The position numbers and the translations under genes were made by a program. 64,000 nucleotides of DNA from Alphaproteobacteria bacterium (GTDB taxonomy: Bacteria; Pseudomonadota; Alphaproteobacteria; Micavibrionales; Micavibrionaceae): contig WGMJ01000003.1 in NCBI GenBank assembly GCA_016125135.1, positions 62,001 through 126,000 of the forward strand. The letters run 5' to 3'. Positions 1 through 64,000 of the stretch are shown here, in pieces. Numbering within the stretch: the stretch's first letter is position 1; every line of letters begins with the position of its first letter. Below the pieces are notes generated by a model. It had not been told where the DNA came from and did not search any database. It saw only the letters and a program-made list of their open reading frames with translations.

Positions 1-24
1 TGAAATGATTTCTTGCTTGGTCAT
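1..24 (-). CDS. Start of an unidentified gene, cut by window edge
   Basis: The stop codon of the acyl-CoA dehydrogenase overlaps an ATG in the form TAATG, and eight codons (reading MTKQEIIS) continue off the left edge on the minus strand. The overlap suggests translational coupling in one operon with the dehydrogenase. In related bacteria a thiolase or another beta-oxidation gene often follows, but eight residues do not allow identification. Confidence 0.4.
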
Positions 25-1802
25 TAGAAACCCTCGGCTTTCAGTTCCATCATAGATTTCGCGCCAGCCGAGATCATGCGGAAGCGGCCTTCACTCTCGG
101 GCAGCATTCGGTCGAAGAAGAATTTCGCTGTCATGATTTTACTCTCGTAAAATTCCTTGTTTCCTGTGCCTGCCGCCAGTTTTTCTTGCGCTACCTTTGC
201 CATGCGGGCCCACATATAGCCTAAAGCCACAAGTGCGAATTGGCGCAAATAATCAACACTCGCCGCGCCTGCCTCGTTCGGGTCTTTCAAACCTTTTTGT
301 GCGATCAGCGCCGTTGATTGCTGAAGCTTCATGAATGCTTTGGCGAGATTCATAACAAATTCCATCATCTCGGGGTTCGTTTGGTTTTCTTCAATAAAGG
401 CCGATACGGGATGGAAAAAGCGACGGAGCAAGCGGCCAAAACCAACACCCATTTTGCGCCCGACCAAATCAAGCGCCTGAATGCCGTTTGTACCTTCGTA
501 AATCATGGCGATACGGGAATCGCGCGCGTACTGCTCGACACCGTAATCCCAGATATAACCATGCCCACCGTGAATTTGCATGGCAAGTGAGGCCACCTCA
601 AAACCCATATCGGTTTGATAGGCTTTTAAAATGGGCGTCATGAGTGCGACCAGATCATCAGCTTCTTGGCGCGTGGCTGCGTCTTCATGCTTTTCGGCGG
701 TATCAAGCGTCATGCCAATCCAGTACGAGAGCGCACGGCAGCCTTCCGTCACTGCTTTACCTGTCAGCAGCATACGGCGCACATCAGGATGCACGATAAT
801 AGGGTCAGCAGGTTTATCAGGAAACTTCGCGCCATCAAGTGCGCGCATTTGCAAGCGGTCTTTCGCATAAGCCAAGCCGTTTTGGTAAGCAACTTCTGCA
901 ATGCCGAGGCCCTGCATGGCAACGCCCAAACGTGCAGCGTTCATCATCGTAAACATGGCGCGCAAACCCTTATGCGCTTCACCCACAAGCCAGCCTTGTG
1001 AATTTTCAAAATTCATCACACAAGTCGCCGAGCCTTTAATTCCCATTTTATGTTCGATGGACGGGCAGGTAACATGGTTGGGCTTCATGCCTTCGGGCAA
1101 AAATTTCGGTACGATGAAAAGCGAGATTCCTTTCACGCCGTCCGGTGCGTCAGGCAGCTTTGCAAGTACAAGGTGTAGAATATTTTCTGTCAGGTCATGT
1201 TCACCTGCTGAAATAAAAATCTTGTTGCCTGTTATCGCGTAAGAGCCGTCATTATTCGGCATGGCTTTTGTTCTGATCAAGCCTAAATCTGTTCCGCAAT
1301 GCGGCTCGGTTAAACACATAGTGCCCGACCAAACACCGCTCACGAGCTTCGGCAAGTAAGTATCTTTTAGTTCCTGCGTGCCGTGCAGATGGAGCGCATC
1401 ATAAGCACCTTGTGAAAGCCCTGGATACATGGCAAACGACATATTGGCCGAGCAGAGAAGCTCCATCATCACGAAATTCACAAGATGCGGCAAACCCATG
1501 CCGCCATAGGCGGGGTCAGACGAAACGCTTGTCCAGCCGCCTTCGATAAAAGCCTGATAAGCTTCCTTGAAACCTGATGGCGTTTTTACATTACCGTTTT
1601 CATGGATACAGCCTTCCTTGTCACCGCTTTGGTTAAGCGGGAATAGAACGCCGGCGGCAAGTTTTGCACCCTCTTCAATCACAGCATCAATTGTTTCAGG
1701 CGTGGCATCAGCATAGCCTGGCAATTGCGAAAGATGATCAACGCCGAGAACTTCATGAAGTACAAATTTTATATTCTCAAGCGGCGGATTATAAACGGGC
1801 AT
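24..1802 (-). CDS. Acyl-CoA dehydrogenase, long (592 aa) FadE/DmdC-like type
   Basis: This FAD flavoenzyme family catalyses alpha,beta-dehydrogenation of acyl-CoA thioesters and passes electrons to ETF. The protein has the N-terminal alpha domain, the acyl-CoA dehydrogenase signature CLTEPHCGTDLG near residue 165, a C-terminal FAD-binding helix bundle containing QIHGGHGY, and the catalytic-base region YEGTNGIQ near residue 437. A tail of about 130 residues follows, typical of the roughly 590-aa subfamily annotated as 3-methylmercaptopropionyl-CoA dehydrogenase or a broad acyl-CoA dehydrogenase. It lies 15 bp downstream of a small orphan gene and overlaps the next gene by TAATG, so it is probably in a fatty-acid or acyl-CoA oxidation operon. 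Its electron outlet, ETF-QO, is encoded near 59-60.6 kb. The family is certain; the substrate is not. Confidence 0.93.
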   Translation of the reverse strand: MPVYNPPLENIKFVLHEVLGVDHLSQLPGYADATPETIDAVIEEGAKLAAGVLFPLNQSGDKEGCIHENGNVKTPSGFKEAYQAFIEGGWTSVSSDPAYGGMGLPHLVNFVMMELLCSANMSFAMYPGLSQGAYDALHLHGTQELKDTYLPKLVSGVWSGTMCLTEPHCGTDLGLIRTKAMPNNDGSYAITGNKIFISAGEHDLTENILHLVLAKLPDAPDGVKGISLFIVPKFLPEGMKPNHVTCPSIEHKMGIKGSATCVMNFENSQGWLVGEAHKGLRAMFTMMNAARLGVAMQGLGIAEVAYQNGLAYAKDRLQMRALDGAKFPDKPADPIIVHPDVRRMLLTGKAVTEGCRALSYWIGMTLDTAEKHEDAATRQEADDLVALMTPILKAYQTDMGFEVASLAMQIHGGHGYIWDYGVEQYARDSRIAMIYEGTNGIQALDLVGRKMGVGFGRLLRRFFHPVSAFIEENQTNPEMMEFVMNLAKAFMKLQQSTALIAQKGLKDPNEAGAASVDYLRQFALVALGYMWARMAKVAQEKLAAGTGNKEFYESKIMTAKFFFDRMLPESEGRFRMISAGAKSMMELKAEGF

Positions 1803-1817
1803 GGTTACTCTCTTTAT

Positions 1818-2090
1818 TTATGCTTTCTCGTCATGGATTAGGGATTTCATTTCGTCTGCAATGCGCTCGCCTTTAATTTCGGCGATCTGCTGCTTGGCCT
1901 TGTTGAGGGCTGAATTATTTTTCTGCGCCATAATGGCAGCAATGCGCGCCAGCGTGTCCTCACCAATGGCCTCGCGTGCAGCCTTGGCATTCACCAAAGC
2001 TTCATCTATGAGCTTGCGGCGGCGTTCTTCGGGGGTAGGTTCTGCAGGCGGGGCCGCAGGAGAGGCTAGTTTTTTAAGCCAATCAAACAT
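1818..2090 (-). CDS. Small charged helical protein, unknown function
   Basis: This 90-residue protein has no recognised domain. It opens with a short hydrophobic/aromatic stretch (MFDWLKKL), then a Pro/Ala-rich linker, then a predicted long helix rich in Ala, Glu, Arg and Lys (about residues 20-88). It lies 15 bp upstream of the acyl-CoA dehydrogenase on the same strand, so the two are probably co-transcribed. It could be a small accessory or membrane-peripheral protein; nothing in it supports a specific role. Confidence 0.7.
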   Translation of the reverse strand: MFDWLKKLASPAAPPAEPTPEERRRKLIDEALVNAKAAREAIGEDTLARIAAIMAQKNNSALNKAKQQIAEIKGERIADEMKSLIHDEKA

Positions 2091-2150
2091 GGCAAAAATC
2101 CTTTTATTGCCAGTATGTTAGAAAAGGTTAAAAATTAGATGAATTTATAA

Positions 2151-2179
2151 TTGACATAATTGTAAAAAATGGTTATGGT
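2151..2179 (+). promoter_or_regulatory. Sigma70-type promoter for the 2207 gene
   Basis: TTGACA at 2151-2156 is followed by a 17-bp spacer and TATGGT at 2174-2179. It sits 27 bp before the ATG, and a Shine-Dalgarno-like AAAAGGAAA lies between them. The -35 box is a perfect consensus match; the -10 box is weaker. Confidence 0.5.
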
Positions 2180-2206
2180 ACCCTTCATTTAAAAGGAAAC
2201 TATGAT

Positions 2207-2746
2207 ATGGCAGTCACTAAAGCAGAACTAAAAAAGTGGGAAGCCCAGCTCCAAGCAGTCTTGGATAGGCGGATCAGCTTATGCGAGTTTGATTATAGTT
2301 TGCGCACAATATTTCCAGGCTGGAAAAATGACAGCACAATACGCCATAAATTTGACCTGAGAAGAAAAGACAAGGTAGGCGAGAAGAGCCCGTTTTGTGG
2401 CCGCAATGGCGATATTAGCCTAGAGAAAATCAAAGTGCCAGAATTAATGGGTCTTGAAGTTATAGTCGGTTCAATAGCCTTCGACTATTACCCAGCTCAC
2501 TCAAACCGTCAAATTGGACGGGTACAAGACGCCACACTTGTTTTTGCAGTTCCAGCAGCCAACCTTTCGGCCAAACCGATCATTCTTAAGGCCTGCTTTT
2601 ATAAAGATAAGCTTCCCCAGAACCTTGTTTTTGCTTTTGGTAAGGCTAAAGAAGGAGGTGTTGCGTTGCGCCTTCTGGACGAACCAGAAAACAGTGAAAG
2701 CATTGTTCTAGAGGAATCGCAGCCTTTTAGCATTCAACTGGGATAG
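2207..2746 (+). CDS. Hypothetical protein, 179 aa
   Basis: I do not recognise this protein. It is soluble, with no signal peptide or membrane segment. The N-terminal third is basic (KAELKKWEAQLQ, then RHKFDLRRKDK) and holds two cysteines; the rest looks like alternating beta strands. It has its own promoter-like sequence upstream and a good ribosome binding site (AAAAGGAAAC, 8 bp before ATG), so it is likely a real monocistronic gene. The following gene, rlmJ, starts 45 bp downstream on the same strand and may be read from the same message. Confidence 0.75.
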   Translation: MAVTKAELKKWEAQLQAVLDRRISLCEFDYSLRTIFPGWKNDSTIRHKFDLRRKDKVGEKSPFCGRNGDISLEKIKVPELMGLEVIVGSIAFDYYPAHSNRQIGRVQDATLVFAVPAANLSAKPIILKACFYKDKLPQNLVFAFGKAKEGGVALRLLDEPENSESIVLEESQPFSIQLG

Positions 2747-2791
2747 TCAACCTGCTTGCCAATTTATCTTGAATAGTATTGGCTTCAGAAT

Positions 2792-3586
2792 ATGAATTAC
2801 CGCCATATTTACCACGCTGGCAACTTTGCAGATGTCATAAAACACGCCCTGCTCGTGCTTGCGTTGCAACATTTACAGCAAAAAGAAAAAGGTTATTTCG
2901 CACTTGATGCACATGGCGGGCTTGGCCTTTATGATTTGCAAAGTGTAGAAACACAGAAAACAAAAGAGTATGAAGCGGGCATCGGCAAGATTATTGATCT
3001 GCCTGCCCTCGCCTTCTTTGCGGAAATTGTAAAGCTCTATGGTTACCCGCAAACTTACCCAGGCTCCCCTGCTTTTATAAATCATCTGCTACGCCCGCAA
3101 GACCGCGCTGTATTTAACGAGCTACACAAGGATGATTTTGAAACGCTTAAAAGCAACTTTCCGAAAATTCATATAGAAAATAAGGATGCTTATGAAGTAA
3201 TACGCGCGCTTGTACCACCACCCGAACGACGCGGCCTTGTGCTACTGGACCCGCCCTTCGAGAAAACGGACGAATTTGAAACAATGCGCAAACAGCTGAA
3301 GGAATGGTATAAACGCTGGGCCAGCGGGACGTATATGATCTGGTACCCCATCAAGGCGCATCTGGAAACGCACTTATTCAATGAAGCCGCGAAAGAAAGC
3401 GGCTTCGAAAAAATATGGGTAACAGAATTTCTATACCGCCCGCGCCATACACCTGATGGCCTAAATGGTTGCGGCATTTTGTTTTTAAACACCCCCTATA
3501 GCGTACCTGAAAGATGGGCGCAAATAACCCCTGCGTTGGCAGCGGCGCTGGGCGGCACTATGGGGTCTGCTTGGCTTCGTGAATAA
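2792..3586 (+). CDS. rlmJ: 23S rRNA (adenine-2030-N6)-methyltransferase RlmJ
   Basis: RlmJ transfers a methyl group from SAM to N6 of A2030 in 23S rRNA. The first residues (MNYRHIYHAGNFADVIKH) are the highly conserved RlmJ start, followed by the SAM-site region DAHGGLGLYDL and the N6-adenine methyltransferase catalytic motif DPPF near residues 152-155. The length of 264 aa is slightly below the E. coli protein (about 280). Its 3' end overlaps the convergent TauE-type gene by 29 bp. Identification is secure. Confidence 0.95.
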   Translation: MNYRHIYHAGNFADVIKHALLVLALQHLQQKEKGYFALDAHGGLGLYDLQSVETQKTKEYEAGIGKIIDLPALAFFAEIVKLYGYPQTYPGSPAFINHLLRPQDRAVFNELHKDDFETLKSNFPKIHIENKDAYEVIRALVPPPERRGLVLLDPPFEKTDEFETMRKQLKEWYKRWASGTYMIWYPIKAHLETHLFNEAAKESGFEKIWVTEFLYRPRHTPDGLNGCGILFLNTPYSVPERWAQITPALAAALGGTMGSAWLRE

Positions 3587-4976
3587 CGATGTCGGTACAG
3601 AATTTTTCTTCAAACTGGCAAAATGTTTTTTCAACACCGTTAACAAGCTCCGGCTTATCAAGATTAAACCCTTCGGGCCGCACATGAAGCGTGTTTGTTT
3701 TTGTCCGTGGGTCCTGAATAACGGCTGCACCCCAGTATTTTTGCACATCGCCCGTTACCGCGCCTTCTTTTGCAGGCATCTTCCAACCGCAATTTTCTTT
3801 CTCGTTTTTATCGGTCCGGCAGGCTTTGACATTTTCGAACCCTGCCAGGAAAACACGCCTTGTACCAAGCTTTTCATTCCCCTCGCCGCCACGATAGTAG
3901 ACATTATAATTTACATCGTGGATTTCCCATTTCTGCGTATCAGGGTTCAGCACCTCGATAAAGGAGTATGACGGATAATTCTCGGCATGCACAAAACCCG
4001 TTACCTTACGGAAGCTCAATTCACGTGAGGCCAATAGTTTTTCAAAAAGCCCCTCTTCGACATAGGTGCTTTCATAGACACAACGACGAAGCGCTTCGAT
4101 AGCTGCCCCTGCATCTGCCACATCCACATTTTTCAGGCATATTTCAGCTGTGTTCTGTAACTGCCCTTCTGCATGGCCCGCGATAAGCTGTGCGTGCTGG
4201 TTGGTATAAAATGTACCCAGCCTGATAACGCTTGTAACAATAATAGCAAGCGCTGCAATCGTCATCAGGATCCGCCCTTTGAATTTTGCAACCATCAAAG
4301 CTGCCAGCGGCGCGGCAACGGCCCCCCCAATCAAAAGCCCTACAGCCACTTTATGGAAGTGGAACCCGATACTGAATACAAAGGCCGCTGTTACAGCCCC
4401 GGTTACAAAAAACTCGGCTGCGTTGACCGAGCCAATCACCAGCCGCGGCGCCCCGCCACCTGCAAGTAGCTTTGATGTAACAATTGGCCCCCAGCCGCCG
4501 CCGCCCATGGCATCAAGCGCACCACCAGCAAAACCCAGCGGGGGAATAAATTTATAATTTGTAATTTGTCTGACTGGCTTTTTTACAAAGGCGCGATAAA
4601 AAATATAAATGCCAATGAGGAGAAGATATACGGAGATAACAGGCTGTATGAATTCAACCGGCACGTTGCTAAGAAATACCGCACCGGCAATACCGCCGAG
4701 CGAGCCAAAAATGGCCAGGCGGATAAAAAGCTTTTTGTCGATATTGCCAAAATAGGCGTGCGCAGAAGCCGACATACCTGTTGTAACGAACTCGGCGGCA
4801 TGAATGCTGGCACTGGCCACGGCAGGCGGTACGCCCATCGTCATGAGAAAGGAGGAAGAAATAACGCCATAGGCCATGCCCAAGGCACCATCGATAATTT
4901 GTGCGCAAAAGCCGATCAGGATATAGATCCAGAAATCCTCCCCGAGATGCCTAGCAAGAAATTCCAGCGCTTCCAT
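3558..4976 (-). CDS. TauE/SafE-family permease with extra C-terminal soluble domain
   Basis: Residues 1 to about 260 form a TauE/SafE (DUF81) anion permease with two repeat halves. Conserved patches include IDGALGMAYGV in the first half and GGALDAMGGGGWGP in the second, with about eight hydrophobic segments. Such proteins usually have 250-300 residues; this one has 472. The extra ~190 residues are soluble and contain a block, FRKVTGF...SYSFIEV...WEIHDVNY, that vaguely recalls a transglutaminase-like core without the usual HAW triad histidine. Several cysteines occur in the tail. The gene converges on and overlaps rlmJ. The transported anion (sulfite, sulfonate or other) cannot be told from sequence; the tail may be a regulatory or periplasmic domain. 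Confidence 0.9.
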   Translation of the reverse strand: MEALEFLARHLGEDFWIYILIGFCAQIIDGALGMAYGVISSSFLMTMGVPPAVASASIHAAEFVTTGMSASAHAYFGNIDKKLFIRLAIFGSLGGIAGAVFLSNVPVEFIQPVISVYLLLIGIYIFYRAFVKKPVRQITNYKFIPPLGFAGGALDAMGGGGWGPIVTSKLLAGGGAPRLVIGSVNAAEFFVTGAVTAAFVFSIGFHFHKVAVGLLIGGAVAAPLAALMVAKFKGRILMTIAALAIIVTSVIRLGTFYTNQHAQLIAGHAEGQLQNTAEICLKNVDVADAGAAIEALRRCVYESTYVEEGLFEKLLASRELSFRKVTGFVHAENYPSYSFIEVLNPDTQKWEIHDVNYNVYYRGGEGNEKLGTRRVFLAGFENVKACRTDKNEKENCGWKMPAKEGAVTGDVQKYWGAAVIQDPRTKTNTLHVRPEGFNLDKPELVNGVEKTFCQFEEKFCTDIVIHEAKQTP

Positions 4977-5059
4977 GAAAGTATGGTAGCTGAGCGGTCT
5001 TATATAGCAAGAACCATTTAAAATTTGCCTTTGTGACGGTGTTATTCTATAACGCTGAC

Positions 5060-5416
5060 ATGAGAATGACCGCTATTAAGAAAAATCTACAGCATTTTTT
5101 CTGGGTGATTGCCTCGCACATTCCTTGTTGCGGGCCGCTGGTGGCTAGTGCCGTACTCGGCATCCATATTATTCCTTCACACAACCCGTATGTTGAGTGG
5201 TTGCTGGCTATTCTGGCTCCTGCCTTTGGCCTGACACTGCATAACTGGTTCCACGAACGCGCAGAAAATAAAGACCACCACCACCACGAACATAACCACC
5301 ATGGCCATACCTGCCCCGCGCAAAAGAACGTGAAGGAAATTGTGTGGTCCTATATTTTCTGGATCGGGCTTTCCTGCGCTATAATGGCAGCACACCAGTT
5401 TGTTCTCGGACATTGA
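5060..5416 (+). CDS. Small membrane protein with His-rich metal-binding loop
   Basis: This protein has about three hydrophobic segments. The first contains the pair CCGP (HIPCCGPLVASAVLG), reminiscent of the metal-binding Cys pairs of MerC/MerT-like proteins. Between the second and third segments is a loop with about ten histidines plus a cysteine (DHHHHEHNHHGHTC), a likely transition-metal binding stretch. I chose ATG 5060; GTG 5033 and ATG 5066 are possible alternatives and none has a strong ribosome binding site. It is divergent from the TauE-type gene and is followed by a strong terminator. A role in metal handling is inference. Confidence 0.65.
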   Translation: MRMTAIKKNLQHFFWVIASHIPCCGPLVASAVLGIHIIPSHNPYVEWLLAILAPAFGLTLHNWFHERAENKDHHHHEHNHHGHTCPAQKNVKEIVWSYIFWIGLSCAIMAAHQFVLGH

Positions 5417-5426
5417 TACGCGTAAA

Positions 5427-5450
5427 GAAAAACCGCCCGAAGGCGGTTTT
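5427..5450 (+). terminator. Rho-independent terminator
   Basis: A 7-bp perfect stem AACCGCC/GGCGGTT with a CGAA loop runs into TTTT, 15 bp after the stop of the His-rich membrane protein. An A-run precedes the stem, so it may also serve the minus-strand gene that ends at 5470 only if that transcript reads through. Confidence 0.8.
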
Positions 5451-5469
5451 CATTTCATGATGATAAAGT

Positions 5470-5853
5470 TTATACAGCAACGGCGCGCAAACCACCGCCT
5501 AAATTTACCGTGGCGCTATTGTCATCAATAATCTTGGCCATCCAATCACTTCTATATCCAGCCTCAGTCACGTTAGCGCCTTCTACAACATTGCTGAAAA
5601 TTGAGGCGATTCTTGATAATTGGTAGGTCCTTTCATCGGCTGAAAAATTATAGGTCTCCGCCCTTTCTCTATCACGCGCTGCAAGCTGATTTCTTCCATC
5701 AGCATAAGCCTGGGCGTCATTGGCTGTAACTGTCATTGGACGGCCTTTACCCGATGCATTGAAAACACCCAAAAGTGCATCCTTGGGCTGTGCGCCCAAT
5801 TTAATTTCAGCTACATCGCGCCCACTATTATTTATAAATTTGATTGTAGTCAT
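5470..5853 (-). CDS. Hypothetical protein, 127 aa
   Basis: I do not recognise this protein. It has no signal peptide or membrane segment. It begins MTTIKFINNSGRDVAEIKLG, suggesting a small beta-rich N-terminal part, followed by a charged helical middle (about residues 48-85) and a Gly-rich end. The ribosome binding site AGGGAGA lies 7 bp before ATG (CAGGGAGACAGAGAATG on the minus strand). The upstream 150 bp is very AT-rich and contains no ORF, so it likely holds the promoter. Confidence 0.75.
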   Translation of the reverse strand: MTTIKFINNSGRDVAEIKLGAQPKDALLGVFNASGKGRPMTVTANDAQAYADGRNQLAARDRERAETYNFSADERTYQLSRIASIFSNVVEGANVTEAGYRSDWMAKIIDDNSATVNLGGGLRAVAV

Positions 5854-6004
5854 TCTCTGTCTCCCTGTTGTTTTGTTGTTGTCTATGATTTTATTTTTAC
5901 ATAATTTTTATTTTTATTTAAAAAAATATTAGTATAATTTAATTTTATATAAGTTTTTAGCAGCCAGCTTTAAGCCTATATTATTGGCACGCGTACAGGA
6001 AAAT

Positions 6005-6033
6005 AAAAAAGCGGCCCGAAAGCCGCTTTTTTT
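6005..6033 (-). terminator. Rho-independent terminator overlapping the stop of the 6032 gene
   Basis: AAGCGGC-(CCGAAA)-GCCGCTT lies between an A-run and a T-run, so it can work in both directions. It directly abuts the stop codon of the minus-strand gene ending at 6032. An identical copy is found at 6759-6789 after rpoC. Confidence 0.8.
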
Positions 6034-6697
6034 AAAGATTCTTGACCCACTGCAAGACGGCCTGCCTATCCCTCTCTCGACGCTCGGCATCACGGCGAAG
6101 CCCTAGCTTGAATACTGCATCGTTGCCGTCAACACCAACTGTATAGGCCTGTGCCTTTAATACCATGTCGCTGACATTACTATTATTAGAGAATTCGAAA
6201 ACGCTTCCTTTTTGTACAAGGCGTGGCGGCGTCATGAAAGCCGCGCCACGATATTCCGGATTATCCCCTTTATGCGAGAAACCAACTGCAAACGCTGTCT
6301 GGCGCTCAAGTCCCGAGCCTTTTGTAACAGCAAAGGTGCAAACAACATCATCACCGTTTAATACCTCAATCAGGATTGCATCATTTTCCTGCCTTTTAAT
6401 AGGGCCAGCAAAATCAATATCTGTTGTAGTTGCAGCACCATTACTACGCCGCCAAGTTAGCTCTACTGCTGCCAAGCCATCTGTATCTTCCACCGAGAAT
6501 GTTTCGGGGCGTTGCAAATTTTTAGCTCTTTCGTTCGCTTGTTTTAATCCAGCTTCGATAAGATCAGCAAGTGCAGCCTGATCGCTGTTAATAAATGGAG
6601 CGTTTACAGCCTGTTTGAAACGTTTAGAAATTGCCTTCCCACCCTCTTGCAACAAGGCACCTGCAAACCATGCATATCTATTAATATTACCGAGCAT
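6032..6697 (-). CDS. Hypothetical protein, 221 aa
   Basis: I do not recognise this protein. A short N-terminal part (MLGNINRYAWFAGALLQEGGKAISKRFKQA) could be a membrane-associated helix, but the remainder is soluble and looks beta-rich with a charged C-terminal helix (RRDAERRERDRQAVLQW). No catalytic motif is evident. It has an AGGGT-type ribosome binding site just before ATG (TTGGAGGGTCAATG on the minus strand). It sits between rpoC and another orphan, with identical terminator hairpins on both sides, and so is its own transcription unit. Confidence 0.72.
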   Translation of the reverse strand: MLGNINRYAWFAGALLQEGGKAISKRFKQAVNAPFINSDQAALADLIEAGLKQANERAKNLQRPETFSVEDTDGLAAVELTWRRSNGAATTTDIDFAGPIKRQENDAILIEVLNGDDVVCTFAVTKGSGLERQTAFAVGFSHKGDNPEYRGAAFMTPPRLVQKGSVFEFSNNSNVSDMVLKAQAYTVGVDGNDAVFKLGLRRDAERRERDRQAVLQWVKNL

Positions 6698-6758
6698 TGA
6701 CCCTCCAAATTATTGCCAATATTTTCCGGAACGTAGCAAGCCTACGCCCCATCGGCAA

Positions 6759-6789
6759 CAAAAAAAGCGGCCCGAAAGCCGCTTTTTTT
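6759..6789 (-). terminator. Terminator of the rplJL-rpoBC operon
   Basis: This GC stem AAGCGGC/GCCGCTT with flanking A7/T7 runs lies 18 bp beyond the rpoC stop on the minus strand. The sequence is the same as the hairpin at 6005-6033. It is symmetric and could work on both strands. Confidence 0.85.
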
Positions 6790-6806
6790 GACCCGTATTT
6801 TAAACC

Positions 6807-9800
6807 TTAGGCATTTGCTGCGCGCTTGGCTGAGCCTTCCTCGGAAGGCGCCTCAAGCTGGGCAACATCTGCGCTTGCTTGCTGCTGGGCAGAAGCCATC
6901 AGCGCGTCACGTGCTGCTGCTTCTTTCTTCAGACGAGCAACGTAGGAGCCTGTACCAGCTGGGATCAAGCGACCCACAATCACGTTCTCTTTCAGACCGT
7001 TGAGTGTATCCATCTTGCCCTGTGTGGCAGCTTCTGTAAGCACGCGTGTTGTCTCCTGGAACGATGCCGCAGAGATGAACGAACGTGTTTGCAGCGAGGC
7101 CTTCGTGATACCTTGCAGAACAGGCTTGCCGGCCGCAGGGCGTTTGCCCGCATCACGGAATTTCTTGTTCTCGATCTCGAACTCTTCGCGGTCAATCTGC
7201 TCGCCTTGCAGGAATGTCGTGTCACCCACTTCGAGGATTTCGACTTTCTGCAGCATCTGGCGGACGATCACTTCAATGTGTTTATCATTGATCTTCACAC
7301 CTTGCAGGCGGTAAACGTCCTGAATTTCGTTGATGAGGTATTCAGCCAAAGCTTCAACACCCATAACGTCCAGAATGTCGTGTGGCACCATCGCACCATC
7401 AAGAAGCGCATCACCCTTACGGACGAAGTCACCTTCCGCAACCGCCAGGTGGCGACCTTTCGGAATAAGGTACTCTTTTGGCTCTTCTGATTTATCAACC
7501 GGGTTCACAATGATACGGCGCTTCGACTTGCTGTCCTTACCGAACTCAACCTGACCATCAATTTCGGAAATGATCGCGAAATCTTTCGGACGGCGGGCTT
7601 CGAACAATTCGGCAACGCGTGGAAGACCGCCCGTAATGTCGCGCGTTTTCGATGTTTCGCGCGGAATACGACCGATAATATCACCAGCTTTGATGTCCGC
7701 ACCGTTTTCAACAGTCAAAATCGCGCCTGTTGACATGTAGTAGTTTGCCGGCAGACCGTTTGGCAACGTGATGGCTTCACCTTTTTTGTTCAGGATCGCA
7801 ACACGTGGCTTGAGGTCAGCGCCTTTAGGCTGTGAGCGCCAGTCGATGATGACTTTAGAAGAAATACCTGTTTCTTCGTCAACACGATCAGACACAGACA
7901 CGCCTTCAACAAGGTCAAAGTAATGCGCCACACCGTCTTTCTCGGTGATGATCGGGGTCGTGTACGGATCCCATTCGGCCATTTTCGTGCCAGCCTTTAC
8001 TTTTGCACCTTCTTCAACCAACAACTTCGCACCGTATGGCAGGCGGTAAAGGGCTTTGTCGGCACCTTTTGCGTCTTTCAACACGATCTCTGTGTTGCGG
8101 CCCATAACAATGGCAACACCTTCAGAGTTTTTAACAACGTTGTGGTTACGCACCTCAACCTTGGCTTCCATTGTCGCTTCGATGCTTGAACGTTCGGCAC
8201 CACGCTGCGCAGCACCACCAATGTGGAATGTCCGCATTGTCAGCTGTGTACCTGGCTCACCAATAGACTGGGCTGCCATAACACCAACTGCTTCACCGAT
8301 ATTCACTTCTGTACCGCGTGCAAGGTCACGGCCGTAGCATTTCGCGCAAAGGCCTGTTGCTGCTTCACAAGTAAGAGCGGAACGGATTTTCACGCTATCA
8401 ACACCGCTATTCGCAATGTCTTCGGCCCTGACTTCATCAATGAGGTCGCCAGCTTTTAGAACGGCTTTACCTGTGTGAACACTTACAACATCAGCGGCTA
8501 CACAACGGCCCAGAACGCGCTCAGGCAAAGACACGATCACATCGGCCTCACTCATAACCGCGCGGGTTGTGATGCCCTCTTTCGTGCCGCAATCTTCCAT
8601 CGTGATAATGGCGTCTTGCGCAACGTCAACCAGACGGCGTGTCAGGTAACCAGAGTTCGCTGTTTTCAACGCTGTATCGGCAAGACCCTTACGGGCACCG
8701 TGGGTCGAGTTGAAGTATTCAAGAACCGAGAGACCTTCCTTGAAGTTCGAGATAATCGGGTTCTCGATAATTTCACCAGACGGTTTCGCCATCAGACCAC
8801 GCATACCAGCGAGCTGACGGATCTGTGCTGCAGAACCACGCGCACCGGAGTGTGCCATCATGTAAACGGCGTTCAGGCCTTTCGATGTATTCGAAATACC
8901 TTTCATCATCGCGTCGGCAACTTCATCTGTACAACGTGACCAGATATCGACCACTTTGTTGTACTTCTCGCCTTTCGTGATAAGACCGTCCATATACTGT
9001 TGTTCGTATTCCTTCACTTTGCCTTGTGCTTCAGCAACCATTTTCTCTTTTTCAGCGGGGATGATCAGGTCATCTTTACCGAAGGAGATACCGGCATTAC
9101 AGGCGTGGCGGAAACCGAGCTTCATCATGCGGTCAGCGAAAATAACTGACTCTTTCTGACCACAATGGCGGTAAACCGCATCAATAAGGCCTGAAAGTTC
9201 TTTTTTCGTTAGAACCGTGTTGATGAGTTTGAACGGCAGCTGCGGATGGCGTGGGTACAACTCACCAAGCAACATACGGCCTGGTGTTGTTTCCACGATC
9301 TGCGTGATTGGCTGGTTGTTTTCATCAACTGTTTTGTAGCGGCACTTGATTTTCGCGTGCAGTGACAAAACGCCCGAGTTCATGGCGTGCTGAATCTCAC
9401 CGATGTCACGGAATGTCATGCCTTCGCCTTTCTGGCCATCAAGCGCGATAGACAGGTAGTAAAGACCAAGAACAATATCCTGTGACGGAACGATAATCGG
9501 TTTACCGGACGCAGGTGAGAGAATGTTGTTCGTTGACATCATCAGAACGCGGGCTTCAAGCTGCGCTTCAATAGACAATGGCACGTGAACAGCCATCTGG
9601 TCACCATCGAAGTCAGCGTTGAAAGCTGTACAAACGAGCGGGTGAAGCTGGATCGCCTTGCCTTCAATCAGAACAGGTTCGAATGCCTGAATACCAAGAC
9701 GGTGCAATGTTGGCGCACGGTTGAGAAGCACGGGATGCTCGCGGATAACTTCCTCGAGGATATCCCAAACTTCTGGCCGCTCGCGCTCGACCATTTTCTT

Positions 9801-10994
9801 CGCGGCCTTAACTGTTGTCGCTAGGCCATAGAGTTCAAGCTTGTGGTAAATAAATGGCTTGAACAGCTCGAGAGCCATTTTTTTCGGCAAACCACATTGG
9901 TGCAGTTTCAATTCCGGACCAACAACGATAACCGAACGGCCTGAGTAGTCCACGCGTTTACCGAGAAGGTTCTGACGGAAGCGGCCCTGCTTACCTTTCA
10001 GCATGTCTGAGAGTGACTTCAGCGGGCGTTTGTTTGCACCTGTAATAACACGGCCACGGCGGCCGTTGTCAAACAGTGCATCAACAGATTCTTGCAACAT
10101 ACGCTTTTCGTTACGTACAATGATATCAGGGGCGCGAAGCTCGATCAGACGCTTCAAACGGTTGTTACGGTTGATTACACGGCGGTAAAGATCGTTCAAA
10201 TCAGACGTTGCGAAACGACCACCATCGAGCGGCACCAGCGGGCGCAGTTCAGGTGGAAGCACTGGTAGAACATCCAGAATCATCCACTCAGGGCGTGTGC
10301 CTGATGAAATAAGTGAATCAAGAAGTTTCAAGCGTTTTACAAGTTTCTTGCGCTTCGCTTCAGATGGCTTGTCGGCGAGATCTTCCTCAACGCGTTTTTT
10401 GTCTTCTTCCAGATTAACGGCAGAAAGAATTTCTTTCATCGCTTCAGCACCAATGCCAGCGCGGAATGAATCCATACCGAACTCGTCTTGCGCGTTCAGG
10501 AATTCTTCTTCAGTCAGCAGCTGGAAAGGCTTCATGGATGTCATGCCAGCATCGATGACAATGTAGTTTTCGAAGTACAGCACGCGCTCGAGATCTTTGA
10601 GCGTCATATCAAGCATCAAACCGATACGTGATGGCAGTGATTTCAAGAACCAGATATGCGCAACAGGAGATGCTAGATCAATATGGCCCATGCGTTCGCG
10701 GCGTACTTTTGTGAGTGTAACTTCAACGCCACATTTCTCACAGATAACGCCTTTGTACTTCATGCGCTTGTATTTGCCGCATAAGCATTCGTAATCCTTG
10801 ATCGGGCCAAAGATTTTCGCGCAGAACAAACCATCACGCTCGGGCTTGAACGTGCGGTAATTAATTGTTTCCGGCTTTTTCACTTCACCGAAAGACCATG
10901 AGCGGATTTGCTCAGGTGATGCAATCGCAATGCGAATTGCATCAAAGCTTTGCGGGCCTTGTGGTTGTCCGAATAGGTTCATCAGTTCGTTCAT
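6807..10994 (-). CDS. rpoC: RNA polymerase subunit beta'
   Basis: RpoC forms the clamp and the catalytic Mg-binding part of core RNA polymerase. The Mg motif NADFDGDQM lies near residue 460. The N-terminal zinc-binding cysteines (CLCGKYKR...CEKCG) are near 68-86 and the second zinc site ([11 protein letters not shown] with an upstream GRC) near 830-885. The full set of conserved blocks, including [19 protein letters not shown] and the trigger-loop region [19 protein letters not shown], is present. At 1395 aa the length is normal for alphaproteobacteria. An Ala-rich tail (residues ~1365-1395) is variable in the family. It starts 12 bp after a small orphan gene rather than right after rpoB. Confidence 0.99.
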
Positions 10995-11006
10995 AGTCTT
11001 TTCCTC

Positions 11007-11276
11007 TTAAAAACTTGGGTCCAAAGCCACATTAGGGCTGACAATAAATCCATTAGCTTCAGCGGCCTGCACAACCTGCGTTAAAACATCTTCGCTTGTT
11101 ACTTCAAAACTAGCCCGACGGTCTGAAACAGACCCTTCAACAATCGTGATGCCACTAATGCCGCCCAAAAACGTAGTCATCGCATCACCGAACACAGCTT
11201 TAGAGCCAAACTCTTGTCTTAGTTTTTGCCCTAGTGCTAGCGTATATTGTCGCCTCTCTGCCATTACGCGTTCCAA
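11007..11276 (-). CDS. Small orphan protein between rpoB and rpoC (second)
   Basis: This 89-residue protein is not recognised. Its TTG start follows directly on the TAA of the preceding small gene, with AAAGG 5 bp upstream; an ATG four codons later (position 11264, MAERRQYTLALG) is the alternative start. The pattern (basic helix, then SDRRASFEVTSEDVLTQVVQAAEANGF) resembles a small alpha/beta fold, but I see no motif. It lies in the rpoB-rpoC operon, 12 bp before rpoC, so it is co-expressed with RNA polymerase. Whether it acts on the polymerase is unknown. Confidence 0.75.
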   Translation of the reverse strand: MERVMAERRQYTLALGQKLRQEFGSKAVFGDAMTTFLGGISGITIVEGSVSDRRASFEVTSEDVLTQVVQAAEANGFIVSPNVALDPSF

Positions 11277-11636
11277 TTAAACCTTTGCTAATCTGCGAAG
11301 GCTGGCTGGGCCGTTGGCCAGCAGCATTTGCTTCTTAATAATATCTTTCACTAAACCACCAGCTGACGCGTTAAGTCCGCCAAGTTGGCTTTCCTCACCG
11401 CGTGTGATTGTGTATGACGGGTAAGCTGCTTTCGCACTTACCTCGAAAGCCTCTGCCCCTGCAGCATCAATGCCGAAAGACGCTTCAGCACGGACCAGGC
11501 CTTGATCGTTGTCGTACCCGTAAGCAACGCTGCGGGCACCTTGGCCACGCGCATAGGCACCAAAACGCACAGCGAGAGAATTTCTCTCGCCGGACGACGT
11601 GAGGCCCGTTGCTTCAAGCGTAACAAATATCGTCAT
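11277..11636 (-). CDS. Small orphan protein between rpoB and rpoC (first)
   Basis: This 119-residue protein starts at an ATG that overlaps the rpoB stop (ATGA), so it is translationally coupled to rpoB. It is rich in Ala, Gly and Ser, with alternating strands ([31 protein letters not shown]) and a helical end ([21 protein letters not shown]). No domain is recognised, and there is no signal peptide or membrane segment. Most bacteria have rpoB and rpoC adjacent, so this gene pair is unusual. It is probably real because frame, overlap and spacing all fit operon structure. Confidence 0.78.
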
Positions 11637-14600
11637 GAGTTTGATGACCCTTGTTTCATTTCAACATTCAAGCCAAGTGCTTTCAGTTCTTTTGTGAGAA
11701 CGTTAAAGGACTCAGGAATACCAATCTCGAAATTGTCTTCGCCGCGCACGATTGCTTCATACACCTTCGAACGACCCGCCACGTCATCTGACTTGATGGT
11801 GAGAAGCTCTTGTAGTGTATAAGCCGCACCATAAGCTTGCAGCGCCCACACTTCCATCTCTCCGAAACGCTGACCACCGAACTGGGCTTTACCACCAAGT
11901 GGCTGCTGCGTAACAAGTGAGTACGGACCGATTGAACGGGCGTGGATCTTATCATCAACAAGGTGGTGTAGTTTCAGCATGTAAGTGTAACCAACGGTTA
12001 CCGGACGCTGGAACGCCTCACCCGTACGACCGTCACGCAGGACAACCTGACCAGATGTGTGCAGACCTGCTTTTGAAAGCAGTTCTGTAATTTCAGCTTC
12101 AGACGCACCATCAAACACAGGCGTTGCCATTGGCACACCGCCGCGCAGATTGTTCGCCATTTCGATCAACTCTTTATCGTCAAGCTTCGATACCTTGTCA
12201 GCAAACTCGCGCTCACCGTAAACATCTTTCAGCTTGCCTTTAAGCGAAGTGACTTCTGATGAGGACGGGTCTTTCGGCGCTTTGAAGTTATCGATCATCT
12301 GACCAATTTGCTTGCCGAGCGAGTGTGATGCCCAGCCCAGGTGCGTTTCAAGAATCTGACCCACGTTCATACGTGATGGAACACCAAGCGGGTTCAACAC
12401 GAGGTCAACCGGTGTACCATCTTCAAGGTACGGCATGTCTTCCATCGGCATGATTTTAGAAACCACACCTTTGTTACCGTGACGGCCAGCCATTTTATCA
12501 CCTGGCTGCATTTTGCGTTTGATCGCAACGAAGACTTTAACCATCTTCATAACGCCTGGTGGCAATTCGTCACCACGCTGAAGTTTTTCAACGCGCTGCT
12601 CGAAACGCTCTTTCAAGTTATCAACTGCTTCGTCAAATGTTTTGCCAACAGCTTCGATCTCGGCTGTAACGCTGTCATTATCAACAACGATCTGGCGCCA
12701 GAGACCGCGCTTCTCGATTGCATCAAGTTCTTGCGCTGTGATTGTTGAGCCTTTCTTCAGGTTATCAACACCCTTCGGCGCTGAATCAACACGCTGACCA
12801 AGCAACATTTCTTTCAGGCGGCTGTAGAAACCTTCTTCAAGAATGCGGCGCTCGTCATCACGGTCTTTTGCAAGACGTTCGATCTCTTCACGCTCGATTG
12901 TAACAGCGCGGGCATCTTTATCGATACCGCGGCGGTTAAATACGTGCACTTCAACAACGGTTCCTTGTGTTCCTGGTGGCAGGCGGAGTGATGAATCTTT
13001 CACATCAGCTGCTTTTTCACCAAAGATCGCGCGCAGAAGTTTTTCTTCCGGCGTCATTGGCGATTCACCTTTTGGCGTCACTTTACCAACCAGAATGTCG
13101 CCCGGGCCTACTTCAGCACCAATACGAACAATACCGGCTTCATCAAGGTTACGAAGCGCTTCTTCACCCACGTTCGGAATATCACGTGTGATATCCTCGG
13201 GGCCAAGCTTCGTATCACGCGCCATCACTTCGAACTCTTCGATGTGGATGGATGTGTAAACGTCATCGCGCACGATACGCTCGGAAATGAGGATCGAGTC
13301 TTCGAAGTTGTAACCGTTCCAAGGCATGAAGGCGATCAGCACGTTACGGCCAAGCGCAAGCTCGCCCAACTGTGTTGAAGGACCATCAGCAATAATGTCA
13401 CCCTGCTTCACGATATCGCCAACTTTTACAAGCGGGCGCTGGTTGATACAGGTTGACTGGTTTGAACGCTGGAATTTATGCAGCTTGTAAATATCAACGA
13501 TCGGCTCGTCTGATTTCAGCTCTTCTGTCGCGCGAACAACCACACGGGTTGCATCCACCTGCACAATCACACCACCGCGGCGGGCCGTTACAGCAGAACC
13601 TGAGTCACGCGCAACAACAGCTTCCATACCTGTACCAACAATCGGCGCATCAGTGCGGATAAGCGGCACAGCCTGACGTTGCATGTTCGAACCCATCAAA
13701 GCGCGGTTCGCGTCATCGTTTTCAAGGAACGGGATAAGCGCAGCAGCAACTGACACAACCTGTTTCGGCGAAACGTCGATAAACTGGATCTGGTCAGGCG
13801 TTGCGGCAATGTTTTCGCCCGCTTCACGACAAGAAACAAGATCAGCCACGAACTTGCCTGAGCCATCAAGCTCGGCGTTCGCTTGCGCGATCACGTATTT
13901 TGCCTCTTCCATGGCTGACATATAGATAACTTCGTCAGTCACTTTGCCATTTTCAACGCGGCGGTACGGGCTTTCAATGAAGCCGTACTGGTTGACGCGG
14001 GCAAATGTTGAAAGCGAATTGATCAGACCAATGTTCGGACCTTCCGGTGTTTCAATCGGGCAGATACGGCCATAATGTGTCGGGTGAACGTCGCGTACTT
14101 CAAAGCCTGCACGCTCACGTGAAAGACCGCCGGGGCCAAGTGCTGAAAGACGACGCTTGTGCGTAATTTCAGAAAGCGGGTTTGTTTGGTCCATAAACTG
14201 TGAAAGCTGCGAAGAACCGAAGAACTCGCGCACAGCGCCTTGCAGTGGCTTCGAATTAATCAAGTCATGCGGCATGTAGTTGTCGATCTCGACTGATGAC
14301 ATACGCTCGCGGATCGCACGTTCCATACGTGTCAAACCGAGGCGGATCTGGTTTTCCATCAGCTCACCGACAGAGCGAACGCGGCGGTTACCGAGGTTAT
14401 CGATATCATCAACTTCACCACGGCCATCGCGCAGATCATGCAGGTACTTCACCATGCCAAGAATGTCTTCTTTGCGCAGAACGCGGAGTGTATCAGGCGC
14501 GTTCAGGTCAAGACGTGCGTTCATTTTCACACGACCAACTGAAGAAAGGTCATAACGCTCGGCATCAAAGAACAATGAGCTAAAAAGTGCTTCAGCAGAT

Positions 14601-15883
14601 TCAACTGTTGGCGGCTCGCCCGGACGCATAACGCGATAAATATCAATCAACGCTTCTTCGCGTGTATCACACTTATCAACTGAAAGTGTGTTGCGTATAT
14701 AAGCACCTGTATTGACGTGGTCAATTGCAAGAAGCGGCAATTCTTTAACATTGAGCTTCTTGACTTTCTCAAGATCATCTGCGCTGAGTTCATGGCCCGC
14801 TTCAAACAGAACCATGCCTGTTTTCTCGTCGATCAAATCAACCGCGAGGTAAGAACCGATTACTTCTTCATCTTGCACTAACTGCTCTTTCAGGCCTTTT
14901 TCAGCAAGCTGCTTGGCCAGACGTGGCGTCATTTTTACACCCGCTTCGGCAATCACTTTACCAGACGCTGCATCAACCAGATCATAAGCCAGTTTCACAC
15001 CGCGCATGCGGTCTGCATCGAATGATGTTTTCCAGCCGTTGCCGTCTTTGTCTTTTTTGTAAGAAATACGATCGTAGAACGAACCGAGGATTTCCTCGTT
15101 GCTCATACCTTGCACCATCAGCGGATCAACAGGCGCGTCCTTCTCGGCTTGTTTTGCGCGATACGCAGCTGTTTCAGCGCCATCAAGTGCGCGCAGGAAT
15201 GTTGTAACCGGCAGTTTACGACGACGGTCAATACGAACATGCATAACGTCTTTCGCATCGAATTCGAAATCAAGCCATGAACCACGGTAAGGAATAACAC
15301 GACACGCGAACAGATATTTGCCTGATGCGTGCGTTTTACCGCCGTCATGGTCAAAGAACACACCCGGTGAGCGGTGCATCTGCGATACGATAACGCGCTC
15401 TGTGCCATTGACGATAAATGTACCGTTATCGGTCATCAGCGGCATATCAACCATATAAACGTCTTGCTCTTTAATGTCGCGGATCGAGCGGAGACCTGTT
15501 TGTTCATCAACGTCGAATACCGAAAGACGCAATGTCACGCGCAACGGTGCAGAGTATGTCATGACGCGCTGACGGCACTCTTCTGTGTCGTATTTTGGTG
15601 CTTCGAGCTCATATTTAACGTAATCAATCTCCGCCTTGTCGGCAAAGTCTTTTATTGGGAACATAGAGGTCAGAACCTCCTCAAGGCCACGCAATTCCCT
15701 TGATTCTGCTTGTGTATCAGCCTGTAAAAACAGGTCATATGAGTCTTTTTGAACCTCGATCAGGTTCGGCATCGGGGCAATTTCTTGAATCTTACCGAAC
15801 GACCGGCGGACCCTCTTTTTACCTGTAAAGCTATCAATGCTGTTTGTTGTGATGGTTTGTTTGGAAGCTGCTTTTTTAGCCAT
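11633..15883 (-). CDS. rpoB: RNA polymerase subunit beta
   Basis: RpoB is the second large catalytic subunit of RNA polymerase and the rifampicin target. The rifampicin region reads [31 protein letters not shown] in pieces around residues 540-575, with the usual susceptible-type residues at the positions I can compare. Other landmarks are the [19 protein letters not shown] block, [10 protein letters not shown], and the C-terminal [22 protein letters not shown] motif. At 1416 aa it is longer than E. coli RpoB (1342), as is common in alphaproteobacteria. The stop overlaps the next small ORF. Confidence 0.99.
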
Positions 15884-15990
15884 GCCTGGTCACCCGATCA
15901 TAAAAATCTAGTTGTACTACGTCACCGCGAGAGGGTTTAAGCCCTTGAAAATAAAGACATTTTAGCGGTTATCATGTCCATAAACGACAA

Positions 15991-16022
15991 GGCGGCGAAG
16001 AGCCTTTTCAGGCTCTTCCGCC
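15991..16022 (-). promoter_or_regulatory. Hairpin in the rplL-rpoB intergenic region
   Basis: GGCGGCGAAGAGCC and GGCTCTTCCGCC form a long stem with a 6-nt loop about 110 bp before rpoB. There is no T-run. In other bacteria the rplL-rpoB gap holds a partial terminator or RNase III site that sets the ratio of ribosomal protein to polymerase message; a like role here is inference. Confidence 0.6.
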
Positions 16023-16090
16023 GATTTGTGACCCCTATTTAACGAAGTGGAACTATTTTGTCCACTGATAAATAAGGATTTTTTAAAAAA

Positions 16091-16468
16091 TTATTTGAGG
16101 GCTACTTTGCCGCCAGCTGCTTCGATCTGTTTTTTGATCTTTTCAGCTTCGTCTTTGGCAACGCCAGACTTCAGAGGCTTCGGAGCACCTTCAACGAGGT
16201 CCTTGGCTTCTTTCAGGCCGAGGTTCGTGATTGCACGAACTTCCTTGATCACGTTGATCTTGTTGTCGCCACCTGATTCAAGAACGACTTCGAATGAGTC
16301 TTTCTCTTCAGCAGGAGCTGCACCACCAGCCGCGCCGCCTACAGCAGCAACAGCAACAGGAGCAGCAGCAGAAACGCCCCACTTCTCTTCAAGTAGTTTT
16401 GAAAGCTCAGCAGCTTCCAGAACAGACAATTTGGACAGTTCGTCCACTAGTTTTGCTAAATCAGCCAT
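16091..16468 (-). CDS. rplL: 50S ribosomal protein L7/L12
   Basis: L7/L12 forms the stalk dimers that recruit translation factors. It has an N-terminal dimerisation helix pair ([21 protein letters not shown]), an Ala/Gly/Pro hinge (residues ~36-55) and the C-terminal factor-binding domain with the conserved [20 protein letters not shown] and [12 protein letters not shown]. The length of 125 aa is typical. It lies 47 bp after rplJ, and its ribosome binding site AAGGAGAAAG is strong, which fits its need for extra copies per ribosome. Confidence 0.98.
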
Positions 16469-16515
16469 TTTCTTTCTCCTTTATAAAAGTTAGTTAGCCG
16501 TTACAAAATTCAAAA

Positions 16516-17025
16516 TTAACCTTTTGCCGCGAAAGCACCCACCACGCGGGCCAGTTGGCCAGCAGGCGCTTGCAATACACCAGCAATTTTTGTGGCAGGG
16601 GCCTGCAATAGACCCACGATTTTGCCACGAAGCTCGTTAAGACCTGGCAGTTTCGCCAATGTTTCAACGGATTTCGCATCAAGCTTCTGACCATCAAGCG
16701 CACCGCCGAGGATCACAAGCTTGTCGTTCGTTTTTGCAAAGTTATGCAAAACCTTGGCTGCTGCAACCGGATCTTTCGCCAGTGCAACGCTTGTTGGGCC
16801 CTTGAAGAGGTCAGTTGCCGCTTCAAACTGTGTGCCCTTGGCAGCAAGACGTGCCAATGTGTTTTTAACTGTTTTGAAAACAACGCCGCTCTCGCGCAAT
16901 TCCTTACGGAGCTGTGTTGCATCCTTAACGCTTAAGCCCTTGTTTTCGACAACAACCATAGAGGTGTTATCGGCGTAATTGTCCTGAAGATATTTCAGTT
17001 CAACCTGTTTACGTGCCTTATCCAT
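16516..17025 (-). CDS. rplJ: 50S ribosomal protein L10
   Basis: L10 anchors L7/L12 dimers to the ribosome. The N-terminal rRNA-binding domain shows the conserved VVVENKGLSVKDATQLRKELR and KNTLARLA blocks (about residues 24-64); the C-terminal helix that binds L7/L12 is Ala-rich and ends in VVGAFAAKG. It is the first gene of the rplJ-rplL-rpoB-(two small ORFs)-rpoC operon. A leader of about 160 nt precedes it, where L10/L12 autoregulation is expected. Confidence 0.97.
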   Translation of the reverse strand: MDKARKQVELKYLQDNYADNTSMVVVENKGLSVKDATQLRKELRESGVVFKTVKNTLARLAAKGTQFEAATDLFKGPTSVALAKDPVAAAKVLHNFAKTNDKLVILGGALDGQKLDAKSVETLAKLPGLNELRGKIVGLLQAPATKIAGVLQAPAGQLARVVGAFAAKG

Positions 17026-17050
17026 GCTCTTAATTCCCTAAATACAAAAC

Positions 17051-17076
17051 AAAAAAGCAGCCCTTACAGCTGCTTC
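17051..17076 (-). promoter_or_regulatory. Leader hairpin with U-run before rplJ
   Basis: On the minus strand GAAGCAGC and GCTGCTTTTTT form a stem ending in a T-run 26 bp before the rplJ start. The shape is that of an attenuator, and its position fits the rplJL leader where L10 represses its own operon in other bacteria. It could instead end an antisense transcript, but no gene points into it. Confidence 0.6.
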
Positions 17077-17195
17077 CAAACCAAGACAAAATAATATAAA
17101 CCCCTCAAAAGTAAGGGTTTTTACACTATCTCCGTTCTGCACGGGGCTTATACAGCAAGCTGTTGCCAATGGTCTTGGACCGGAAAACTATGGGG

Positions 17196-17225
17196 TTTAT
17201 AGGTGAAAAGCCTTTGACCTGTCAA
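17196..17225 (-). promoter_or_regulatory. Promoter of the rplJL-rpoBC operon
   Basis: On the minus strand TTGACA (17225-17220), an 18-bp spacer and TATAAA (17201-17196) make a near-consensus sigma70 promoter. Transcription would start near 17188 and leave a leader of about 160 nt before rplJ. Confidence 0.75.
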
Positions 17226-17269
17226 CAACAAAAGCGCTAGACCTGTATTATTACAATACTAGGAAAAAA

Positions 17270-18349
17270 ATGAGCGAGCCAGAAATCCATCCGCTGACCG
17301 CAAACATGGTGAATGTCGGTATCACCACGGGCGCACTATTCGATATGCGCGAAGCCGACAACATATACCGCACGAAAGGCTTGCGGGCTTACATAGACCA
17401 TATGCAAGCCACAAAAGATATTCCCCTGCGACCAGGCCATGCTTTTAACTTCGTTGCGAGCGCTTCACGCATTAACCGTGATATAGGAGATGCCTTTATC
17501 TCCTTCCGCATTCTTTCACGCAACGACATTGCAGCGGCAGAACGCGTTGCCAATAGCCTTAACTATTATAAGCTGCAAACAAGTGGCGCGCTTTATAATG
17601 TGCCACCTGTTCCCTTTTTAAAGGATACAAATATTGACTGGTTTATTACAACAAACCCTGAAGATGCCGCACAAGCTCTGGCCAATGGCATTGCTGCTTG
17701 CAGTATCGACAGCCCGTTAAGTAACACAAAGATCACGCTCGCCTTTAACCGTCATGGCAATGCAAAGCGTATAGGGCTAGAACTACCGCGTTACTGCGAG
17801 GATGAAACACTTTTAGGTCAACCGCGCATACACATGGTGTACGATCTCGACCAAACGGCGCTGAACGGCGAGTCCGACGCTGTCGCACGCACACAAGGGG
17901 TCCAAAAATATTTCAAACATGAGACAGAGAAGTTTGATGTTTTGATCGGTGAAGGGCCTTTCTTCAAAATTGCCAGTAAATTCAGCCGCTGTATCGAGCA
18001 CTTCGAGAAAGATGGTGGAAAATCACCACTCATCCATTCCGTTGCAACAATTCGCGGTGGCGCCGGTAGCTTGCGTGCGGTCAAGACTGTGAATGGCCAC
18101 CACCTCCGTATTAACGGAGCCTTTATGGCGCTCGGCTGTGGTTTGCCGCGCGAGGGTGAGATATCCTTTGTCAACCCGCTGCAAAAGGACGGACCAATAA
18201 AAACATTGATTACACTGCCCGAATATCAAGATGCTGCCGCATTATTCCTGGATGACAGTGCCTCGACAATCGAAAAAACAAAAAAAGTTTGCCCAAGCGG
18301 TCTCGTGCCCGGCATGGGTGCTGTAAGCTGGGGCACACAGCCTAAATGA
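17270..18349 (+). CDS. 5'-nucleotidase of the cytosolic cN-I family
   Basis: The N-terminal half matches the cN-I pattern: ALFDMREADNIYRTKGLRAY, then PLRPGHAFNF, a LSRND motif and a DWFITTNPEDAAQAL block. The middle carries YDLDQTALNGESD (near residue 190), equivalent to the family's second Asp-rich motif, and the GPF element near 228. These enzymes remove the 5'-phosphate of nucleoside monophosphates such as AMP in vertebrates; the bacterial substrate is unknown. At 359 aa it is normal for the family. The gene is divergent from rplJ and overlaps the downstream peptidase by ATGA, indicating an operon. Confidence 0.82.
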   Translation: MSEPEIHPLTANMVNVGITTGALFDMREADNIYRTKGLRAYIDHMQATKDIPLRPGHAFNFVASASRINRDIGDAFISFRILSRNDIAAAERVANSLNYYKLQTSGALYNVPPVPFLKDTNIDWFITTNPEDAAQALANGIAACSIDSPLSNTKITLAFNRHGNAKRIGLELPRYCEDETLLGQPRIHMVYDLDQTALNGESDAVARTQGVQKYFKHETEKFDVLIGEGPFFKIASKFSRCIEHFEKDGGKSPLIHSVATIRGGAGSLRAVKTVNGHHLRINGAFMALGCGLPREGEISFVNPLQKDGPIKTLITLPEYQDAAALFLDDSASTIEKTKKVCPSGLVPGMGAVSWGTQPK

Positions 18350-19296
18350 GCCTTCACGAGCATAAAGCGCCATTTAACAATTTCCATTTTGATGTTGGCG
18401 ACGGTCATGCGCTTTATGTAGAGCAGTACGGCAACCCGCAGGGCATGCCAGCCATATTCTTACATGGCGGGCCAGGATCTGGCTGCACACCAAAGCATGC
18501 GAAAATATTTGACCCCGAAAAATTCAATGTTGTTTTGCTAGATCAACGTGGATGCGGCAAAAGCACGCCCTATGCATCTGTTGAGGGCAATACAATTGTA
18601 AATCTATGGAATGATATCGAAAGACTGCGCCTCCATTTAAATTTTGATAAAATTGCACTTGTTGGGGGCTCATGGGGCTCTGCACTTGCAATGATCTACA
18701 CACGGAATAAGCCCGAGAATGTTTCACGCCTTTTATTACGCGGTGTATTTTTTGCTGATGCTGTAGGCGCGCAATGGATTGCCGAGGAAACAGAGAATAG
18801 AAAACACGCTCCGGAATATTTTGATGCGTATCGTGACCATATTCCCGTTGCCGAAAGAAGTCATGGTCTTATAAAGGCCTACAACCGCATATTGGCAAAA
18901 GGACCCGATGATCCCGCTGCAATAGAAGCACATAGGCTTTTTTACTTATGGGACACAGCCATAGGCCACCCGATACCAAATGAAACTGTACTACAGGCTA
19001 TTCGCGATAACCCGAAAGACGGATTTCCGCTGTCGCGCTTTTTTATGAATTTTTGCGAACACGAATTTAGCCCAGAAAATAAATCCTTCATTCTTGGTGG
19101 TCGTGAACAATTAAAAGATATCCCAATTACAATTGCGCATGGTCTTTATGACTGGATATGCCCGCATGCAAACGCGCTGGAACTGGCTGCCGCCTACCCG
19201 CATGCAGAGCTGGTTTCCGTAGAAGGCGGACATGTTATGGGGGACCCTGCTATCGCGACGGCCTTGAAAAACGTGTTGGATGGCTGGAAACCATAA
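18346..19296 (+). CDS. pip: Prolyl aminopeptidase (proline iminopeptidase)
   Basis: This cytosolic alpha/beta-hydrolase of peptidase family S33 releases N-terminal proline from peptides. It has the oxyanion-hole motif HGGPGSGC near residue 40, the nucleophile elbow GGSWGS (Ser near 112), and a late VEGGHVMGD block carrying the catalytic His; the Asp is likely in the ITIAHGLYDWICP segment. The length of 316 aa is standard. Its ATG overlaps the stop of the 5'-nucleotidase gene (ATGA), and a terminator follows directly. Confidence 0.95.
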   Translation: MSLHEHKAPFNNFHFDVGDGHALYVEQYGNPQGMPAIFLHGGPGSGCTPKHAKIFDPEKFNVVLLDQRGCGKSTPYASVEGNTIVNLWNDIERLRLHLNFDKIALVGGSWGSALAMIYTRNKPENVSRLLLRGVFFADAVGAQWIAEETENRKHAPEYFDAYRDHIPVAERSHGLIKAYNRILAKGPDDPAAIEAHRLFYLWDTAIGHPIPNETVLQAIRDNPKDGFPLSRFFMNFCEHEFSPENKSFILGGREQLKDIPITIAHGLYDWICPHANALELAAAYPHAELVSVEGGHVMGDPAIATALKNVLDGWKP

Positions 19297-19326
19297 AAAA
19301 AACCCCGCTTTCGCGGGGTCTTTTTT
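19295..19326 (+). terminator. Rho-independent terminator, bidirectional
   Basis: ACCCCGC and GCGGGGT pair around a TTTC loop, flanked by an A-run and TTTTTTAT. It lies between the convergent pip and sucD genes and can serve both. Confidence 0.9.
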
Positions 19327-19342
19327 ATTCTCGTTTTTCTTT

Positions 19343-20218
19343 TTATGCCGCCATGGCTTTCTGGATGGCTTCGCCCAAAGTTGCCGGTGTATCAGCAACC
19401 ACGTAGCCACATGATTTCAGCACTTCGATTTTTGCCGCTGCTGTATCTTCAGCGCCACCAATAATCGCGCCCGCATGGCCCATACGACGGCCCGGAGGCG
19501 CTGTAGCACCAGCAATAAAGCCTGCGATTGGCTTTTTCTTCTTGGCTTCCTTATACATGCGCGCGGCATCCACTTCACCTGAACCGCCAATCTCGCCGAT
19601 CATCAGAATACCGGCTGTTTCATCATCATCGAGGAACATCTGTAAAGCGTCTGTAAAATCAGTGCCTTTAACAGGGTCGCCGCCAATACCAATACATGTT
19701 GTCTGGCCCAAGCCATTGGCCGTTGTTTGTGCAACAGCTTCATAAGTGAGCGTGCCGGAGCGTGAAACGATGCCGATTTTACCGCGCTTATGTATGTGGC
19801 CCGGCATAATACCGATTTTGCACTCACCTGGTGTAATAACGCCCGGACAGTTCGGCCCGATGAGGCGTGACTTCGTGCCCTGCATAGCACGCGCAACACG
19901 TACCATATCAAGCGCAGGGATACCTTCTGTAATACAGACGATCAATTCCATTTGTGCATCAACCGCTTCTAAAATTGAATCAGCCGCAAATGGAGGCGGA
20001 ACATAAATAACAGATGCGTTTGCGCCTGTTTTTACTTTTGCTTCTTCAACTGTATTGAAAACAGGAAGGTCCAAATGCTTGCTGCCCCCCTTACCAGGCG
20101 TTACACCGCCAACCATTTTGGTGCCGTAAGCAATCGCCTGCTCGGAGTGGAACGTGCCCTGCTGGCCTGTGAAGCCTTGGCAGATAACTTTTGTTTCTTT
20201 GTTTACAAGAACTGACAT
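19343..20218 (-). CDS. sucD: Succinyl-CoA synthetase alpha subunit (ADP-forming)
   Basis: With SucC this makes succinate and ATP/GTP from succinyl-CoA in the TCA cycle. The CoA-binding Rossmann part starts at [19 protein letters not shown], and the phosphohistidine motif GHAGAIIGG is near residue 246. The [20 protein letters not shown] block is typical. At 291 aa it is full length. It follows sucC by 12 bp with a clear ribosome binding site (AAGGAGAT). Confidence 0.98.
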
Positions 20219-20230
20219 TTCAAAATCTCC

Positions 20231-21409
20231 TTAAGCGGCTTTAGCGGCTTTTTTGGTTGCTTCAACGACCTTTTGTGCGGCGTCCGCCAGATTATCAGCA
20301 GCGATAATGGGCAGGCCTGATGTTGAAAGGATTTTCTTACCCTGCTCGACATTTGTCCCTTCAAGGCGCACAACCAGAGGCACTTTTAACTGCACTTCTT
20401 TTGCAGCGGCAATTACACCCTCTGCAATGATGTCACAGCGCATGATACCGCCGAAGATATTTACCAAGATGCCCTGCACTTTCGGGTCAGACAGAATGAT
20501 TTTGAAAGCGGCTGTGACCTTCTCGGCATTCGCACCACCGCCAACATCAAGGAAGTTAGCTGGGTCACCGCCGTAATATTTAATGATATCCATTGTGGCC
20601 ATCGCAAGACCAGCGCCATTGACCATACAGCCAATATTGCCATCAAGGGCTACATAAGAAAGATCATAATTCTTCGCTTCGCGCTCTTTCGGGTCTTCTT
20701 CTTCCTCGTCGCGCATGTCAGAAACTTCTTTCTGACGGTAAAGCGCGTTATCGTCAAAGCCCATTTTGGCATCCAGCGCAATGATTTTGCTGTCTTTTGT
20801 GAGCACAAGCGGGTTGATCTCGATCATCGATGCATCAAGCTCGGTAAAGGCTTTATACATTTGCAGCATAAAGCTTTGCGCGCTCTTGAGTGCGTCGCCT
20901 GTAAGGCCAAGGCTGAATGCGATTTCACGCGCGTGGAAAGGCTGCATACCTGTTGCTGGGTCAATCGAAACTTTTTTGATTTTCTCGGGTGCTTTATGCG
21001 CGACATCCTCGATATCCATACCGCCTTCGGTTGACGCAACAAACGTCACACGACCTGTACCACGATCTAAAAGAACAGAGAGATATAATTCCTTATCAAC
21101 CGCAGCGCCCTCTTCGATATAAAGGCGGCGTACTTTTTGCCCCGCGGGACCTGTTTGAATTGTTACAAGCTGCATACCAAGCATGCGTGTTGCTTCAGCC
21201 TTTACCTCATCAATGCTTTTCACAACTTTCACGCCGCCGCCCTTACCGCGACCCCCCGCATGAATTTGTGATTTTACAACCCATACGGGGCCGCCCAGTT
21301 TTTTGGCAGCGTCAACAGCTTCATCAACCGTAAAGGCAGGGAAACCTTGTGGAACGGCAACGCCGTATTTTTTCAGAAGGGATTTTGCCTGATATTCGTG
21401 GATATTCAT
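20231..21409 (-). CDS. sucC: Succinyl-CoA synthetase beta subunit
   Basis: This is the nucleotide-binding ATP-grasp subunit of succinyl-CoA synthetase. It begins [17 protein letters not shown], has the glycine loop [14 protein letters not shown] near residue 50, and the C-terminal domain blocks [15 protein letters not shown] and [14 protein letters not shown]. The 392-aa length is normal. The Ala/Lys-rich C-terminal tail is a common variation. First gene of sucCD; upstream is a 180-bp AT-rich region shared with the divergent small ORF at 21589. Confidence 0.98.
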
Positions 21410-21588
21410 CTCTTGGAAACCTTTCAGATTAAAGGACTTTTTGCCCCGTTAATTTAAGCCCGAATCGTTAATATTTAATAGTGCCCCTTCAATAACATGC
21501 CAAAAAAGGGCTGAAAACCCCTGTTAACCACTTTTAATTTACGTAATATTTACCACTTTAATGACATTATTGTTAAGCGGAGGGATTC

Positions 21589-21756
21589 ATGGCAACACCA
21601 GGTAGACAATTAGAAGCCGTAAGCAGAAACGTTGGTCTGCACAATGAATTTAACCGTGGTGCAACTTCTGGCACGATTATACATGCGCAAGAATATCGGG
21701 ACCCCAATGCTGTAACGGCTGTTGAAATGGGAATGAATATGGCCGGTATGATTTAA
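21589..21756 (+). CDS. Small 55-aa protein with strong ribosome binding site
   Basis: ATG 21589 opens a 55-codon frame (MATPGRQLEAVSRNVGLH..., ending in NMAGMI) preceded by AAGCGGAGGG, with the Shine-Dalgarno core 5 bp before the start. Spacing and frame suggest a real small gene. The product is soluble apart from a mildly hydrophobic Met/Gly end (MGMNMAGMI). It is divergent from sucC and converges on the lipoprotein gene. I do not recognise it. Confidence 0.6.
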   Translation: MATPGRQLEAVSRNVGLHNEFNRGATSGTIIHAQEYRDPNAVTAVEMGMNMAGMI

Positions 21757-21766
21757 CGGCTATTAA

Positions 21767-22711
21767 CTACTTCGGCCCGTCCTGATTTAACTGGCGACTC
21801 CATGCTGTCGGGTCGGGCGTAACGGATTTACAATCAACCGGCAATTCCAGCAAAGCACCCCATTGTTCAACCATGCCTTCAAGATGATCTGCACGTTCAA
21901 CAAGCGTGACATTCAAGCAGCTTTTATCGACAAATTTTTGCGCATAGCTTTCATAGATTGAAGGCGGGATAATATCATCACGCTGGCCAACGAAATGGCG
22001 TTGCGGCACATTGACAAGATCAAGCGCATAATCTGTCGGGTTCAAAGAACCGCTCATGGGGGAAACGCCGTGTAGCGTTGTAAAGGCGGTGTGGTCGAGA
22101 TTACCTGCAACTGTGCGCAGCGTTGTAATATCACTGCGTTCAGCGGCTAAAATAGCCGCAACCGCTGCGCCGCCGCTATAACCGACAATTTCAAATGACG
22201 GGATATTATATTCCTGCCTGTAATAATTCAGCGCGTCCTGATAGCTGGCAATGACCTCGGGCGCAACGCGTTTGTTGGTCCAGTAGGCTTGGTCACATTT
22301 TTCTTTCAAGCCACCTTTCTCGATATCCTTCTCGCCCGGGTTATTATAGGCCGTCCAGATCTGTTCTGTTTTTTCAGGAAACTGGCAAGGGCGCGCTAGA
22401 TAGATAACATTTTGCACACGGTCTTGCGCGGCGAGCTTCAGCGCAACGGGGTTCATTGGCGTCGGATCTCGGCTCACAACACGTTTGCTTTGCCATGCAT
22501 GGCCATCCCCTTCAATATAAATACGTGCTGGCTGTCCTTTTGCATGTATTCGCTCGTAAGCCTGCAAGCGGAAATTGCCGGCATCAATAACCTCAGGGTA
22601 AAGCTGGACGGGCATGCCGATATGGTTTGCCGATTCCTGCCGCACAAGCGTTGAGTTGGCACAGGCAACAAGAACAAGAAGGGGCGCAAGCGCGAGAATG
22701 AATCTTTTCAT
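21767..22711 (-). CDS. Lipoprotein with alpha/beta-hydrolase fold
   Basis: The N-terminus is a lipoprotein signal peptide (MKRFILALAPLLVLVAC) with the lipid-modified Cys at residue 17. The body has the hydrolase nucleophile elbow GYSGGAA near residue 170, an Asp candidate in GQRDDIIPP, and His in ERADHLEGM near residue 285. An early YIEGDGHAW segment may form the oxyanion region. It probably works at the inner face of the outer membrane or in the periplasm as an esterase or lipase. The substrate is not evident. It stands alone, ending 10 bp from the stop of the convergent small ORF. Confidence 0.85.
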   Translation of the reverse strand: MKRFILALAPLLVLVACANSTLVRQESANHIGMPVQLYPEVIDAGNFRLQAYERIHAKGQPARIYIEGDGHAWQSKRVVSRDPTPMNPVALKLAAQDRVQNVIYLARPCQFPEKTEQIWTAYNNPGEKDIEKGGLKEKCDQAYWTNKRVAPEVIASYQDALNYYRQEYNIPSFEIVGYSGGAAVAAILAAERSDITTLRTVAGNLDHTAFTTLHGVSPMSGSLNPTDYALDLVNVPQRHFVGQRDDIIPPSIYESYAQKFVDKSCLNVTLVERADHLEGMVEQWGALLELPVDCKSVTPDPTAWSRQLNQDGPK

Positions 22712-22833
22712 GGTACTAGTTTTACCACCAAGCGCGGCCTATACCAAGGGGCTAACACTTTGTTTTCAGTGGATTTCGTGCGCTTTGGGCGTTTTATGTT
22801 GAATTTGCAACGCCCGCCTCGCTATAAAAATAT

Positions 22834-23535
22834 ATGGCCCTGCCCCCACCCGTCATAGAAAAGCATGAAGGCTTCACGGTTATCCGTGATGATGCCCTGT
22901 CCGGCGGGACAAAACGCCGCGTGCTGAATGATTATCTCGGCACACTTGAAGCGGATGAATTTGTTTACCCCTCGACGCCCTATGGCATGGGGCCTGTTGC
23001 AATTGCCTATGCTTGCCGTGACCTCGGCAAGCAGGCCACGCTATTTTATCCGCAGCGCAAACGCGAGCGCTTCACGGAACAAATGGAAACTGTTCTTAAG
23101 CTCGGTGCAAAAATTGAGCTTGTCCCCCACGGCTATATGAGCGTTGTAAAAGCACGCACAAGAGAATATGCCGAAAAAACGGACGCGCACCTGCTGCCGC
23201 TCGGCCTTGCAATACCTGAAGTGCAAAACGCTCTCACAAAAATTGCAAAAGATTTACCTGTGCTCCCGAAACAAGTCTGGTGTGCAACAGGCACGGGCAC
23301 TTTAACCCGTGCATTGCAAGCCGCATGGCCGAAAGCCGAACACCACGCCGTACTTGTTGCAATGGAACCCACAGCGAGTTTAGGAACTGCTATTACCCAC
23401 AAAGCCGCGGAAGATTTTGCACAAAGCGCACGCATATTGCCGCCGTATAATTCGCTACCACAATATGATGCAAAAGTATGGCAATTCGTGAGCACACAAG
23501 GCCGCAAAGGCGCACTCATCTGGAATGTCGCTTGA
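22834..23535 (+). CDS. Small PLP-dependent fold-type II enzyme-like protein
   Basis: The pattern VIRDDALSGGTKRRVLNDYL near residue 17 resembles the Schiff-base lysine segment of fold-type II PLP enzymes such as ACC deaminase and D-cysteine desulfhydrase (there GGNKxRKL). Later blocks YPSTPYGMGPVAIAYACRDLGKQATLF and WCATGTGTLTRALQAAWP match the helix/strand order and the Gly-rich phosphate-binding loop of that fold. At 233 aa it is about 100 residues shorter than typical members, so the enzyme may be minimal or altered. It converges on the ASCH-type gene with 10 bp between stops. Confidence 0.6.
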   Translation: MALPPPVIEKHEGFTVIRDDALSGGTKRRVLNDYLGTLEADEFVYPSTPYGMGPVAIAYACRDLGKQATLFYPQRKRERFTEQMETVLKLGAKIELVPHGYMSVVKARTREYAEKTDAHLLPLGLAIPEVQNALTKIAKDLPVLPKQVWCATGTGTLTRALQAAWPKAEHHAVLVAMEPTASLGTAITHKAAEDFAQSARILPPYNSLPQYDAKVWQFVSTQGRKGALIWNVA

Positions 23536-23545
23536 ATTAACGGCA

Positions 23546-24079
23546 TCATTTCAAATGATGGTGGCGTATTTGCGCTGGCTCTTCGCCGCGCTTGATTGCC
23601 TTCGCAGCCTTAATGATATCTTGCTGGCTGTAGTTGATTAAGAATGTGCCCCCACTTGCCGGAATAAACGGATAGATAAGCCGTGGTCTTGCAAGCACCA
23701 AATGGTTATAGCCCGGCTCGGCCCAATAGCTGTCAGACCCCTTGCCGTCTTTCTTCTCAAAGCAATCGATAATATCAACAACACCCACAAGCTTGCCGCA
23801 CAAGGCTGCAGCACGTTCAAAATCCAACTTCTTGCCGCTAATTCTTTCATAGTCCGCGATATTGGCTATATCACGATGTGGGGGCATAGCGCTGGCGTGC
23901 ATGCCAAATGTGCCGCGTAATTTATTGTAGCTATCACCAGAACGGTTCTCGATATCTTTGCCGTCATAAGCAATCGCCGCATTCCAAATAGCGCGATAGC
24001 TGATTGTTTTTAAATATCCTGTCAGGCCATCATAACTGATACGTGGAAGTACGTCTTCCCATTCAAGTTTCTTCGCCAT
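23546..24079 (-). CDS. ASCH/EVE-like domain protein
   Basis: The start at 24079 (MAKKLEWEDV) is chosen for its AGGGAGA ribosome binding site; a longer frame to 24175 reads through a tRNA fragment and is unlikely. The 177-aa product fits the ASCH pattern: KDIENRSGDSYNKLRGTFGMHAS (the conserved ENR...RG...IHAS), then LVGVVDIIDCFEK, then SYW and LARPRLIYPFIPASGGTFLINY. ASCH/PUA-like proteins bind RNA or modified bases, and some hydrolyse modified nucleosides. The role here is unknown. It lies beside a tRNA-Arg gene. Confidence 0.65.
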   Translation of the reverse strand: MAKKLEWEDVLPRISYDGLTGYLKTISYRAIWNAAIAYDGKDIENRSGDSYNKLRGTFGMHASAMPPHRDIANIADYERISGKKLDFERAAALCGKLVGVVDIIDCFEKKDGKGSDSYWAEPGYNHLVLARPRLIYPFIPASGGTFLINYSQQDIIKAAKAIKRGEEPAQIRHHHLK

Positions 24080-24097
24080 TATTTTCTCCCTTAAATT

Positions 24098-24124
24098 ATG
24101 GCGCACCCGGCGAGATTCGAACTC
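24098..24124 (-). repeat. 27-bp copy of the tRNA-Arg 3' end
   Basis: This stretch is identical to 24188-24214, which forms the 3' end (T-arm, acceptor strand and CCA) of tRNA-Arg. The 90-bp unit between the copies contains a GC hairpin and an inverted echo of the T-loop sequence (GAGTTCGAAT at 24158). It may be a remnant attachment site or a decayed tRNA duplication. Confidence 0.85.
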
Positions 24125-24188
24125 CCGCGCGGCACGCCGCGCAATTTTGAACCCTAGTGAGTTCGAATAACACAAAGCACATTATTCA

Positions 24189-24265
24189 TGGCGCACCCGG
24201 CGAGATTCGAACTCACGACCTCGTCCTCCGGAGGGACGCGCTCTATCCAGCTGAGCTACGGGTGC
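24189..24265 (-). tRNA. tRNA-Arg (anticodon CCG)
   Basis: A full cloverleaf is visible on the minus strand: acceptor GCACCCG/CGGGTGC, D-stem GCTC/GAGC, anticodon stem CGTCC/GGACG with loop CTCCGGA (anticodon CCG), T-stem GTGAG/CTCGC with loop TTCGAAT, discriminator G and an encoded CCA. Confidence 0.95.
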
Positions 24266-24311
24266 CTGAGGCTAATTAACAATAGATTGGGGGGTAAAGG
24301 CAAGCGATAGG

Positions 24312-25238
24312 CTAGGCAGCGCGGGTTAACTGCACAAAAACATTCTCTAGATCGCTTTTTTGTGTCGCAACATCGACAATTTCATACCCAGCCCCTTGAA
24401 TAAGCGCGAGGATTTTACCCACCGGTGTATCAGATGGTGAGTAGGAAATAACAAGTGTGCGGCTATTGGGTTGCGAAGGACGAAATGGCTTCAGACTTTC
24501 AGGGATCGTTTCGACCGCACGGTCGACACGTACAACAACGGCTTTGTCCTTCAAGCGCCCGAGCAATGTATCTTTACTTTCGTTTGCAATGATCTCGCCG
24601 TTATTAATGATCGCAATCTGGTCACAAAGCTGCTCGGCTTCTTCCAGATAATGTGTGGTGAGCAAAATTGTTTTACCTTCGCGGTTCAGCTTCTTCACAT
24701 TTTCCCAAAGCATCTGACGCAGCTCTACATCTACGCCTGCTGTTGGTTCATCAAGCACCAGAATAGGCGGGTTATGCACCATGGCTTTTGCTACCATTAA
24801 ACGGCGACGCATACCGCCAGACAATGAACGTGTATACGCATTTGCCTTGTCAGCAAGCCCGACAAGATCAAGCAATTCTTTTGTACGTCGTTCGCTGGTG
24901 GGTACGCCGTAAAGACCTGCTTGAATATCCAGCAACTGTGCAGGCGTAAAAAACGGGTCGAAATTAATTTCCTGCGGCACAACACCAATGGCGTTTTTGG
25001 CATTGCGCGCATCTTGATCAAGATCAACACCCCATAAATTCACCTCACCTGCAGTTTTATTCACCAGCCCCGCCATAATATTAATGAGTGTTGATTTCCC
25101 CGCGCCGTTCGGCCCGAGTAATGCAAACAAGCTTCCTTTCGGAATATCCAGATCCACGTCCTTCAGCGCGATTTTTTCAGGGTATTTTTTGCTGGGGGCG
25201 TAGGTTTTGCGTAAGCCCTTAATTTCAATTGCGTTCAT
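24312..25238 (-). CDS. ABC transporter ATP-binding protein, exporter type
   Basis: This 308-aa ATPase has Walker A GPNGAGKST near residue 42, signature LSGGMRRRL near 140, Walker B ILVLDEP near 160 and the switch His in TTHYLEEAEQLC. The C-terminal ~90 residues form the extra domain of DrrA/CcmA-like exporters. The permease that should pair with it is not adjacent: tRNA-Arg lies downstream and a hydrolase gene lies 5 bp upstream on the same strand. The cargo is unknown. Confidence 0.92.
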   Translation of the reverse strand: MNAIEIKGLRKTYAPSKKYPEKIALKDVDLDIPKGSLFALLGPNGAGKSTLINIMAGLVNKTAGEVNLWGVDLDQDARNAKNAIGVVPQEINFDPFFTPAQLLDIQAGLYGVPTSERRTKELLDLVGLADKANAYTRSLSGGMRRRLMVAKAMVHNPPILVLDEPTAGVDVELRQMLWENVKKLNREGKTILLTTHYLEEAEQLCDQIAIINNGEIIANESKDTLLGRLKDKAVVVRVDRAVETIPESLKPFRPSQPNSRTLVISYSPSDTPVGKILALIQGAGYEIVDVATQKSDLENVFVQLTRAA

Positions 25239-25243
25239 GCTGT

Positions 25244-26155
25244 CTAACTATCCAACCTTTTATGTTCAAATGTGCCGTCAGCACCCAGATAGTTTGCAAA
25301 GCCGCCTTTGACAAGCCAGTCGAGACCTTCTTTCTCGCCCTTTAGATAGTAATTCCAATAGGCCAGTGAAGCTTGCAGAATAATATCTTCATGCCGTTCG
25401 CGCTTGCTGTTTTCTTTCAGTTGCCCGCGGCTGCCATTATAAACCATATGGTCACCGTCCTTCAGAACCAACAAATACGATTCCGGTGCGCCTGAATGTT
25501 CGTAAGGCGCAAGGCGCAAATCGTAGGTGAATCCTTCAAGCGGGCTTTCATCATCCGTCCCCGTCATAAAAAACATCGGGATTTGAAAACCGCTATACAT
25601 GATGGCAGGGTCTGCCCCGTGGCGGTGCGCAGGCACAGGGCTATAAAGAATGCCTGCCTTAAACGCAGGCCATGGCAATTGATATTTACGCGAGCCTTTA
25701 ACGATATATTGTCCCGCCATAATTTGTGTTGTAAGCGAGCCAAACGAGTGGCCCGACATACCAAGCCGCGAAAAATCGATTATACTCCAGATCGGGTTAT
25801 TTTTTTGCGCTTCTGCCTCTATAAACTGCATGACAAAAGGGACATCTTTATAACGGTTCAGCACCGCCTTGCGCGGGATAAAAGCTTTGCGGATATTTTC
25901 CCACGGGTGGCCGGGCTTGCCCTCCCATAAAGAAGTATCAGTCCCTAAATGTTGTAAATGCAAAACCGCGTAATTATTTTCAGCTAAATGACGCGCAATA
26001 AAGCCCGCACCATCAGCACCGCCACCGAGCCCGTGCGACCAGACAACCAGCGGCAAATTTTTTTCACCCTCAGGATAATAAAATTTGAACGGGACCTTGC
26101 GGTTGTCCCGTTCAGAATCGATAAACTCGCCTCGTTCGATGAGTACGCGTGCCAT
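25244..26155 (-). CDS. Alpha/beta hydrolase, PAF-acetylhydrolase/dienelactone-like
   Basis: This 303-aa protein has the oxyanion segment VVWSHGLGGGADGAGF near residue 37, the nucleophile elbow MSGHSFGS near 133 and a late His in KDGDHMVYNG near 240. It lacks a signal peptide, so it is likely cytosolic. The pattern is like the platelet-activating-factor acetylhydrolase/chlorophyllase group of predicted dienelactone hydrolases. It stops 5 bp before the ABC ATPase start and is probably co-transcribed with it. The substrate cannot be deduced. Confidence 0.85.
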   Translation of the reverse strand: MARVLIERGEFIDSERDNRKVPFKFYYPEGEKNLPLVVWSHGLGGGADGAGFIARHLAENNYAVLHLQHLGTDTSLWEGKPGHPWENIRKAFIPRKAVLNRYKDVPFVMQFIEAEAQKNNPIWSIIDFSRLGMSGHSFGSLTTQIMAGQYIVKGSRKYQLPWPAFKAGILYSPVPAHRHGADPAIMYSGFQIPMFFMTGTDDESPLEGFTYDLRLAPYEHSGAPESYLLVLKDGDHMVYNGSRGQLKENSKRERHEDIILQASLAYWNYYLKGEKEGLDWLVKGGFANYLGADGTFEHKRLDS

Positions 26156-26197
26156 GGAAAAAAGAATGGCTTATTTTCAGGTTTTATCAAGGCCTAA

Positions 26198-26752
26198 TTA
26201 TCCGTCACATTCTACAAACGGTGCTGTATAGGTTACCCTGGCCCAAGCAGTCTCGCTGATAACGCCTTGTTTCAATTCCAGCGCTTGGAATGCATCTCCT
26301 GCGTCTGAATACACAGACTCTATTTTACGTGCAAGTTCAGCACTAAACCCAAGGCGATTGTAAACGCGCGGCCGCGCCAAGAGCATAATAAGCTCAAACT
26401 CCAGCAACCGTGCCTGCTCCAGCAAACAATCGGCCAAGCCTTTAGCGAGTTTGAGACTTCTATGTTGCTTGGCCACAGCGCCGGGCGCGATAGCGCCTGT
26501 TTTCACGGGGCCCTTATCTGTAAGGCCTGTGATTTCACTTAATAAAATGTGGCCCGTGACTTCCCCCTGTGCTGATACTGCGACCAGCGACATTTGAGGG
26601 ATGAAATGTCCGCCATCCCGTAGTTGGTCTACAAGCCGCGCCTCATTTTCCTGGCCAAAGACATCCTTATTGAGCTGTCTTATTTTTGCAATGTCTTCTG
26701 CTGTTTCCGTACGGATAACAAAGCCATCATACTTCCATGTTTTCGTTGTCAT
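26198..26752 (-). CDS. GNAT-family N-acetyltransferase
   Basis: The protein has the GNAT layout: beta1-alpha1 start FVIRTETAEDIAKIRQLNKDVFG, the LVAVSAQGEVTGHILLSEI strands, an AIAPGAVAKQHRSLKLAKGLADCLLEQA segment where the acetyl-CoA pyrophosphate loop belongs, and a RVYNRLGFS motif near residue 125. In typical GNATs that loop reads Q/R-x-x-G-x-G/A; here it is QHRSLKLAKG, so the first glycine is replaced. The length of 184 aa is normal. It resembles the YhbS-type subgroup, whose acceptors are generally unknown. It is upstream of and separate from the hydrolase-ABC pair. Confidence 0.85.
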   Translation of the reverse strand: MTTKTWKYDGFVIRTETAEDIAKIRQLNKDVFGQENEARLVDQLRDGGHFIPQMSLVAVSAQGEVTGHILLSEITGLTDKGPVKTGAIAPGAVAKQHRSLKLAKGLADCLLEQARLLEFELIMLLARPRVYNRLGFSAELARKIESVYSDAGDAFQALELKQGVISETAWARVTYTAPFVECDG

Positions 26753-26756
26753 TCAT

Positions 26757-26784
26757 AAAAAAGCAGCCGAGTGGCTGCTTTTCC
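26757..26784 (-). terminator. Terminator after mdh
   Basis: AAGCAGCC and GGCTGCTT pair around GAGT. On the minus strand it ends in six T residues and lies 20 bp beyond the mdh stop. Confidence 0.85.
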
Positions 26785-26803
26785 TCTCTTAATTCATTAG
26801 GGT

Positions 26804-27823
26804 TTAGGCGGCGTGTTTTTTGCAGCCACCACCGCAGCAATCTTTGGAGAACAGATGTTCAACACCTGCGCGTTCTTCGCGCAGTTCTTTTTCTGTTGCC
26901 TCCATACGCGCGCGTGAGAATTCATTAATTGAAAGCCCTTGCACGATTTTGTATTTGCCGCCCTTACAAATAACGGGGTAACCATAAATGACACCCGGTG
27001 CGATGCCGTATGAACCATCTGACGGAATACCCATGCTCACCCAGTCACCAGCAGCTGTGCCAAGCGCCCATGAACGCATATGGTCAATTGCCGCGGAGGC
27101 CGCAGAAGCAGCAGATGATGCGCCACGCGCTTTGATAATTGCCGCGCCACGTTGCTGTACATCAGGGATGAATGTGCTTTCGTACCAACCTTGGTCAACT
27201 TGCGAAAGCGCTGCCTTGCCCTTCACTTTTGCTTCGTGCAGGTCAGGGTACTGTGTCGAGCTGTGGTTGCCCCAGATCGTCATACGTTTGATGTCAGTCG
27301 CTAGCGCGCCTGTTTTTTCTGCAAGCTGTGAAATAGCGCGGTTATGGTCAAGACGGACCATGGCTGTGAAACACTCAGGCGCGAGGTCAGGCGCGTTCAT
27401 TTGTGCAATCAACGCATTTGTGTTTGCTGGGTTACCAACAACAAGCACTTTGACATTGCGTTTTGCATGATCATTCAACGCTTTGCCTTGCGGTGCGAAA
27501 ATAGCGCCGTTGGCTTCAAGCAGATCCTTACGCTCCATACCAGGGCCACGTGGGCGGGCACCAACAAGGAATGCGTAATCAACGTCTTTGAAAGCAACTT
27601 CCAATTTGTCTGTTGCAACAACACCGTGCAGTAGCGGGAACGCGCAATCATTAAGTTCCATCACTACACCCTTCAGCGCTTCAAGCGCCGGTGTAATTTC
27701 AAGCAGATGGAGAATGACAGGCTGTTTGTCACCCAACATTGCACCTGAAGCAATGCGGAAAAGAAGCGCATAGCCGATCTGGCCTGCAGCACCGGTAACA
27801 ACGACACGGACGGGAGCTTTCAT
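26804..27823 (-). CDS. mdh: Malate dehydrogenase (NAD, cytosolic-type) with Cys-rich tail
   Basis: The enzyme interconverts malate and oxaloacetate in the TCA cycle. It has the Rossmann start [21 protein letters not shown], substrate-loop arginines in [15 protein letters not shown], the catalytic His in [14 protein letters not shown] near residue 188 and the [13 protein letters not shown] helix. This is the approximately 330-aa cytosolic/chloroplast-type branch rather than the shorter LDH-like type more usual in alphaproteobacteria. The end is odd: after the normal last helix comes [15 protein letters not shown], three cysteines and a His that could bind metal. Terminator follows. Confidence 0.96.
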
Positions 27824-27943
27824 GGGGAATACCTTTCTTGAAGCGGGGGTCTGAATTTTTGCTTCTGAAACTTAACGCTTTTAAGCAAAAGCGGCAAGGG
27901 CAGCGCCTTGATATATGTCTTCCACCTCACTATGTTTAAGTTT

Positions 27944-28444
27944 ATGCCGAAACAAAAAGCACCACGCCTCGCTTCATTCCCGCCCGTTGCCGACGACCGC
28001 GCGCATACGCTTATTCTTGGCACAATGCCGGGTGCAAAATCTCTTGAGGCAGGTGAATATTATGCCCATCCACGCAATCAATTCTGGCGCATGATGGGTG
28101 CGCTTTATGGCGCAGGCCCCGAGTTGGCCTATCAGGAAAGACTGGCGATTTTAAAAGAAAATGGCGTTGCGCTTTGGGACGTTTTAAAGCATTGCGAACG
28201 TGAGGGCAGCCTCGACTCAGCGATTAAAGACCCGCGGCCGAATGATTTTGCAGGGTTTTTTGGTGAATATCCCGACATAAAGCGCATTGTTTTTGGTGGA
28301 CAAAAGGCGCAAACCCTCTTTAACCGGCTCGTAGCCCCGCACCTTGAAGAAGTACGCCCCACTTTTTGCGTGCCATCGCCCAGCCCCGCGCATACCATGA
28401 ATATTAATGAAAAGCTGGAAAAATGGCAGAAAATACTTGAATGA
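27944..28444 (+). CDS. DNA-deoxyinosine/uracil-type glycosylase (UDG superfamily, HDG/Mug-like)
   Basis: The motif LILGTMPGAKSLEAGEYYAHPRNQFWRMMGALYG, here spread over residues ~23-56, is the core of the hypoxanthine-DNA glycosylase family within the uracil-DNA glycosylase fold, and the end motif is VPSPSPAHTMN. Such enzymes remove deaminated bases at the start of base excision repair. I chose ATG 27944 (MPKQKAPRL); ATG 27932 and a TTG at 27908 are in frame upstream and no ribosome binding site decides. It is divergent from mdh and followed by a weak terminator. Confidence 0.85.
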   Translation: MPKQKAPRLASFPPVADDRAHTLILGTMPGAKSLEAGEYYAHPRNQFWRMMGALYGAGPELAYQERLAILKENGVALWDVLKHCEREGSLDSAIKDPRPNDFAGFFGEYPDIKRIVFGGQKAQTLFNRLVAPHLEEVRPTFCVPSPSPAHTMNINEKLEKWQKILE

Positions 28445-28472
28445 AATGCAAAAAATGCATATCAGCTCCCTC

Positions 28473-28497
28473 AAAATACAACTTGTATTTTTTCCAA
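28473..28497 (+). terminator. Weak terminator after the DNA glycosylase
   Basis: AAAATACA and TGTATTTT form an AT-rich stem with a short loop, continuing into TT, 29 bp after the stop codon. Confidence 0.5.
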
Positions 28498-28605
28498 GTT
28501 TAACTTATTAAATACCCATATTTCGGACAAAAGGCGTAAATTCAGGGTGTTTTTATACCAATGTCCCAATGCGTAGTTTGAGTAAATAAAGTTTGATTCT
28601 CCCCC

Positions 28606-28646
28606 AAGTCCTGCAAATTTAACATTTGCAGGACTTTTCTTTTTTG
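28606..28646 (+). terminator. Strong terminator with no gene directly upstream
   Basis: A perfect 13-bp stem AAGTCCTGCAAAT/ATTTGCAGGACTT is followed by TTCTTTTTT. The glycosylase gene already has its own terminator 110 bp earlier, so this one may end a small RNA that starts between them (see findings). Confidence 0.8.
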
Positions 28647-28694
28647 CCGAACGATCTAATACTTGAAAATCCGGCAGCCGAAGTCCCCTAGCTG

Positions 28695-28722
28695 TTGACA
28701 AAATTATGGCAACGAGTATCCT
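28695..28722 (+). promoter_or_regulatory. Promoter of the 28755 gene
   Basis: TTGACA at 28695-28700, a 16-bp spacer and TATCCT at 28717-28722, 32 bp before the ATG. Confidence 0.55.
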
Positions 28723-28754
28723 GCCTTAATAATAATGACGAGGGAGAAAAAAAT

Positions 28755-29405
28755 ATGTGGCCATTATCTTTACTTGGGTCAAAACAACCAAAATTTAACC
28801 AGAAAAAATTCGAAACAGAATTACGCAACTGGTTTCAAGAACATATTGTTGAAAATAGCGCAACCGTGCCAGCAAATGGTCTTTTTTATGCCCGGCAATA
28901 TTTGCAAGAAATTCCTGCGGATCAAAGATTATCTGTGATTGAAAATGACATTCTACGCAACCCGCTTTTTGTCGATTACTTTTCAAACATTACAGAACAT
29001 CTCGAGAATGCACTCACAGTTCTTCGTGTGCATGTTCCTGAAAATGATAAAGCTGATTTTGATACAATGGCCGATCAAGTTGTTTACAGGAAAACAGTTG
29101 AACTGCCCGCCACAGACATTTCAGAACCAATGCCTGCTGACGTTCTTTTTAACAACCTTGTGAATTGGGTACAGGGCCGGACAGCGCCAGACGGCGTAAC
29201 GTTTGTGGCCGTTGCAGCACCCATTCTAGCCAACGGTAGGCCACTCACAACACCGTTTGGTTTAGCAGCACAATACCCTTCTTTAGAAGAACCGCTCACC
29301 AGTTTCTTTACACGTCTCAGCACAGGAGAAGACCAAACACCTGCATGGGTACAAGCCGCTGCACAGATAAATGTAGAGATTATACAGTCAGCCAAGCCGA
29401 CCTAG
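28755..29405 (+). CDS. Hypothetical protein, 216 aa
   Basis: I do not recognise this protein. ATG 28755 (MWPLSLLGSKQP) follows GAGGGAG at a good distance and lies downstream of a promoter, while the longer in-frame extension would start inside the -35 box. The product is soluble, acidic and largely helical in the first half (KKFETELRNWFQEHIV) with no catalytic motif seen. It is monocistronic; the next gene converges on it with an 11-bp gap. Confidence 0.75.
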   Translation: MWPLSLLGSKQPKFNQKKFETELRNWFQEHIVENSATVPANGLFYARQYLQEIPADQRLSVIENDILRNPLFVDYFSNITEHLENALTVLRVHVPENDKADFDTMADQVVYRKTVELPATDISEPMPADVLFNNLVNWVQGRTAPDGVTFVAVAAPILANGRPLTTPFGLAAQYPSLEEPLTSFFTRLSTGEDQTPAWVQAAAQINVEIIQSAKPT

Positions 29406-29415
29406 TATTTTCGAT

Positions 29416-29727
29416 CTATACTGGCTCCGAAACACTGACATTGGCGATTTCAGCCGTAATGACCGATGCCATGAAATCGGCCCAGCCATGCCCTTCGGCA
29501 CGCACGGCATGATGCTCTTGCATTACACGGCGCAGAACACCTTCAAGCTGATGAAACGTAATATCGGCATGGCCGAGAGCGCGCTTCAACCGCGCGAAAT
29601 ATGTTTGGCACGCATAGCCCGCAAAATCGATGTTGGGGTTTTCACCGGCATCGATCAGGATCTGGTAGGCGTTGTCGGTTTCTTCAAGTAATGCACGAAC
29701 GTGCCTATGTGTGTTACGGGTACGCAT
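29416..29727 (-). CDS. Small hypothetical protein, 103 aa
   Basis: The start at 29727 (MRTRNTHRHVRALLEE) is set by a strong AGGAGGT ribosome binding site 7 bp upstream; the frame is open further upstream but without a start signal. The product is mostly helical and His-rich (HRHVRALLEE, HADITFHQ, EHHAVRAEGHGW) and ends in a hydrophobic strand-like segment. No domain is recognised. It is divergent from fabD with 224 bp between the starts, where promoters for both are expected. Confidence 0.72.
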   Translation of the reverse strand: MRTRNTHRHVRALLEETDNAYQILIDAGENPNIDFAGYACQTYFARLKRALGHADITFHQLEGVLRRVMQEHHAVRAEGHGWADFMASVITAEIANVSVSEPV

Positions 29728-29951
29728 AGACTGGACCTCCTGATTTTTTGCGGGTTTTTGGCTCTTATACGGCCTACCACCCGCTCCCTTATTCGGTTCC
29801 AGCGTGACACCCCAAAAACAATAAAATCGCTCATTTTTAAGGCTTAATTTCAAGCCTATGGAAAATATATTGCTTGGGCGACTCATTTTCTTGGTCTGAG
29901 AGTGCTCTTGTGCTAAAAAACACCCGTTTCAAATTAGTTATGAGGGTATCA

Positions 29952-30905
29952 ATGCGTGCATTTGTTTTTCCGGGTCAGGGTTCTCAATTTATCGGCATGG
30001 GCAAAGCCTTGGCTGAAAACTTCGCCGAAGCGCGGGAAGTGTTCGAGGAAGTCGATAACACGCTGAATCAGAAACTTTTTGCCCTGATGACAAGCGGTGA
30101 AGAAGCTGATTTGAACCTGACTGAAAATACGCAGCCCGCCTTGATGGCCGTTTCTGTTGCGGTATGGCGTACCTTGCAAAAGCAAGGCGGTATCGATTTA
30201 TCAAACGCTGCAAAATTTGTGGCAGGCCATTCGCTTGGTGAATATTCCGCGCTCACTGTGAGCGGCGCGTTACAACTCACCGACACAGCAAAGCTTTTGA
30301 AACTTCGCGGGCAGGCCATGCAAAAAGCTGTACCAGTTGGTCAAGGCGCGATGGCTGCAATCCTCGGCCTTGATTTACCCGACGTACAAAACCTCACCAC
30401 CGAAGCGATGAGCAAGGCAGGCACTGAAATTGTTGAATCGGCCAATGATAATTCCCCTGGTCAGGTTGTGATTAGCGGGCACAAAGGCGCTGTTGCCATT
30501 GCGGTTGAACTGGCCTCGACAAAAGGCGCAAAGAAAGCTGTAACGCTACCTGTAAGCGCGCCATTCCATTGCCGCTTGATGGCCCCTGCCGCACAACAAA
30601 TGAGCTATGCCCTCGCTGAAACAACTATTCGCCCGCCGCAAGTACCCGTTATTTGTAATGTGACTGCGCAAGCAGAAGATGACCCTGCAACATTGCGCCG
30701 CCTGCTTATCGAACAAATTACCGGCATGGTGCGCTGGAGAGAATCTATCCAGTACATGAAAGCCAACGGCGTGAACGAGATTATAGAGCTTGGTGCTGGC
30801 AAAGTGCTTTCAGGCCTTGCAAAGCGCATTGAAAAAGAAATGACAGCGCAAAACGCTGAAACACCCGAGCAGATTGAAGCACTCATTACACATTTGAAGG
30901 GATAA
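29952..30905 (+). CDS. fabD: Malonyl-CoA:ACP transacylase
   Basis: FabD loads malonyl groups onto acyl carrier protein for fatty-acid synthesis. The start MRAFVFPGQGSQFIGMG is the canonical FabD beginning and has GAGGGT upstream. The nucleophile is in GHSLGEYSAL (Ser near residue 93), and the catalytic His lies in SAPFHCRLM near residue 203. The 317-aa length is normal. It is followed by fabG 4 bp later in one operon. Confidence 0.97.
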   Translation: MRAFVFPGQGSQFIGMGKALAENFAEAREVFEEVDNTLNQKLFALMTSGEEADLNLTENTQPALMAVSVAVWRTLQKQGGIDLSNAAKFVAGHSLGEYSALTVSGALQLTDTAKLLKLRGQAMQKAVPVGQGAMAAILGLDLPDVQNLTTEAMSKAGTEIVESANDNSPGQVVISGHKGAVAIAVELASTKGAKKAVTLPVSAPFHCRLMAPAAQQMSYALAETTIRPPQVPVICNVTAQAEDDPATLRRLLIEQITGMVRWRESIQYMKANGVNEIIELGAGKVLSGLAKRIEKEMTAQNAETPEQIEALITHLKG

Positions 30906-30909
30906 GATA

Positions 30910-31647
30910 ATGTTCAAGTTAGACGGTAAAAAAGCACTTGTAACAGGCGCAACAGGCGGCATTGGTGAATCGGTTGCACGTGCACTCCACGCACAAGGCG
31001 CAACCGTTGCAATTTCAGGCCGTAACACCGACAAACTACAAAAACTCGCCGATGATCTGAAGGAGCGTGTTGTTGTCATTGCTGCTGACCTTGCTGACCT
31101 TGCGGCGATTGATGATTTCGCTGGCAAAGCAGAAGAAGCACTCGGGCAAGTTGATATTCTTGTAAACAATGCAGGCCTGACGCGCGATAATCTTTCCATG
31201 CGCATGAAAGACGAAGAATGGCTGGAAGTGATTAACGTGAATATGACGGCCACATTTAAACTCGCAAAAGCCTTGCAACGCGGCATGATGAAACGCCGCT
31301 TTGGCCGCATCATCAACGTTGCCTCTGTTGTTGGCGTGATGGGCAACCCCGGCCAGTGTAACTATGTGGCCTCGAAAGCCGGTATGATTGGCTGGAGCAA
31401 AGCCATGGCGCAAGAAATTGCCAGCCGCGGCATTACTGTGAATTGTGTGGCCCCCGGCTTTATAGCGACTACCATGACGGACGCTTTAAATGATGACCAG
31501 AAAGGCCGCATTCTGGGCGGAATTCCGATGGGTAAGATGGGCAGCGCAGCAGATATTGCATCCGCAGTTGCATTCTTGGCCTCGGATGAGGCAGGATATA
31601 TGACCGGCACGACCCTCCATGTAAATGGCGGGTTGTATATGGTGTAG
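30910..31647 (+). CDS. fabG: 3-oxoacyl-ACP reductase
   Basis: FabG reduces 3-oxoacyl-ACP with NADPH. It is a classical SDR: cofactor motif TGATGGIGESVA near residue 13, NNAG near 85, catalytic Ser in NVASVVGVMGNPGQ and YVASK near 152, and the C-terminal GTTLHVNGG. The 245-aa length is standard. In most alphaproteobacteria acpP follows directly; here two orphan genes intervene (31698-33230). Confidence 0.97.
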   Translation: MFKLDGKKALVTGATGGIGESVARALHAQGATVAISGRNTDKLQKLADDLKERVVVIAADLADLAAIDDFAGKAEEALGQVDILVNNAGLTRDNLSMRMKDEEWLEVINVNMTATFKLAKALQRGMMKRRFGRIINVASVVGVMGNPGQCNYVASKAGMIGWSKAMAQEIASRGITVNCVAPGFIATTMTDALNDDQKGRILGGIPMGKMGSAADIASAVAFLASDEAGYMTGTTLHVNGGLYMV

Positions 31648-31697
31648 AAAAGCTAAAAACAAACAGAATAAAAAGCTTATAAAAACAGGTAGAGAGT

Positions 31698-32297
31698 ATG
31701 ACGGGAGATGGTTGCAACCTGCCGCTAAGACGCAGGGGGATGTTCGAACCTCTGAGCCGCTTCGAGGAGCTGGAAGAGGAAATTATTTTTATACTCTTGC
31801 ATCACATTTCTTTTCCCGAGGGGACGGATTTGAGAGCGCTTTATTATTCCATTACACCTGAAAGCAGATTCAGCACGATATTTGGTGCCATAGATAAAAA
31901 CTCTGATGATATTTATACGGTTTTTAAAACTGTTCTTGAATGTCAGTTTGATATCAAGCTGGAGGGACTCAACAAAGAAAATTTTGGTACAGTCCGTGAC
32001 GCAACAAACATGGTTTTCCCTCTTCTGCCCGAACAGCAACGCCCCGCCTATACCAAGAAGAAGGAAGAGTATGTTTACGTTCCACAGGGGTTAGGCGGAG
32101 AGTTTGTCGAATGGATTCGCCAAAGAATCGAGCGTATGGGCTACAAACGCTTGGGGATTGACCCCGATACTTTGCAGCCCCGCAATAAGAGCAGAAAAGG
32201 GCTTTCTGCTCTTTGGGGCATCATCGGTGGCGCAGCGGCCCCTACTTCACATGCAGAGCAAAGAAAGCTTGCCGACCCAAGCGCACCAGCGCCATAG
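31698..32297 (+). CDS. Hypothetical protein, 199 aa
   Basis: I do not recognise this protein. It follows fabG by 50 bp on the same strand. ATG 31698 has a modest GAGAG upstream; ATG 31740 (MFEPLSRFEELEEE) is a possible later start. It looks helical and soluble, with a low-complexity Ala/Pro-rich end (APTSHAEQRKLADPSAPAP) and a small helix-basic section around residues 135-170. There is no catalytic motif. Confidence 0.65.
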   Translation: MTGDGCNLPLRRRGMFEPLSRFEELEEEIIFILLHHISFPEGTDLRALYYSITPESRFSTIFGAIDKNSDDIYTVFKTVLECQFDIKLEGLNKENFGTVRDATNMVFPLLPEQQRPAYTKKKEEYVYVPQGLGGEFVEWIRQRIERMGYKRLGIDPDTLQPRNKSRKGLSALWGIIGGAAAPTSHAEQRKLADPSAPAP

Positions 32298-32324
32298 CTT
32301 TGGAAGTCAAATATACCTTTATAT

Positions 32325-33230
32325 TTATCTCGATGGTGCCTGATTAACTAGAACAGCATCAGCCGTTCCTGAGCCTGGCATGCTTAGCCCACTTATAACT
32401 ACAGCTGGCATAGTGACACCAACACCATAAGAATTAAATTCAATCTGCGAATCACGCGAAGCAGACTTATTGTAACGATGGCCCCAACGTTCTAGTGCAT
32501 GACTAAACGCTCCAAAACCCCATCTACTATCTCCGCTTAGGAAGCTTTTGCGTGAATTTATAAGCAAGTCTTGAAAATATTCACTATCGACTTTATCGGA
32601 CCTGCAAGCGAAGTACCCATTCTCCAGAACGCTCCCCTTCGCCAAACAAAAACCTATGCCGAAACGATTTAATGTTGCTGCCAAATCCGGAAGATTAAGA
32701 CCAAGGTCCGGCATATCCCAATCAGCCCAGAATTTATATGCGGCCTTCTCGCCTAGTACCGCATCTTCTAGCTCTCCATTAAGATCGGCATTCATAACTT
32801 CTACTCTTACTAAATCTGCACGGGCGTATAATTCGAAATCCTTATGTTCATGGCCCAGTGGGTTTGGGGCGCCCACACCAGGTGCAAAATGGATGTTGTC
32901 GGTATAGCCTTTAATCGTCAAAAGTGAGCGGATTTTTATATTGGGGCAGTTTCTTTCTTTAATATAAGCTTCCATATCATTTAAAACTTCTTCGGGCACG
33001 AAGCGCGGATCAAACCAGAATTGTATTTGTGCGGCTGGATAACGCTGCGCGTTAATAAACGCACGTTCAAAACTATTTGGTGGAACGGGAAAGCGCTGCT
33101 TTGGTGTCGGCTGAAATGGTTCACGGCAAACCCATGTATAGTGCACGCGGCACCCTGCGCCCGTTACAGGAATTGTATCGGGTCGCCTTAAAAAGCCCAC
33201 ATTCGAAAAAAGGCCCACTAAAGCTTTCAT
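32325..33230 (-). CDS. Hypothetical protein, 301 aa
   Basis: I do not recognise this protein. It lies opposite to its neighbours between fabG and acpP. The arrangement of a Pro-rich N-terminal section, a strand-rich middle with QIQFWFDPRF and a FWADWDMPDLGLNLP block (an Asp-x-Asp-like element near residue 170) recalls glycosyltransferase-type folds, but this is a weak resemblance only. The C-terminus is Gly/Ser-rich. There is no signal peptide. Confidence 0.65.
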   Translation of the reverse strand: MKALVGLFSNVGFLRRPDTIPVTGAGCRVHYTWVCREPFQPTPKQRFPVPPNSFERAFINAQRYPAAQIQFWFDPRFVPEEVLNDMEAYIKERNCPNIKIRSLLTIKGYTDNIHFAPGVGAPNPLGHEHKDFELYARADLVRVEVMNADLNGELEDAVLGEKAAYKFWADWDMPDLGLNLPDLAATLNRFGIGFCLAKGSVLENGYFACRSDKVDSEYFQDLLINSRKSFLSGDSRWGFGAFSHALERWGHRYNKSASRDSQIEFNSYGVGVTMPAVVISGLSMPGSGTADAVLVNQAPSR

Positions 33231-33363
33231 GCGCTCAAAATAGCAAAAAATGGTTAATTATGTATAATTTTAGGGCTTTGTGGCTGCATTCTTTAAAATA
33301 TAACTGATTATATTGTTATAAATCATATAGTTGCCTGCGCTGTGAACACCTGATCTTTCGCGC

Positions 33364-33392
33364 TTGCAAAAGCCTTTTACCCCCCTTATTGT
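33364..33392 (+). promoter_or_regulatory. Putative acpP promoter
   Basis: TTGCAA at 33364-33369, a 17-bp spacer and TATTGT at 33387-33392, 45 bp before the acpP ATG. It supports separate transcription of acpP after the interruption by the minus-strand gene. Confidence 0.45.
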
Positions 33393-33436
33393 CAGCCTCT
33401 GGTTAAAAACAAACGAACTTAAACAAAGGTTTAGCT

Positions 33437-33676
33437 ATGAGTGATGTTGCAGAAAGAGTGAAGAAAATCGTTGTCGAGCACTTGGGTGTTGACGAAGCGA
33501 AAGTTGTAGAAGGCGCCAGCTTTATTGATGATCTGGGCGCTGATTCACTCGACACAGTGGAATTGGTCATGGCATTCGAAGAGGAATTCAACGTTGAAAT
33601 TCCTGACGATGCCGCCGAGAAAATCCAGACAGTGGGTGACGCTGTTAAATTCATCAAGGAAAACGCAGCCGAATAA
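33437..33676 (+). CDS. acpP: Acyl carrier protein
   Basis: ACP carries growing acyl chains on a phosphopantetheine arm. The attachment site is in [18 protein letters not shown] (Ser near residue 37). The protein is 79 aa, acidic and four-helix, with AAAGG before the ATG. It is followed at 125 bp by fabF. Confidence 0.98.
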
Positions 33677-33728
33677 TTCCGGCTTTTTCCGATCTGTCAT
33701 CTTCGCGCCACGCGCCAAGATCTTACGG

Positions 33729-33761
33729 ATGCCCGCCACCTGTTAAATCAAGGGCGGGCAT
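33729..33761 (+). other. Stem-loop between acpP and fabF
   Basis: ATGCCCGCC and GGCGGGCAT form a perfect 9-bp stem with a 15-nt loop and no T-run. It may stabilise the abundant acpP message or act as an RNA-processing site; this is inference. Confidence 0.6.
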
Positions 33762-33800
33762 GACAGTTTCTAAAACGGGAGATAAACAAGAGGGAACCCC

Positions 33801-35069
33801 ATGAAGCGTGTTGTTGTTACCGGTATCGGCATCGTATCTCCGCTTGGTTGCGGCAAAGACCATGTCTGGCAAAAACTTACCGCCGGTGTTTCAGGTATCC
33901 GCAAGGTCACACGTTTTGAAGTCTCCGACATTACCTCGCAAGTTGCTGGCTGCGTGCCATGGAAAAGCGAAGAAGATATTGAAGGCGCGTTTGATGCAAA
34001 TGCCGCCCTGCCCCCGAAAGACCACAAGAAGGTTGACCCTTTTATTCTCTATGCGCTTGGCGCAACACAAGAAGCACTGGATGATGCCAACTGGCACCCG
34101 GAGAGTGAAGAAGATAAATGCCGCACAGGCGTAATGATTGGCGCTGGCATTGGCGGCCTTGAAAGTATTTATGAAACATCCGTAACGCTCGCTGAAAAAG
34201 GCCCGCGCCGCCTCTCACCCTTCTCGGTGCCTGCAATGCTGATCAACCTTGCTTCAGGCCATGTGTCGATCCAGCACGGCTTGAAAGGCCCGAACCATGC
34301 GGTTGTGACCGCCTGTTCATCTGGCGCACACGCCATTGGTGATGCCGCCCGCCTTATTATGTGGGGTGATGCTGACGTGATGGTTGCAGGTGGTGCTGAA
34401 GCCGGTGTAAACCGCCTTGGTATGGCCAGCTTCGCTGCAGCGCGCGCGCTTTCAACAAGCTATAATGATAAACCCACCGAAGCCTCACGCCCGTTCGATG
34501 AAGGCCGCGATGGTTTCGTGATTGCCGAAGGTGCTGGCATTCTTATTCTTGAAGAATACGAACACGCGAAAAAGCGCGGCGCAAAGATATACGCCGAAGT
34601 GGTTGGCTACGGGCTTTCAGGCGATGCCTATCATATTACTTCACCTGCCGAGAATGGCGATGGTGGTTTCCGTGCCATGCAAGCCGCGCTAAAACGTGCT
34701 GGCATCAACCCTGAAGATGTTGATTATATCAACGCGCACGGTACATCCACACCCGTGGGCGACGGCATTGAATGTACAGCCGTGAAACGCTTATTCGCTA
34801 ATTCGCTTGATAAAGTTACGATGTCATCAACAAAATCTGCCATTGGCCACTTGCTGGGTGCTGCAGGCGCAGTTGAAGCGATCTTCTCGATCATGGCAAT
34901 GAACACTGGCATCATACCGCCGACACTCAACCTGAATAATATTTCAGAACCCTGCCAAGGCCTTGACCTGACACCACTAAAAGCAAAAGAGAAGAAGGTG
35001 GATGTCGCACTTTCCAATTCCTTCGGTTTCGGCGGCACCAATGCGAGTGTTATTTTCAAAAAGGTCTAA
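33801..35069 (+). CDS. fabF: 3-oxoacyl-ACP synthase II
   Basis: FabF elongates acyl-ACP by condensation with malonyl-ACP. The catalytic triad is clear: Cys in TACSSGAHAIG near residue 170, His in NAHGTSTPVGD near 312 and His in KSAIGHLLGAAG near 350; the C-terminal FGFGGTNAS is also present. The 422-aa length is normal. The ribosome binding site is AAGAGGG. Confidence 0.98.
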   Translation: MKRVVVTGIGIVSPLGCGKDHVWQKLTAGVSGIRKVTRFEVSDITSQVAGCVPWKSEEDIEGAFDANAALPPKDHKKVDPFILYALGATQEALDDANWHPESEEDKCRTGVMIGAGIGGLESIYETSVTLAEKGPRRLSPFSVPAMLINLASGHVSIQHGLKGPNHAVVTACSSGAHAIGDAARLIMWGDADVMVAGGAEAGVNRLGMASFAAARALSTSYNDKPTEASRPFDEGRDGFVIAEGAGILILEEYEHAKKRGAKIYAEVVGYGLSGDAYHITSPAENGDGGFRAMQAALKRAGINPEDVDYINAHGTSTPVGDGIECTAVKRLFANSLDKVTMSSTKSAIGHLLGAAGAVEAIFSIMAMNTGIIPPTLNLNNISEPCQGLDLTPLKAKEKKVDVALSNSFGFGGTNASVIFKKV

Positions 35070-35114
35070 ATCTTTTCGTAGATTTCTGTATACTGACCCG
35101 CAGATAGTATAGCG

Positions 35115-36863
35115 ATGCAGGATCAACCAACCACACAGCCAAGCACCAGTAACAGTGTAACGCAGAAGCCGCATTTATTTGCGCGGCTGGGGCGTTTGCT
35201 CTGGCATAAGCAACTTTTATTCTACACGTTCCGCTTGTGGCGTAATGCAAAATTTGTAGCGCCCACCAACCATGCCGAAGTCATACAACAAGTGTGGGAA
35301 GAAGGCCGTGGCACGGGGCGCTTTGCCTTTATGACCACCATGTCATGTGCGATTGCAATTTTGGGCTTATTGCTATCCTCTCCCGCAGTTGTCATTGGTG
35401 CGATGTTGATCTCCCCGTTAATGGGGCCGATTGTATCGCTTGGCTTTTCATTCTGTATTTTCGATGTCGAGCAAATGCGTAAATCACTTGGCGCAATTGC
35501 GCTGGGCATTTTGCTCTCGCTTGCCATCTCGATCGTGATTGTAACACTCTCGCCCCTCACTGACCCAACACCTGAAATTCTGGCGCGCACGAAACCTAAT
35601 TTATTTGACCTGCTTGTGGCCGTATTCTCGGGCCTTGCAGGCGGGTATGCTGTCATTAAAAGCCGTGGCGCGACCATTGTGGGCGTGGCCATTGCCACCG
35701 CCCTGATGCCGCCGCTGGCTGTTTGTGGCTATGGTGTTGCCACAGGCATATGGAGCATTGCATGGGGCGCTGGTTTTCTTTTCATGACCAACCTGCTTGC
35801 AATATCCTTAAGCGTTCTGGGTCTTGCAAAGTGGTACGGGTTTGGCTGGCAGCACAGCTCGAAGCACACACTTCTACAGACAGCTGCTATTTTTATTACT
35901 TTTGTTGTACTGTCTGTGCCACTGGGGCTTTCGCTGAAAAGCATTGCCTACCAATCACTGGCAACGAAAAGCGTAAAAGCAGAAATTAACGAGTATTTCC
36001 ACTTTGCCAGCAGCCGTATTTCCACCTTCTCGATTTTATTCGGGAAAGACGGAAAAATTAATGTTGATTGCGTCCTTGTGACCAATGCCTACGCACCAGA
36101 AGCCGAAAAGGAAATCGGCGAGAAGCTTACAAAAGAGCTGGAACGAGATGTTGTGCTTTCCCTCAACCAGATTGTTGTTGCTGCGCGCCAACAAAAAGAA
36201 GCAAACCCCACAGAAACCAAAGTGGGAGACACCGCACTTGCAAACACCCCCGCGCCCAAAGCCACCTTGCTGAACCCGCAAGAAGAAATTGCACAAGCGA
36301 TAAAAAATACAGCTGTCTTCCCCCTGAATTTTGTAAAAATCGACCCCGAAAAAACAACAGCCATCATCCAACCCAAAGCTGGCAAGGATATTACACTTGC
36401 CTTATTGCGCACGGTTGAGAATAACCTCGCGGTGAATTTCCCCGCCTGGACAATTTCAGTGATTCCGCCTGCGGGTGCACTGCCGCCTGTAATGTTCGAT
36501 ATGGGGGGCGATACTGTTTCGGAAGCCACCGCAGAAACCATTGATAATATTTTATGGGCGCTACAACGCTGGGAGATTTATAATGTCAGCGCTGTGGGCT
36601 TTGCGAGTTCAGCAGGCGAAGTTGAGAGTTTTGACAATAGCTCGCTTGCTTTCCGCCGCGCACGGGCCGTTGCTACCAAATTGCGTGAGGCTGGCATCAA
36701 AGTGCAGATACGCGCCGAATATAACCGCGCAGAGCAGAAACGCGATGAAAAGCTTTACGGGCTTACAAACTTCCATAAGGTCGAGATCAGACCGCGTGGT
36801 GATGTGACCTTGCCAGATGAAGTGCCCACCCTACAGCAGGTGGAAGAAGAAAAGGCCAATTAA
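35115..36863 (+). CDS. DUF389 membrane protein fused to OmpA-like domain
   Basis: Residues ~50-300 are the DUF389 (TIGR00341-type) hydrophobic domain with five to six membrane segments and the conserved SSPAVVIGAMLISPLMGP motif followed by GYAVIKSRGATIVGVAIATALMPPLAV in pieces. After a long soluble region, residues ~455-550 match the OmpA/Pal peptidoglycan-binding fold: VMFDMGGDTVSEATAET, then AVGFASSAGEVESF, then the NSSLAFRRARAVATKLREAGI block. This suggests an inner-membrane protein whose C-terminus contacts peptidoglycan. DUF389 proteins usually lack it. The stop codon lies exactly where the tRNA-derived repeat of the adjacent integrated element begins. Confidence 0.85.
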   Translation: MQDQPTTQPSTSNSVTQKPHLFARLGRLLWHKQLLFYTFRLWRNAKFVAPTNHAEVIQQVWEEGRGTGRFAFMTTMSCAIAILGLLLSSPAVVIGAMLISPLMGPIVSLGFSFCIFDVEQMRKSLGAIALGILLSLAISIVIVTLSPLTDPTPEILARTKPNLFDLLVAVFSGLAGGYAVIKSRGATIVGVAIATALMPPLAVCGYGVATGIWSIAWGAGFLFMTNLLAISLSVLGLAKWYGFGWQHSSKHTLLQTAAIFITFVVLSVPLGLSLKSIAYQSLATKSVKAEINEYFHFASSRISTFSILFGKDGKINVDCVLVTNAYAPEAEKEIGEKLTKELERDVVLSLNQIVVAARQQKEANPTETKVGDTALANTPAPKATLLNPQEEIAQAIKNTAVFPLNFVKIDPEKTTAIIQPKAGKDITLALLRTVENNLAVNFPAWTISVIPPAGALPPVMFDMGGDTVSEATAETIDNILWALQRWEIYNVSAVGFASSAGEVESFDNSSLAFRRARAVATKLREAGIKVQIRAEYNRAEQKRDEKLYGLTNFHKVEIRPRGDVTLPDEVPTLQQVEEEKAN

Positions 36864-36920
36864 TCAGGAAATGGTGGGCGGTACAGGGTTCGAACCTGTG
36901 ACCCCTTGCGTGTCGAGCAA
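36863..36920. repeat. Left attachment site (attL)
   Basis: This 58-bp stretch is identical to 43775-43832. It includes the tRNA-Val 3' end with CCA complement, T-arm, variable loop and part of the anticodon arm, plus 9 bp beyond the tRNA. Its first base is the last base of the DUF389-OmpA stop codon. Confidence 0.95.
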
Positions 36921-37511
36921 TCCTAACGCCTAACCACTTCACTTCGTTCCGTGTTTCGGCTTAGTACTCTACCGCTATTCACAATAAGAAAAACCCAATA
37001 AAACAGGCAATTTCCTAACAACTTCTCTAACACAGATTATTTTATCACCGCAAGGTTAATCTTTTGGCGGGGTTAACTCGTTGCACCCTAATTGCACCAG
37101 ATTTGTAATTGGATATTTAGGAGGGGGACAATGTACCACTCTCTGTAACAATCCTCTGTAACACTATTGTTCCTCTATATAGTGTGCGGATTAGACAGGG
37201 GCTTTTCTTGCCATTTTAAGACTCACTGATTCGTTTTAGAGGTTTAGGCTAGGGCTATACCAGACAGCATCCAGACTGCATTGGATGAGTCAGAATAGAG
37301 TCGGAAACAGGGGTTTATATTCAAGGCAAGTTATACCCATTTATTCAAGTAAAAGGCTCTTAATCTTGTCTTAACTATCTAGGTAGGCAAGCCCATACGG
37401 GGGAATTTTCAAGTGCCTGTTATATTAGATGTCCGTACAAAAATGTATGCAGTATTCCTGAAACCGGAAGGTACTTGACATCTATCAACTATTATGCAAT
37501 TCTACTCCTAG
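36921..37511. other. Non-coding left arm of the element
   Basis: I see no gene in this stretch of about 590 bp. It holds paired TTGCACC motifs (37081-37098), a strong Shine-Dalgarno-like AGGAGGGGG followed by a five-codon frame (37131-37148), and two CTCTGTAACA direct repeats at 37141 and 37154. It ends just before a strong terminator, so some of it is probably transcribed. Confidence 0.6.
37081..37098 (+). repeat. Paired TTGCACC motif, left end
   Basis: TTGCACC occurs at 37081-37087 and again at 37092-37098, 11 bp apart. The second copy is part of a 14-bp identity (TTGCACCAGATTTG) with the right end at 43698. These are likely arm-type binding sites of the integrase or an accessory factor. 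Confidence 0.6.
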
Positions 37512-37551
37512 AAACGCCACAAGTGTATTTAGCTTGCGGCGTTTTTTTTTG
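37512..37551 (+). terminator. Terminator inside the element, upstream of the methyltransferase gene
   Basis: AACGCC-A-CAAG and CTTG-C-GGCGTT form an interrupted stem with a 9-nt loop, then nine T residues. It lies 22 bp before the next ATG with no coding gene before it, so it must end a non-coding or very short transcript, or act as an attenuator for the downstream pair. Confidence 0.85.
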
Positions 37552-37572
37552 TTTTAACAATGGGGTTTGATA

Positions 37573-38304
37573 ATGAGTTATTTAACACAGAACGATTTGA
37601 GCAAAGAAGATATAAACCGGCTTATTGGTTCACAAGCCTATAGGCAATCTACACATCCTGACCATAACAGGCTGCAAACACTCGTTAGAGATTGGTTTGT
37701 AAAAGAATACGATAAAGCTACACCCAATACGCCTTGGGTAAATCTAGGGGACTGTTTACTGGTAGGAGAAGGCAATCTTAGTTTTGCAAGAAGCCTAACC
37801 GATAAACCAAAAACAGGCGTCACAGGTATGGTTGCTTCAACCTATGAAACTGGGAACGCTGTTTCAGACGAAGCAAGTAAGAACGCAAAACATCTAAAAC
37901 AAAAAGGGATAGCTGTATTATATGGCATTGATGCCAGAAAATTAGAGCAGAAACTAAAAGGCATAAAGTTTGATACTATTATTTTCCAGTTTCCCAATGT
38001 TGGCAGCCGTGACCCTAAATACGGCCATAACCCTAACCATATTTTACTGCGCGGCTTTCTAAAGAGCGCAGCCAGTTACCTTAAACCGGACGGTAGAATA
38101 TTGGTTACTACTGTAAACAGTCCTCACTATGAAGGAGCATTTCAGGTAACAGAAGCTGCAGAGTTTGCAGGATATAAACAACCTGTAAGCTATTCTTTTG
38201 ACCCTGATGATTTTACTGGCTATGTTCATACCAATACAAATGATGATGACAGTGCATTAGATAATCACGCCAAATTTATAACATGGGAATTTAGGCTATC
38301 GTGA
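37573..38304 (+). CDS. BMT5-like (DUF2431) Rossmann-fold SAM methyltransferase
   Basis: The start is ATG 37573 with GGGG upstream. The protein (243 aa) shows the BMT5-like family pattern: SAM site LLVGEGNLSFARSL near residue 65, then VASTYETGN, GIDARKLEQKLKGIKFDTIIFQFPNVG near 118-141 and the NHILLRGFLKSAASYLKPDGRIL block. The yeast member methylates N3 of a 25S rRNA uridine, so an RNA uridine or another RNA base is a possible target here; that is inference. The gene overlaps the dioxygenase gene by 4 bp (GTGA), which implies coupled translation and joint function. A ~60-aa N-terminal extension of unknown role precedes the methyltransferase fold. Confidence 0.85.
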   Translation: MSYLTQNDLSKEDINRLIGSQAYRQSTHPDHNRLQTLVRDWFVKEYDKATPNTPWVNLGDCLLVGEGNLSFARSLTDKPKTGVTGMVASTYETGNAVSDEASKNAKHLKQKGIAVLYGIDARKLEQKLKGIKFDTIIFQFPNVGSRDPKYGHNPNHILLRGFLKSAASYLKPDGRILVTTVNSPHYEGAFQVTEAAEFAGYKQPVSYSFDPDDFTGYVHTNTNDDDSALDNHAKFITWEFRLS

Positions 38305-38891
38305 GTTTGCTATTTAACATTGCCGATGAAAAGCCGAATATTGAAGGGCTACAATATCTCCCCGATTATATTACCGGAGATAATGAAGCTACGCTTATAC
38401 AGGCTATTGATAGCCAACCGTGGATAACCGATTTAAAACGGAGAGTACAGCATTACGGCTACCGCTATGATTATAAAGCCAGAGCCGTAAATGCTGATGC
38501 TTACCTAGGGGAGTTACCAGAGTGGTTACAGGCATTAACTCAACAACTTTATACCGATAAAATATTTAGTGAGTTACCAGACCAAGTAATAGTAAACGAG
38601 TATATGTCTGGACAAGGCATATCGGCACATATTGATTGTGTTCCCTGCTTTGCTGAAACAATAGCATCATTAAGTCTAGGTTCTGATTGCATCATGCAGT
38701 TTCATAACCCACAATCAGGCCAGAAATGTGAACAGGTATTAGAGAGAAGAAGCCTAGTTATATTATCCGGTGCAGCAAGGTATGAATGGACACATGCTAT
38801 ACCAGCTAGAAAATCAGACATTATTCAGGGAATAAAAATAGAGAGAAGCCGGAGATTATCCCTTACATTCCGCAAGATGCTACTTAAATAA
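38301..38891 (+). CDS. AlkB-family Fe(II)/2-oxoglutarate dioxygenase, ALKBH8-like
   Basis: A GTG start overlaps the methyltransferase stop. The 196-aa protein matches the dioxygenase part of ALKBH8 closely by eye: RRVQHYGYRYDY, LPEWLQALTQQLY, then QVIVNEYMSGQGISAHIDC with the iron ligands His and Asp near residues 110-112, ASLSLGSDCIMQF, WTHAIPARK with the second iron His near 164, and the two 2-oxoglutarate arginines in RRLSLTFRK. ALKBH8 hydroxylates a modified wobble uridine in eukaryotic tRNA, whereas classic E. coli AlkB repairs alkylated DNA. The tRNA-type likeness and the coupled methyltransferase favour an RNA substrate. Confidence 0.9.
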   Translation: MSLLFNIADEKPNIEGLQYLPDYITGDNEATLIQAIDSQPWITDLKRRVQHYGYRYDYKARAVNADAYLGELPEWLQALTQQLYTDKIFSELPDQVIVNEYMSGQGISAHIDCVPCFAETIASLSLGSDCIMQFHNPQSGQKCEQVLERRSLVILSGAARYEWTHAIPARKSDIIQGIKIERSRRLSLTFRKMLLK

Positions 38892-38946
38892 AGCCGGAGC
38901 AATACAGTATATATCTATTGGCCGTTGTAATGCTGCCCCGCGCAGC

Positions 38947-39609
38947 CTAAACGGCTTTCAATAGAGTGACTAAAACATCCATCCGCAACCACTGACGTCT
39001 CCCTCTATGCTCAACCCTAATACAGGGATATTTACCACTCCCCCTCATTTCTAATGGATAGACTTTTCTACCAATCGTAACCGACTCTCCTGTAAATATA
39101 ATAGAGGGTTTAAATTTGTGAGAGCTGGGAGCCGCAGTTGCTCTAGTAGATAGAACCTTCCTTCTCATTTCAGCTAAGGTATTACAATTAGCAAGACTAA
39201 CTGGTGTTGTTAAATTGGCTTCTATTCTCTGTTTTATCTTCTGCTTTAACCCTCCTGATAATTTCTTATTCCATACTGCGGGGTATAGCTTTAAATCAGA
39301 GTATTTACTTTGAATTTCTTTAAGCATTTCCGTTTGATTGCGGTTTGGAAACTTTCTATCCCCCACGTTAGCTATAAGCTCTGCCAAAGCCATATAAGCC
39401 TTGGTCACCCCCTTTTGACCTTGAGGGCGTACCATCATAACCCCTGCACTAAAGTTAAGCCCTTCAAAATCAGGGTTACGGACTTTTAAGTCCTCCAAGG
39501 CCTTTTTAGCAGCATTACTGACTACTTTGTTGGCTAGACTCATTTTCTCTGCTGTAGCACTATATTTCCTGTTCTGCTGGGTTTTTTGCTTCATTGTCTT
39601 AGGTTTCAT
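38947..39609 (-). CDS. Hypothetical basic protein, 220 aa
   Basis: I do not recognise this protein. Start at 39609 (MKPKTMKQKTQQNRKYS); the longer frame to 39684 reads through AT-rich DNA with no ribosome binding site. It is strongly basic, particularly at the N-terminus and in GGLKQKIKQRIEANL, and may bind nucleic acid. The end has a strand-rich domain (SIIFTGESVTIGRKVYPLEMRG, then HRGRRQWLRMDVL). It converges on the dioxygenase gene. It is probably a cargo or regulatory gene of the element. Confidence 0.7.
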   Translation of the reverse strand: MKPKTMKQKTQQNRKYSATAEKMSLANKVVSNAAKKALEDLKVRNPDFEGLNFSAGVMMVRPQGQKGVTKAYMALAELIANVGDRKFPNRNQTEMLKEIQSKYSDLKLYPAVWNKKLSGGLKQKIKQRIEANLTTPVSLANCNTLAEMRRKVLSTRATAAPSSHKFKPSIIFTGESVTIGRKVYPLEMRGSGKYPCIRVEHRGRRQWLRMDVLVTLLKAV

Positions 39610-39811
39610 TGTTAGCTTTCTCAGGGTATGAATATCTAAATATATTATTTTATATACGTAGTATATATTAGTAATTTGGTACAAAAAAGGAGGGTTATTA
39701 AAGATATAGATACCCCCATAAAACCCTACGAAAACTGAAGTCGGCTACTGCCCTTCCTCTATATACTGCACTAATTAGCCATATTGTTTATGTATATCAA
39801 TAGGTTATATA

Positions 39812-41218
39812 CTATTCATCGTTTTGAAAAAACCCATTTGAAAAATCATTCAAGATTATCCGTATTGCATCAGCCTGAGGGTCAGTAGCTCCAGTTCCAT
39901 TAGTCTGGCCTACTCTTGCCTTCGCAAGTTCTATAATCCCGTTGATTTGCTTTGGAACAAGCCGATGGTTTTTACCACTGGGAAAGAGTGCTTTTTTATA
40001 GGCATCCAATATCTCCGTAGCTTGCTGTTCACTGTAGCTTAAATTCCGCAAGCTAGTCTTTATAAAGTTATCTTGTAATTGTATGCCGTTATCAAATTCA
40101 GCTTGCTCCTCAGTCGTTCTCATAGGCTCCCAGTCGGCTACTCTCACTTTAACCACCCCTATTTGCTCTGAGGTCAGTTGTTGCAAAACAGTGGAGGCAA
40201 CTTCTTTATAATCCGCTTCCCCTTTATAATCAGGATGGCGTAACGCTGATAACTCTAGCCAGAATAAAGCCTCTGTTGCGTTAAATGGTGTGCCCCGCCC
40301 CCTACCATAGCTTATACCCAGTAAGTACATAGAGGCTGTATGTCCCCGTTCACTGGCTTTCTGTAGCCATTCGTGACAAGCAACATCATCTTGCGGCAGC
40401 CCTTCTCCCAGCAAATACATAGAAGCAATAACAAACTGTGCTTCTACCCATCCCTGTTGTGCTGACTTCATGTACCAGTGGGCAGATTTTTCTTTATTCT
40501 CTGGTACACCTCGGCCTAAAGCATATAAACGCCCAAGATATTCTTGCGCCTGAGCATTGCCTCTTTCCGCAGCCTTCTGAAACCACTTGGCAGCCTCTAT
40601 ATCATTCTGCTTAACAGCTTCCCCGCTTAAGTATTTTTCCCCTAATCTTACTTGCGCTTGCGTGTCGCCAGCAAAAGCATCTTCTATAGTTCTATATGTC
40701 GTGTTTTTATGGGTTGAAATAAGGTTTTGTATATCGGCATCAGATAATCCTGCAAGCAATGGGCTTTGTTTCCATTTTTCTTCTAGTCCCGAAAAATACT
40801 CTTCGTCTAACTGGATAGTACTTTCACGCTTATACCGACTGTTTTCATCATGCTCTTGCTGTACTACATATCGTTCGCGCTCTTTCTCAATCGCCTGTTG
40901 TACAGCTTCGTCAATTACTTTCTTCTGTTCCCACTCCCTTAAGGCATCATTAGAAGATTCTTTAGTATCCTGAATTATCTTGTCACGAAAACTATTTTGA
41001 TTGGAATACGACTTAGCCCTACGTACTTCATCCTGCAATTTATCAACCCGCTTCTTATTATCGAGTTGCATATCTTCCATTTCTTCATTCAAGCGGAATA
41101 GCTCGTTATCTCTCCTTGATATTTCGTTGTAGATTTGCTGCTGCTGCGCCCATGTATCAGCCTGTACGAATAAAGGCAGCATAGAAATTATTAGGCTAAA
41201 AATGAAAACTATTCTCAT
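39812..41218 (-). CDS. Secreted Sel1-like repeat protein
   Basis: ATG 41218 follows GGGGGAG at a good distance, and the encoded start MRIVFIFSLIISMLPLFVQADT is a signal peptide with a likely cut after QAD. Next is a long coiled coil (about residues 25-120, rich in E/K/R/Q), then about four tandem Sel1 repeats of ~36 residues (AQVRLGEKYLSGEAVKQNDIEAAKWFQKAAERGNAQAQEY and successors). The C-terminal ~120 residues are unassigned. The gene lies behind a structured leader. Sel1 proteins mediate protein contacts in envelope signalling or effector functions; the role here is unknown. Confidence 0.88.
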   Translation of the reverse strand: MRIVFIFSLIISMLPLFVQADTWAQQQQIYNEISRRDNELFRLNEEMEDMQLDNKKRVDKLQDEVRRAKSYSNQNSFRDKIIQDTKESSNDALREWEQKKVIDEAVQQAIEKERERYVVQQEHDENSRYKRESTIQLDEEYFSGLEEKWKQSPLLAGLSDADIQNLISTHKNTTYRTIEDAFAGDTQAQVRLGEKYLSGEAVKQNDIEAAKWFQKAAERGNAQAQEYLGRLYALGRGVPENKEKSAHWYMKSAQQGWVEAQFVIASMYLLGEGLPQDDVACHEWLQKASERGHTASMYLLGISYGRGRGTPFNATEALFWLELSALRHPDYKGEADYKEVASTVLQQLTSEQIGVVKVRVADWEPMRTTEEQAEFDNGIQLQDNFIKTSLRNLSYSEQQATEILDAYKKALFPSGKNHRLVPKQINGIIELAKARVGQTNGTGATDPQADAIRIILNDFSNGFFQNDE

Positions 41219-41238
41219 GACTCCCCCAGAAAGTAAGA

Positions 41239-41266
41239 CGACCACCATGATTTCTCATGGTAGTCG
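41239..41266 (-). promoter_or_regulatory. Hairpin in the Sel1 gene leader, next to the ribosome binding site
   Basis: CGACCACCATGA and TCATGGTAGTCG pair with one mismatch around a TTTC loop. An outer stem, CTCCCC (41221-41226 with the plus-strand A at 41220) against GGGGAG (41266-41271), would cover the Shine-Dalgarno GGGGGAG of the Sel1 gene. The layout suggests translation control. Confidence 0.7.
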
Positions 41267-41282
41267 GGGAGTTAATAACCGT

Positions 41283-41390
41283 CATGTAAACGGCGCAGCT
41301 TATTCGCTTGCGCTATTATATTCGCTGCCTCCCCGACCATAAGTCGGAAAGGCATCACGGGTAACGGCCTGATGCTAAAAGCCGTACATG
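41283..41390 (-). ncRNA. Candidate structured RNA, C4-antisense-like
   Basis: CATGTA-AA-CGGC (41283-41294) pairs with GCCG-TACATG (41381-41390) as an outer stem. Inside are three further hairpins: GCGCA/TGCGC (41293-41313), CCGAC/GTCGG (41334-41348) and GCATCA/TGATGC (41352-41375). A 9-nt segment (41329-41337) is exactly complementary to the leader at 41263-41271, which covers the Sel1 ribosome binding site. This organisation resembles the C4 antisense RNA of phages P1 and P7; the identity of sequence needs a covariance-model check. Confidence 0.5.
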
Positions 41391-41460
41391 AAAGGGTTAT
41401 TACGCCCCGAAACTTATCTCTAAGTTCTACCTAACACGTTAAGCAAATGATTAGAGATCG

Positions 41461-42663
41461 TCAATCCTGTTCGTCCCCCCCTACGCGCCTAACAACTACA
41501 TTTTCATTAAATGTATAGTGATTTTCCTCAACAGTTCTAACTTCTCTAAAAAGACGATTACTCGCTATAAAGTTTGCAAGCTCATCATCTTGCTCCCACG
41601 GGCAGTTTATAACACACCAGCCGACATCATATCCTCCGCCCTCTACCACTGAGAAAGTTATGCCTATGCATTTCTCTAATCTCTGATCATATTTATGCGC
41701 TTCAGTTAATGCTCTGATTAGCTCTCCTTGATGAGGTATTTCTTCGAGAGTTAAGGGGATAAATATGAAGCCACAATTTAACCTTGGAATAGCCATACGG
41801 TATGGCAACTCCTGATTATTAGCGCGTACAGCATCTATTGAAAGCGAATAGCGTTGTTTAAATTGCCGAAGATCACCCCTATTTAATTGGGCTAAGGTAC
41901 TTATGATTGGATAATATCCTGTAGGAGATTCTGCATCAATGATCCTGTCAGCGAACAATCTGATCACGACTGAGATGTCCCACTCTTCAGCCCTATGATC
42001 AATCATTGCCAATGCATAAGAATGACGAAGCTCAGGCTTTTCTTCCACGTTCCCAATCATAATATAATGACCCACTAGAGCTTGCTCAGGCAGAGTGTTC
42101 AGATGCTCTCCCCAAAGATCTATTAAATCTTCCCTATATGATAAATAATCCATAAATTCCGCAGGAGTAAGAAGAGTGCTAATTATGCCTTTATAGTCTT
42201 CTGCAGCAATTATATGGACAACTCCAGCTGTATTACTCTCGTGGTATTTTTTCTTTGCAAGCTCATCAGGTAGCTCTGGTCGTCCTTGAAACACCACTAA
42301 TTTATATAGATTAGCAATTGAGCTTCCTCTTAAAGTAATTTCATGCTCTCTATGGTTTTTCAGAGTAATTTCTTCCTCGGACTCTAAATATCGCAGGGTG
42401 TCCCTAACTTGCTTAGTACCTTTTCTAAGGACTTTGTTTTCAAACCAAGTTCTCTCCCGCTCCAATGTCGAATCTCCTTGGACTTCACGCTCCTTGAGCT
42501 GGAAGATAACGGCACTATCCTCAATAGATAAGAGACTATCCGCGAGCTCTAACTCGACCTCAACATCATCCTCATTACGCGTACGAAAATTTGTATTCGA
42601 GTAAGTAAACTCACGAAAAAAGTACGCTTGATTAAGTTCTGCAATTTCATCTTCAAACGGCAT
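41461..42663 (-). CDS. Hypothetical protein, 400 aa, possible nuclease-like N-terminus
   Basis: I do not recognise this protein as a named family. Residues 35-60 read VELELADSLLSIEDSAVIFQLKERE: an Asp (42) followed 13-15 residues later by Q-x-K (55-57), in a strand-turn-strand setting like that of PD-(D/E)xK nucleases. The evidence is weak. The middle and C-terminal parts are mixed alpha/beta with several conserved-looking Trp and Cys residues (GWCVINCPWEQ). It ends 15 bp from the integrase start on the same strand and is likely co-transcribed with it or placed as cargo. Confidence 0.8.
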   Translation of the reverse strand: MPFEDEIAELNQAYFFREFTYSNTNFRTRNEDDVEVELELADSLLSIEDSAVIFQLKEREVQGDSTLERERTWFENKVLRKGTKQVRDTLRYLESEEEITLKNHREHEITLRGSSIANLYKLVVFQGRPELPDELAKKKYHESNTAGVVHIIAAEDYKGIISTLLTPAEFMDYLSYREDLIDLWGEHLNTLPEQALVGHYIMIGNVEEKPELRHSYALAMIDHRAEEWDISVVIRLFADRIIDAESPTGYYPIISTLAQLNRGDLRQFKQRYSLSIDAVRANNQELPYRMAIPRLNCGFIFIPLTLEEIPHQGELIRALTEAHKYDQRLEKCIGITFSVVEGGGYDVGWCVINCPWEQDDELANFIASNRLFREVRTVEENHYTFNENVVVRRVGGDEQD

Positions 42664-42678
42664 ATTTATTACCTTTTC

Positions 42679-43686
42679 TTAATTTAACTTAGCAGCAACA
42701 TCCTCTGCTTTCAAATGCGTATATCGGAACAGCATCCTATAATCTCTGTGGCCTGATATAAGAGCAACTTCTGGCACTGATAAACCACGCTCAAAAAATC
42801 GGCTAACAGCCTCATGTCGTAAATCGTGAAAGTGCAAGTCATGTAACCCTGCTTTTGTAGCAAGCCTTTGCCACGCTAGTTTTGCGGCATTGTCGGATAA
42901 GGGAAACACATAGCACTCTTTTCGCTTATCCTTGTCCGTATATTCTACCTGTTTTATTTCAGCCAATATTGATATAGCATCACCTGACAATGGGATTGTC
43001 CTTGGGTGTCCATTCTTTGTAACGGGTATATACAGCGTCCTTGTATTAGAGTTTATAGCATCCCATGTGAGGTTTAGTATCTCGCCTCTACGCATCCCCG
43101 TAGCAAGTGCAAACCTAACTAATAATAAGATGTAGGGATTGCGTGAATATTCAAACGCATCCTCTATGGCGTTGTATTCTTCTGCGGATAATCGCCTTGA
43201 CCTTGAATTATTAGCCCTCAGTTTCTTTAGCTTGGATAGTGGATTTAGCTTTATCGGTATATCCCACTCTCGCTCTGCTATATCAAAGGCGTGTTTGATA
43301 ATTCCCAACTCCCGATTAACAGTCCCAGCTTTTACTTCTTTCAGACGTTTATCCCGATAGGTGGCAAAATGTGCTGGTGTAATTTGAGATAGCGTCAGGT
43401 TGGCTATAGGCTCACGCAGGAAGGCATCAATCATATAAGCCTCAGTAACGGCACTCAGCTTCTGGGCTGTGATTATATCTCGATATCTCTCAAGTATATC
43501 CCTGACCTTATATTGGTTAAGTACCCTAACAGGCGTAGGCAACTCACCTCGGTCAGCTTTGACTTCCATAAACCTAGCCCATTCCAAGGCATCGGACTTT
43601 TGATGGAAGGAGCGAGAACCTGTAACAAAGCCCTTACGCCTGATTTGAACACGATACTTGTTTCCACGCTTGACGATGGTCGCCAT
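42679..43686 (-). CDS. int: Tyrosine recombinase (integrase)
   Basis: This site-specific recombinase integrates the element. It has an N-terminal AP2-like arm-binding segment (KRGNKYRVQIRRKGF), a core-binding SAM-like domain (residues ~60-160), and the catalytic domain with Arg in ATGMRRGEIL near 197, HDLRH near 288-292, the second His in SGHRDYRM near 312 and the Tyr in FRYTH near 321. All residues needed for activity appear present. At 335 aa it is intact. It lies 97 bp from tRNA-Val, the usual position for a tRNA-targeting integrase. Confidence 0.97.
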   Translation of the reverse strand: MATIVKRGNKYRVQIRRKGFVTGSRSFHQKSDALEWARFMEVKADRGELPTPVRVLNQYKVRDILERYRDIITAQKLSAVTEAYMIDAFLREPIANLTLSQITPAHFATYRDKRLKEVKAGTVNRELGIIKHAFDIAEREWDIPIKLNPLSKLKKLRANNSRSRRLSAEEYNAIEDAFEYSRNPYILLLVRFALATGMRRGEILNLTWDAINSNTRTLYIPVTKNGHPRTIPLSGDAISILAEIKQVEYTDKDKRKECYVFPLSDNAAKLAWQRLATKAGLHDLHFHDLRHEAVSRFFERGLSVPEVALISGHRDYRMLFRYTHLKAEDVAAKLN

Positions 43687-43697
43687 AGAAAAACCCT

Positions 43698-43715
43698 TTG
43701 CACCAGATTTGCACC
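43698..43715 (+). repeat. Paired TTGCACC motif, right end
   Basis: TTGCACC at 43698-43704 and 43709-43715, 11 bp apart, matching the spacing at the left end (37081-37098). They sit between the integrase start and attR and are probably integrase arm sites. Confidence 0.6.
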
Positions 43716-43774
43716 AAACCCGTGTTAAAAGAATTTTCCTATAATGTGATATACCGTATCTCTTTGATAATTTT

Positions 43775-43832
43775 ATCAGGAAATGGTGGGCGGTACAGGG
43801 TTCGAACCTGTGACCCCTTGCGTGTCGAGCAA
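43775..43832. repeat. Right attachment site (attR), inside tRNA-Val
   Basis: 58 bp identical to attL. It rebuilds the tRNA 3' half, so the tRNA stays functional after integration. Confidence 0.95.
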
Positions 43833-43858
43833 GTGCTCTACCACTGAGCTAACCGCCC
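43784..43858 (-). tRNA. tRNA-Val (anticodon GAC), attB site of the element
   Basis: Cloverleaf on the minus strand: acceptor GGGCGGT/ACCGCCC, D-stem GCTC/GAGC, anticodon stem CTTGC/GCAAG, loop TCGACAC with anticodon GAC, T-stem ACAGG/CCTGT with TTCGAAC loop, discriminator A and encoded CCA. Position 33 reads C rather than the near-universal U in this fold. The 3' half is contributed by the attR copy. Confidence 0.93.
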
Positions 43859-43929
43859 TTCTTAAGCAAAGAAGTACCCTATAAAAGCCCCGAACCCCCT
43901 GAAAATTCAAGCTTTTTTATTGGTTTTTG

Positions 43930-43958
43930 TTGACATAATTACAGAAAAAGGGTACATT
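43930..43958 (+). promoter_or_regulatory. Promoter-like sequence abutting the 43960 gene
   Basis: TTGACA at 43930-43935, a 17-bp spacer and TACATT at 43953-43958 lie directly before the ATG. If used, the message would have almost no leader (see findings). Confidence 0.4.
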
Positions 43959-43959
43959 A

Positions 43960-44946
43960 ATGCCTATGTTTAAGTCTGATGATTTACGCGCCCAATTTGC
44001 CCGCCTGAAATCCATTTCCGGCTTACTGGGTATGCGCGGAAAATCTAATGCTTTTGGCATTGTACACCCGAACAAAGATATTACAGCCGTGCATGCGGCT
44101 GCGCGCATGATATTTACGGATGGACAAAAACACTTAGACGGCAATTTCACACGACAAAGTTTTTACGACCTCTTGGAACTTGCGGCCCGAGGCCATACAC
44201 GGCCCTTGCGAGAACAGCTACAAGCAATTCTGGATACGCGCCCTGATGATGTGGCCGCTGCTGCCGCGATAACCGCGATTATGAACATCTCTCCGCCCAA
44301 AGTAGTTGACGGCGAGCGTGATGAGGAAAACGGCGCTGCTGCACAACCCAATGGTGTTGATGCACAGAATTACCATTCGCATATTCATACATTGTTCGGT
44401 GAATCAGAAATTACTGAGCAGCAGAACTGGGCGCAAAGACCAATTGCTGGCCGAAATGGGTTTTTGAAGAATTTTTTTGAAGCCGTTATGAAGCCTGATA
44501 CTTTCACCGGGCTCAGTATTTCAAGCGATTTTGCCCAAGCACCCGCTGAAAATATTTACCTCGCCCCTCAAAATATCGCTTCACTGCAAGACTTGCTTGA
44601 TATAGCGAATGACCAAGCGGAAACATCACTTGAAGAACTTGAAGCACGCGACGAGAAGGAAGTGCTTGTAGAACTAGCGAAAAGCCTGAAAGCCGGCATT
44701 GATGCGAATAATGGACAAGTCCGCCTTGTAATACTTCAAAGGCCAGACAGCTTTTTCCCGCTCTCGATTGAAATGCACCTGCCACAAGATGGCGTCGATT
44801 TGGGTGGCCGCTGGTTCCGCGCAGCCGGCTTTGGTGGTATAGAAGGTAAAGAACCACCAGCGACAAAAGAACCAATAAAAACTATTAGTGAAGTTGTTAT
44901 GGCGGGCGGCACAAATTCTTATAAAGCCTTTACGCCGATCGCTTAA
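43960..44946 (+). CDS. Hypothetical protein, 328 aa
   Basis: I do not recognise this protein. It is soluble, with a helical N-terminal part (residues 1-110), an acidic linker (ERDEENGAAAQPNGVDAQN) and a mixed C-terminal part. No catalytic motif is seen. The first ATG is 43960; a second ATG at 43966 is in frame. It is the first chromosomal gene right of the element and ends 2 bp from the convergent cpdR-like gene. Confidence 0.75.
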   Translation: MPMFKSDDLRAQFARLKSISGLLGMRGKSNAFGIVHPNKDITAVHAAARMIFTDGQKHLDGNFTRQSFYDLLELAARGHTRPLREQLQAILDTRPDDVAAAAAITAIMNISPPKVVDGERDEENGAAAQPNGVDAQNYHSHIHTLFGESEITEQQNWAQRPIAGRNGFLKNFFEAVMKPDTFTGLSISSDFAQAPAENIYLAPQNIASLQDLLDIANDQAETSLEELEARDEKEVLVELAKSLKAGIDANNGQVRLVILQRPDSFFPLSIEMHLPQDGVDLGGRWFRAAGFGGIEGKEPPATKEPIKTISEVVMAGGTNSYKAFTPIA

Positions 44947-44948
44947 AA

Positions 44949-45317
44949 TCAAGCGGCAAGAAGCTGGTCTATCTGCTCGACAATCTGCTTTAAATGAAAC
45001 GGTTTTGAAACAACCGCAGGCGCGCCATTTGGCTGGTCTTGCGCAAGCTGCTCCATAGCCACCGCTGTAAAGCCCGTAATAAACATGATTTTCGTTTCAG
45101 GATGTAATTCACCGGTTTTGCGGGAGAGCTCGATTCCGTCCATCCCCGGCATCACGATATCCGCTAGCAACAGATCAAAAGACGGATGGGTTTCGATAAT
45201 ACGCAACGCAGCAAGGCCATCTTCCGCGGCCTTTACCTCATGGCCTGCCTTTTCAAGCGCCATTTTCAGGAATTGCCGCATTGAAACATCATCTTCTGCT
45301 ATTAAAATCTTCGCCAT
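44949..45317 (-). CDS. cpdR: Single-domain response regulator, CpdR-like
   Basis: CpdR is a receiver-only protein that controls ClpXP localisation and proteolysis in alphaproteobacterial cell-cycle control. The 122-aa protein has the acidic pocket EDD near residue 8, the phosphoacceptor Asp in LLLADIVMPGMDGIEL near 54 and the Lys in VVSKPFHLKQI near 103. The sequence MAKILIAEDDVSMRQFL is close to CpdR of Caulobacter. Single-domain receivers are easy to confuse, so the name is likely but not certain. Confidence 0.82.
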   Translation of the reverse strand: MAKILIAEDDVSMRQFLKMALEKAGHEVKAAEDGLAALRIIETHPSFDLLLADIVMPGMDGIELSRKTGELHPETKIMFITGFTAVAMEQLAQDQPNGAPAVVSKPFHLKQIVEQIDQLLAA

Positions 45318-45360
45318 GCGCTAAGCTACTCAAAATTTTGAAAACGGGGAAGACCTGAAA

Positions 45361-46314
45361 ATGACTTTAGGGCTGCTTGCCGATATCGGCGCCACCAATT
45401 GCCGCTTTGCTTTAGCAGATGAAAGTGGCATCAGCGATGAAACAAATCTACTCTGCGCGGACTATAAAAGCCTTGAGGAGGCCATGCGTGCTTATTTGCA
45501 GGATAAAAAGCCCGTTCTGGCTGTCTTTGATATTGCCGCCCCTGTGACAGGCGACAAGGTGGTGATGACAAACCATCCGTGGGAATTCTCGATAGAATCA
45601 ATCAAGCAGCAATTCAGCCTCAAAATTTTCGAGGTGATGAATGATTTTAAAGCGGTTGCACTTGCGATACCGCCCATGGCTGAAAAATATAAAATGAAAA
45701 TAGGTAGTAACGGCACGCCTGTGAAAAATGCACCGATTGGAATACTAGGCCCCGGTACAGGTTTGGGGGTTGCCAGCCTTGTTTCTGTTGACGGGCACTA
45801 TCATGCCGTCCCCGGTGAAGGTGGGCACGTTACCGTGCCGGTAAAAACACAACGCGAATTTGATATGGTGCAAGCCCTGCATAGTAAATACCGCCATGTT
45901 TCAGCCGAACGTGTTTGCAGTGGCAAGGGTCTCGTCAATATTTATAACGCGCTTCGTGTTCTTGATATGCGTGCCGACCTGCCAAACCTGAGCGCCGAGG
46001 AAATTAGCACAAAAGCCATGGAGAAAAGCTGCGGTCTGTGTGATGAATCCCTGACAATGATGCTCGGCTTTTTAGGAACGGTGGCAGGCAACCTTGCAGT
46101 AACACTTGGTGCCTTTGGTGGCATTTATATTGCAGGCGGCATCCCGATGAAGCTAGGGGAATACTTCTTTAATTCATCATTCAGAAAAGATTTTGAAACA
46201 AAGGGGCGCTACGAGGAATATCTACGCGACATTCCGACTTACCTTGTAACCCATCCGAATATTGCGTTTGAAGGACTTTATGCTGAGTATCAACGCTTGC
46301 TGACAACAGCGTAA
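45361..46314 (+). CDS. glk: Glucokinase
   Basis: This ATP-dependent sugar kinase phosphorylates glucose to glucose-6-phosphate. It has the phosphate-1 motif LADIGATNCRFAL at the start, the VMNDFKAVALAIP segment with the catalytic Asp near residue 100, LGPGTGLGVASLV near 130 and GEGGHVT near 158. The 317-aa size is that of the bacterial Glk family. The gene is divergent from cpdR and its 3' end overlaps the convergent glycosyltransferase by 25 bp. Confidence 0.95.
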   Translation: MTLGLLADIGATNCRFALADESGISDETNLLCADYKSLEEAMRAYLQDKKPVLAVFDIAAPVTGDKVVMTNHPWEFSIESIKQQFSLKIFEVMNDFKAVALAIPPMAEKYKMKIGSNGTPVKNAPIGILGPGTGLGVASLVSVDGHYHAVPGEGGHVTVPVKTQREFDMVQALHSKYRHVSAERVCSGKGLVNIYNALRVLDMRADLPNLSAEEISTKAMEKSCGLCDESLTMMLGFLGTVAGNLAVTLGAFGGIYIAGGIPMKLGEYFFNSSFRKDFETKGRYEEYLRDIPTYLVTHPNIAFEGLYAEYQRLLTTA

Positions 46315-47369
46315 AACTGCGCAGCGACTGACTCCCAAGTATAATGATTTTTCACATGCTGCACACGCTGGGCAACCGTGCCGCAAGTCAGCGCAGCTTC
46401 GGCGGCAGCGCCCAGATTTTCCGAGAGCACACCAAGAAAAGGATGCGTAATAATATCAACCGGCCCCGTAACGGGATATGCCGCAACGGGCAAGCCGCAT
46501 GCCAGTGCTTCAACCAGCACCATGCCAAATGTATCGGTCCGTGAGGGAAAAACGAAGACATCAGCGGATTGATAATGCTGCACCAAATCATGTCCTGTTT
46601 GTTTGCCGACAAAATGCACCGCTGGGTATTTCTTTTCAAGCTCTTCACGGCTAGGGCCATCGCCAACAATAATTTTACTGCCCCGCCACGGCATCGCAAG
46701 AAAATCCTCAACACTTTTCTCAACAGCCACACGCCCGACAAATAGAGCAACAGGTTGTGGCAGGTCACGGAATAACGGCTTCTCGCTCGCGGGAACAAAA
46801 TCTTCGATCACACCTCGCAGGAGGCGGGCCATAAGTGTCTCGAAATTCCATTGCTTCAACTCGCTCTCGAGACTTTGCGTTGCCACGAACATGGCGCGTG
46901 AGGGCGCGTGGAAAGCCCTCATCAACCAGATGGAAAAATTTCTAACAATCCCGCGCAGAAACGAAATAACATGTGGCACACGCTTTGCCGCATAATCAGG
47001 AAAATGCGTGTGGTAAGATGTCGTGAAATCAATCTTGTCTTTCAGACAAATATTACGCGCTGCCCAGCCTAGGGGGCCCTCTGTTGCGATATGGACATGA
47101 TCAGGCGCAAAAGCACGAATATCACGGCGCAAACGTTTGTCAGGAAATAAAACCAGCCTGATTTCAGGATACATGGGCATAGGGTACTGGAATGGAAAAT
47201 CAGCGGGGCCCACCACTTTGACTTCACAACCCAGCTTAGCAAGTTCGGGTAACATATATTCATAAGTCCGCACCACGCCATTGATTTGCGGGTGCCACGC
47301 GTCACTCACGATCAAAATGCGGAAATTTTTTCCGCTTTCATTTTCATCTGTTTTTTGTTCTGTATTCAC
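46290..47369 (-). CDS. Glycosyltransferase family 4 (alpha-mannosyltransferase-like)
   Basis: The GT-B fold is visible: N-terminal acceptor domain ILIVSDAWHPQINGVVRTY, YHTHFPDYAAKRVP near residue 120, then the donor domain with LFVGRVAVEKSVEDFL, IIVGDGPSREELE and the EX7E-like VFPSRTDTFGMVLVEALACGLPVAA block near 275-295. It resembles GDP-mannose-dependent and SqdX-like lipid glycosyltransferases. The acceptor is probably a lipid or surface glycan. No other envelope glycan genes are adjacent. Confidence 0.9.
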   Translation of the reverse strand: MNTEQKTDENESGKNFRILIVSDAWHPQINGVVRTYEYMLPELAKLGCEVKVVGPADFPFQYPMPMYPEIRLVLFPDKRLRRDIRAFAPDHVHIATEGPLGWAARNICLKDKIDFTTSYHTHFPDYAAKRVPHVISFLRGIVRNFSIWLMRAFHAPSRAMFVATQSLESELKQWNFETLMARLLRGVIEDFVPASEKPLFRDLPQPVALFVGRVAVEKSVEDFLAMPWRGSKIIVGDGPSREELEKKYPAVHFVGKQTGHDLVQHYQSADVFVFPSRTDTFGMVLVEALACGLPVAAYPVTGPVDIITHPFLGVLSENLGAAAEAALTCGTVAQRVQHVKNHYTWESVAAQFYAVVSKR

Positions 47370-47383
47370 GTTATTCTACACCC

Positions 47384-48673
47384 ATGTATAGGTCCCTTCT
47401 TCTTACTCTTTTTCTACTCGTTTTGACAGCCCCTTCTTTTGCCGAAGAAGAGAAAACAGATGTGAATTATTGCGAGCATATTCGCGAGATTATTATCACA
47501 CTGCCACGCCCTACCTATATTCCTGCTGATTACATGTGGCAGACAACGCCCGGCGTTTTTGGTGCTGATCAATTCTCGAGCTTTCTAGGCGAACGTGATG
47601 GCCTCTTATACTTTTTAGGTGATAGCACACCTTACAATACCTTTGCCCAGCCACAAACACCGCAAACATACCTTGCCGCCCTTAAGAAAAAAGGCGGTGA
47701 CGAAGCCTGGGAGCAACGACAAACACATAAAAATGTTATGCCTGCGATCATGGGCGTTATGCATGATAAAACTATCTACTCACTACACCCGACACCAGCA
47801 AACGGCTGGGCTATTCGTACGAGTGAAATCACAAAAGGTAATTTTCTAAAAGAAACGCCGATTCTGACGGATGTCAAAAACTTTACTGCAACAGATATGG
47901 CGAATGTACAAAATGATCTTATCTTGGCGGGGCATGTCGACTTGAAAGGTCGCACCGAAGCACGCCTCTACCGTATTTCGGCAGATGGCAAGAAATTATG
48001 GGAGCGTAAATTCCTGCCTGGCATCGCAAGCAGACTTGAAAAAATAATTCTGCTACAGGATGGTACAATTGGCCTTGTAGGCGAAATTGCCCAAGGCAAT
48101 ACAAAAGCCGGCTGGTATATCCGCGTGAATAAAAACGGCAATATGCTGACACAAACGCGTTTTCCGCGTGGCACCAGCGCAACGTTAACGGGTGGAAAGG
48201 CCGACAAGAACGCTCTCTGGCTTTATGGCGACATAGCAACAGGCGAAGACCAGCGCGGCGTTTGGCTTGCGCGTACAACAGTTGACGGTCGTGTACTATG
48301 GGAACGTTTTATTACCAGCAAGACACCTTATAACGGCGCTGGCCTTGTTGTTCTGCCGGACTCACGAGCGCAATTGCTTTTGAATAGTTTTAATGAGAAA
48401 GTAGAGAGAAATGTAAGGCCACATGCACGGCTGCTGGCCTTTACCAAAGAGGGCTTCCAGCAGACCGACGAGGTTTTCCGTGATAGCTCGGGCTCGCAGG
48501 CAGCAGAGCTTGCACTTCTTGAGGATAAAACACGCCTGATTACAGGTTTTACACAAACGGGCTTTGCAAATTTGCGCGCCAAAGGCTCGGAGCTTGCGGG
48601 CACCTATGATGCATGGGTGCTTTTACTGAAACCCGAAGGGTTTTTCCGTGACGTTTGCCCGCCATGGCCTTAA
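47384..48673 (+). CDS. Secreted protein, probable beta-propeller
   Basis: A signal peptide (MYRSLLLTLFLLVLTAPSFAEE) precedes a 400-residue body. Repeated strand blocks such as LILAGHVDLKGRTEARLYRISADGKKLWERKF and LWLYGDIATGEDQRGVWLARTTVDGRVLWERF suggest a beta-propeller with PQQ/kelch-like blades. Cysteines near the ends (NYCEHIRE and DVCPPWP) could form a closing disulfide. It is likely periplasmic; the function is unknown. It is divergent from the glycosyltransferase gene with 14 bp between starts. Confidence 0.8.
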   Translation: MYRSLLLTLFLLVLTAPSFAEEEKTDVNYCEHIREIIITLPRPTYIPADYMWQTTPGVFGADQFSSFLGERDGLLYFLGDSTPYNTFAQPQTPQTYLAALKKKGGDEAWEQRQTHKNVMPAIMGVMHDKTIYSLHPTPANGWAIRTSEITKGNFLKETPILTDVKNFTATDMANVQNDLILAGHVDLKGRTEARLYRISADGKKLWERKFLPGIASRLEKIILLQDGTIGLVGEIAQGNTKAGWYIRVNKNGNMLTQTRFPRGTSATLTGGKADKNALWLYGDIATGEDQRGVWLARTTVDGRVLWERFITSKTPYNGAGLVVLPDSRAQLLLNSFNEKVERNVRPHARLLAFTKEGFQQTDEVFRDSSGSQAAELALLEDKTRLITGFTQTGFANLRAKGSELAGTYDAWVLLLKPEGFFRDVCPPWP

Positions 48674-48683
48674 GAATAGCGCC

Positions 48684-49670
48684 ATGGACCAACGGGATAC
48701 TTTCATTGTAAGCGAAGGCGGCAGGCTGGATAAAATCCTGAGCCAGAGCGTACCCGATATTTCACGAAGTCGCTGGCAAACACTTATCGAAAGCGGCCTT
48801 ATAATTGTAAACGCAACAGCCGCAACAGCCGCTTCCCAAAAAGTCAAAGAGGGCGATGAGATTAGCTATACGATTCCAGAAGCTGAAGAAGATGACACAC
48901 CGCACGCCGAAGATATAGAGCTTGATGTTGTCTATGAAGATGATGATCTACTCGTAATTAACAAGCCAGCGGGGCTTGTTGTGCATCCTGCCGCGGGGCA
49001 TTACGAAGGCACGCTCGTCAATGCACTCCTGCACCATTGCGGTGATAGCCTGTCAGGCATTAACGGTGTAAAACGCCCTGGCATTGTTCACCGCCTTGAT
49101 AAAGACACAAGCGGCCTGATGCTTGTTGCAAAAAATGATCTGGCGCATCATGCACTTGCCGCGCAATTAAGTGACCGGACATTAGGCCGTACATACCATG
49201 CGCTTGTACTTGATGTTCCCAAGCCTCTGAAAGGCCACATTGAAACTTTTATCGGGCGGCATCCACAAAGCAGGCTCAAACAAGCTGTACTTCGCGCAGA
49301 AACAGAAAATGCGCGCGATGCGATTACGCATTATCATGTTGTTGAAAATTACGGCGGTCTTTTTGCACGCGTTGAGTGCCATCTGGAAACAGGGCGTACA
49401 CACCAGATTCGTGTGCATATGCAGCACATTTTCTGCCCGCTATTAGGCGACCCGCTTTATGGGCCGCAAAAGAACGCCGTCACGGCAAAATTGCAGAAAT
49501 CAGGCCTCAAGGAAGCCGAGCAAGTGGCCGTTCTGGGCCTTCCACGGCAAGCACTTCATGCCATCGAGATTCACTTCGAACACCCCCGCTCAGGTGAAAA
49601 TATGAGCTTTTCCAGTAAGTTAGCGCCAGATCTCGAAGAAATCGCAAAGACCTTGAAAAAAATAGCTTGA
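48684..49670 (+). CDS. rluD: RluA-family pseudouridine synthase (RluD-like)
   Basis: RluD makes pseudouridines in helix 69 of 23S rRNA. I chose ATG 48684 (MDQRDTFIVSEGGRLD), just past the stop of the preceding gene; a start 36 bp earlier would overlap it. An S4 RNA-binding domain (residues ~10-75) is followed by the catalytic domain with HRLDKDTSGLML near 145 (catalytic Asp), the TYHALV segment and GRTHQIRVH near 240. The length of 328 aa is right for RluD. RluC-like activity cannot be excluded. Confidence 0.93.
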   Translation: MDQRDTFIVSEGGRLDKILSQSVPDISRSRWQTLIESGLIIVNATAATAASQKVKEGDEISYTIPEAEEDDTPHAEDIELDVVYEDDDLLVINKPAGLVVHPAAGHYEGTLVNALLHHCGDSLSGINGVKRPGIVHRLDKDTSGLMLVAKNDLAHHALAAQLSDRTLGRTYHALVLDVPKPLKGHIETFIGRHPQSRLKQAVLRAETENARDAITHYHVVENYGGLFARVECHLETGRTHQIRVHMQHIFCPLLGDPLYGPQKNAVTAKLQKSGLKEAEQVAVLGLPRQALHAIEIHFEHPRSGENMSFSSKLAPDLEEIAKTLKKIA

Positions 49671-49828
49671 CTTTATGTAAAATTTGATATAAATTTAAAT
49701 TATAAGCTAAATAAACAACCGCGAATAAAGCGAAGGGTTAAAAAGGTTCAAGTTTCGATTTCCTAGGGGGAAAACGGTTTGCAAGTGAAGGGCGTTAACT
49801 AGGGGCTGCATTAGCAGCCTTTTTTTTT
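49671..49828 (+). ncRNA. Possible small RNA before the leucine dehydrogenase gene
   Basis: This gap holds no ORF but carries a hairpin AACC-GCG-AATAAA-GCG-AAGGGTT (about 49718-49741) and a full Rho-independent terminator at its end, 25 bp before the next start codon. A TATAAA at 49688 follows TTGACT with a 15-bp spacer, a weak promoter. It may be a small RNA or a terminated leader of the downstream operon. Confidence 0.35.
49803..49828 (+). terminator. Rho-independent terminator
   Basis: GGCTGC and GCAGCC pair around ATTA, followed by nine T residues. It ends rluD transcription or a small RNA upstream of the dehydrogenase gene. Confidence 0.85.
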
Positions 49829-49853
49829 GCCTGTATTTGGCTAGAGTACCCCT

Positions 49854-50942
49854 ATGAGACTAACAGCGTTAAACCCCGCCTATAACCCCAATTTTGACCA
49901 GCATGAAAGAGTTGTCCTTGTTGAAGACGACGTCACCGGCCTGAAAGCCATAATTGCAGTCCATAACAGCACACTTGGCCCCGGCATGGGTGGCTGCCGT
50001 ATTTATAACTATAAAACACAAGAAGATGCCATTACGGATGTTTTGCGCCTCTCGCGTGGGATGACATACAAGTCCGCGCTTGCTGGCTTACCGCTGGGTG
50101 GTGGCAAATCTGTTATCATTGCCGATAGTAATGCGCCCAATAAAGCCGACATGATGCGCGCTTTCGGTGATGCTATTGAAAAGCTTAGCGGTATTTATAT
50201 TACCGCCGAAGATATCGGCAGCACCGACGAAGACATGATCGAGATTGCAAGATCCACCTCTTATGTTTGTGGCCTGCCTCCGCAAGATACCGTGCTTGCA
50301 GCGGGGCTTGGCGGCAATCCCTCTCCTCTCACCGCCTATGGTGTTTTTCAGGCGCTGCGCGCACTTACAGAATCAATTAAAGGCACAACCGATATAAAGG
50401 ATGTTCATTTTGCCGTACAGGGTTTGGGCGCTGTTGGCAGTGCACTTGTACGTTACTTGCGTGATGCAGGCGCAAAGCTGACAGTAACCGACATGGTTGC
50501 AACACGCATGGAAAACATGCCTTTTGCAACAGCAAGCACGCTTGATGATATCTATAATACCGATGCCGATATTTTTTGCCCCTGTGCCATGGGCGCGATA
50601 CTGAACACCAACACCATACCGCATTTGCGCGTGAAAGCTGTGGGCGGCGCTGCCAATAACCAGCTTGCTACGAAAGAGGACGATGCCCATCTGAAGGAAC
50701 GTGGCATCCGGTATGCACCTGATTATGTTGTCAATGCGGGTGGCATTATTGCTGTGGCCTACGAATATTTTGTCCGTAATAACCTGCAAGTATTCCCTTA
50801 TGTACTGAACAAAGAATCACTTATGGCACATATAGAGAAAATACGCGCAACAACCGCTGAAATTCTGGCTCATGCCACGAACGAGAACCTGCCCACCGGC
50901 ATGGTGGCCGATAAAATGGCAGAAAGCATTTTCGCGAAATGA
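49854..50942 (+). CDS. Leu/Val/Phe dehydrogenase (NAD, leucine-type)
   Basis: This enzyme oxidatively deaminates branched-chain or aromatic amino acids to oxo acids. It has the glycine-rich catalytic segment GPGMGGCRIYNY near residue 45, GMTYKSALAGLPLGGGKSV with the catalytic Lys near 75, and NAD-binding GLGAVGSALVRYL near 188. The 362-aa length is that of leucine dehydrogenase rather than glutamate dehydrogenase. Its stop overlaps glpD by ATGA, so it starts the ldh-glpD-glpK run. Confidence 0.93.
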   Translation: MRLTALNPAYNPNFDQHERVVLVEDDVTGLKAIIAVHNSTLGPGMGGCRIYNYKTQEDAITDVLRLSRGMTYKSALAGLPLGGGKSVIIADSNAPNKADMMRAFGDAIEKLSGIYITAEDIGSTDEDMIEIARSTSYVCGLPPQDTVLAAGLGGNPSPLTAYGVFQALRALTESIKGTTDIKDVHFAVQGLGAVGSALVRYLRDAGAKLTVTDMVATRMENMPFATASTLDDIYNTDADIFCPCAMGAILNTNTIPHLRVKAVGGAANNQLATKEDDAHLKERGIRYAPDYVVNAGGIIAVAYEYFVRNNLQVFPYVLNKESLMAHIEKIRATTAEILAHATNENLPTGMVADKMAESIFAK

Positions 50943-52375
50943 TCTATGACCTCTGCATAATTGGCGGGGGCGTCAATGGCTGCGGCATTGCACGTGATGC
51001 TGCCATGCGTGGCTATAAAGTGCTTTTGCTTGAAAGAAATGATCTGGCTTCTGCAACATCATCGGCCAGTAGCAAAATCATTCACGGGGGATTGCGCTAT
51101 CTGGAATATGGCGAGTTCCGCCTTGTACGCGAAGCATTAAAAGAACGCGAAGTCTTGCTGAAAATTGCGCCGCATATTATCTGGCCGCTTGAATTTGTAT
51201 TACCGCACACGCCTGCATTACGGCCCGCATGGATGATACAGGCGGGGCTTTTCCTGTATGACCATTTGGCCGCTCGAAAAACACTCCCCGCGGCCAAGAA
51301 AATCAACCTGCATAAACATGCCGCCGGCCAAGGCTTTAACTCTGCATTTGGAACGGCCTTTACCTATGCCGATTGCTGGGTACAGGATAGCCGCCTTGTT
51401 GTGCTGAACGCTATGGATGCCGTAAAACACGGTGCCGTTATAAAAAACTATTGTGGCATGGAAAGCGTCACGGCGCTCCCTGACAAAGGCTGGAAGATTG
51501 CAGCTGGCGGACAGGATTATTACGCCCATATGATTGTCAACGCCGCAGGGCCGTGGGTTGACCGCGTGCAAAAACACCTGACGCCCTCCCCTATTCATTT
51601 GCGACTTGTGCAAGGCAGCCATATTATTGTGCCACGCCTGTATGATGGCCCGCATGCCTATATTTTGCAGCAGGATGACCGGCGCATTGTTTTTGCATTC
51701 CCTTATGAAGAAAATTTCACTTATATTGGCACAACTGACACAGAGTATTTTGGTGACCCCGCGGGCGCAGATATTACCGAAGGCGAGAAGGAATATCTTT
51801 TGCAGGCAGCCAATAATGTATTCACCAAAAAAATTACAAAATCTGACATTATTCATACCTATACAGGGGTCAGACCCCTGCTTGATGATGGCGCAGCAAA
51901 GGCACGCGCCATTACGCGCGATTACAAGATCGTTATGAGTGGAGGCGCAAATCATCCCTGCCTGAGCGTTGTTGGCGGCAAGATTACGACCTACCGAACA
52001 CTTTCTGAAAAAGCACTTCATGAAATTAACCGTACATTTGAAAAAGATGTGCTAAGCCGTACAGCACAAACGCCACTGCCTGGTGGTGATTTTGATGACT
52101 TTGACAGCTTCCTCACGCAACAAACACAAAAATATGAGCAACTATCCCCCGCCCTTGTGAAACGCTATGCTCGTGCCTATGGCACAAAGATGAATGATTT
52201 CTGCAGTAGCCACATGGGGGAGCATTATGGTGATGGTGTTTATGAAGCAGAAATTGATTACTTGCAGAACAACGAATTCGCGCAGACGCTTGATGATATT
52301 TTATGGCGCAGAAGCAAGCTGGCCCTCCATATTTCCCCACAAACCAGAAATAAACTACAGGAGAGACTCTCATGA
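50939..52375 (+). CDS. glpD: Glycerol-3-phosphate dehydrogenase, aerobic FAD type
   Basis: GlpD oxidises glycerol-3-phosphate to dihydroxyacetone phosphate at the inner membrane and passes electrons to quinone. It opens with the FAD motif IIGGGVNGCGIARDAAMRGY, followed by LLERNDLASATSSASSKIIHGGLRYLE in pieces near residues 30-57. The VGGKITTYRTL segment is near 345. The 478-aa length fits the bacterial short form. It overlaps both neighbouring genes by 4 bp, so the three are translated as a unit. Confidence 0.95.
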   Translation: MIYDLCIIGGGVNGCGIARDAAMRGYKVLLLERNDLASATSSASSKIIHGGLRYLEYGEFRLVREALKEREVLLKIAPHIIWPLEFVLPHTPALRPAWMIQAGLFLYDHLAARKTLPAAKKINLHKHAAGQGFNSAFGTAFTYADCWVQDSRLVVLNAMDAVKHGAVIKNYCGMESVTALPDKGWKIAAGGQDYYAHMIVNAAGPWVDRVQKHLTPSPIHLRLVQGSHIIVPRLYDGPHAYILQQDDRRIVFAFPYEENFTYIGTTDTEYFGDPAGADITEGEKEYLLQAANNVFTKKITKSDIIHTYTGVRPLLDDGAAKARAITRDYKIVMSGGANHPCLSVVGGKITTYRTLSEKALHEINRTFEKDVLSRTAQTPLPGGDFDDFDSFLTQQTQKYEQLSPALVKRYARAYGTKMNDFCSSHMGEHYGDGVYEAEIDYLQNNEFAQTLDDILWRRSKLALHISPQTRNKLQERLS

Positions 52376-53853
52376 CAACATTACTGGCCCTAGACCAAGG
52401 CACAACAAGCACACGCGCTATTCTTTTTGACACTCAAGGCAATGTGCTGGGCGTTTCACAAAAAGAATTAAAACTTCATATGCCCAATAAAGGCTGGGTT
52501 GAGCAAAACCCCGAGAACATATGGGCTGATACAATCGCCGTTATACATGATGTGATGGAGAAATACCCCGAGCATGCCGCGCAAATTAAAGCCATGGGCA
52601 TTACCAACCAGCGTGAAACAACAATTGTATGGGACCGGCACACAGGCCGTGCGCTTTATAACGCCATTGTCTGGCAAGACCGCCGCACAGCAGATGTTTG
52701 TGATGCACTAAAAAAGAAAACCGATGAAAAAATTATTAGTGAGAAAACGGGCCTTCTGCTTGACCCCTATTTCTCGGCCACAAAAATTGCGTGGATTCTT
52801 GATAATGTAGAGGGCGCACGCGCTAAGGCTGAAAAAGGCGGGCTGGCCTTTGGTACTGTTGATTCATACCTGCTCTGGAAGCTGACAGACGGCAAGAAAC
52901 ATGTGACGGATGCAACCAATGCCTCCCGCACGATGCTTTTTAATATCAATATAAATAAATGGGATGAAGAGCTGCTTGGCATTTTCAACATCCCCGCCTC
53001 AATGCTGCCGGAAGTATATGATTGCGCGGCTGATTTCGGGGTAACGGATAAATCTCTTTTTAATAAAGAAATACCGGTTTGCGGTGTTGCAGGTGACCAA
53101 CAAGCCGCCCTGATAGGACAAGCCTGCTTTACACCCGGCATGGTTAAATCAACATATGGCACGGGCTGCTTTATGGTGATGAATACAGGTGAAAAAATTA
53201 CACGTTCGCAAAATCGCCTGCTCTCTACAATCGGGTATCGCCTGAATGGTAAAACAACCTATGCACTTGAAGGGTCTATTTTCGTCGCTGGTGCCGCCAT
53301 CCAGTTCTTACGTGATAACCTACAGTTCTTTGTAAACGCAGCTGAAAGTGAGGCATTGGCACTTTCGGTCAGTGACAATAACGGTGTTTATTTTGTGCCT
53401 GCCCTCACAGGCCTTGGCGCACCATACTGGCAGGCCGATGCACAGGGAATGATTAGCGGCCTGACACGCGAGTCAACCAAAGCACATATTACGCGTGCAG
53501 CACTTGAGGCGCAGGCCTACCAGACCCATGACCTGACAAGCGCGATGCAAAAGGACACGGGCCAAAACCTAACAACCTTGCGCGTTGACGGTGGCCTTGT
53601 AGCCAACCGTTTTGTGTGCCAGCACATTGCCGATATTTTGGGGATTGAACTGCAACTGCCAAAAGTGCTGGAGACAACAGCATGGGGCGCAGCTTGTTTA
53701 GCGGGCTTGCAAAAGGGTGTTTTCAAATCGCTGGATGATATTAGCTGCAACTGGAAAGAAGCAAAAACCTATAAGCCTGCAATGAATGATAATATGAAGC
53801 GTGAACTTTTACAGGGCTGGCAAAGCGCGGTGAAACAGGATCTTACTCGATAA
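52372..53853 (+). CDS. glpK: Glycerol kinase
   Basis: GlpK makes glycerol-3-phosphate from glycerol and ATP. It has LLALDQGTTSTRAILFD at the start, TNQRETTIVWDRHTGRALYNAIVWQDRRT in pieces near residues 80-105 and the FGGGY-type KSTYGTGCFMV near 260. The 493-aa length is normal. The last 11 bp overlap pleD on the other strand. No glycerol facilitator gene is next to it. Confidence 0.96.
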   Translation: MTTLLALDQGTTSTRAILFDTQGNVLGVSQKELKLHMPNKGWVEQNPENIWADTIAVIHDVMEKYPEHAAQIKAMGITNQRETTIVWDRHTGRALYNAIVWQDRRTADVCDALKKKTDEKIISEKTGLLLDPYFSATKIAWILDNVEGARAKAEKGGLAFGTVDSYLLWKLTDGKKHVTDATNASRTMLFNININKWDEELLGIFNIPASMLPEVYDCAADFGVTDKSLFNKEIPVCGVAGDQQAALIGQACFTPGMVKSTYGTGCFMVMNTGEKITRSQNRLLSTIGYRLNGKTTYALEGSIFVAGAAIQFLRDNLQFFVNAAESEALALSVSDNNGVYFVPALTGLGAPYWQADAQGMISGLTRESTKAHITRAALEAQAYQTHDLTSAMQKDTGQNLTTLRVDGGLVANRFVCQHIADILGIELQLPKVLETTAWGAACLAGLQKGVFKSLDDISCNWKEAKTYKPAMNDNMKRELLQGWQSAVKQDLTR

Positions 53854-55273
53854 ATTTACGCTCGGGCGATGTGAATTTGGCAGGGTCCAGTACGCCCACA
53901 TCTTCGAAAAACACACAATTGCGGCCACCCTGCTTGGCTTCGTAAAGCTGTTTGTCTGCACGGTCCAGAAGGCCTGCAAGGTTATGATCGCCATCATCAA
54001 TCACCACGCCACCAATAGATGCGGTTACCACCAACTGGCCATCCGGTATACTGACTTTGAAAGGTCGGTCGGCGATCAGACGGCGCAAACGCTCGGCCAC
54101 CTGATAAGCAAGATCACGTGTAATGTCTGGCAGAATAACCACAAACTCTTCACCGCCGAGGCGGGCCAACAAGTCAAAACTGCGCAACGTATTCTTCAAG
54201 CGCTCGGCATATATTTTCAAGACTTCGTCACCAACATTATGGCCGAAGCGATCGTTGATGGATTTGAAATGGTCTATATCCATATAAAGAACAGCCAGCG
54301 TTTTACGCGCTTCCTTATTTTTCTCGAGCAATTTCTGCAAGTGCGTTTCGAAGTAGCGGCGGTTATAAAGACCCGTAAGAGAATCGGTCACCGCAAGCGA
54401 TAGGCTGCTTTCATAGTTTGTGCGCAAGCGTTCCTGAAATCGACGGCGACGAATTTGAATGCGGATACGTGCCAATAACTCGTTCTGGTCGACGGGGCGT
54501 AAAATATAATCATGCACGCCCATTTCAAGCCCCTGCGCAACACGCGGCATTTCATTGTCATTGGCAATAAGGACAATGGGTGTCGCACGGGTTTTTTCAT
54601 TCGAGCGGAAATGCGAGCATAGCCGCAAACCGTCCTCACCCTTCAGGCTAGAGCTAACTACGATAAGTTCGAAAGGATCGCTTTGTGCGATAATATCAAG
54701 CGCCTCGAAACCTGTTTTTGCACAAATAACATCATCCTGATCTGCAGCAAAGGTTGATTTCATCTTTTCATTTTCAAAATCAATGTCATTGACGACCAGA
54801 ATGCGTGCATGCTCGACCGGTTCACGCATGGCGTTCAGCCCCTCATCACCAACGCCGAGCTGGTTTGCGGTTTTTTCACGCGTCTTCCATTCATCAACTG
54901 TCATTTTCAAACGAACAAGTGAACGCACACGTGCCATTAGCGCGATATCATTCAGTGGCTTGCTTAAAAAATCATCCGCACCGGCCTCAAGCCCCTTAAT
55001 ACGGTCTTGTGCATCTGTGAGGGCCGTCACCATAACAACGGGAATATGTGTCGTTTGCGGGTTTTCTTTCAGGCGGCGACACACTTCGAACCCGTCCATG
55101 CCGGGCATCATGACATCAAGCAAAACAATATCAGGACTTTCGCTTGAAGCTTTCTGCAATGCCTCCTCGCCACTGGTTGCGGTTACAACCTGATAATAAT
55201 CACTCAATAATTTTGCTTCCAACAACTTGACGTTGGGAAGAATATCATCAACCACAAGAATACGCGCAGACAT
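53843..55273 (-). CDS. pleD: Diguanylate cyclase PleD (two REC domains + GGDEF)
   Basis: PleD makes c-di-GMP at the developing pole in alphaproteobacterial cell-cycle control. REC1 has the phosphoacceptor Asp in IVLLDVMMPGMDGFEVC near residue 53. REC2 (about 160-280) has LIVVSSSLKGEDG where the Asp is replaced by Ser, as in the degenerate adaptor domain of PleD. The GGDEF domain has the active site LGGEEFVVILPD near 366 and an RSFD inhibitory site five residues earlier. Downstream of divK with 6 bp between them, in one operon. Confidence 0.95.
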   Translation of the reverse strand: MSARILVVDDILPNVKLLEAKLLSDYYQVVTATSGEEALQKASSESPDIVLLDVMMPGMDGFEVCRRLKENPQTTHIPVVMVTALTDAQDRIKGLEAGADDFLSKPLNDIALMARVRSLVRLKMTVDEWKTREKTANQLGVGDEGLNAMREPVEHARILVVNDIDFENEKMKSTFAADQDDVICAKTGFEALDIIAQSDPFELIVVSSSLKGEDGLRLCSHFRSNEKTRATPIVLIANDNEMPRVAQGLEMGVHDYILRPVDQNELLARIRIQIRRRRFQERLRTNYESSLSLAVTDSLTGLYNRRYFETHLQKLLEKNKEARKTLAVLYMDIDHFKSINDRFGHNVGDEVLKIYAERLKNTLRSFDLLARLGGEEFVVILPDITRDLAYQVAERLRRLIADRPFKVSIPDGQLVVTASIGGVVIDDGDHNLAGLLDRADKQLYEAKQGGRNCVFFEDVGVLDPAKFTSPERKFIE

Positions 55274-55279
55274 TAAACT

Positions 55280-55654
55280 TTATAAACCAAGATGCTTTTG
55301 AACAGTTTCAAGAAATTTTGTCACAGAGATCGGTTTCGACATGTAATCATCACAACCGCTTTCGCGGATTTTTTGTTCATCGCCCTTCATCGCAAAGGCC
55401 GTAACGGCAATTACTGGAATTGATTTCAATTCATCGTCGCCCTTCAACCATGTCGTGACTTCAAGGCCAGAAATTTCAGGGAGCTGGATATCCATCAGAA
55501 TCAAATCGGGCTTGTTTGTGCGGGCAAGCTCCAAAACATCATGTCCGTTGCGCGTTTCAATTACATCAATACCGTGCGCTTCGAGCAGATCATGGAATAA
55601 CTTCATGTTCAGCTCGTTATCTTCAACAATTAAAACTTTTTTTCCGGTGCTCAT
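55280..55654 (-). CDS. divK: Single-domain response regulator DivK
   Basis: DivK works with PleC and DivJ kinases in polarity and division control. The start is ATG 55654, overlapping the stop of the EipB-type gene (TAATG); a longer frame runs into that gene. The 124-aa protein starts [20 protein letters not shown], has Asp in [16 protein letters not shown] near 53 and the Lys in [13 protein letters not shown] near 105. Pairing with pleD directly downstream is the usual arrangement. Confidence 0.95.
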
Positions 55655-56625
55655 TATTCTGTCCTGCTGCCTGCATTTGCCCCGCCACCACACTGGTCTG
55701 CTTCAAGCGGCTCTAATGCCATAAGCTTTTGTTCAATCGAGAAATCATCATAATCAATAATCATATGGCTGATAACCCCGTTTTCATACAAAAGAGCTGT
55801 CATTTCATAGTCGGACTGCGGCGAATCCTCATCGGCCATCGGGAAAAACGCCATCCGGAGCTTCCAGGCATTCCCTTTGATTAACGGGCTTTCCTTGAAT
55901 TCTTCACGAATATACGCGGATTTCTCTGTAGGTGTGGCTTGCCCGGCAATTATGGTATTAATTTCAACGGCACCGTTGATATCACTACCGTCAAACAGAA
56001 CCGAGGAAACTATTTTCTTTCCACTTTTGGCGGCGTCAATAACAGATTTTGTATGCGCAATCGGAAATATAGCCTGTGCGGGTATGTCTTGTGCCTCACC
56101 CTCAGGCATCGAGAAAACAACGCGTTTGTCTTTCTGTAGCGCCTCGCCACGCAACTCTTCGAACAATTCACCATCGCGGCGGCGGCGAGTAATAAACTGC
56201 AATGTTTCACCATCTGCTGATTCTACATTCGAAAAATCGCTTAACAGCCGCATGGCTGGACTATCCGGATACTCATAAACCAGATTAAACCGGTTCTGCG
56301 TAATCCAGCCTTCGCAGCTTTTGCGAATGGCATAAAACATTTGCCCACCAATATTGGAAATTTGTGAAGTATTGCGTGTGGAATAGAGCGCCACTGAATA
56401 AATTGCCTTATGCGGCACCAATGAGGCCGTTGACGCGGGTTCGAGCAGTTGTGTTTCGAGTTTTCCTGACTTCCACAACACTGCACCAATGCCGGCCGCA
56501 GTGACTAGAGCGAGGAATACAACAATGATGGTTCTGGAAATAGGTGAAATCAAAAGAAAAAGCCCGAATTTGGTGCTCTTACTATAAGGAAAACTATGCC
56601 TTGTGACTAGGTAATTTTGGCACAC
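55654..56625 (-). CDS. eipB: EipB-family (DUF1849) periplasmic envelope-integrity protein
   Basis: EipB is a periplasmic spiral-shaped beta-sheet protein that maintains the envelope in Brucella. This protein fits the pattern: [11 protein letters not shown], then [22 protein letters not shown], the [19 protein letters not shown] region, an arginine-rich [16 protein letters not shown] block and [23 protein letters not shown] single hydrophobic segment near residues 30-50 is a signal anchor. The listed GTG start is uncertain; a TTG 24 codons later ([11 protein letters not shown]) is a likely alternative. It is upstream of and coupled to divK. Confidence 0.85.
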
Positions 56626-56735
56626 ACGGCCTTTAATTTACTTACAAAACCCTAAAATGTTGAAATAAAACCAATATAAATCAATGCATTACGGCTGGCC
56701 TGCTTTTTGCCATATCAGTCGTGAAGGAACAAGAT

Positions 56736-57311
56736 ATGAGCGAACAAGCCCTCAGGCATGATCTGGACCGCAGAGACTACCGCATAGCCCCCCGACATGA
56801 TGCGGAAACAGGGACATTGAACCGCTATGGCATGGTGGAAACATTGCGCCGTGAAATCGGGCGCTGCAAGCGCGGACTAAGTCGTGGTGGCGTACTGGTA
56901 AAAATCGAGATTGATAATTTACTGACGATTGAAAAGCAGCATGGCACTGAAGCCGCTATTTTTTGCATGCGGAATATTTTTACAACCCTGCAAGCGATGA
57001 CGCGCCCTATGGATGTCCTCGCGCGTATCGAGCGGCATCACATTATGCTGCTCCTGCCTGAAGCTTATATCGATGTTTCATTGCAACGCTTGCACCGCAT
57101 GGCGCGTGACCTGAACAGGCTGACATTTTTATGGAACGGCGCGCATATTCCCGTTGTTTCGAGTCTGTGTCTGAAAAACTACGATGCGCATACAGAATTT
57201 AAAGATCTTGTTTCGGATGAAGATGAGAGTGAAGAAGAAGGTGAAAGCCTACTTGATTACATTCTATTTCTGAACCGTTTTGATACGTCTGCCGACCCTC
57301 CCCGACCTTGA
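56736..57311 (+). CDS. Degenerate GGDEF-like protein
   Basis: The start is ATG 56736 (MSEQALRHD) with AAGGA upstream. The core RRDYRIAPRHDAETGTLNRYGMVETL resembles the D-x-L-T-G-L-x-N-R opening of GGDEF domains, and LARIERHHIMLLLPEA sits where the GGDEF loop should be. The Gly-Gly-Asp-Glu residues are all replaced, so cyclase activity is not expected. A long acidic linker near the end (SDEDESEEEGESLLDY) follows. It is divergent from the eipB-divK-pleD operon and may be a regulatory relic of c-di-GMP signalling. Confidence 0.78.
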   Translation: MSEQALRHDLDRRDYRIAPRHDAETGTLNRYGMVETLRREIGRCKRGLSRGGVLVKIEIDNLLTIEKQHGTEAAIFCMRNIFTTLQAMTRPMDVLARIERHHIMLLLPEAYIDVSLQRLHRMARDLNRLTFLWNGAHIPVVSSLCLKNYDAHTEFKDLVSDEDESEEEGESLLDYILFLNRFDTSADPPRP

Positions 57312-57336
57312 CCCTGTAGGTAGATGTATCTGTTGC

Positions 57337-57385
57337 GCCCGGCTCCTGCTTCTCTCCCCCGACCAGCAGAGCCGGGCCTTTCTTT
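57337..57385 (+). terminator. Rho-independent terminator
   Basis: GCCCGGCTC-CTGCT pairs with AGCAG-AGCCGGGC around a 14-nt loop and is followed by TTTCTTTT, 26 bp after the degenerate GGDEF gene. The next gene converges on it. Confidence 0.85.
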
Positions 57386-57391
57386 TAGGCC

Positions 57392-58963
57392 CTATTTCAA
57401 GCCAGCCGCCAGTTTTTCTTCGATTGTAGGGACAGCCTCTTCTTCAGGCTTGTTATCCATGGCTCTTTGCCACTGGAAGCGCGCTTCAATCTTCCGACCT
57501 GTTTTCCAGTACGCATCACCTAAATGATCATTGATCGTAGCGTCATACGGCATTAGTTGCGCTGCCTTCTCGAGCCACAGGACCGCCTTGTCCCATTCCT
57601 TCATCCGGTAATAAACCCAGCCTAATGAGTCAAGAATATAGCCGTCATCAGGACGCAGCTGGACAGCGCGTTGCAAATAGGAAACAGCTTTGTCCAGATT
57701 ATTTCCCTTATCGGCCCAGCTATAGCCGATATAGTTTAAAATTTGTGGGTCGTCCGGCTTGAATTGCAATGCTTTTAATAAATCTTTCTCAGCACGTTTC
57801 CAGTTGCCCAAACGCTCGAGCGTCATACCGCGGTAATAATAGAGATACCAATAATCCTGTGGAACAGCATCAAGGAAATACCGGAAAGCCGCTTCGTAAC
57901 ACTGTAACGCTTCTTCAAAGCGCTCTGTATTGCGGAAGTAATCGCCAAGATTAATCAGTGAGTCCACATCATGATGCGTTTCCCCCAGATCCCGTAGAAT
58001 AGCAACGCCTTCCCGCTCGGCGCCTGCCTCAAACATCAGCGTTGCAATATTCCGCTGAATATCAACAAATTCTTTAAGGCCATATTCTGAAGGAATTTTC
58101 TTCAATTCGGCAATTGCTTCACTCACGCGCCCGCGTGTTGCCTCGATTGTTGCAAGAAGTAAATGTGCCTCGGGTATCTCGGTCTCGGCCATCAGCGCCA
58201 GTTTCAGAAAAATAAATGTACTCTCTGCGCTTTGTTCATTGTAAAGCATCGAAGCGATATCAAAAAGCGCAAAGCCTACACCTTCCTTGACTGATTGGAC
58301 AGGCTTGAAAGTAGAAAGAATCTGGTTCTGGTTGCTGATATCAGCAAGTGTAGAATCATATTTCTGCGCAACATCTTTCAAGTCATTACGCAACAAAGCT
58401 GCATCAAGACGGTTGCGCGCCCTTATAGATAACGGCCAATCAGTGGGGAGCTGCGCTGCTAACATTGCAATCTCATCTTTCTTCCCATCCAATTCCGCTT
58501 TCAGAATTTTATGATATAAAACCAGCGTTGAAACTTTAGGCGTTTTACGCACATCAAGCGGCCCGAGCCATGTATAGAGAAGCGGGCGTGAAATTTCAGC
58601 AAGCCCGCCATCCGGAATTTCCTCCAGCGTTTTGAGGGCCTTTTCATTTTCACCTGCATCTACAGCGCGGATGGCGTGATAAAAAAGCGGCAGGGTTTTG
58701 TCCTCTTCGGTTTTGAGTAATGCATCTGCCAGCAAATCAGCCTGATTATAATCTTCTGCCGCTATGGCAACAACGAGCGCGCGCCTCTGGACAGCTTCCC
58801 CTACATCGGGGTCCCGCATAATTTCCTTGATGTATTTATGCGTTGCACTCCAGTCTCCCTGATCTTGTGCAAAACGTGCCGCGAGATAAGCGCCCGATGT
58901 ACTGGCCTGTGCAATCCCTGCCAAAGATACCGATGCAAGAAGGATGGAAAAGAAAAAACGCAT
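57392..58963 (-). CDS. Tetratricopeptide-repeat protein, exported
   Basis: A signal peptide (MRFFFSILLASVSLAGIAQAS) leads into a 500-residue protein with many TPR motifs. The clearest are at 330-500: VDSLINLGDYFRNTERFEEALQCYEAAFRYF, WYLYYYRGMTLERLGNWKRAEKDLLKALQFKPDD, ILNYIGYSWADKGNNLDKAVSYLQRAVQLRPDD and ILDSLGWVYYRMKEWDKAVLWLEKAAQLMP. It is probably a periplasmic scaffold. It sits 6 bp after ETF-QO and may be co-transcribed; a functional link is not evident. Confidence 0.9.
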   Translation of the reverse strand: MRFFFSILLASVSLAGIAQASTSGAYLAARFAQDQGDWSATHKYIKEIMRDPDVGEAVQRRALVVAIAAEDYNQADLLADALLKTEEDKTLPLFYHAIRAVDAGENEKALKTLEEIPDGGLAEISRPLLYTWLGPLDVRKTPKVSTLVLYHKILKAELDGKKDEIAMLAAQLPTDWPLSIRARNRLDAALLRNDLKDVAQKYDSTLADISNQNQILSTFKPVQSVKEGVGFALFDIASMLYNEQSAESTFIFLKLALMAETEIPEAHLLLATIEATRGRVSEAIAELKKIPSEYGLKEFVDIQRNIATLMFEAGAEREGVAILRDLGETHHDVDSLINLGDYFRNTERFEEALQCYEAAFRYFLDAVPQDYWYLYYYRGMTLERLGNWKRAEKDLLKALQFKPDDPQILNYIGYSWADKGNNLDKAVSYLQRAVQLRPDDGYILDSLGWVYYRMKEWDKAVLWLEKAAQLMPYDATINDHLGDAYWKTGRKIEARFQWQRAMDNKPEEEAVPTIEEKLAAGLK

Positions 58964-58969
58964 AGTATG

Positions 58970-60592
58970 TTACATACCTGTATAGTTTGGCCCGCCGCCA
59001 CCTTGGGGGACAGTCCAGTTTATATTTTGTGACGGATCTTTAATGTCGCAAGTCTTACAATGCACACAGTTTTGTGCGTTAATCTGGAAGCGTTTTTCTC
59101 CCGCTTCTTCAACAATCTCGTAAACGCCCGCAGGGCAGTAATATTGTGCTGGTTCGCCGTAGGCAGGCAGGTTGATCATCACCGGCACTGAAGGGTTTTC
59201 GAGCTTCAAATGCGAAGGCTGGTCTTCCTCGTGGTTTGTATTTGAAAGATAAACAGATGAAAGCCGATCAAACGTAATAACACCGTCCGGTTTCGGATAT
59301 TCTATGGGCGCTACATCCTTGAGAAGGCTGATTTGTGCATAATCCGCCTTGTGTTTGATCGTGTAGGGCAGCAGCCAGCCGCCGAATGTCTGGAAAGCGG
59401 CATGCAGCAAGCCAAACCACAGGCCAAAATGGAAGCCAGGTCGAATATTGCGTGCGCGGTACAACTCACTCCAGACCCAACTTTTCTTAAGCCTCTCGGG
59501 ATAATGGATGCATTCGCCACTGTCGTGTGTTTTTAAAAATTCAACAAGCGATTCGGCCGCGACCATGCCTGACTTCATTGCAACATGATTGCCCTTGATT
59601 TTTGGAACAATCAAAAACCCTGCCGTATCGCCTATCAACATGCCGCCGGGGAATGTTAACTTGGGTAATGATTGCAGCCCCCCCTCAACAAGTGCGCGCG
59701 CGCCATAAGCAATACGCTTCCCCCCCTCAAGCAACGGGCGAATAGCGGAATGCGTTTTAAAACGCTGCATTTCTTGGAAAGGTGAGAGTGTTGGATTTTT
59801 GTAATCAAGCCCCGTAACAAACCCGATAGAAACAAGATTATCACCGTAATGATATATCCAGCTGCCACCATATGTTTTTGTATCCATCGGCCAGCCAACT
59901 GTATGTGTGCAATGACCTTTACGGTGCCTCTCTGGCGGGATCTGCCATATTTCTTTCACGCCCAGCCCGTATGTTTGCGGGCATGAACTTTCCCGTAAAT
60001 TATATTTTGCAATCAGTGTTTTTGTAAGCGAGCCGTGGCAACCTTCCGCAAAAACTGTTTGCTTCGCAATAATTTCAACACCCGGTGTAAAATGCGCCGT
60101 GCGTTCGCCGTCCTTGCCAATACCCATATCACCGGTCGCTACACCGATCACTTCATCGCGCTCGTTATAAAGCACCTCGGCAGCGGCAAAGCCCGGATAA
60201 ATTTCAACACCCAATGCTTCCGCTTGTGTTGCCAGCCATTTGCCGAATGACCCGAGTGAAATAATGTAATTGCCGTGGTTATTCATTTGCGGCGGTAACG
60301 GCATTTTTATTTTGCCATTCTTTGTCAGAAATAGAAATTCATCTGACTTAATCTCCGTTTCAAGCGGCGCACCTTTTTCCTTCCAGTCGGGAATTAGTAC
60401 GTTCAACGCCGTAGGCTGGAAGGCAGCACCAGAAAGCAAATGCGCACCAATTTCAGAACCCTTCTCCAAAATACAAACGGCAAGTGCGGGGTTCAGCTGC
60501 TTCAGACGGATGGCACAGGACAGGCCTGCAGGCCCGCCGCCAACGATTACAACGTCATAATTCATTTTTTCGCGGTCATTTCGCGTGGACAT
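58970..60592 (-). CDS. Electron-transfer flavoprotein-ubiquinone oxidoreductase
   Basis: ETF-QO passes electrons from ETF to ubiquinone at the inner membrane and links acyl-CoA dehydrogenases to respiration. It begins with the FAD motif [22 protein letters not shown] near residue 14, has the ubiquinone-binding amphipathic region in [18 protein letters not shown], and ends with the 4Fe-4S site [28 protein letters not shown]. The 540-aa length is standard. The acyl-CoA dehydrogenase at the left edge of this window would feed it. Confidence 0.97.
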
Positions 60593-60655
60593 AATCTGGA
60601 ATCCCTTGTTTTCAGCTAGTTTATCTTATATTTGTAATTCCTATAAGGGTAAAAA

Positions 60656-61465
60656 ATGGGCCAAGCCGCACTGCATGAAGTATATAATATATTCGGCGTC
60701 ACTGAATTTGTTAGTGACGTGGCTGGTGGCTTGCTGCAAACCGAAAATCTCCTTGATGAATTGGCACGTGACACAGCGGTAGAAAAAACACAGCAAACTG
60801 CCCCACCACCGGCAAAATCACGCATAGCAACAGGTGCTGCCATTGAGGATGCCGTAAAGCTCGCCCGCGCCGCGAACACACTCGATGAACTCGCCACCGC
60901 TATTGCCGGCTTTGAAGGGCTCGCTTTGCGCAAAACTGCCATGAATATGGTTTTTGCCGATGGAAACAGAAATGCAAAAATTATGCTGGTTGGTGAAGCG
61001 CCGGGTGCTGATGAAGACAGGCAAGGCAAACCGTTTGTTGGCGTAAGTGGACAGTTGCTCGATAAAATTCTTGCCTTCATTGGCCTGAGCCGTGCGAGCA
61101 ATTTATATATTAGTAATATTCTGAATTTCCGCCCCCCCGGCAACAGAACGCCTTATGAAAGCGAGATGGATATATCGCTTCCTTTTATCGAGCGTCATAT
61201 TGCACTCGTAAACCCAGCTATCCTTCTACTTGCAGGCAATACATCGTTAAAGACGCTTCTACGTAAAACAGAAGGCATTACGAAGTTGCGCGGCAAATGG
61301 CAGAAGTTCGAACCGAAATATCCAGAGCTATTTGATACGCCGCCCGATATTCTTTGCTTGCCAACATATCATCCGGCTTTTTTGTTACGCTCGCCCGATA
61401 ACAAACCCCATGTCTGGCAGGATATTCTGGCGCTACTACAAAAAATGCGTGAACTGAAATTATAA
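60656..61465 (+). CDS. Family-4 uracil-DNA glycosylase, alphaproteobacterial type
   Basis: The enzyme removes uracil from DNA. The catalytic block LVGEAPGADEDRQGKPFVGVSGQLLD is near residues 110-135, the RPPGNRTPYESEMD block near 160, and the closing motif LPTYHPAFLLRSP near 240. Family-4 enzymes normally have cysteines holding an iron-sulfur cluster; where alphaproteobacterial relatives read GCALK and CLPF, this one has GLALR and SLPF. The N-terminal ~80 residues are an extra helical part. It overlaps the downstream lytic transglycosylase by TAATG and is divergent from ETF-QO. Confidence 0.92.
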   Translation: MGQAALHEVYNIFGVTEFVSDVAGGLLQTENLLDELARDTAVEKTQQTAPPPAKSRIATGAAIEDAVKLARAANTLDELATAIAGFEGLALRKTAMNMVFADGNRNAKIMLVGEAPGADEDRQGKPFVGVSGQLLDKILAFIGLSRASNLYISNILNFRPPGNRTPYESEMDISLPFIERHIALVNPAILLLAGNTSLKTLLRKTEGITKLRGKWQKFEPKYPELFDTPPDILCLPTYHPAFLLRSPDNKPHVWQDILALLQKMRELKL

Positions 61466-62958
61466 TGCCTGCAAAATTTCTTGCTCTGTTACTTTTACTT
61501 GCGTTCCCCTATACGGCATCTGCCGATACATTCTCTGAAGCGTTGGCGCGTCCTGTTTTATCACCCCTTGGTAAGAGCGCGCTCGAAAAGCTTGAAAAAA
61601 AATACAAAGATACAAAATTCGAAACCGCATGGGTTGATATCGAAGATCAGGAAATGCAAGTCCGCAGCTTTTATACCTCCTCAAAAAAAAGAAACGCCGC
61701 CACATTGCGCTCGATGAAAGGGTTGCGCGACGAAGTTGATAAACGCATTGCCAACGGCCAACCCACGAAAGCCCTTTACTTGATTAACGGCGACAAGCGT
61801 TTTTATGCTTTTGATAAGGTCGAGCAAGACGAAATGAAGGCCTATATCGCAGCCTCCTACCTCGCAGAAGACCGCGCCGAAAAAGCATTGAAGCTTGCCA
61901 CACAAGCGCTGTCACGTAGCGATGAAAAAGTACCGCAGGCTGGTTGGATTGCGGGTCTGGCTGCATGGCGTACGGAGCGCTACCGCGATGCCGCCCGCTA
62001 TTTCGAGCAAGCAGCAAAATCACCTTACGCTTCAAGCTGGACAATCTCGGCCGCCGCCTACTGGGCCGCTCGGGCACACTTAAAATTCGATGACTATGAA
62101 ACCCACATTAAAATGCTACAGCAAGCAGGACAACACCCGCGTACATTTTACGGTATGCTGGCGCTACGCTCTCTCGGGCTTGATTTCGCTTATAATTGGG
62201 AACTGCCGCTCTTTACAGATGCTGCCCGTAGCAAATTGCTAGGCGATAAAAAAACAGCGGCACTTGTTTATTTTCTGGAGAGCGGGCAAGAAAAACTCAT
62301 TGAAAAATCGGTCCGCGCGCTCCCTCTAACTCTTGAAGAAGGTGATGCGGCGCGCATTCTTTCTGCGCTCTTGCATTACCGCGCCTATGAAATGGCATAC
62401 CGCTACGCCAACCGCTACGCCGCCGAGAAAAATTTCTATTTTGACGCTGCGCTTTACCCATGGACAACATGGGTAAAAGAGGATGACTTTAAAGTTGATA
62501 CTGCGCTTGTTCACGGCTTTATGCGCCAAGAATCACGCATGGACCCGAACGCGAAAAGCGGCGCCGGTGCCCTCGGGCTTTTACAACTTCTACCTGATAC
62601 AGCCAAAGCACTGGATAAAACTATAAAAGCCGAGGATTTATATAAACCAGCCGTTAACATCACACTGGGGCAAAAATATTTGCAAAAGCTTCTTGATGGT
62701 GGGAATGTGCGCGGCAATCTTTTTGACCTCGCAATTGCCTATAACGCGGGACCGGGTAAGCTGGCCCGCTGGAAAGATGATTTGAAGGCGATTGATGACC
62801 CGCTTCTTTTTATCGAACTGATCCCATCGCCTGAAAGCCGCGCCTTCATTGAGCGCGTCCTCCGGAATTACTGGATTTACCGGATCCGGAATAATCAACC
62901 TACCATCACGCTTGATTCCGTTGCGGGCGGCAATATTCCGCGCTATCAGGCGGACTAG
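61465..62958 (+). CDS. Soluble lytic transglycosylase (Slt-like)
   Basis: It cleaves peptidoglycan glycosidic bonds in the periplasm. A signal peptide (MPAKFLALLLLLAFPYTASAD) is followed by a long helical superhelix (residues ~30-320) and the catalytic SLT domain: VHGFMRQESRMDPNAKSGAGALGLLQLLPDTA near 350 with the catalytic Glu, then ITLGQKYLQKLLD and LAIAYNAGPGKLARW. The overall layout matches Slt70. Translation is coupled to the uracil-DNA glycosylase gene. Confidence 0.94.
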   Translation: MPAKFLALLLLLAFPYTASADTFSEALARPVLSPLGKSALEKLEKKYKDTKFETAWVDIEDQEMQVRSFYTSSKKRNAATLRSMKGLRDEVDKRIANGQPTKALYLINGDKRFYAFDKVEQDEMKAYIAASYLAEDRAEKALKLATQALSRSDEKVPQAGWIAGLAAWRTERYRDAARYFEQAAKSPYASSWTISAAAYWAARAHLKFDDYETHIKMLQQAGQHPRTFYGMLALRSLGLDFAYNWELPLFTDAARSKLLGDKKTAALVYFLESGQEKLIEKSVRALPLTLEEGDAARILSALLHYRAYEMAYRYANRYAAEKNFYFDAALYPWTTWVKEDDFKVDTALVHGFMRQESRMDPNAKSGAGALGLLQLLPDTAKALDKTIKAEDLYKPAVNITLGQKYLQKLLDGGNVRGNLFDLAIAYNAGPGKLARWKDDLKAIDDPLLFIELIPSPESRAFIERVLRNYWIYRIRNNQPTITLDSVAGGNIPRYQAD

Positions 62959-63036
62959 CCCTGATTCATTTCTAGACAAAACGCCTGTAAAAACGCTAAA
63001 AATAATCCCTAATTACAATTATTTACGGATGTTTTT

Positions 63037-64000
63037 ATGAAAACTGTTGCCGATATTCGCGAAGCCTTCCTCTCTTATTTCGAAAAGCAGGGCCATACAC
63101 GTGTCGCATCATCCGCGCTTGTGCCACACAACGACCCGACAATGATGTTCACCAACTCGGGCATGGTACAGTTTAAAAACGTATTCACAGGTGTTGAAAC
63201 ACGCCCCTACACACGCGCAACAACCGCACAAAAATGTGTGCGGGCGGGCGGTAAGCATAACGACCTTGATAATGTCGGCTACACAGCACGCCACCATACT
63301 TTCTTCGAGATGATGGGAAATTTCTCGTTCGGTGATTACTTCAAAGAAGAAGCGATTAACTACGCATGGGAACTTGTGACAAAAATTCTGGATATGCCAA
63401 AGGACCGTTTGCTGGTCACCGTGCATACATCAGACGAAGAAGCCGCAACTCTTTGGAAAAAAATTGCGGGCTTCCCTGACTCAAAAATTATCCGCATCCC
63501 AACCGATGATAATTTCTGGCAGATGGGCGATACAGGCCCTTGCGGCCCTTGCTCCGAGATATTCTTTGATCAAGGCGACAAGCTAAAAGGCGGCCCACCA
63601 GGATCGCCCGATGAGGATGGCGATCGTTACCTTGAGTTCTGGAACAACGTTTTCATGCAGTTCGAACAGTTTAATGATGGCCGACCACGCATACCTTTGC
63701 CTAAGCAGTCTGTTGATACAGGCCTTGGCCTTGAACGTACCGCCGCGCTTATTCAAGGCAAAACTTCAAACTATGATATTGACCTGCTACGCAAAATTAT
63801 CGAGCACAGCGCAGACATTACAGGCGTTTCACCGGACGGCGCGCAAGCAGCGTCACACCGCGTGATTGCTGATCACCTTCGCTCTGCTGCCTTCTTGCTC
63901 GCTGATGGTGTGATGCCTTCAAACGAGGGGCGTGGTTACGTGCTACGCCGCATTATGCGCCGTGGTATGCGCCATGCACATTTGTTGGGCGCAAAAGAAC
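63037..64000 (+). CDS. alaS: Alanyl-tRNA synthetase, 5' part (cut by window edge)
   Basis: AlaS charges tRNA-Ala. The protein starts [20 protein letters not shown] and shows the class II motif regions: [21 protein letters not shown] near residue 30, the [40 protein letters not shown] block in pieces near 68-110, and [11 protein letters not shown] with [21 protein letters not shown] near 205-245. About 321 codons are visible; the rest lies beyond the window. Confidence 0.98.

Follow-up and report, generated by a model that had tools for sequence, protein, structure and literature searches.

A structured RNA precedes a Sel1-repeat gene in a likely integrated island

The minus strand of the window, by which we mean the whole 64,000-nucleotide stretch of DNA analysed here, carries a structured RNA flanked by a 400-codon gene without Pfam match and by a Sel1-repeat gene, whose product is probably secreted, judging from a signal peptide seen by eye only. 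The initial annotation had described a structured leader at 41219-41390 and we could confirm it: the minus-strand RNA of this stretch folds with -74.3 kcal/mol (z -6.72), which 0/200 shuffles equal, and the wider minus-strand stretch 41200-41440 folds with a z of -6.56. A sigma-70 scan of 41150-41700 was at chance, with 1 site found and 1.2 expected. The main features of the locus are the following:

36863..43832: likely integrated island at tRNA-Val (58-bp direct repeat and tyrosine integrase)
42679-43686, within the island: tyrosine integrase, matching the general phage integrase family
39812..41218, minus strand: Sel1-repeat protein gene (PF08238, E 2.2e-30)
41218-41216, minus strand: Sel1 start codon (from the sequence)
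41227-41221, minus strand: Sel1 Shine-Dalgarno (SD) GGGGGAG (from the sequence)

The two copies of the direct repeat (36863-36920 and 43775-43832) enclose about 6.9 kb, and the second overlies the 3' part of tRNA-Val. Since the repeat encloses them together with the integrase, the leader and the Sel1 gene sit in an apparent integrated island. The island also holds two genes that match no Pfam family, and a BMT5-like rRNA methyltransferase gene beside one for a 2OG-Fe(II) oxygenase. A tRNA gene lies within the fetched stretch at only 5 of the 51 loci of the window's order, so that this island setting is not shown to be general. An integron attC site was considered by eye only; the adjoining integrase matches the general phage integrase family.

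The leader belongs to the sRNA-Xcc1 family

By using cmscan, we found a match to the Rfam family sRNA-Xcc1 (RF02221) at 41254-41338 (minus strand) with 55 bits, against a gathering score of 53, and by this covariance-model score the window RNA is a member of the family. A second RF02221 copy, directly before a gene start elsewhere in the same genome, scores 36.7 bits, which is below the cut-off. The C4 model (RF01695), to which phage P1 as a positive control scores 68.8 bits, had no match in the window region even at E <= 10, nor in 14 loci at E <= 0.1, nor in 11 loci at E <= 10, which rules out C4 family membership. Thus, of the likeness to C4 antisense RNA proposed in the initial annotation, the architecture stands and the family membership does not: of the two observations that were to refute the proposal, the lack of a C4 model match holds, and the lack of compensatory changes does not, in view of strong covariation.

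RF02221 matches were found in 32/58 genomes of relatives (over the gathering score in 3), in 37/289 genomes drawn from the class (6) and in 58/398 drawn from the phylum (40), with 0/14 control genomes matching in each of the three surveys. We used 51 of the 59 places in relatives, 48 of the 73 new places from the class and 70 of the 99 new ones from the phylum, plus one E. coli locus, that is 170 loci. A form-specific pattern matched 21 stretches, 13 of them from Alphaproteobacteria by label, 3 from two Micavibrio genomes and 5 from other groups, as well as 3 viral contigs. The genus Micavibrio stands under Bdellovibrionota in the NCBI taxonomy, and such MAGs form part of an alphaproteobacterial Micavibrio group.

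The whole element has about twice the length of the Rfam model, with a conserved 5' part of about 75-80 nt ahead of the core. From 5' to 3' it consists of an a1/b1 partner, the core with b' in a hairpin loop and then a', a terminator-like hairpin and the SD. Its parts in the window are:

41381..41409, minus strand: upstream antisense partner (covariation and own-versus-others permutation)
41409-41405, minus strand: outer CGGGG (precursor structure)
41402-41395, minus strand: a1 (precursor structure; permutation 0/5000)
41391-41381, minus strand: b1 (precursor structure; permutation 0/5000)
41352..41375, minus strand: 5' hairpin K2 (41375-41370 with 41357-41352), interleaved with helix K1, terminator-like by eye
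41327..41353, minus strand: anti-P1 hairpin of the precursor (41353-41343 with 41337-41327; minimum-energy fold), which excludes stem P1
41254..41338, minus strand: sRNA-Xcc1 core (cmscan RF02221, 55 bits, and covariation in 33 sequences)
41337-41329/41271-41263, minus strand: closing stem P1 of the core (RF02221 match)
41328-41295, minus strand: core hairpin 1 (RF02221 match; outer part covaries)
41294-41278, minus strand: core hairpin 2 (RF02221 match; outer part covaries)
41288-41282, minus strand: b', loop of hairpin 2 (covariation and permutation)
41280-41273, minus strand: a', 3' of b' (covariation and permutation)
41229..41266, minus strand: terminator-like hairpin (41266-41239) and T-rich tract (terminator scan and covariation)

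The 9-nt complement first noticed between 41329-41337 and 41263-41271 is exactly stem P1. What had been seen as an outer stem really belongs to the duplex of a1/b1 with a'/b', and the element is larger than claimed, the partner of the antisense parts extending upstream to about 41409, beyond the stretch first annotated. Helix K1 uses part of b1.

Covariation supports mutually exclusive folds

We tested the predicted helices on an alignment (A4) of 33 selected sequences, 30 from the window's order and 3 from the class, which were included because they can be aligned over their full length. The alignment does not hold divergent subtypes, for example the loci L002, L024, L027, L028 and L030; by eye, these have a second core subtype in which a AUGUCCAAG-like stretch replaces the conserved AAUA-rich internal loop of the core. 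The precursor structure was scored as the outer CGGGG and a1/b1 paired with a'/b' and the stem P1 3' strand, together with the anti-P1 hairpin, and 87.7% of its cells are paired. For stem P1 and the outer parts of hairpins 1 and 2 (the inner 3-bp stem of hairpin 1 misaligns and was excluded), this proportion is 97.1%, for the 3' terminator-like hairpin 92.6% and for helices K1 and K2 93.0%. Doubly changed cells numbered 118 in the precursor structure, 35 in stem P1 with the hairpins, 53 in the terminator-like hairpin and 21 in K1 and K2, against respectively 38.3, 3.7, 12.0 and 3.4 in shuffles, a control that may be inflated by kinship among the sequences, and 19-35, 1-11, 2-11 and 2-9 in slid controls. 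The anti-P1 helix has 87.9% of its cells paired, and 7 of its 12 pairs vary on one side only.

Since stem P1 is incompatible with the anti-P1 hairpin and with the outer CGGGG pairing, at least two exclusive folds are kept. The comparison shows, at the level of sequence, that two mutually exclusive predicted folds are conserved, and that the stem P1 3' strand is complementary to both the P1 5' strand and the SD.

A terminator-like hairpin and a stem P1/SD match at the 3' side of the core

The terminator-like hairpin shares 4 nt with the stem P1 3' strand. The terminator scan found 1 hairpin in the window, where 0.3 were expected, and the T tract behind it (TCTTACTTTC) is weak. A stem of at least 8 pairs with at least 4 T in the next 8 nt, within 50 nt, is present in 36/51 copies of the window's order and in only 8/48 and 3/70 copies outside it.

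The initial annotation had proposed a pairing with the SD, and 6 nt of the Sel1 SD GGGGGAG (41227-41221) are indeed perfectly complementary to the stem P1 3' strand CUCCCCGAC. For the RBS tests, as for the Pfam families of the genes behind, we used loci with a gene start 5-120 nt behind the match (49 in the window's order and 108 outside it), the starts being picked by script without curation. First, the stem P1 3' strand matches its own RBS better than those of other copies in the window's order (4.71 vs 4.31; 0/5000 permutations) and outside it (3.77 vs 3.58; 13/5000); the excess in the window's order, although significant, is small (0.4 nt). A repeat with 48 loci of the order again gave 0/5000, which is no independent control because collapsing removed no locus (48/48). 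Second, shuffled stem P1 strands reached a mean of 3.61 and a maximum of 4.0 in 500 rounds. Third, in the 24 copies whose stem P1 3' strand is other than CTCCCC, the own strand gives a run of 4.71 vs 4.33 for the common strand. Stem P1 and SD change together in L006, L094, L105 and L004/L093, with L014, L026, L107 and L109 as counter-examples.

The leader could be a pure transcription attenuator, in which the 3' hairpin would terminate most transcripts, stem P1 would be the antiterminator and the SD pairing would be incidental. The hairpin with its T-rich tail in 36/51 copies, its covariation and the 4 nt shared with stem P1 all fit such a device, which nevertheless leaves the excess of stem P1/SD matching over the permutations unexplained; moreover, such a hairpin or its T tail is missing from 15/51 copies, and the T tract of the window copy is weak. 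We therefore consider it unlikely that the leader acts by attenuation alone.

Matches of a' and b' to the RBS region are found outside the window's order

Outside the window's order, the b' loop matches its own RBS (5.52 vs 4.12; 0/5000 permutations), with a run of at least 6 in 48/108 own pairs and in 8.0% of mismatched pairs, and a' matches the stretch ahead of the RBS (4.45 vs 3.78; 0/5000). In contrast, both are at chance in the window's order: b' vs RBS gives 3.80 vs 3.91 (4291/5000), with a run of at least 6 in 2/49 own pairs vs 5.2% of mismatched ones, and a' vs the stretch ahead of the RBS gives 2554/5000. A test over the whole downstream stretch was weak in this order (235/5000 by run and 132/5000 by energy).

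These results bear on the phage-type control of Sel1 that had been proposed, that is classical C4 repression by a processed RNA acting in trans, with the b' loop covering the Sel1 RBS and a' providing specificity. Although the b'/RBS and a' matches outside the order speak for such a mechanism, and although the window copy retains one 6-nt b' match across the start codon (CATGAC/GTCATG), the chance-level pairing throughout the window's own order argues against it, so that classical C4 repression of Sel1 is not supported and we regard it as quite improbable. For copies outside the window's order we think the classical C4 sign, repression through a'/b' at the RBS, the more likely one. Within the order, the terminator-like hairpin and the stem P1/SD match appear to stand in for a downstream a2/b2 target. 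We use "C4-like" for the architecture only, because the plan is shared while the C4 model match is absent and, in this order, the downstream target does not exceed chance.

Most copies have a private antisense code to their own leader

We compared the antisense half of each copy with its own upstream 120 nt and with the upstream sequences of other copies, taking the longest perfect complement. This was done for 51 loci of the window's order and 117 outside it; two of the 170 loci were dropped for short flanks or identity. The mean run was 8.20 for own vs 5.51 for foreign upstream sequences in the window's order and 8.46 vs 5.62 outside it, with 0/5000 permutations in both cases. The 34 genomes with at least two fetched copies hold 102 copies, of which 79 match their own partner better than any other, 16 equally well and 7 less well than another one; in the window's order the own partner was strictly best for 27/31, and in a smaller set of 17 genomes for 50/68. 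All five copies of one genome (G709) match foreign partners as well as their own. Together, these comparisons show that most copies carry what reads as a private antisense code, a' and b' being matched with their own a1 and b1.

An sRNA that acts in trans on distant mRNAs, the role suggested for sRNA-Xcc1 of Xanthomonas and the sXFs of Xylella, would account for the 88-nt RNA mapped by RACE in Xcc (passages of PMC2996969) and for the transcription in cells of all seven Xylella copies (passages of PMC12189769). We find it highly improbable here, as the antisense parts match their own copy's neighbouring sequence and change with it, the copies stand ahead of a gene start, and the published targets, in the passages that give them, are predictions.

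The copies precede mostly unrelated genes, with antirepressor genes among those outside the window's order

In the window's order, 35/51 copies are followed on the same strand, at a distance of 10-110 nt, by an SD and an ATG that opens an ORF of at least 50 codons, with 0 divergent, against a random mean of 2.5 and maximum of 6. Outside the order, an ORF start lies behind 23/47 copies (random mean 2.4, maximum 7) and 50/69 copies (mean 4.5, maximum 11). The 49 proteins encoded behind copies of the window's order have for the most part no relation to one another: 17 Pfam families occur among them, none found in more than 3 members and none of them an antirepressor family, and the proteins are 5-23% identical to the Sel1 protein in forced alignment. 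These proteins tell against a ligand-sensing riboswitch ahead of a shared regulon, which the conserved AAUA-rich internal loop and the mutually exclusive folds might otherwise recall; as the genes behind have no common function and the core is common to phage antirepressor leaders, we reject this explanation as having very little probability.

Outside the order, the Pfam families behind 108 loci include Rha (8), Bro-N (6), SymE (6), KilA-N (2), AntA (1) and P22_AR_N (1), among others. In a prophage of E. coli EDL933 (L032:6120-6208), sRNA-Xcc1 scores 69.1 bits and lies 40 nt ahead of an antirepressor gene. A BLAST query from this locus, with the initial 40 nt of the antirepressor gene in it, finds matches in 474 of 5426 E. 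coli genomes; in 372 the match spans 80% of the query or more. Among the matches listed, all 40 E. coli records name an antirepressor, a result that is partly built in because the query contains the gene start, and 9/40 match the gene end of the query only. The same query matches 18 phage records, 14 over at least 80% of its length; under the match, 10 have an antirepressor (H18 through the gene end only), 3 another gene and 5 no annotation. A second query (L063) matches 36 phage records, and among the 15 listed the match covers KilA-N in 5, sRNA-Xcc1 in 1, a hypothetical protein in 4 and nothing in 5. A plasmid search with a SymE-linked copy returned 5 records; the gene table, which is incomplete, lists nothing at the matched places. 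About 2.4 kb from the EDL933 copy, at 3594-3768 of L032, a sok antitoxin RNA match adjoins a Hok/Gef gene.

A derived C4-type antisense RNA may control Sel1

We favour, with moderate confidence, the reading that this member of the sRNA-Xcc1 family is a C4-type antisense RNA of derived form and that it regulates the adjoining Sel1 gene. Target mimic (a1, b1), antisense RNA (a', b') and gene would all lie on a single transcript. Stem P1 would be held open in the precursor by the anti-P1 hairpin together with the a1/b1 duplex; its 3' strand would then be available to the SD, and the terminator-like hairpin could form, so that little Sel1 would be made and most transcripts would end as a small RNA. 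An RNase P-like cut at its 5' end, or capture of a1/b1 by another RNA, might trigger stem P1, whose formation would weaken the terminator-like hairpin and release the SD. Which of the folds is the silencing one, and what brings about the switch, are inferences on our part.

Folding of the window RNA agrees in part with this scheme. The best fold, with the a1/b1 duplex, the anti-P1 hairpin and the 3' hairpin, has -93.3 kcal/mol, and a fold that additionally pairs the stem P1 3' strand with the SD is almost as stable (-92.5). Forcing stem P1 in the full-length RNA gives -78.4, a cost of about 15 kcal/mol, and so strong a preference for the full-length fold means that switching would need help. 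The RNA cut at the foot of stem P1 is predicted to form P1 unaided. These modelled folds suggest that the window leader would be off in the precursor and on after processing. The SD exposure computed from the partition function was 0.31 in full and 0.28 in processed RNAs of the window's order (n=46; rise in 17/46; p 0.11), 0.34 and 0.31 in the window itself, and 0.27 and 0.29 outside the order (n=79). As SD exposure does not rise on cutting, over the 46 copies of the order or in the window itself, the sign of the switch (Sel1 on or off) is not established.

The first two bases of stem P1 include a G in 48/50 copies of the window's order and 103/114 outside it, and purine-CC occurs at or just past its 3' end in 38/50 and 64/114 copies. 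These raw counts are at most suggestive of an RNase P 5' end at the foot of stem P1.

A bolder version, which we put forward tentatively as possible and no more, is that a phage immunity-type RNA has been rebuilt, in the bacterial group of the window, into a portable, self-addressed switch, in which processing or antisense binding turns the gene on. The C-rich stem P1 strand would be contested by three G-rich strands (the P1 5' strand, the upstream CGGGG and the SD), and the private code would pair each copy with its own leader. Such a switch, which mobile islands such as that of the window may carry, would control many unrelated genes, several of them, by eye, lipoproteins.

Relation to C4, IsrK and described sRNA-Xcc1 RNAs

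The C4 system of phages P1/P7 (RF01695, with c4-a1b1, RF03163) has the same order of a1, b1, hairpin, closed stem, a'/b' and gene, and the phage P1 record annotates this layout as a1, b1, C4, a2, b2 and icd. The window RNA shares the closing stem with two inner hairpins, with b' in the second loop and a' behind, as well as the upstream a1/b1 complementary to a'/b' (0/5000 in both groups). The downstream a2/b2 at the RBS, however, is found outside the window's order and not inside. Furthermore, C4 controls a phage antirepressor, whereas the window gene encodes a Sel1 protein; antirepressor genes do follow sRNA-Xcc1 elsewhere, in prophages of E. coli and at further loci. IsrK of Gifsy-1 (RF01394) is the upstream part of a leader, ends at a Rho-independent terminator and acts on an antirepressor leader, according to passages of PMC4825925. 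Its model has a 35-bit match, below cut-off, over a1/b1 of phage P1, and neither the window region nor any of the 25 loci examined gave one; the function of the upstream part in the window leader is inferred here, and a role as trans-acting activator, as in IsrK, is one idea for it.

The C4-like sRNAs of Acinetobacter baumannii are likewise C4-type RNAs with many copies in a bacterial genome, according to passages of PMC5320573, which also describe C4 processing and loops. They match the Rfam C4 motif, whereas the copies found here are of the sRNA-Xcc1 type and tied to the gene behind.

Our copies share the core sequence and fold with sRNA-Xcc1, whose Rfam model covers only the 87-nt core, without 5' partner, 3' hairpin or SD match. 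In a 2011 paper, sRNA-Xcc1 was reportedly called integron-encoded and trans-acting, as citing papers have it. In Xanthomonas it likewise precedes a gene, which is symE of integron cassettes (passages of PMC12444791). Passages of PMC2996969 describe it as 88 nt by RACE and, in the view of 2010, possibly Xcc-specific. In those of PMC12189769, the Xylella copies sit in an island with phage genes, and a table has C4, isrK and sRNA-Xcc1 in neighbouring rows. An EHEC table, from the part of PMC5331693 consulted, gives sRNA-Xcc1 a value of 40293 (column head outside the passage) and a low ribosome coverage of 0.02. The literature passages give no tested mechanism for sRNA-Xcc1, and those from the one paper found to name both sRNA-Xcc1 and C4 antisense do not relate the two to each other; our literature search found no paper mentioning both sRNA-Xcc1 and an antirepressor.

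Taken together, sRNA-Xcc1 elsewhere has the build and the position of the phage immunity RNA C4, and in the window's group it looks like a rewired switch ahead of many different genes. Our observations suggest that a C4-type system has left phage immunity and been reused, with changed wiring, for many bacterial genes. An orphan RNA family, interpreted in plant pathogens as a trans-acting sRNA with a link to virulence, would gain a testable function, that of a C4-type antisense regulator of the gene directly behind it.

Multiple copies were seen in two further genomes. One of about 1.4 Mb (G151) has 13 sRNA-Xcc1 places (L036, L115-L119, L121 and L123-L125 among the loci), and several of its copies stand ahead of small proteins that share, by eye, a 'YDIK'-like stretch near their start. 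In the other (G023:C1:675697-676065), two same-strand sRNA-Xcc1 copies have their starts 278 bp apart, a pair that recalls the array of five reported in Xylella.
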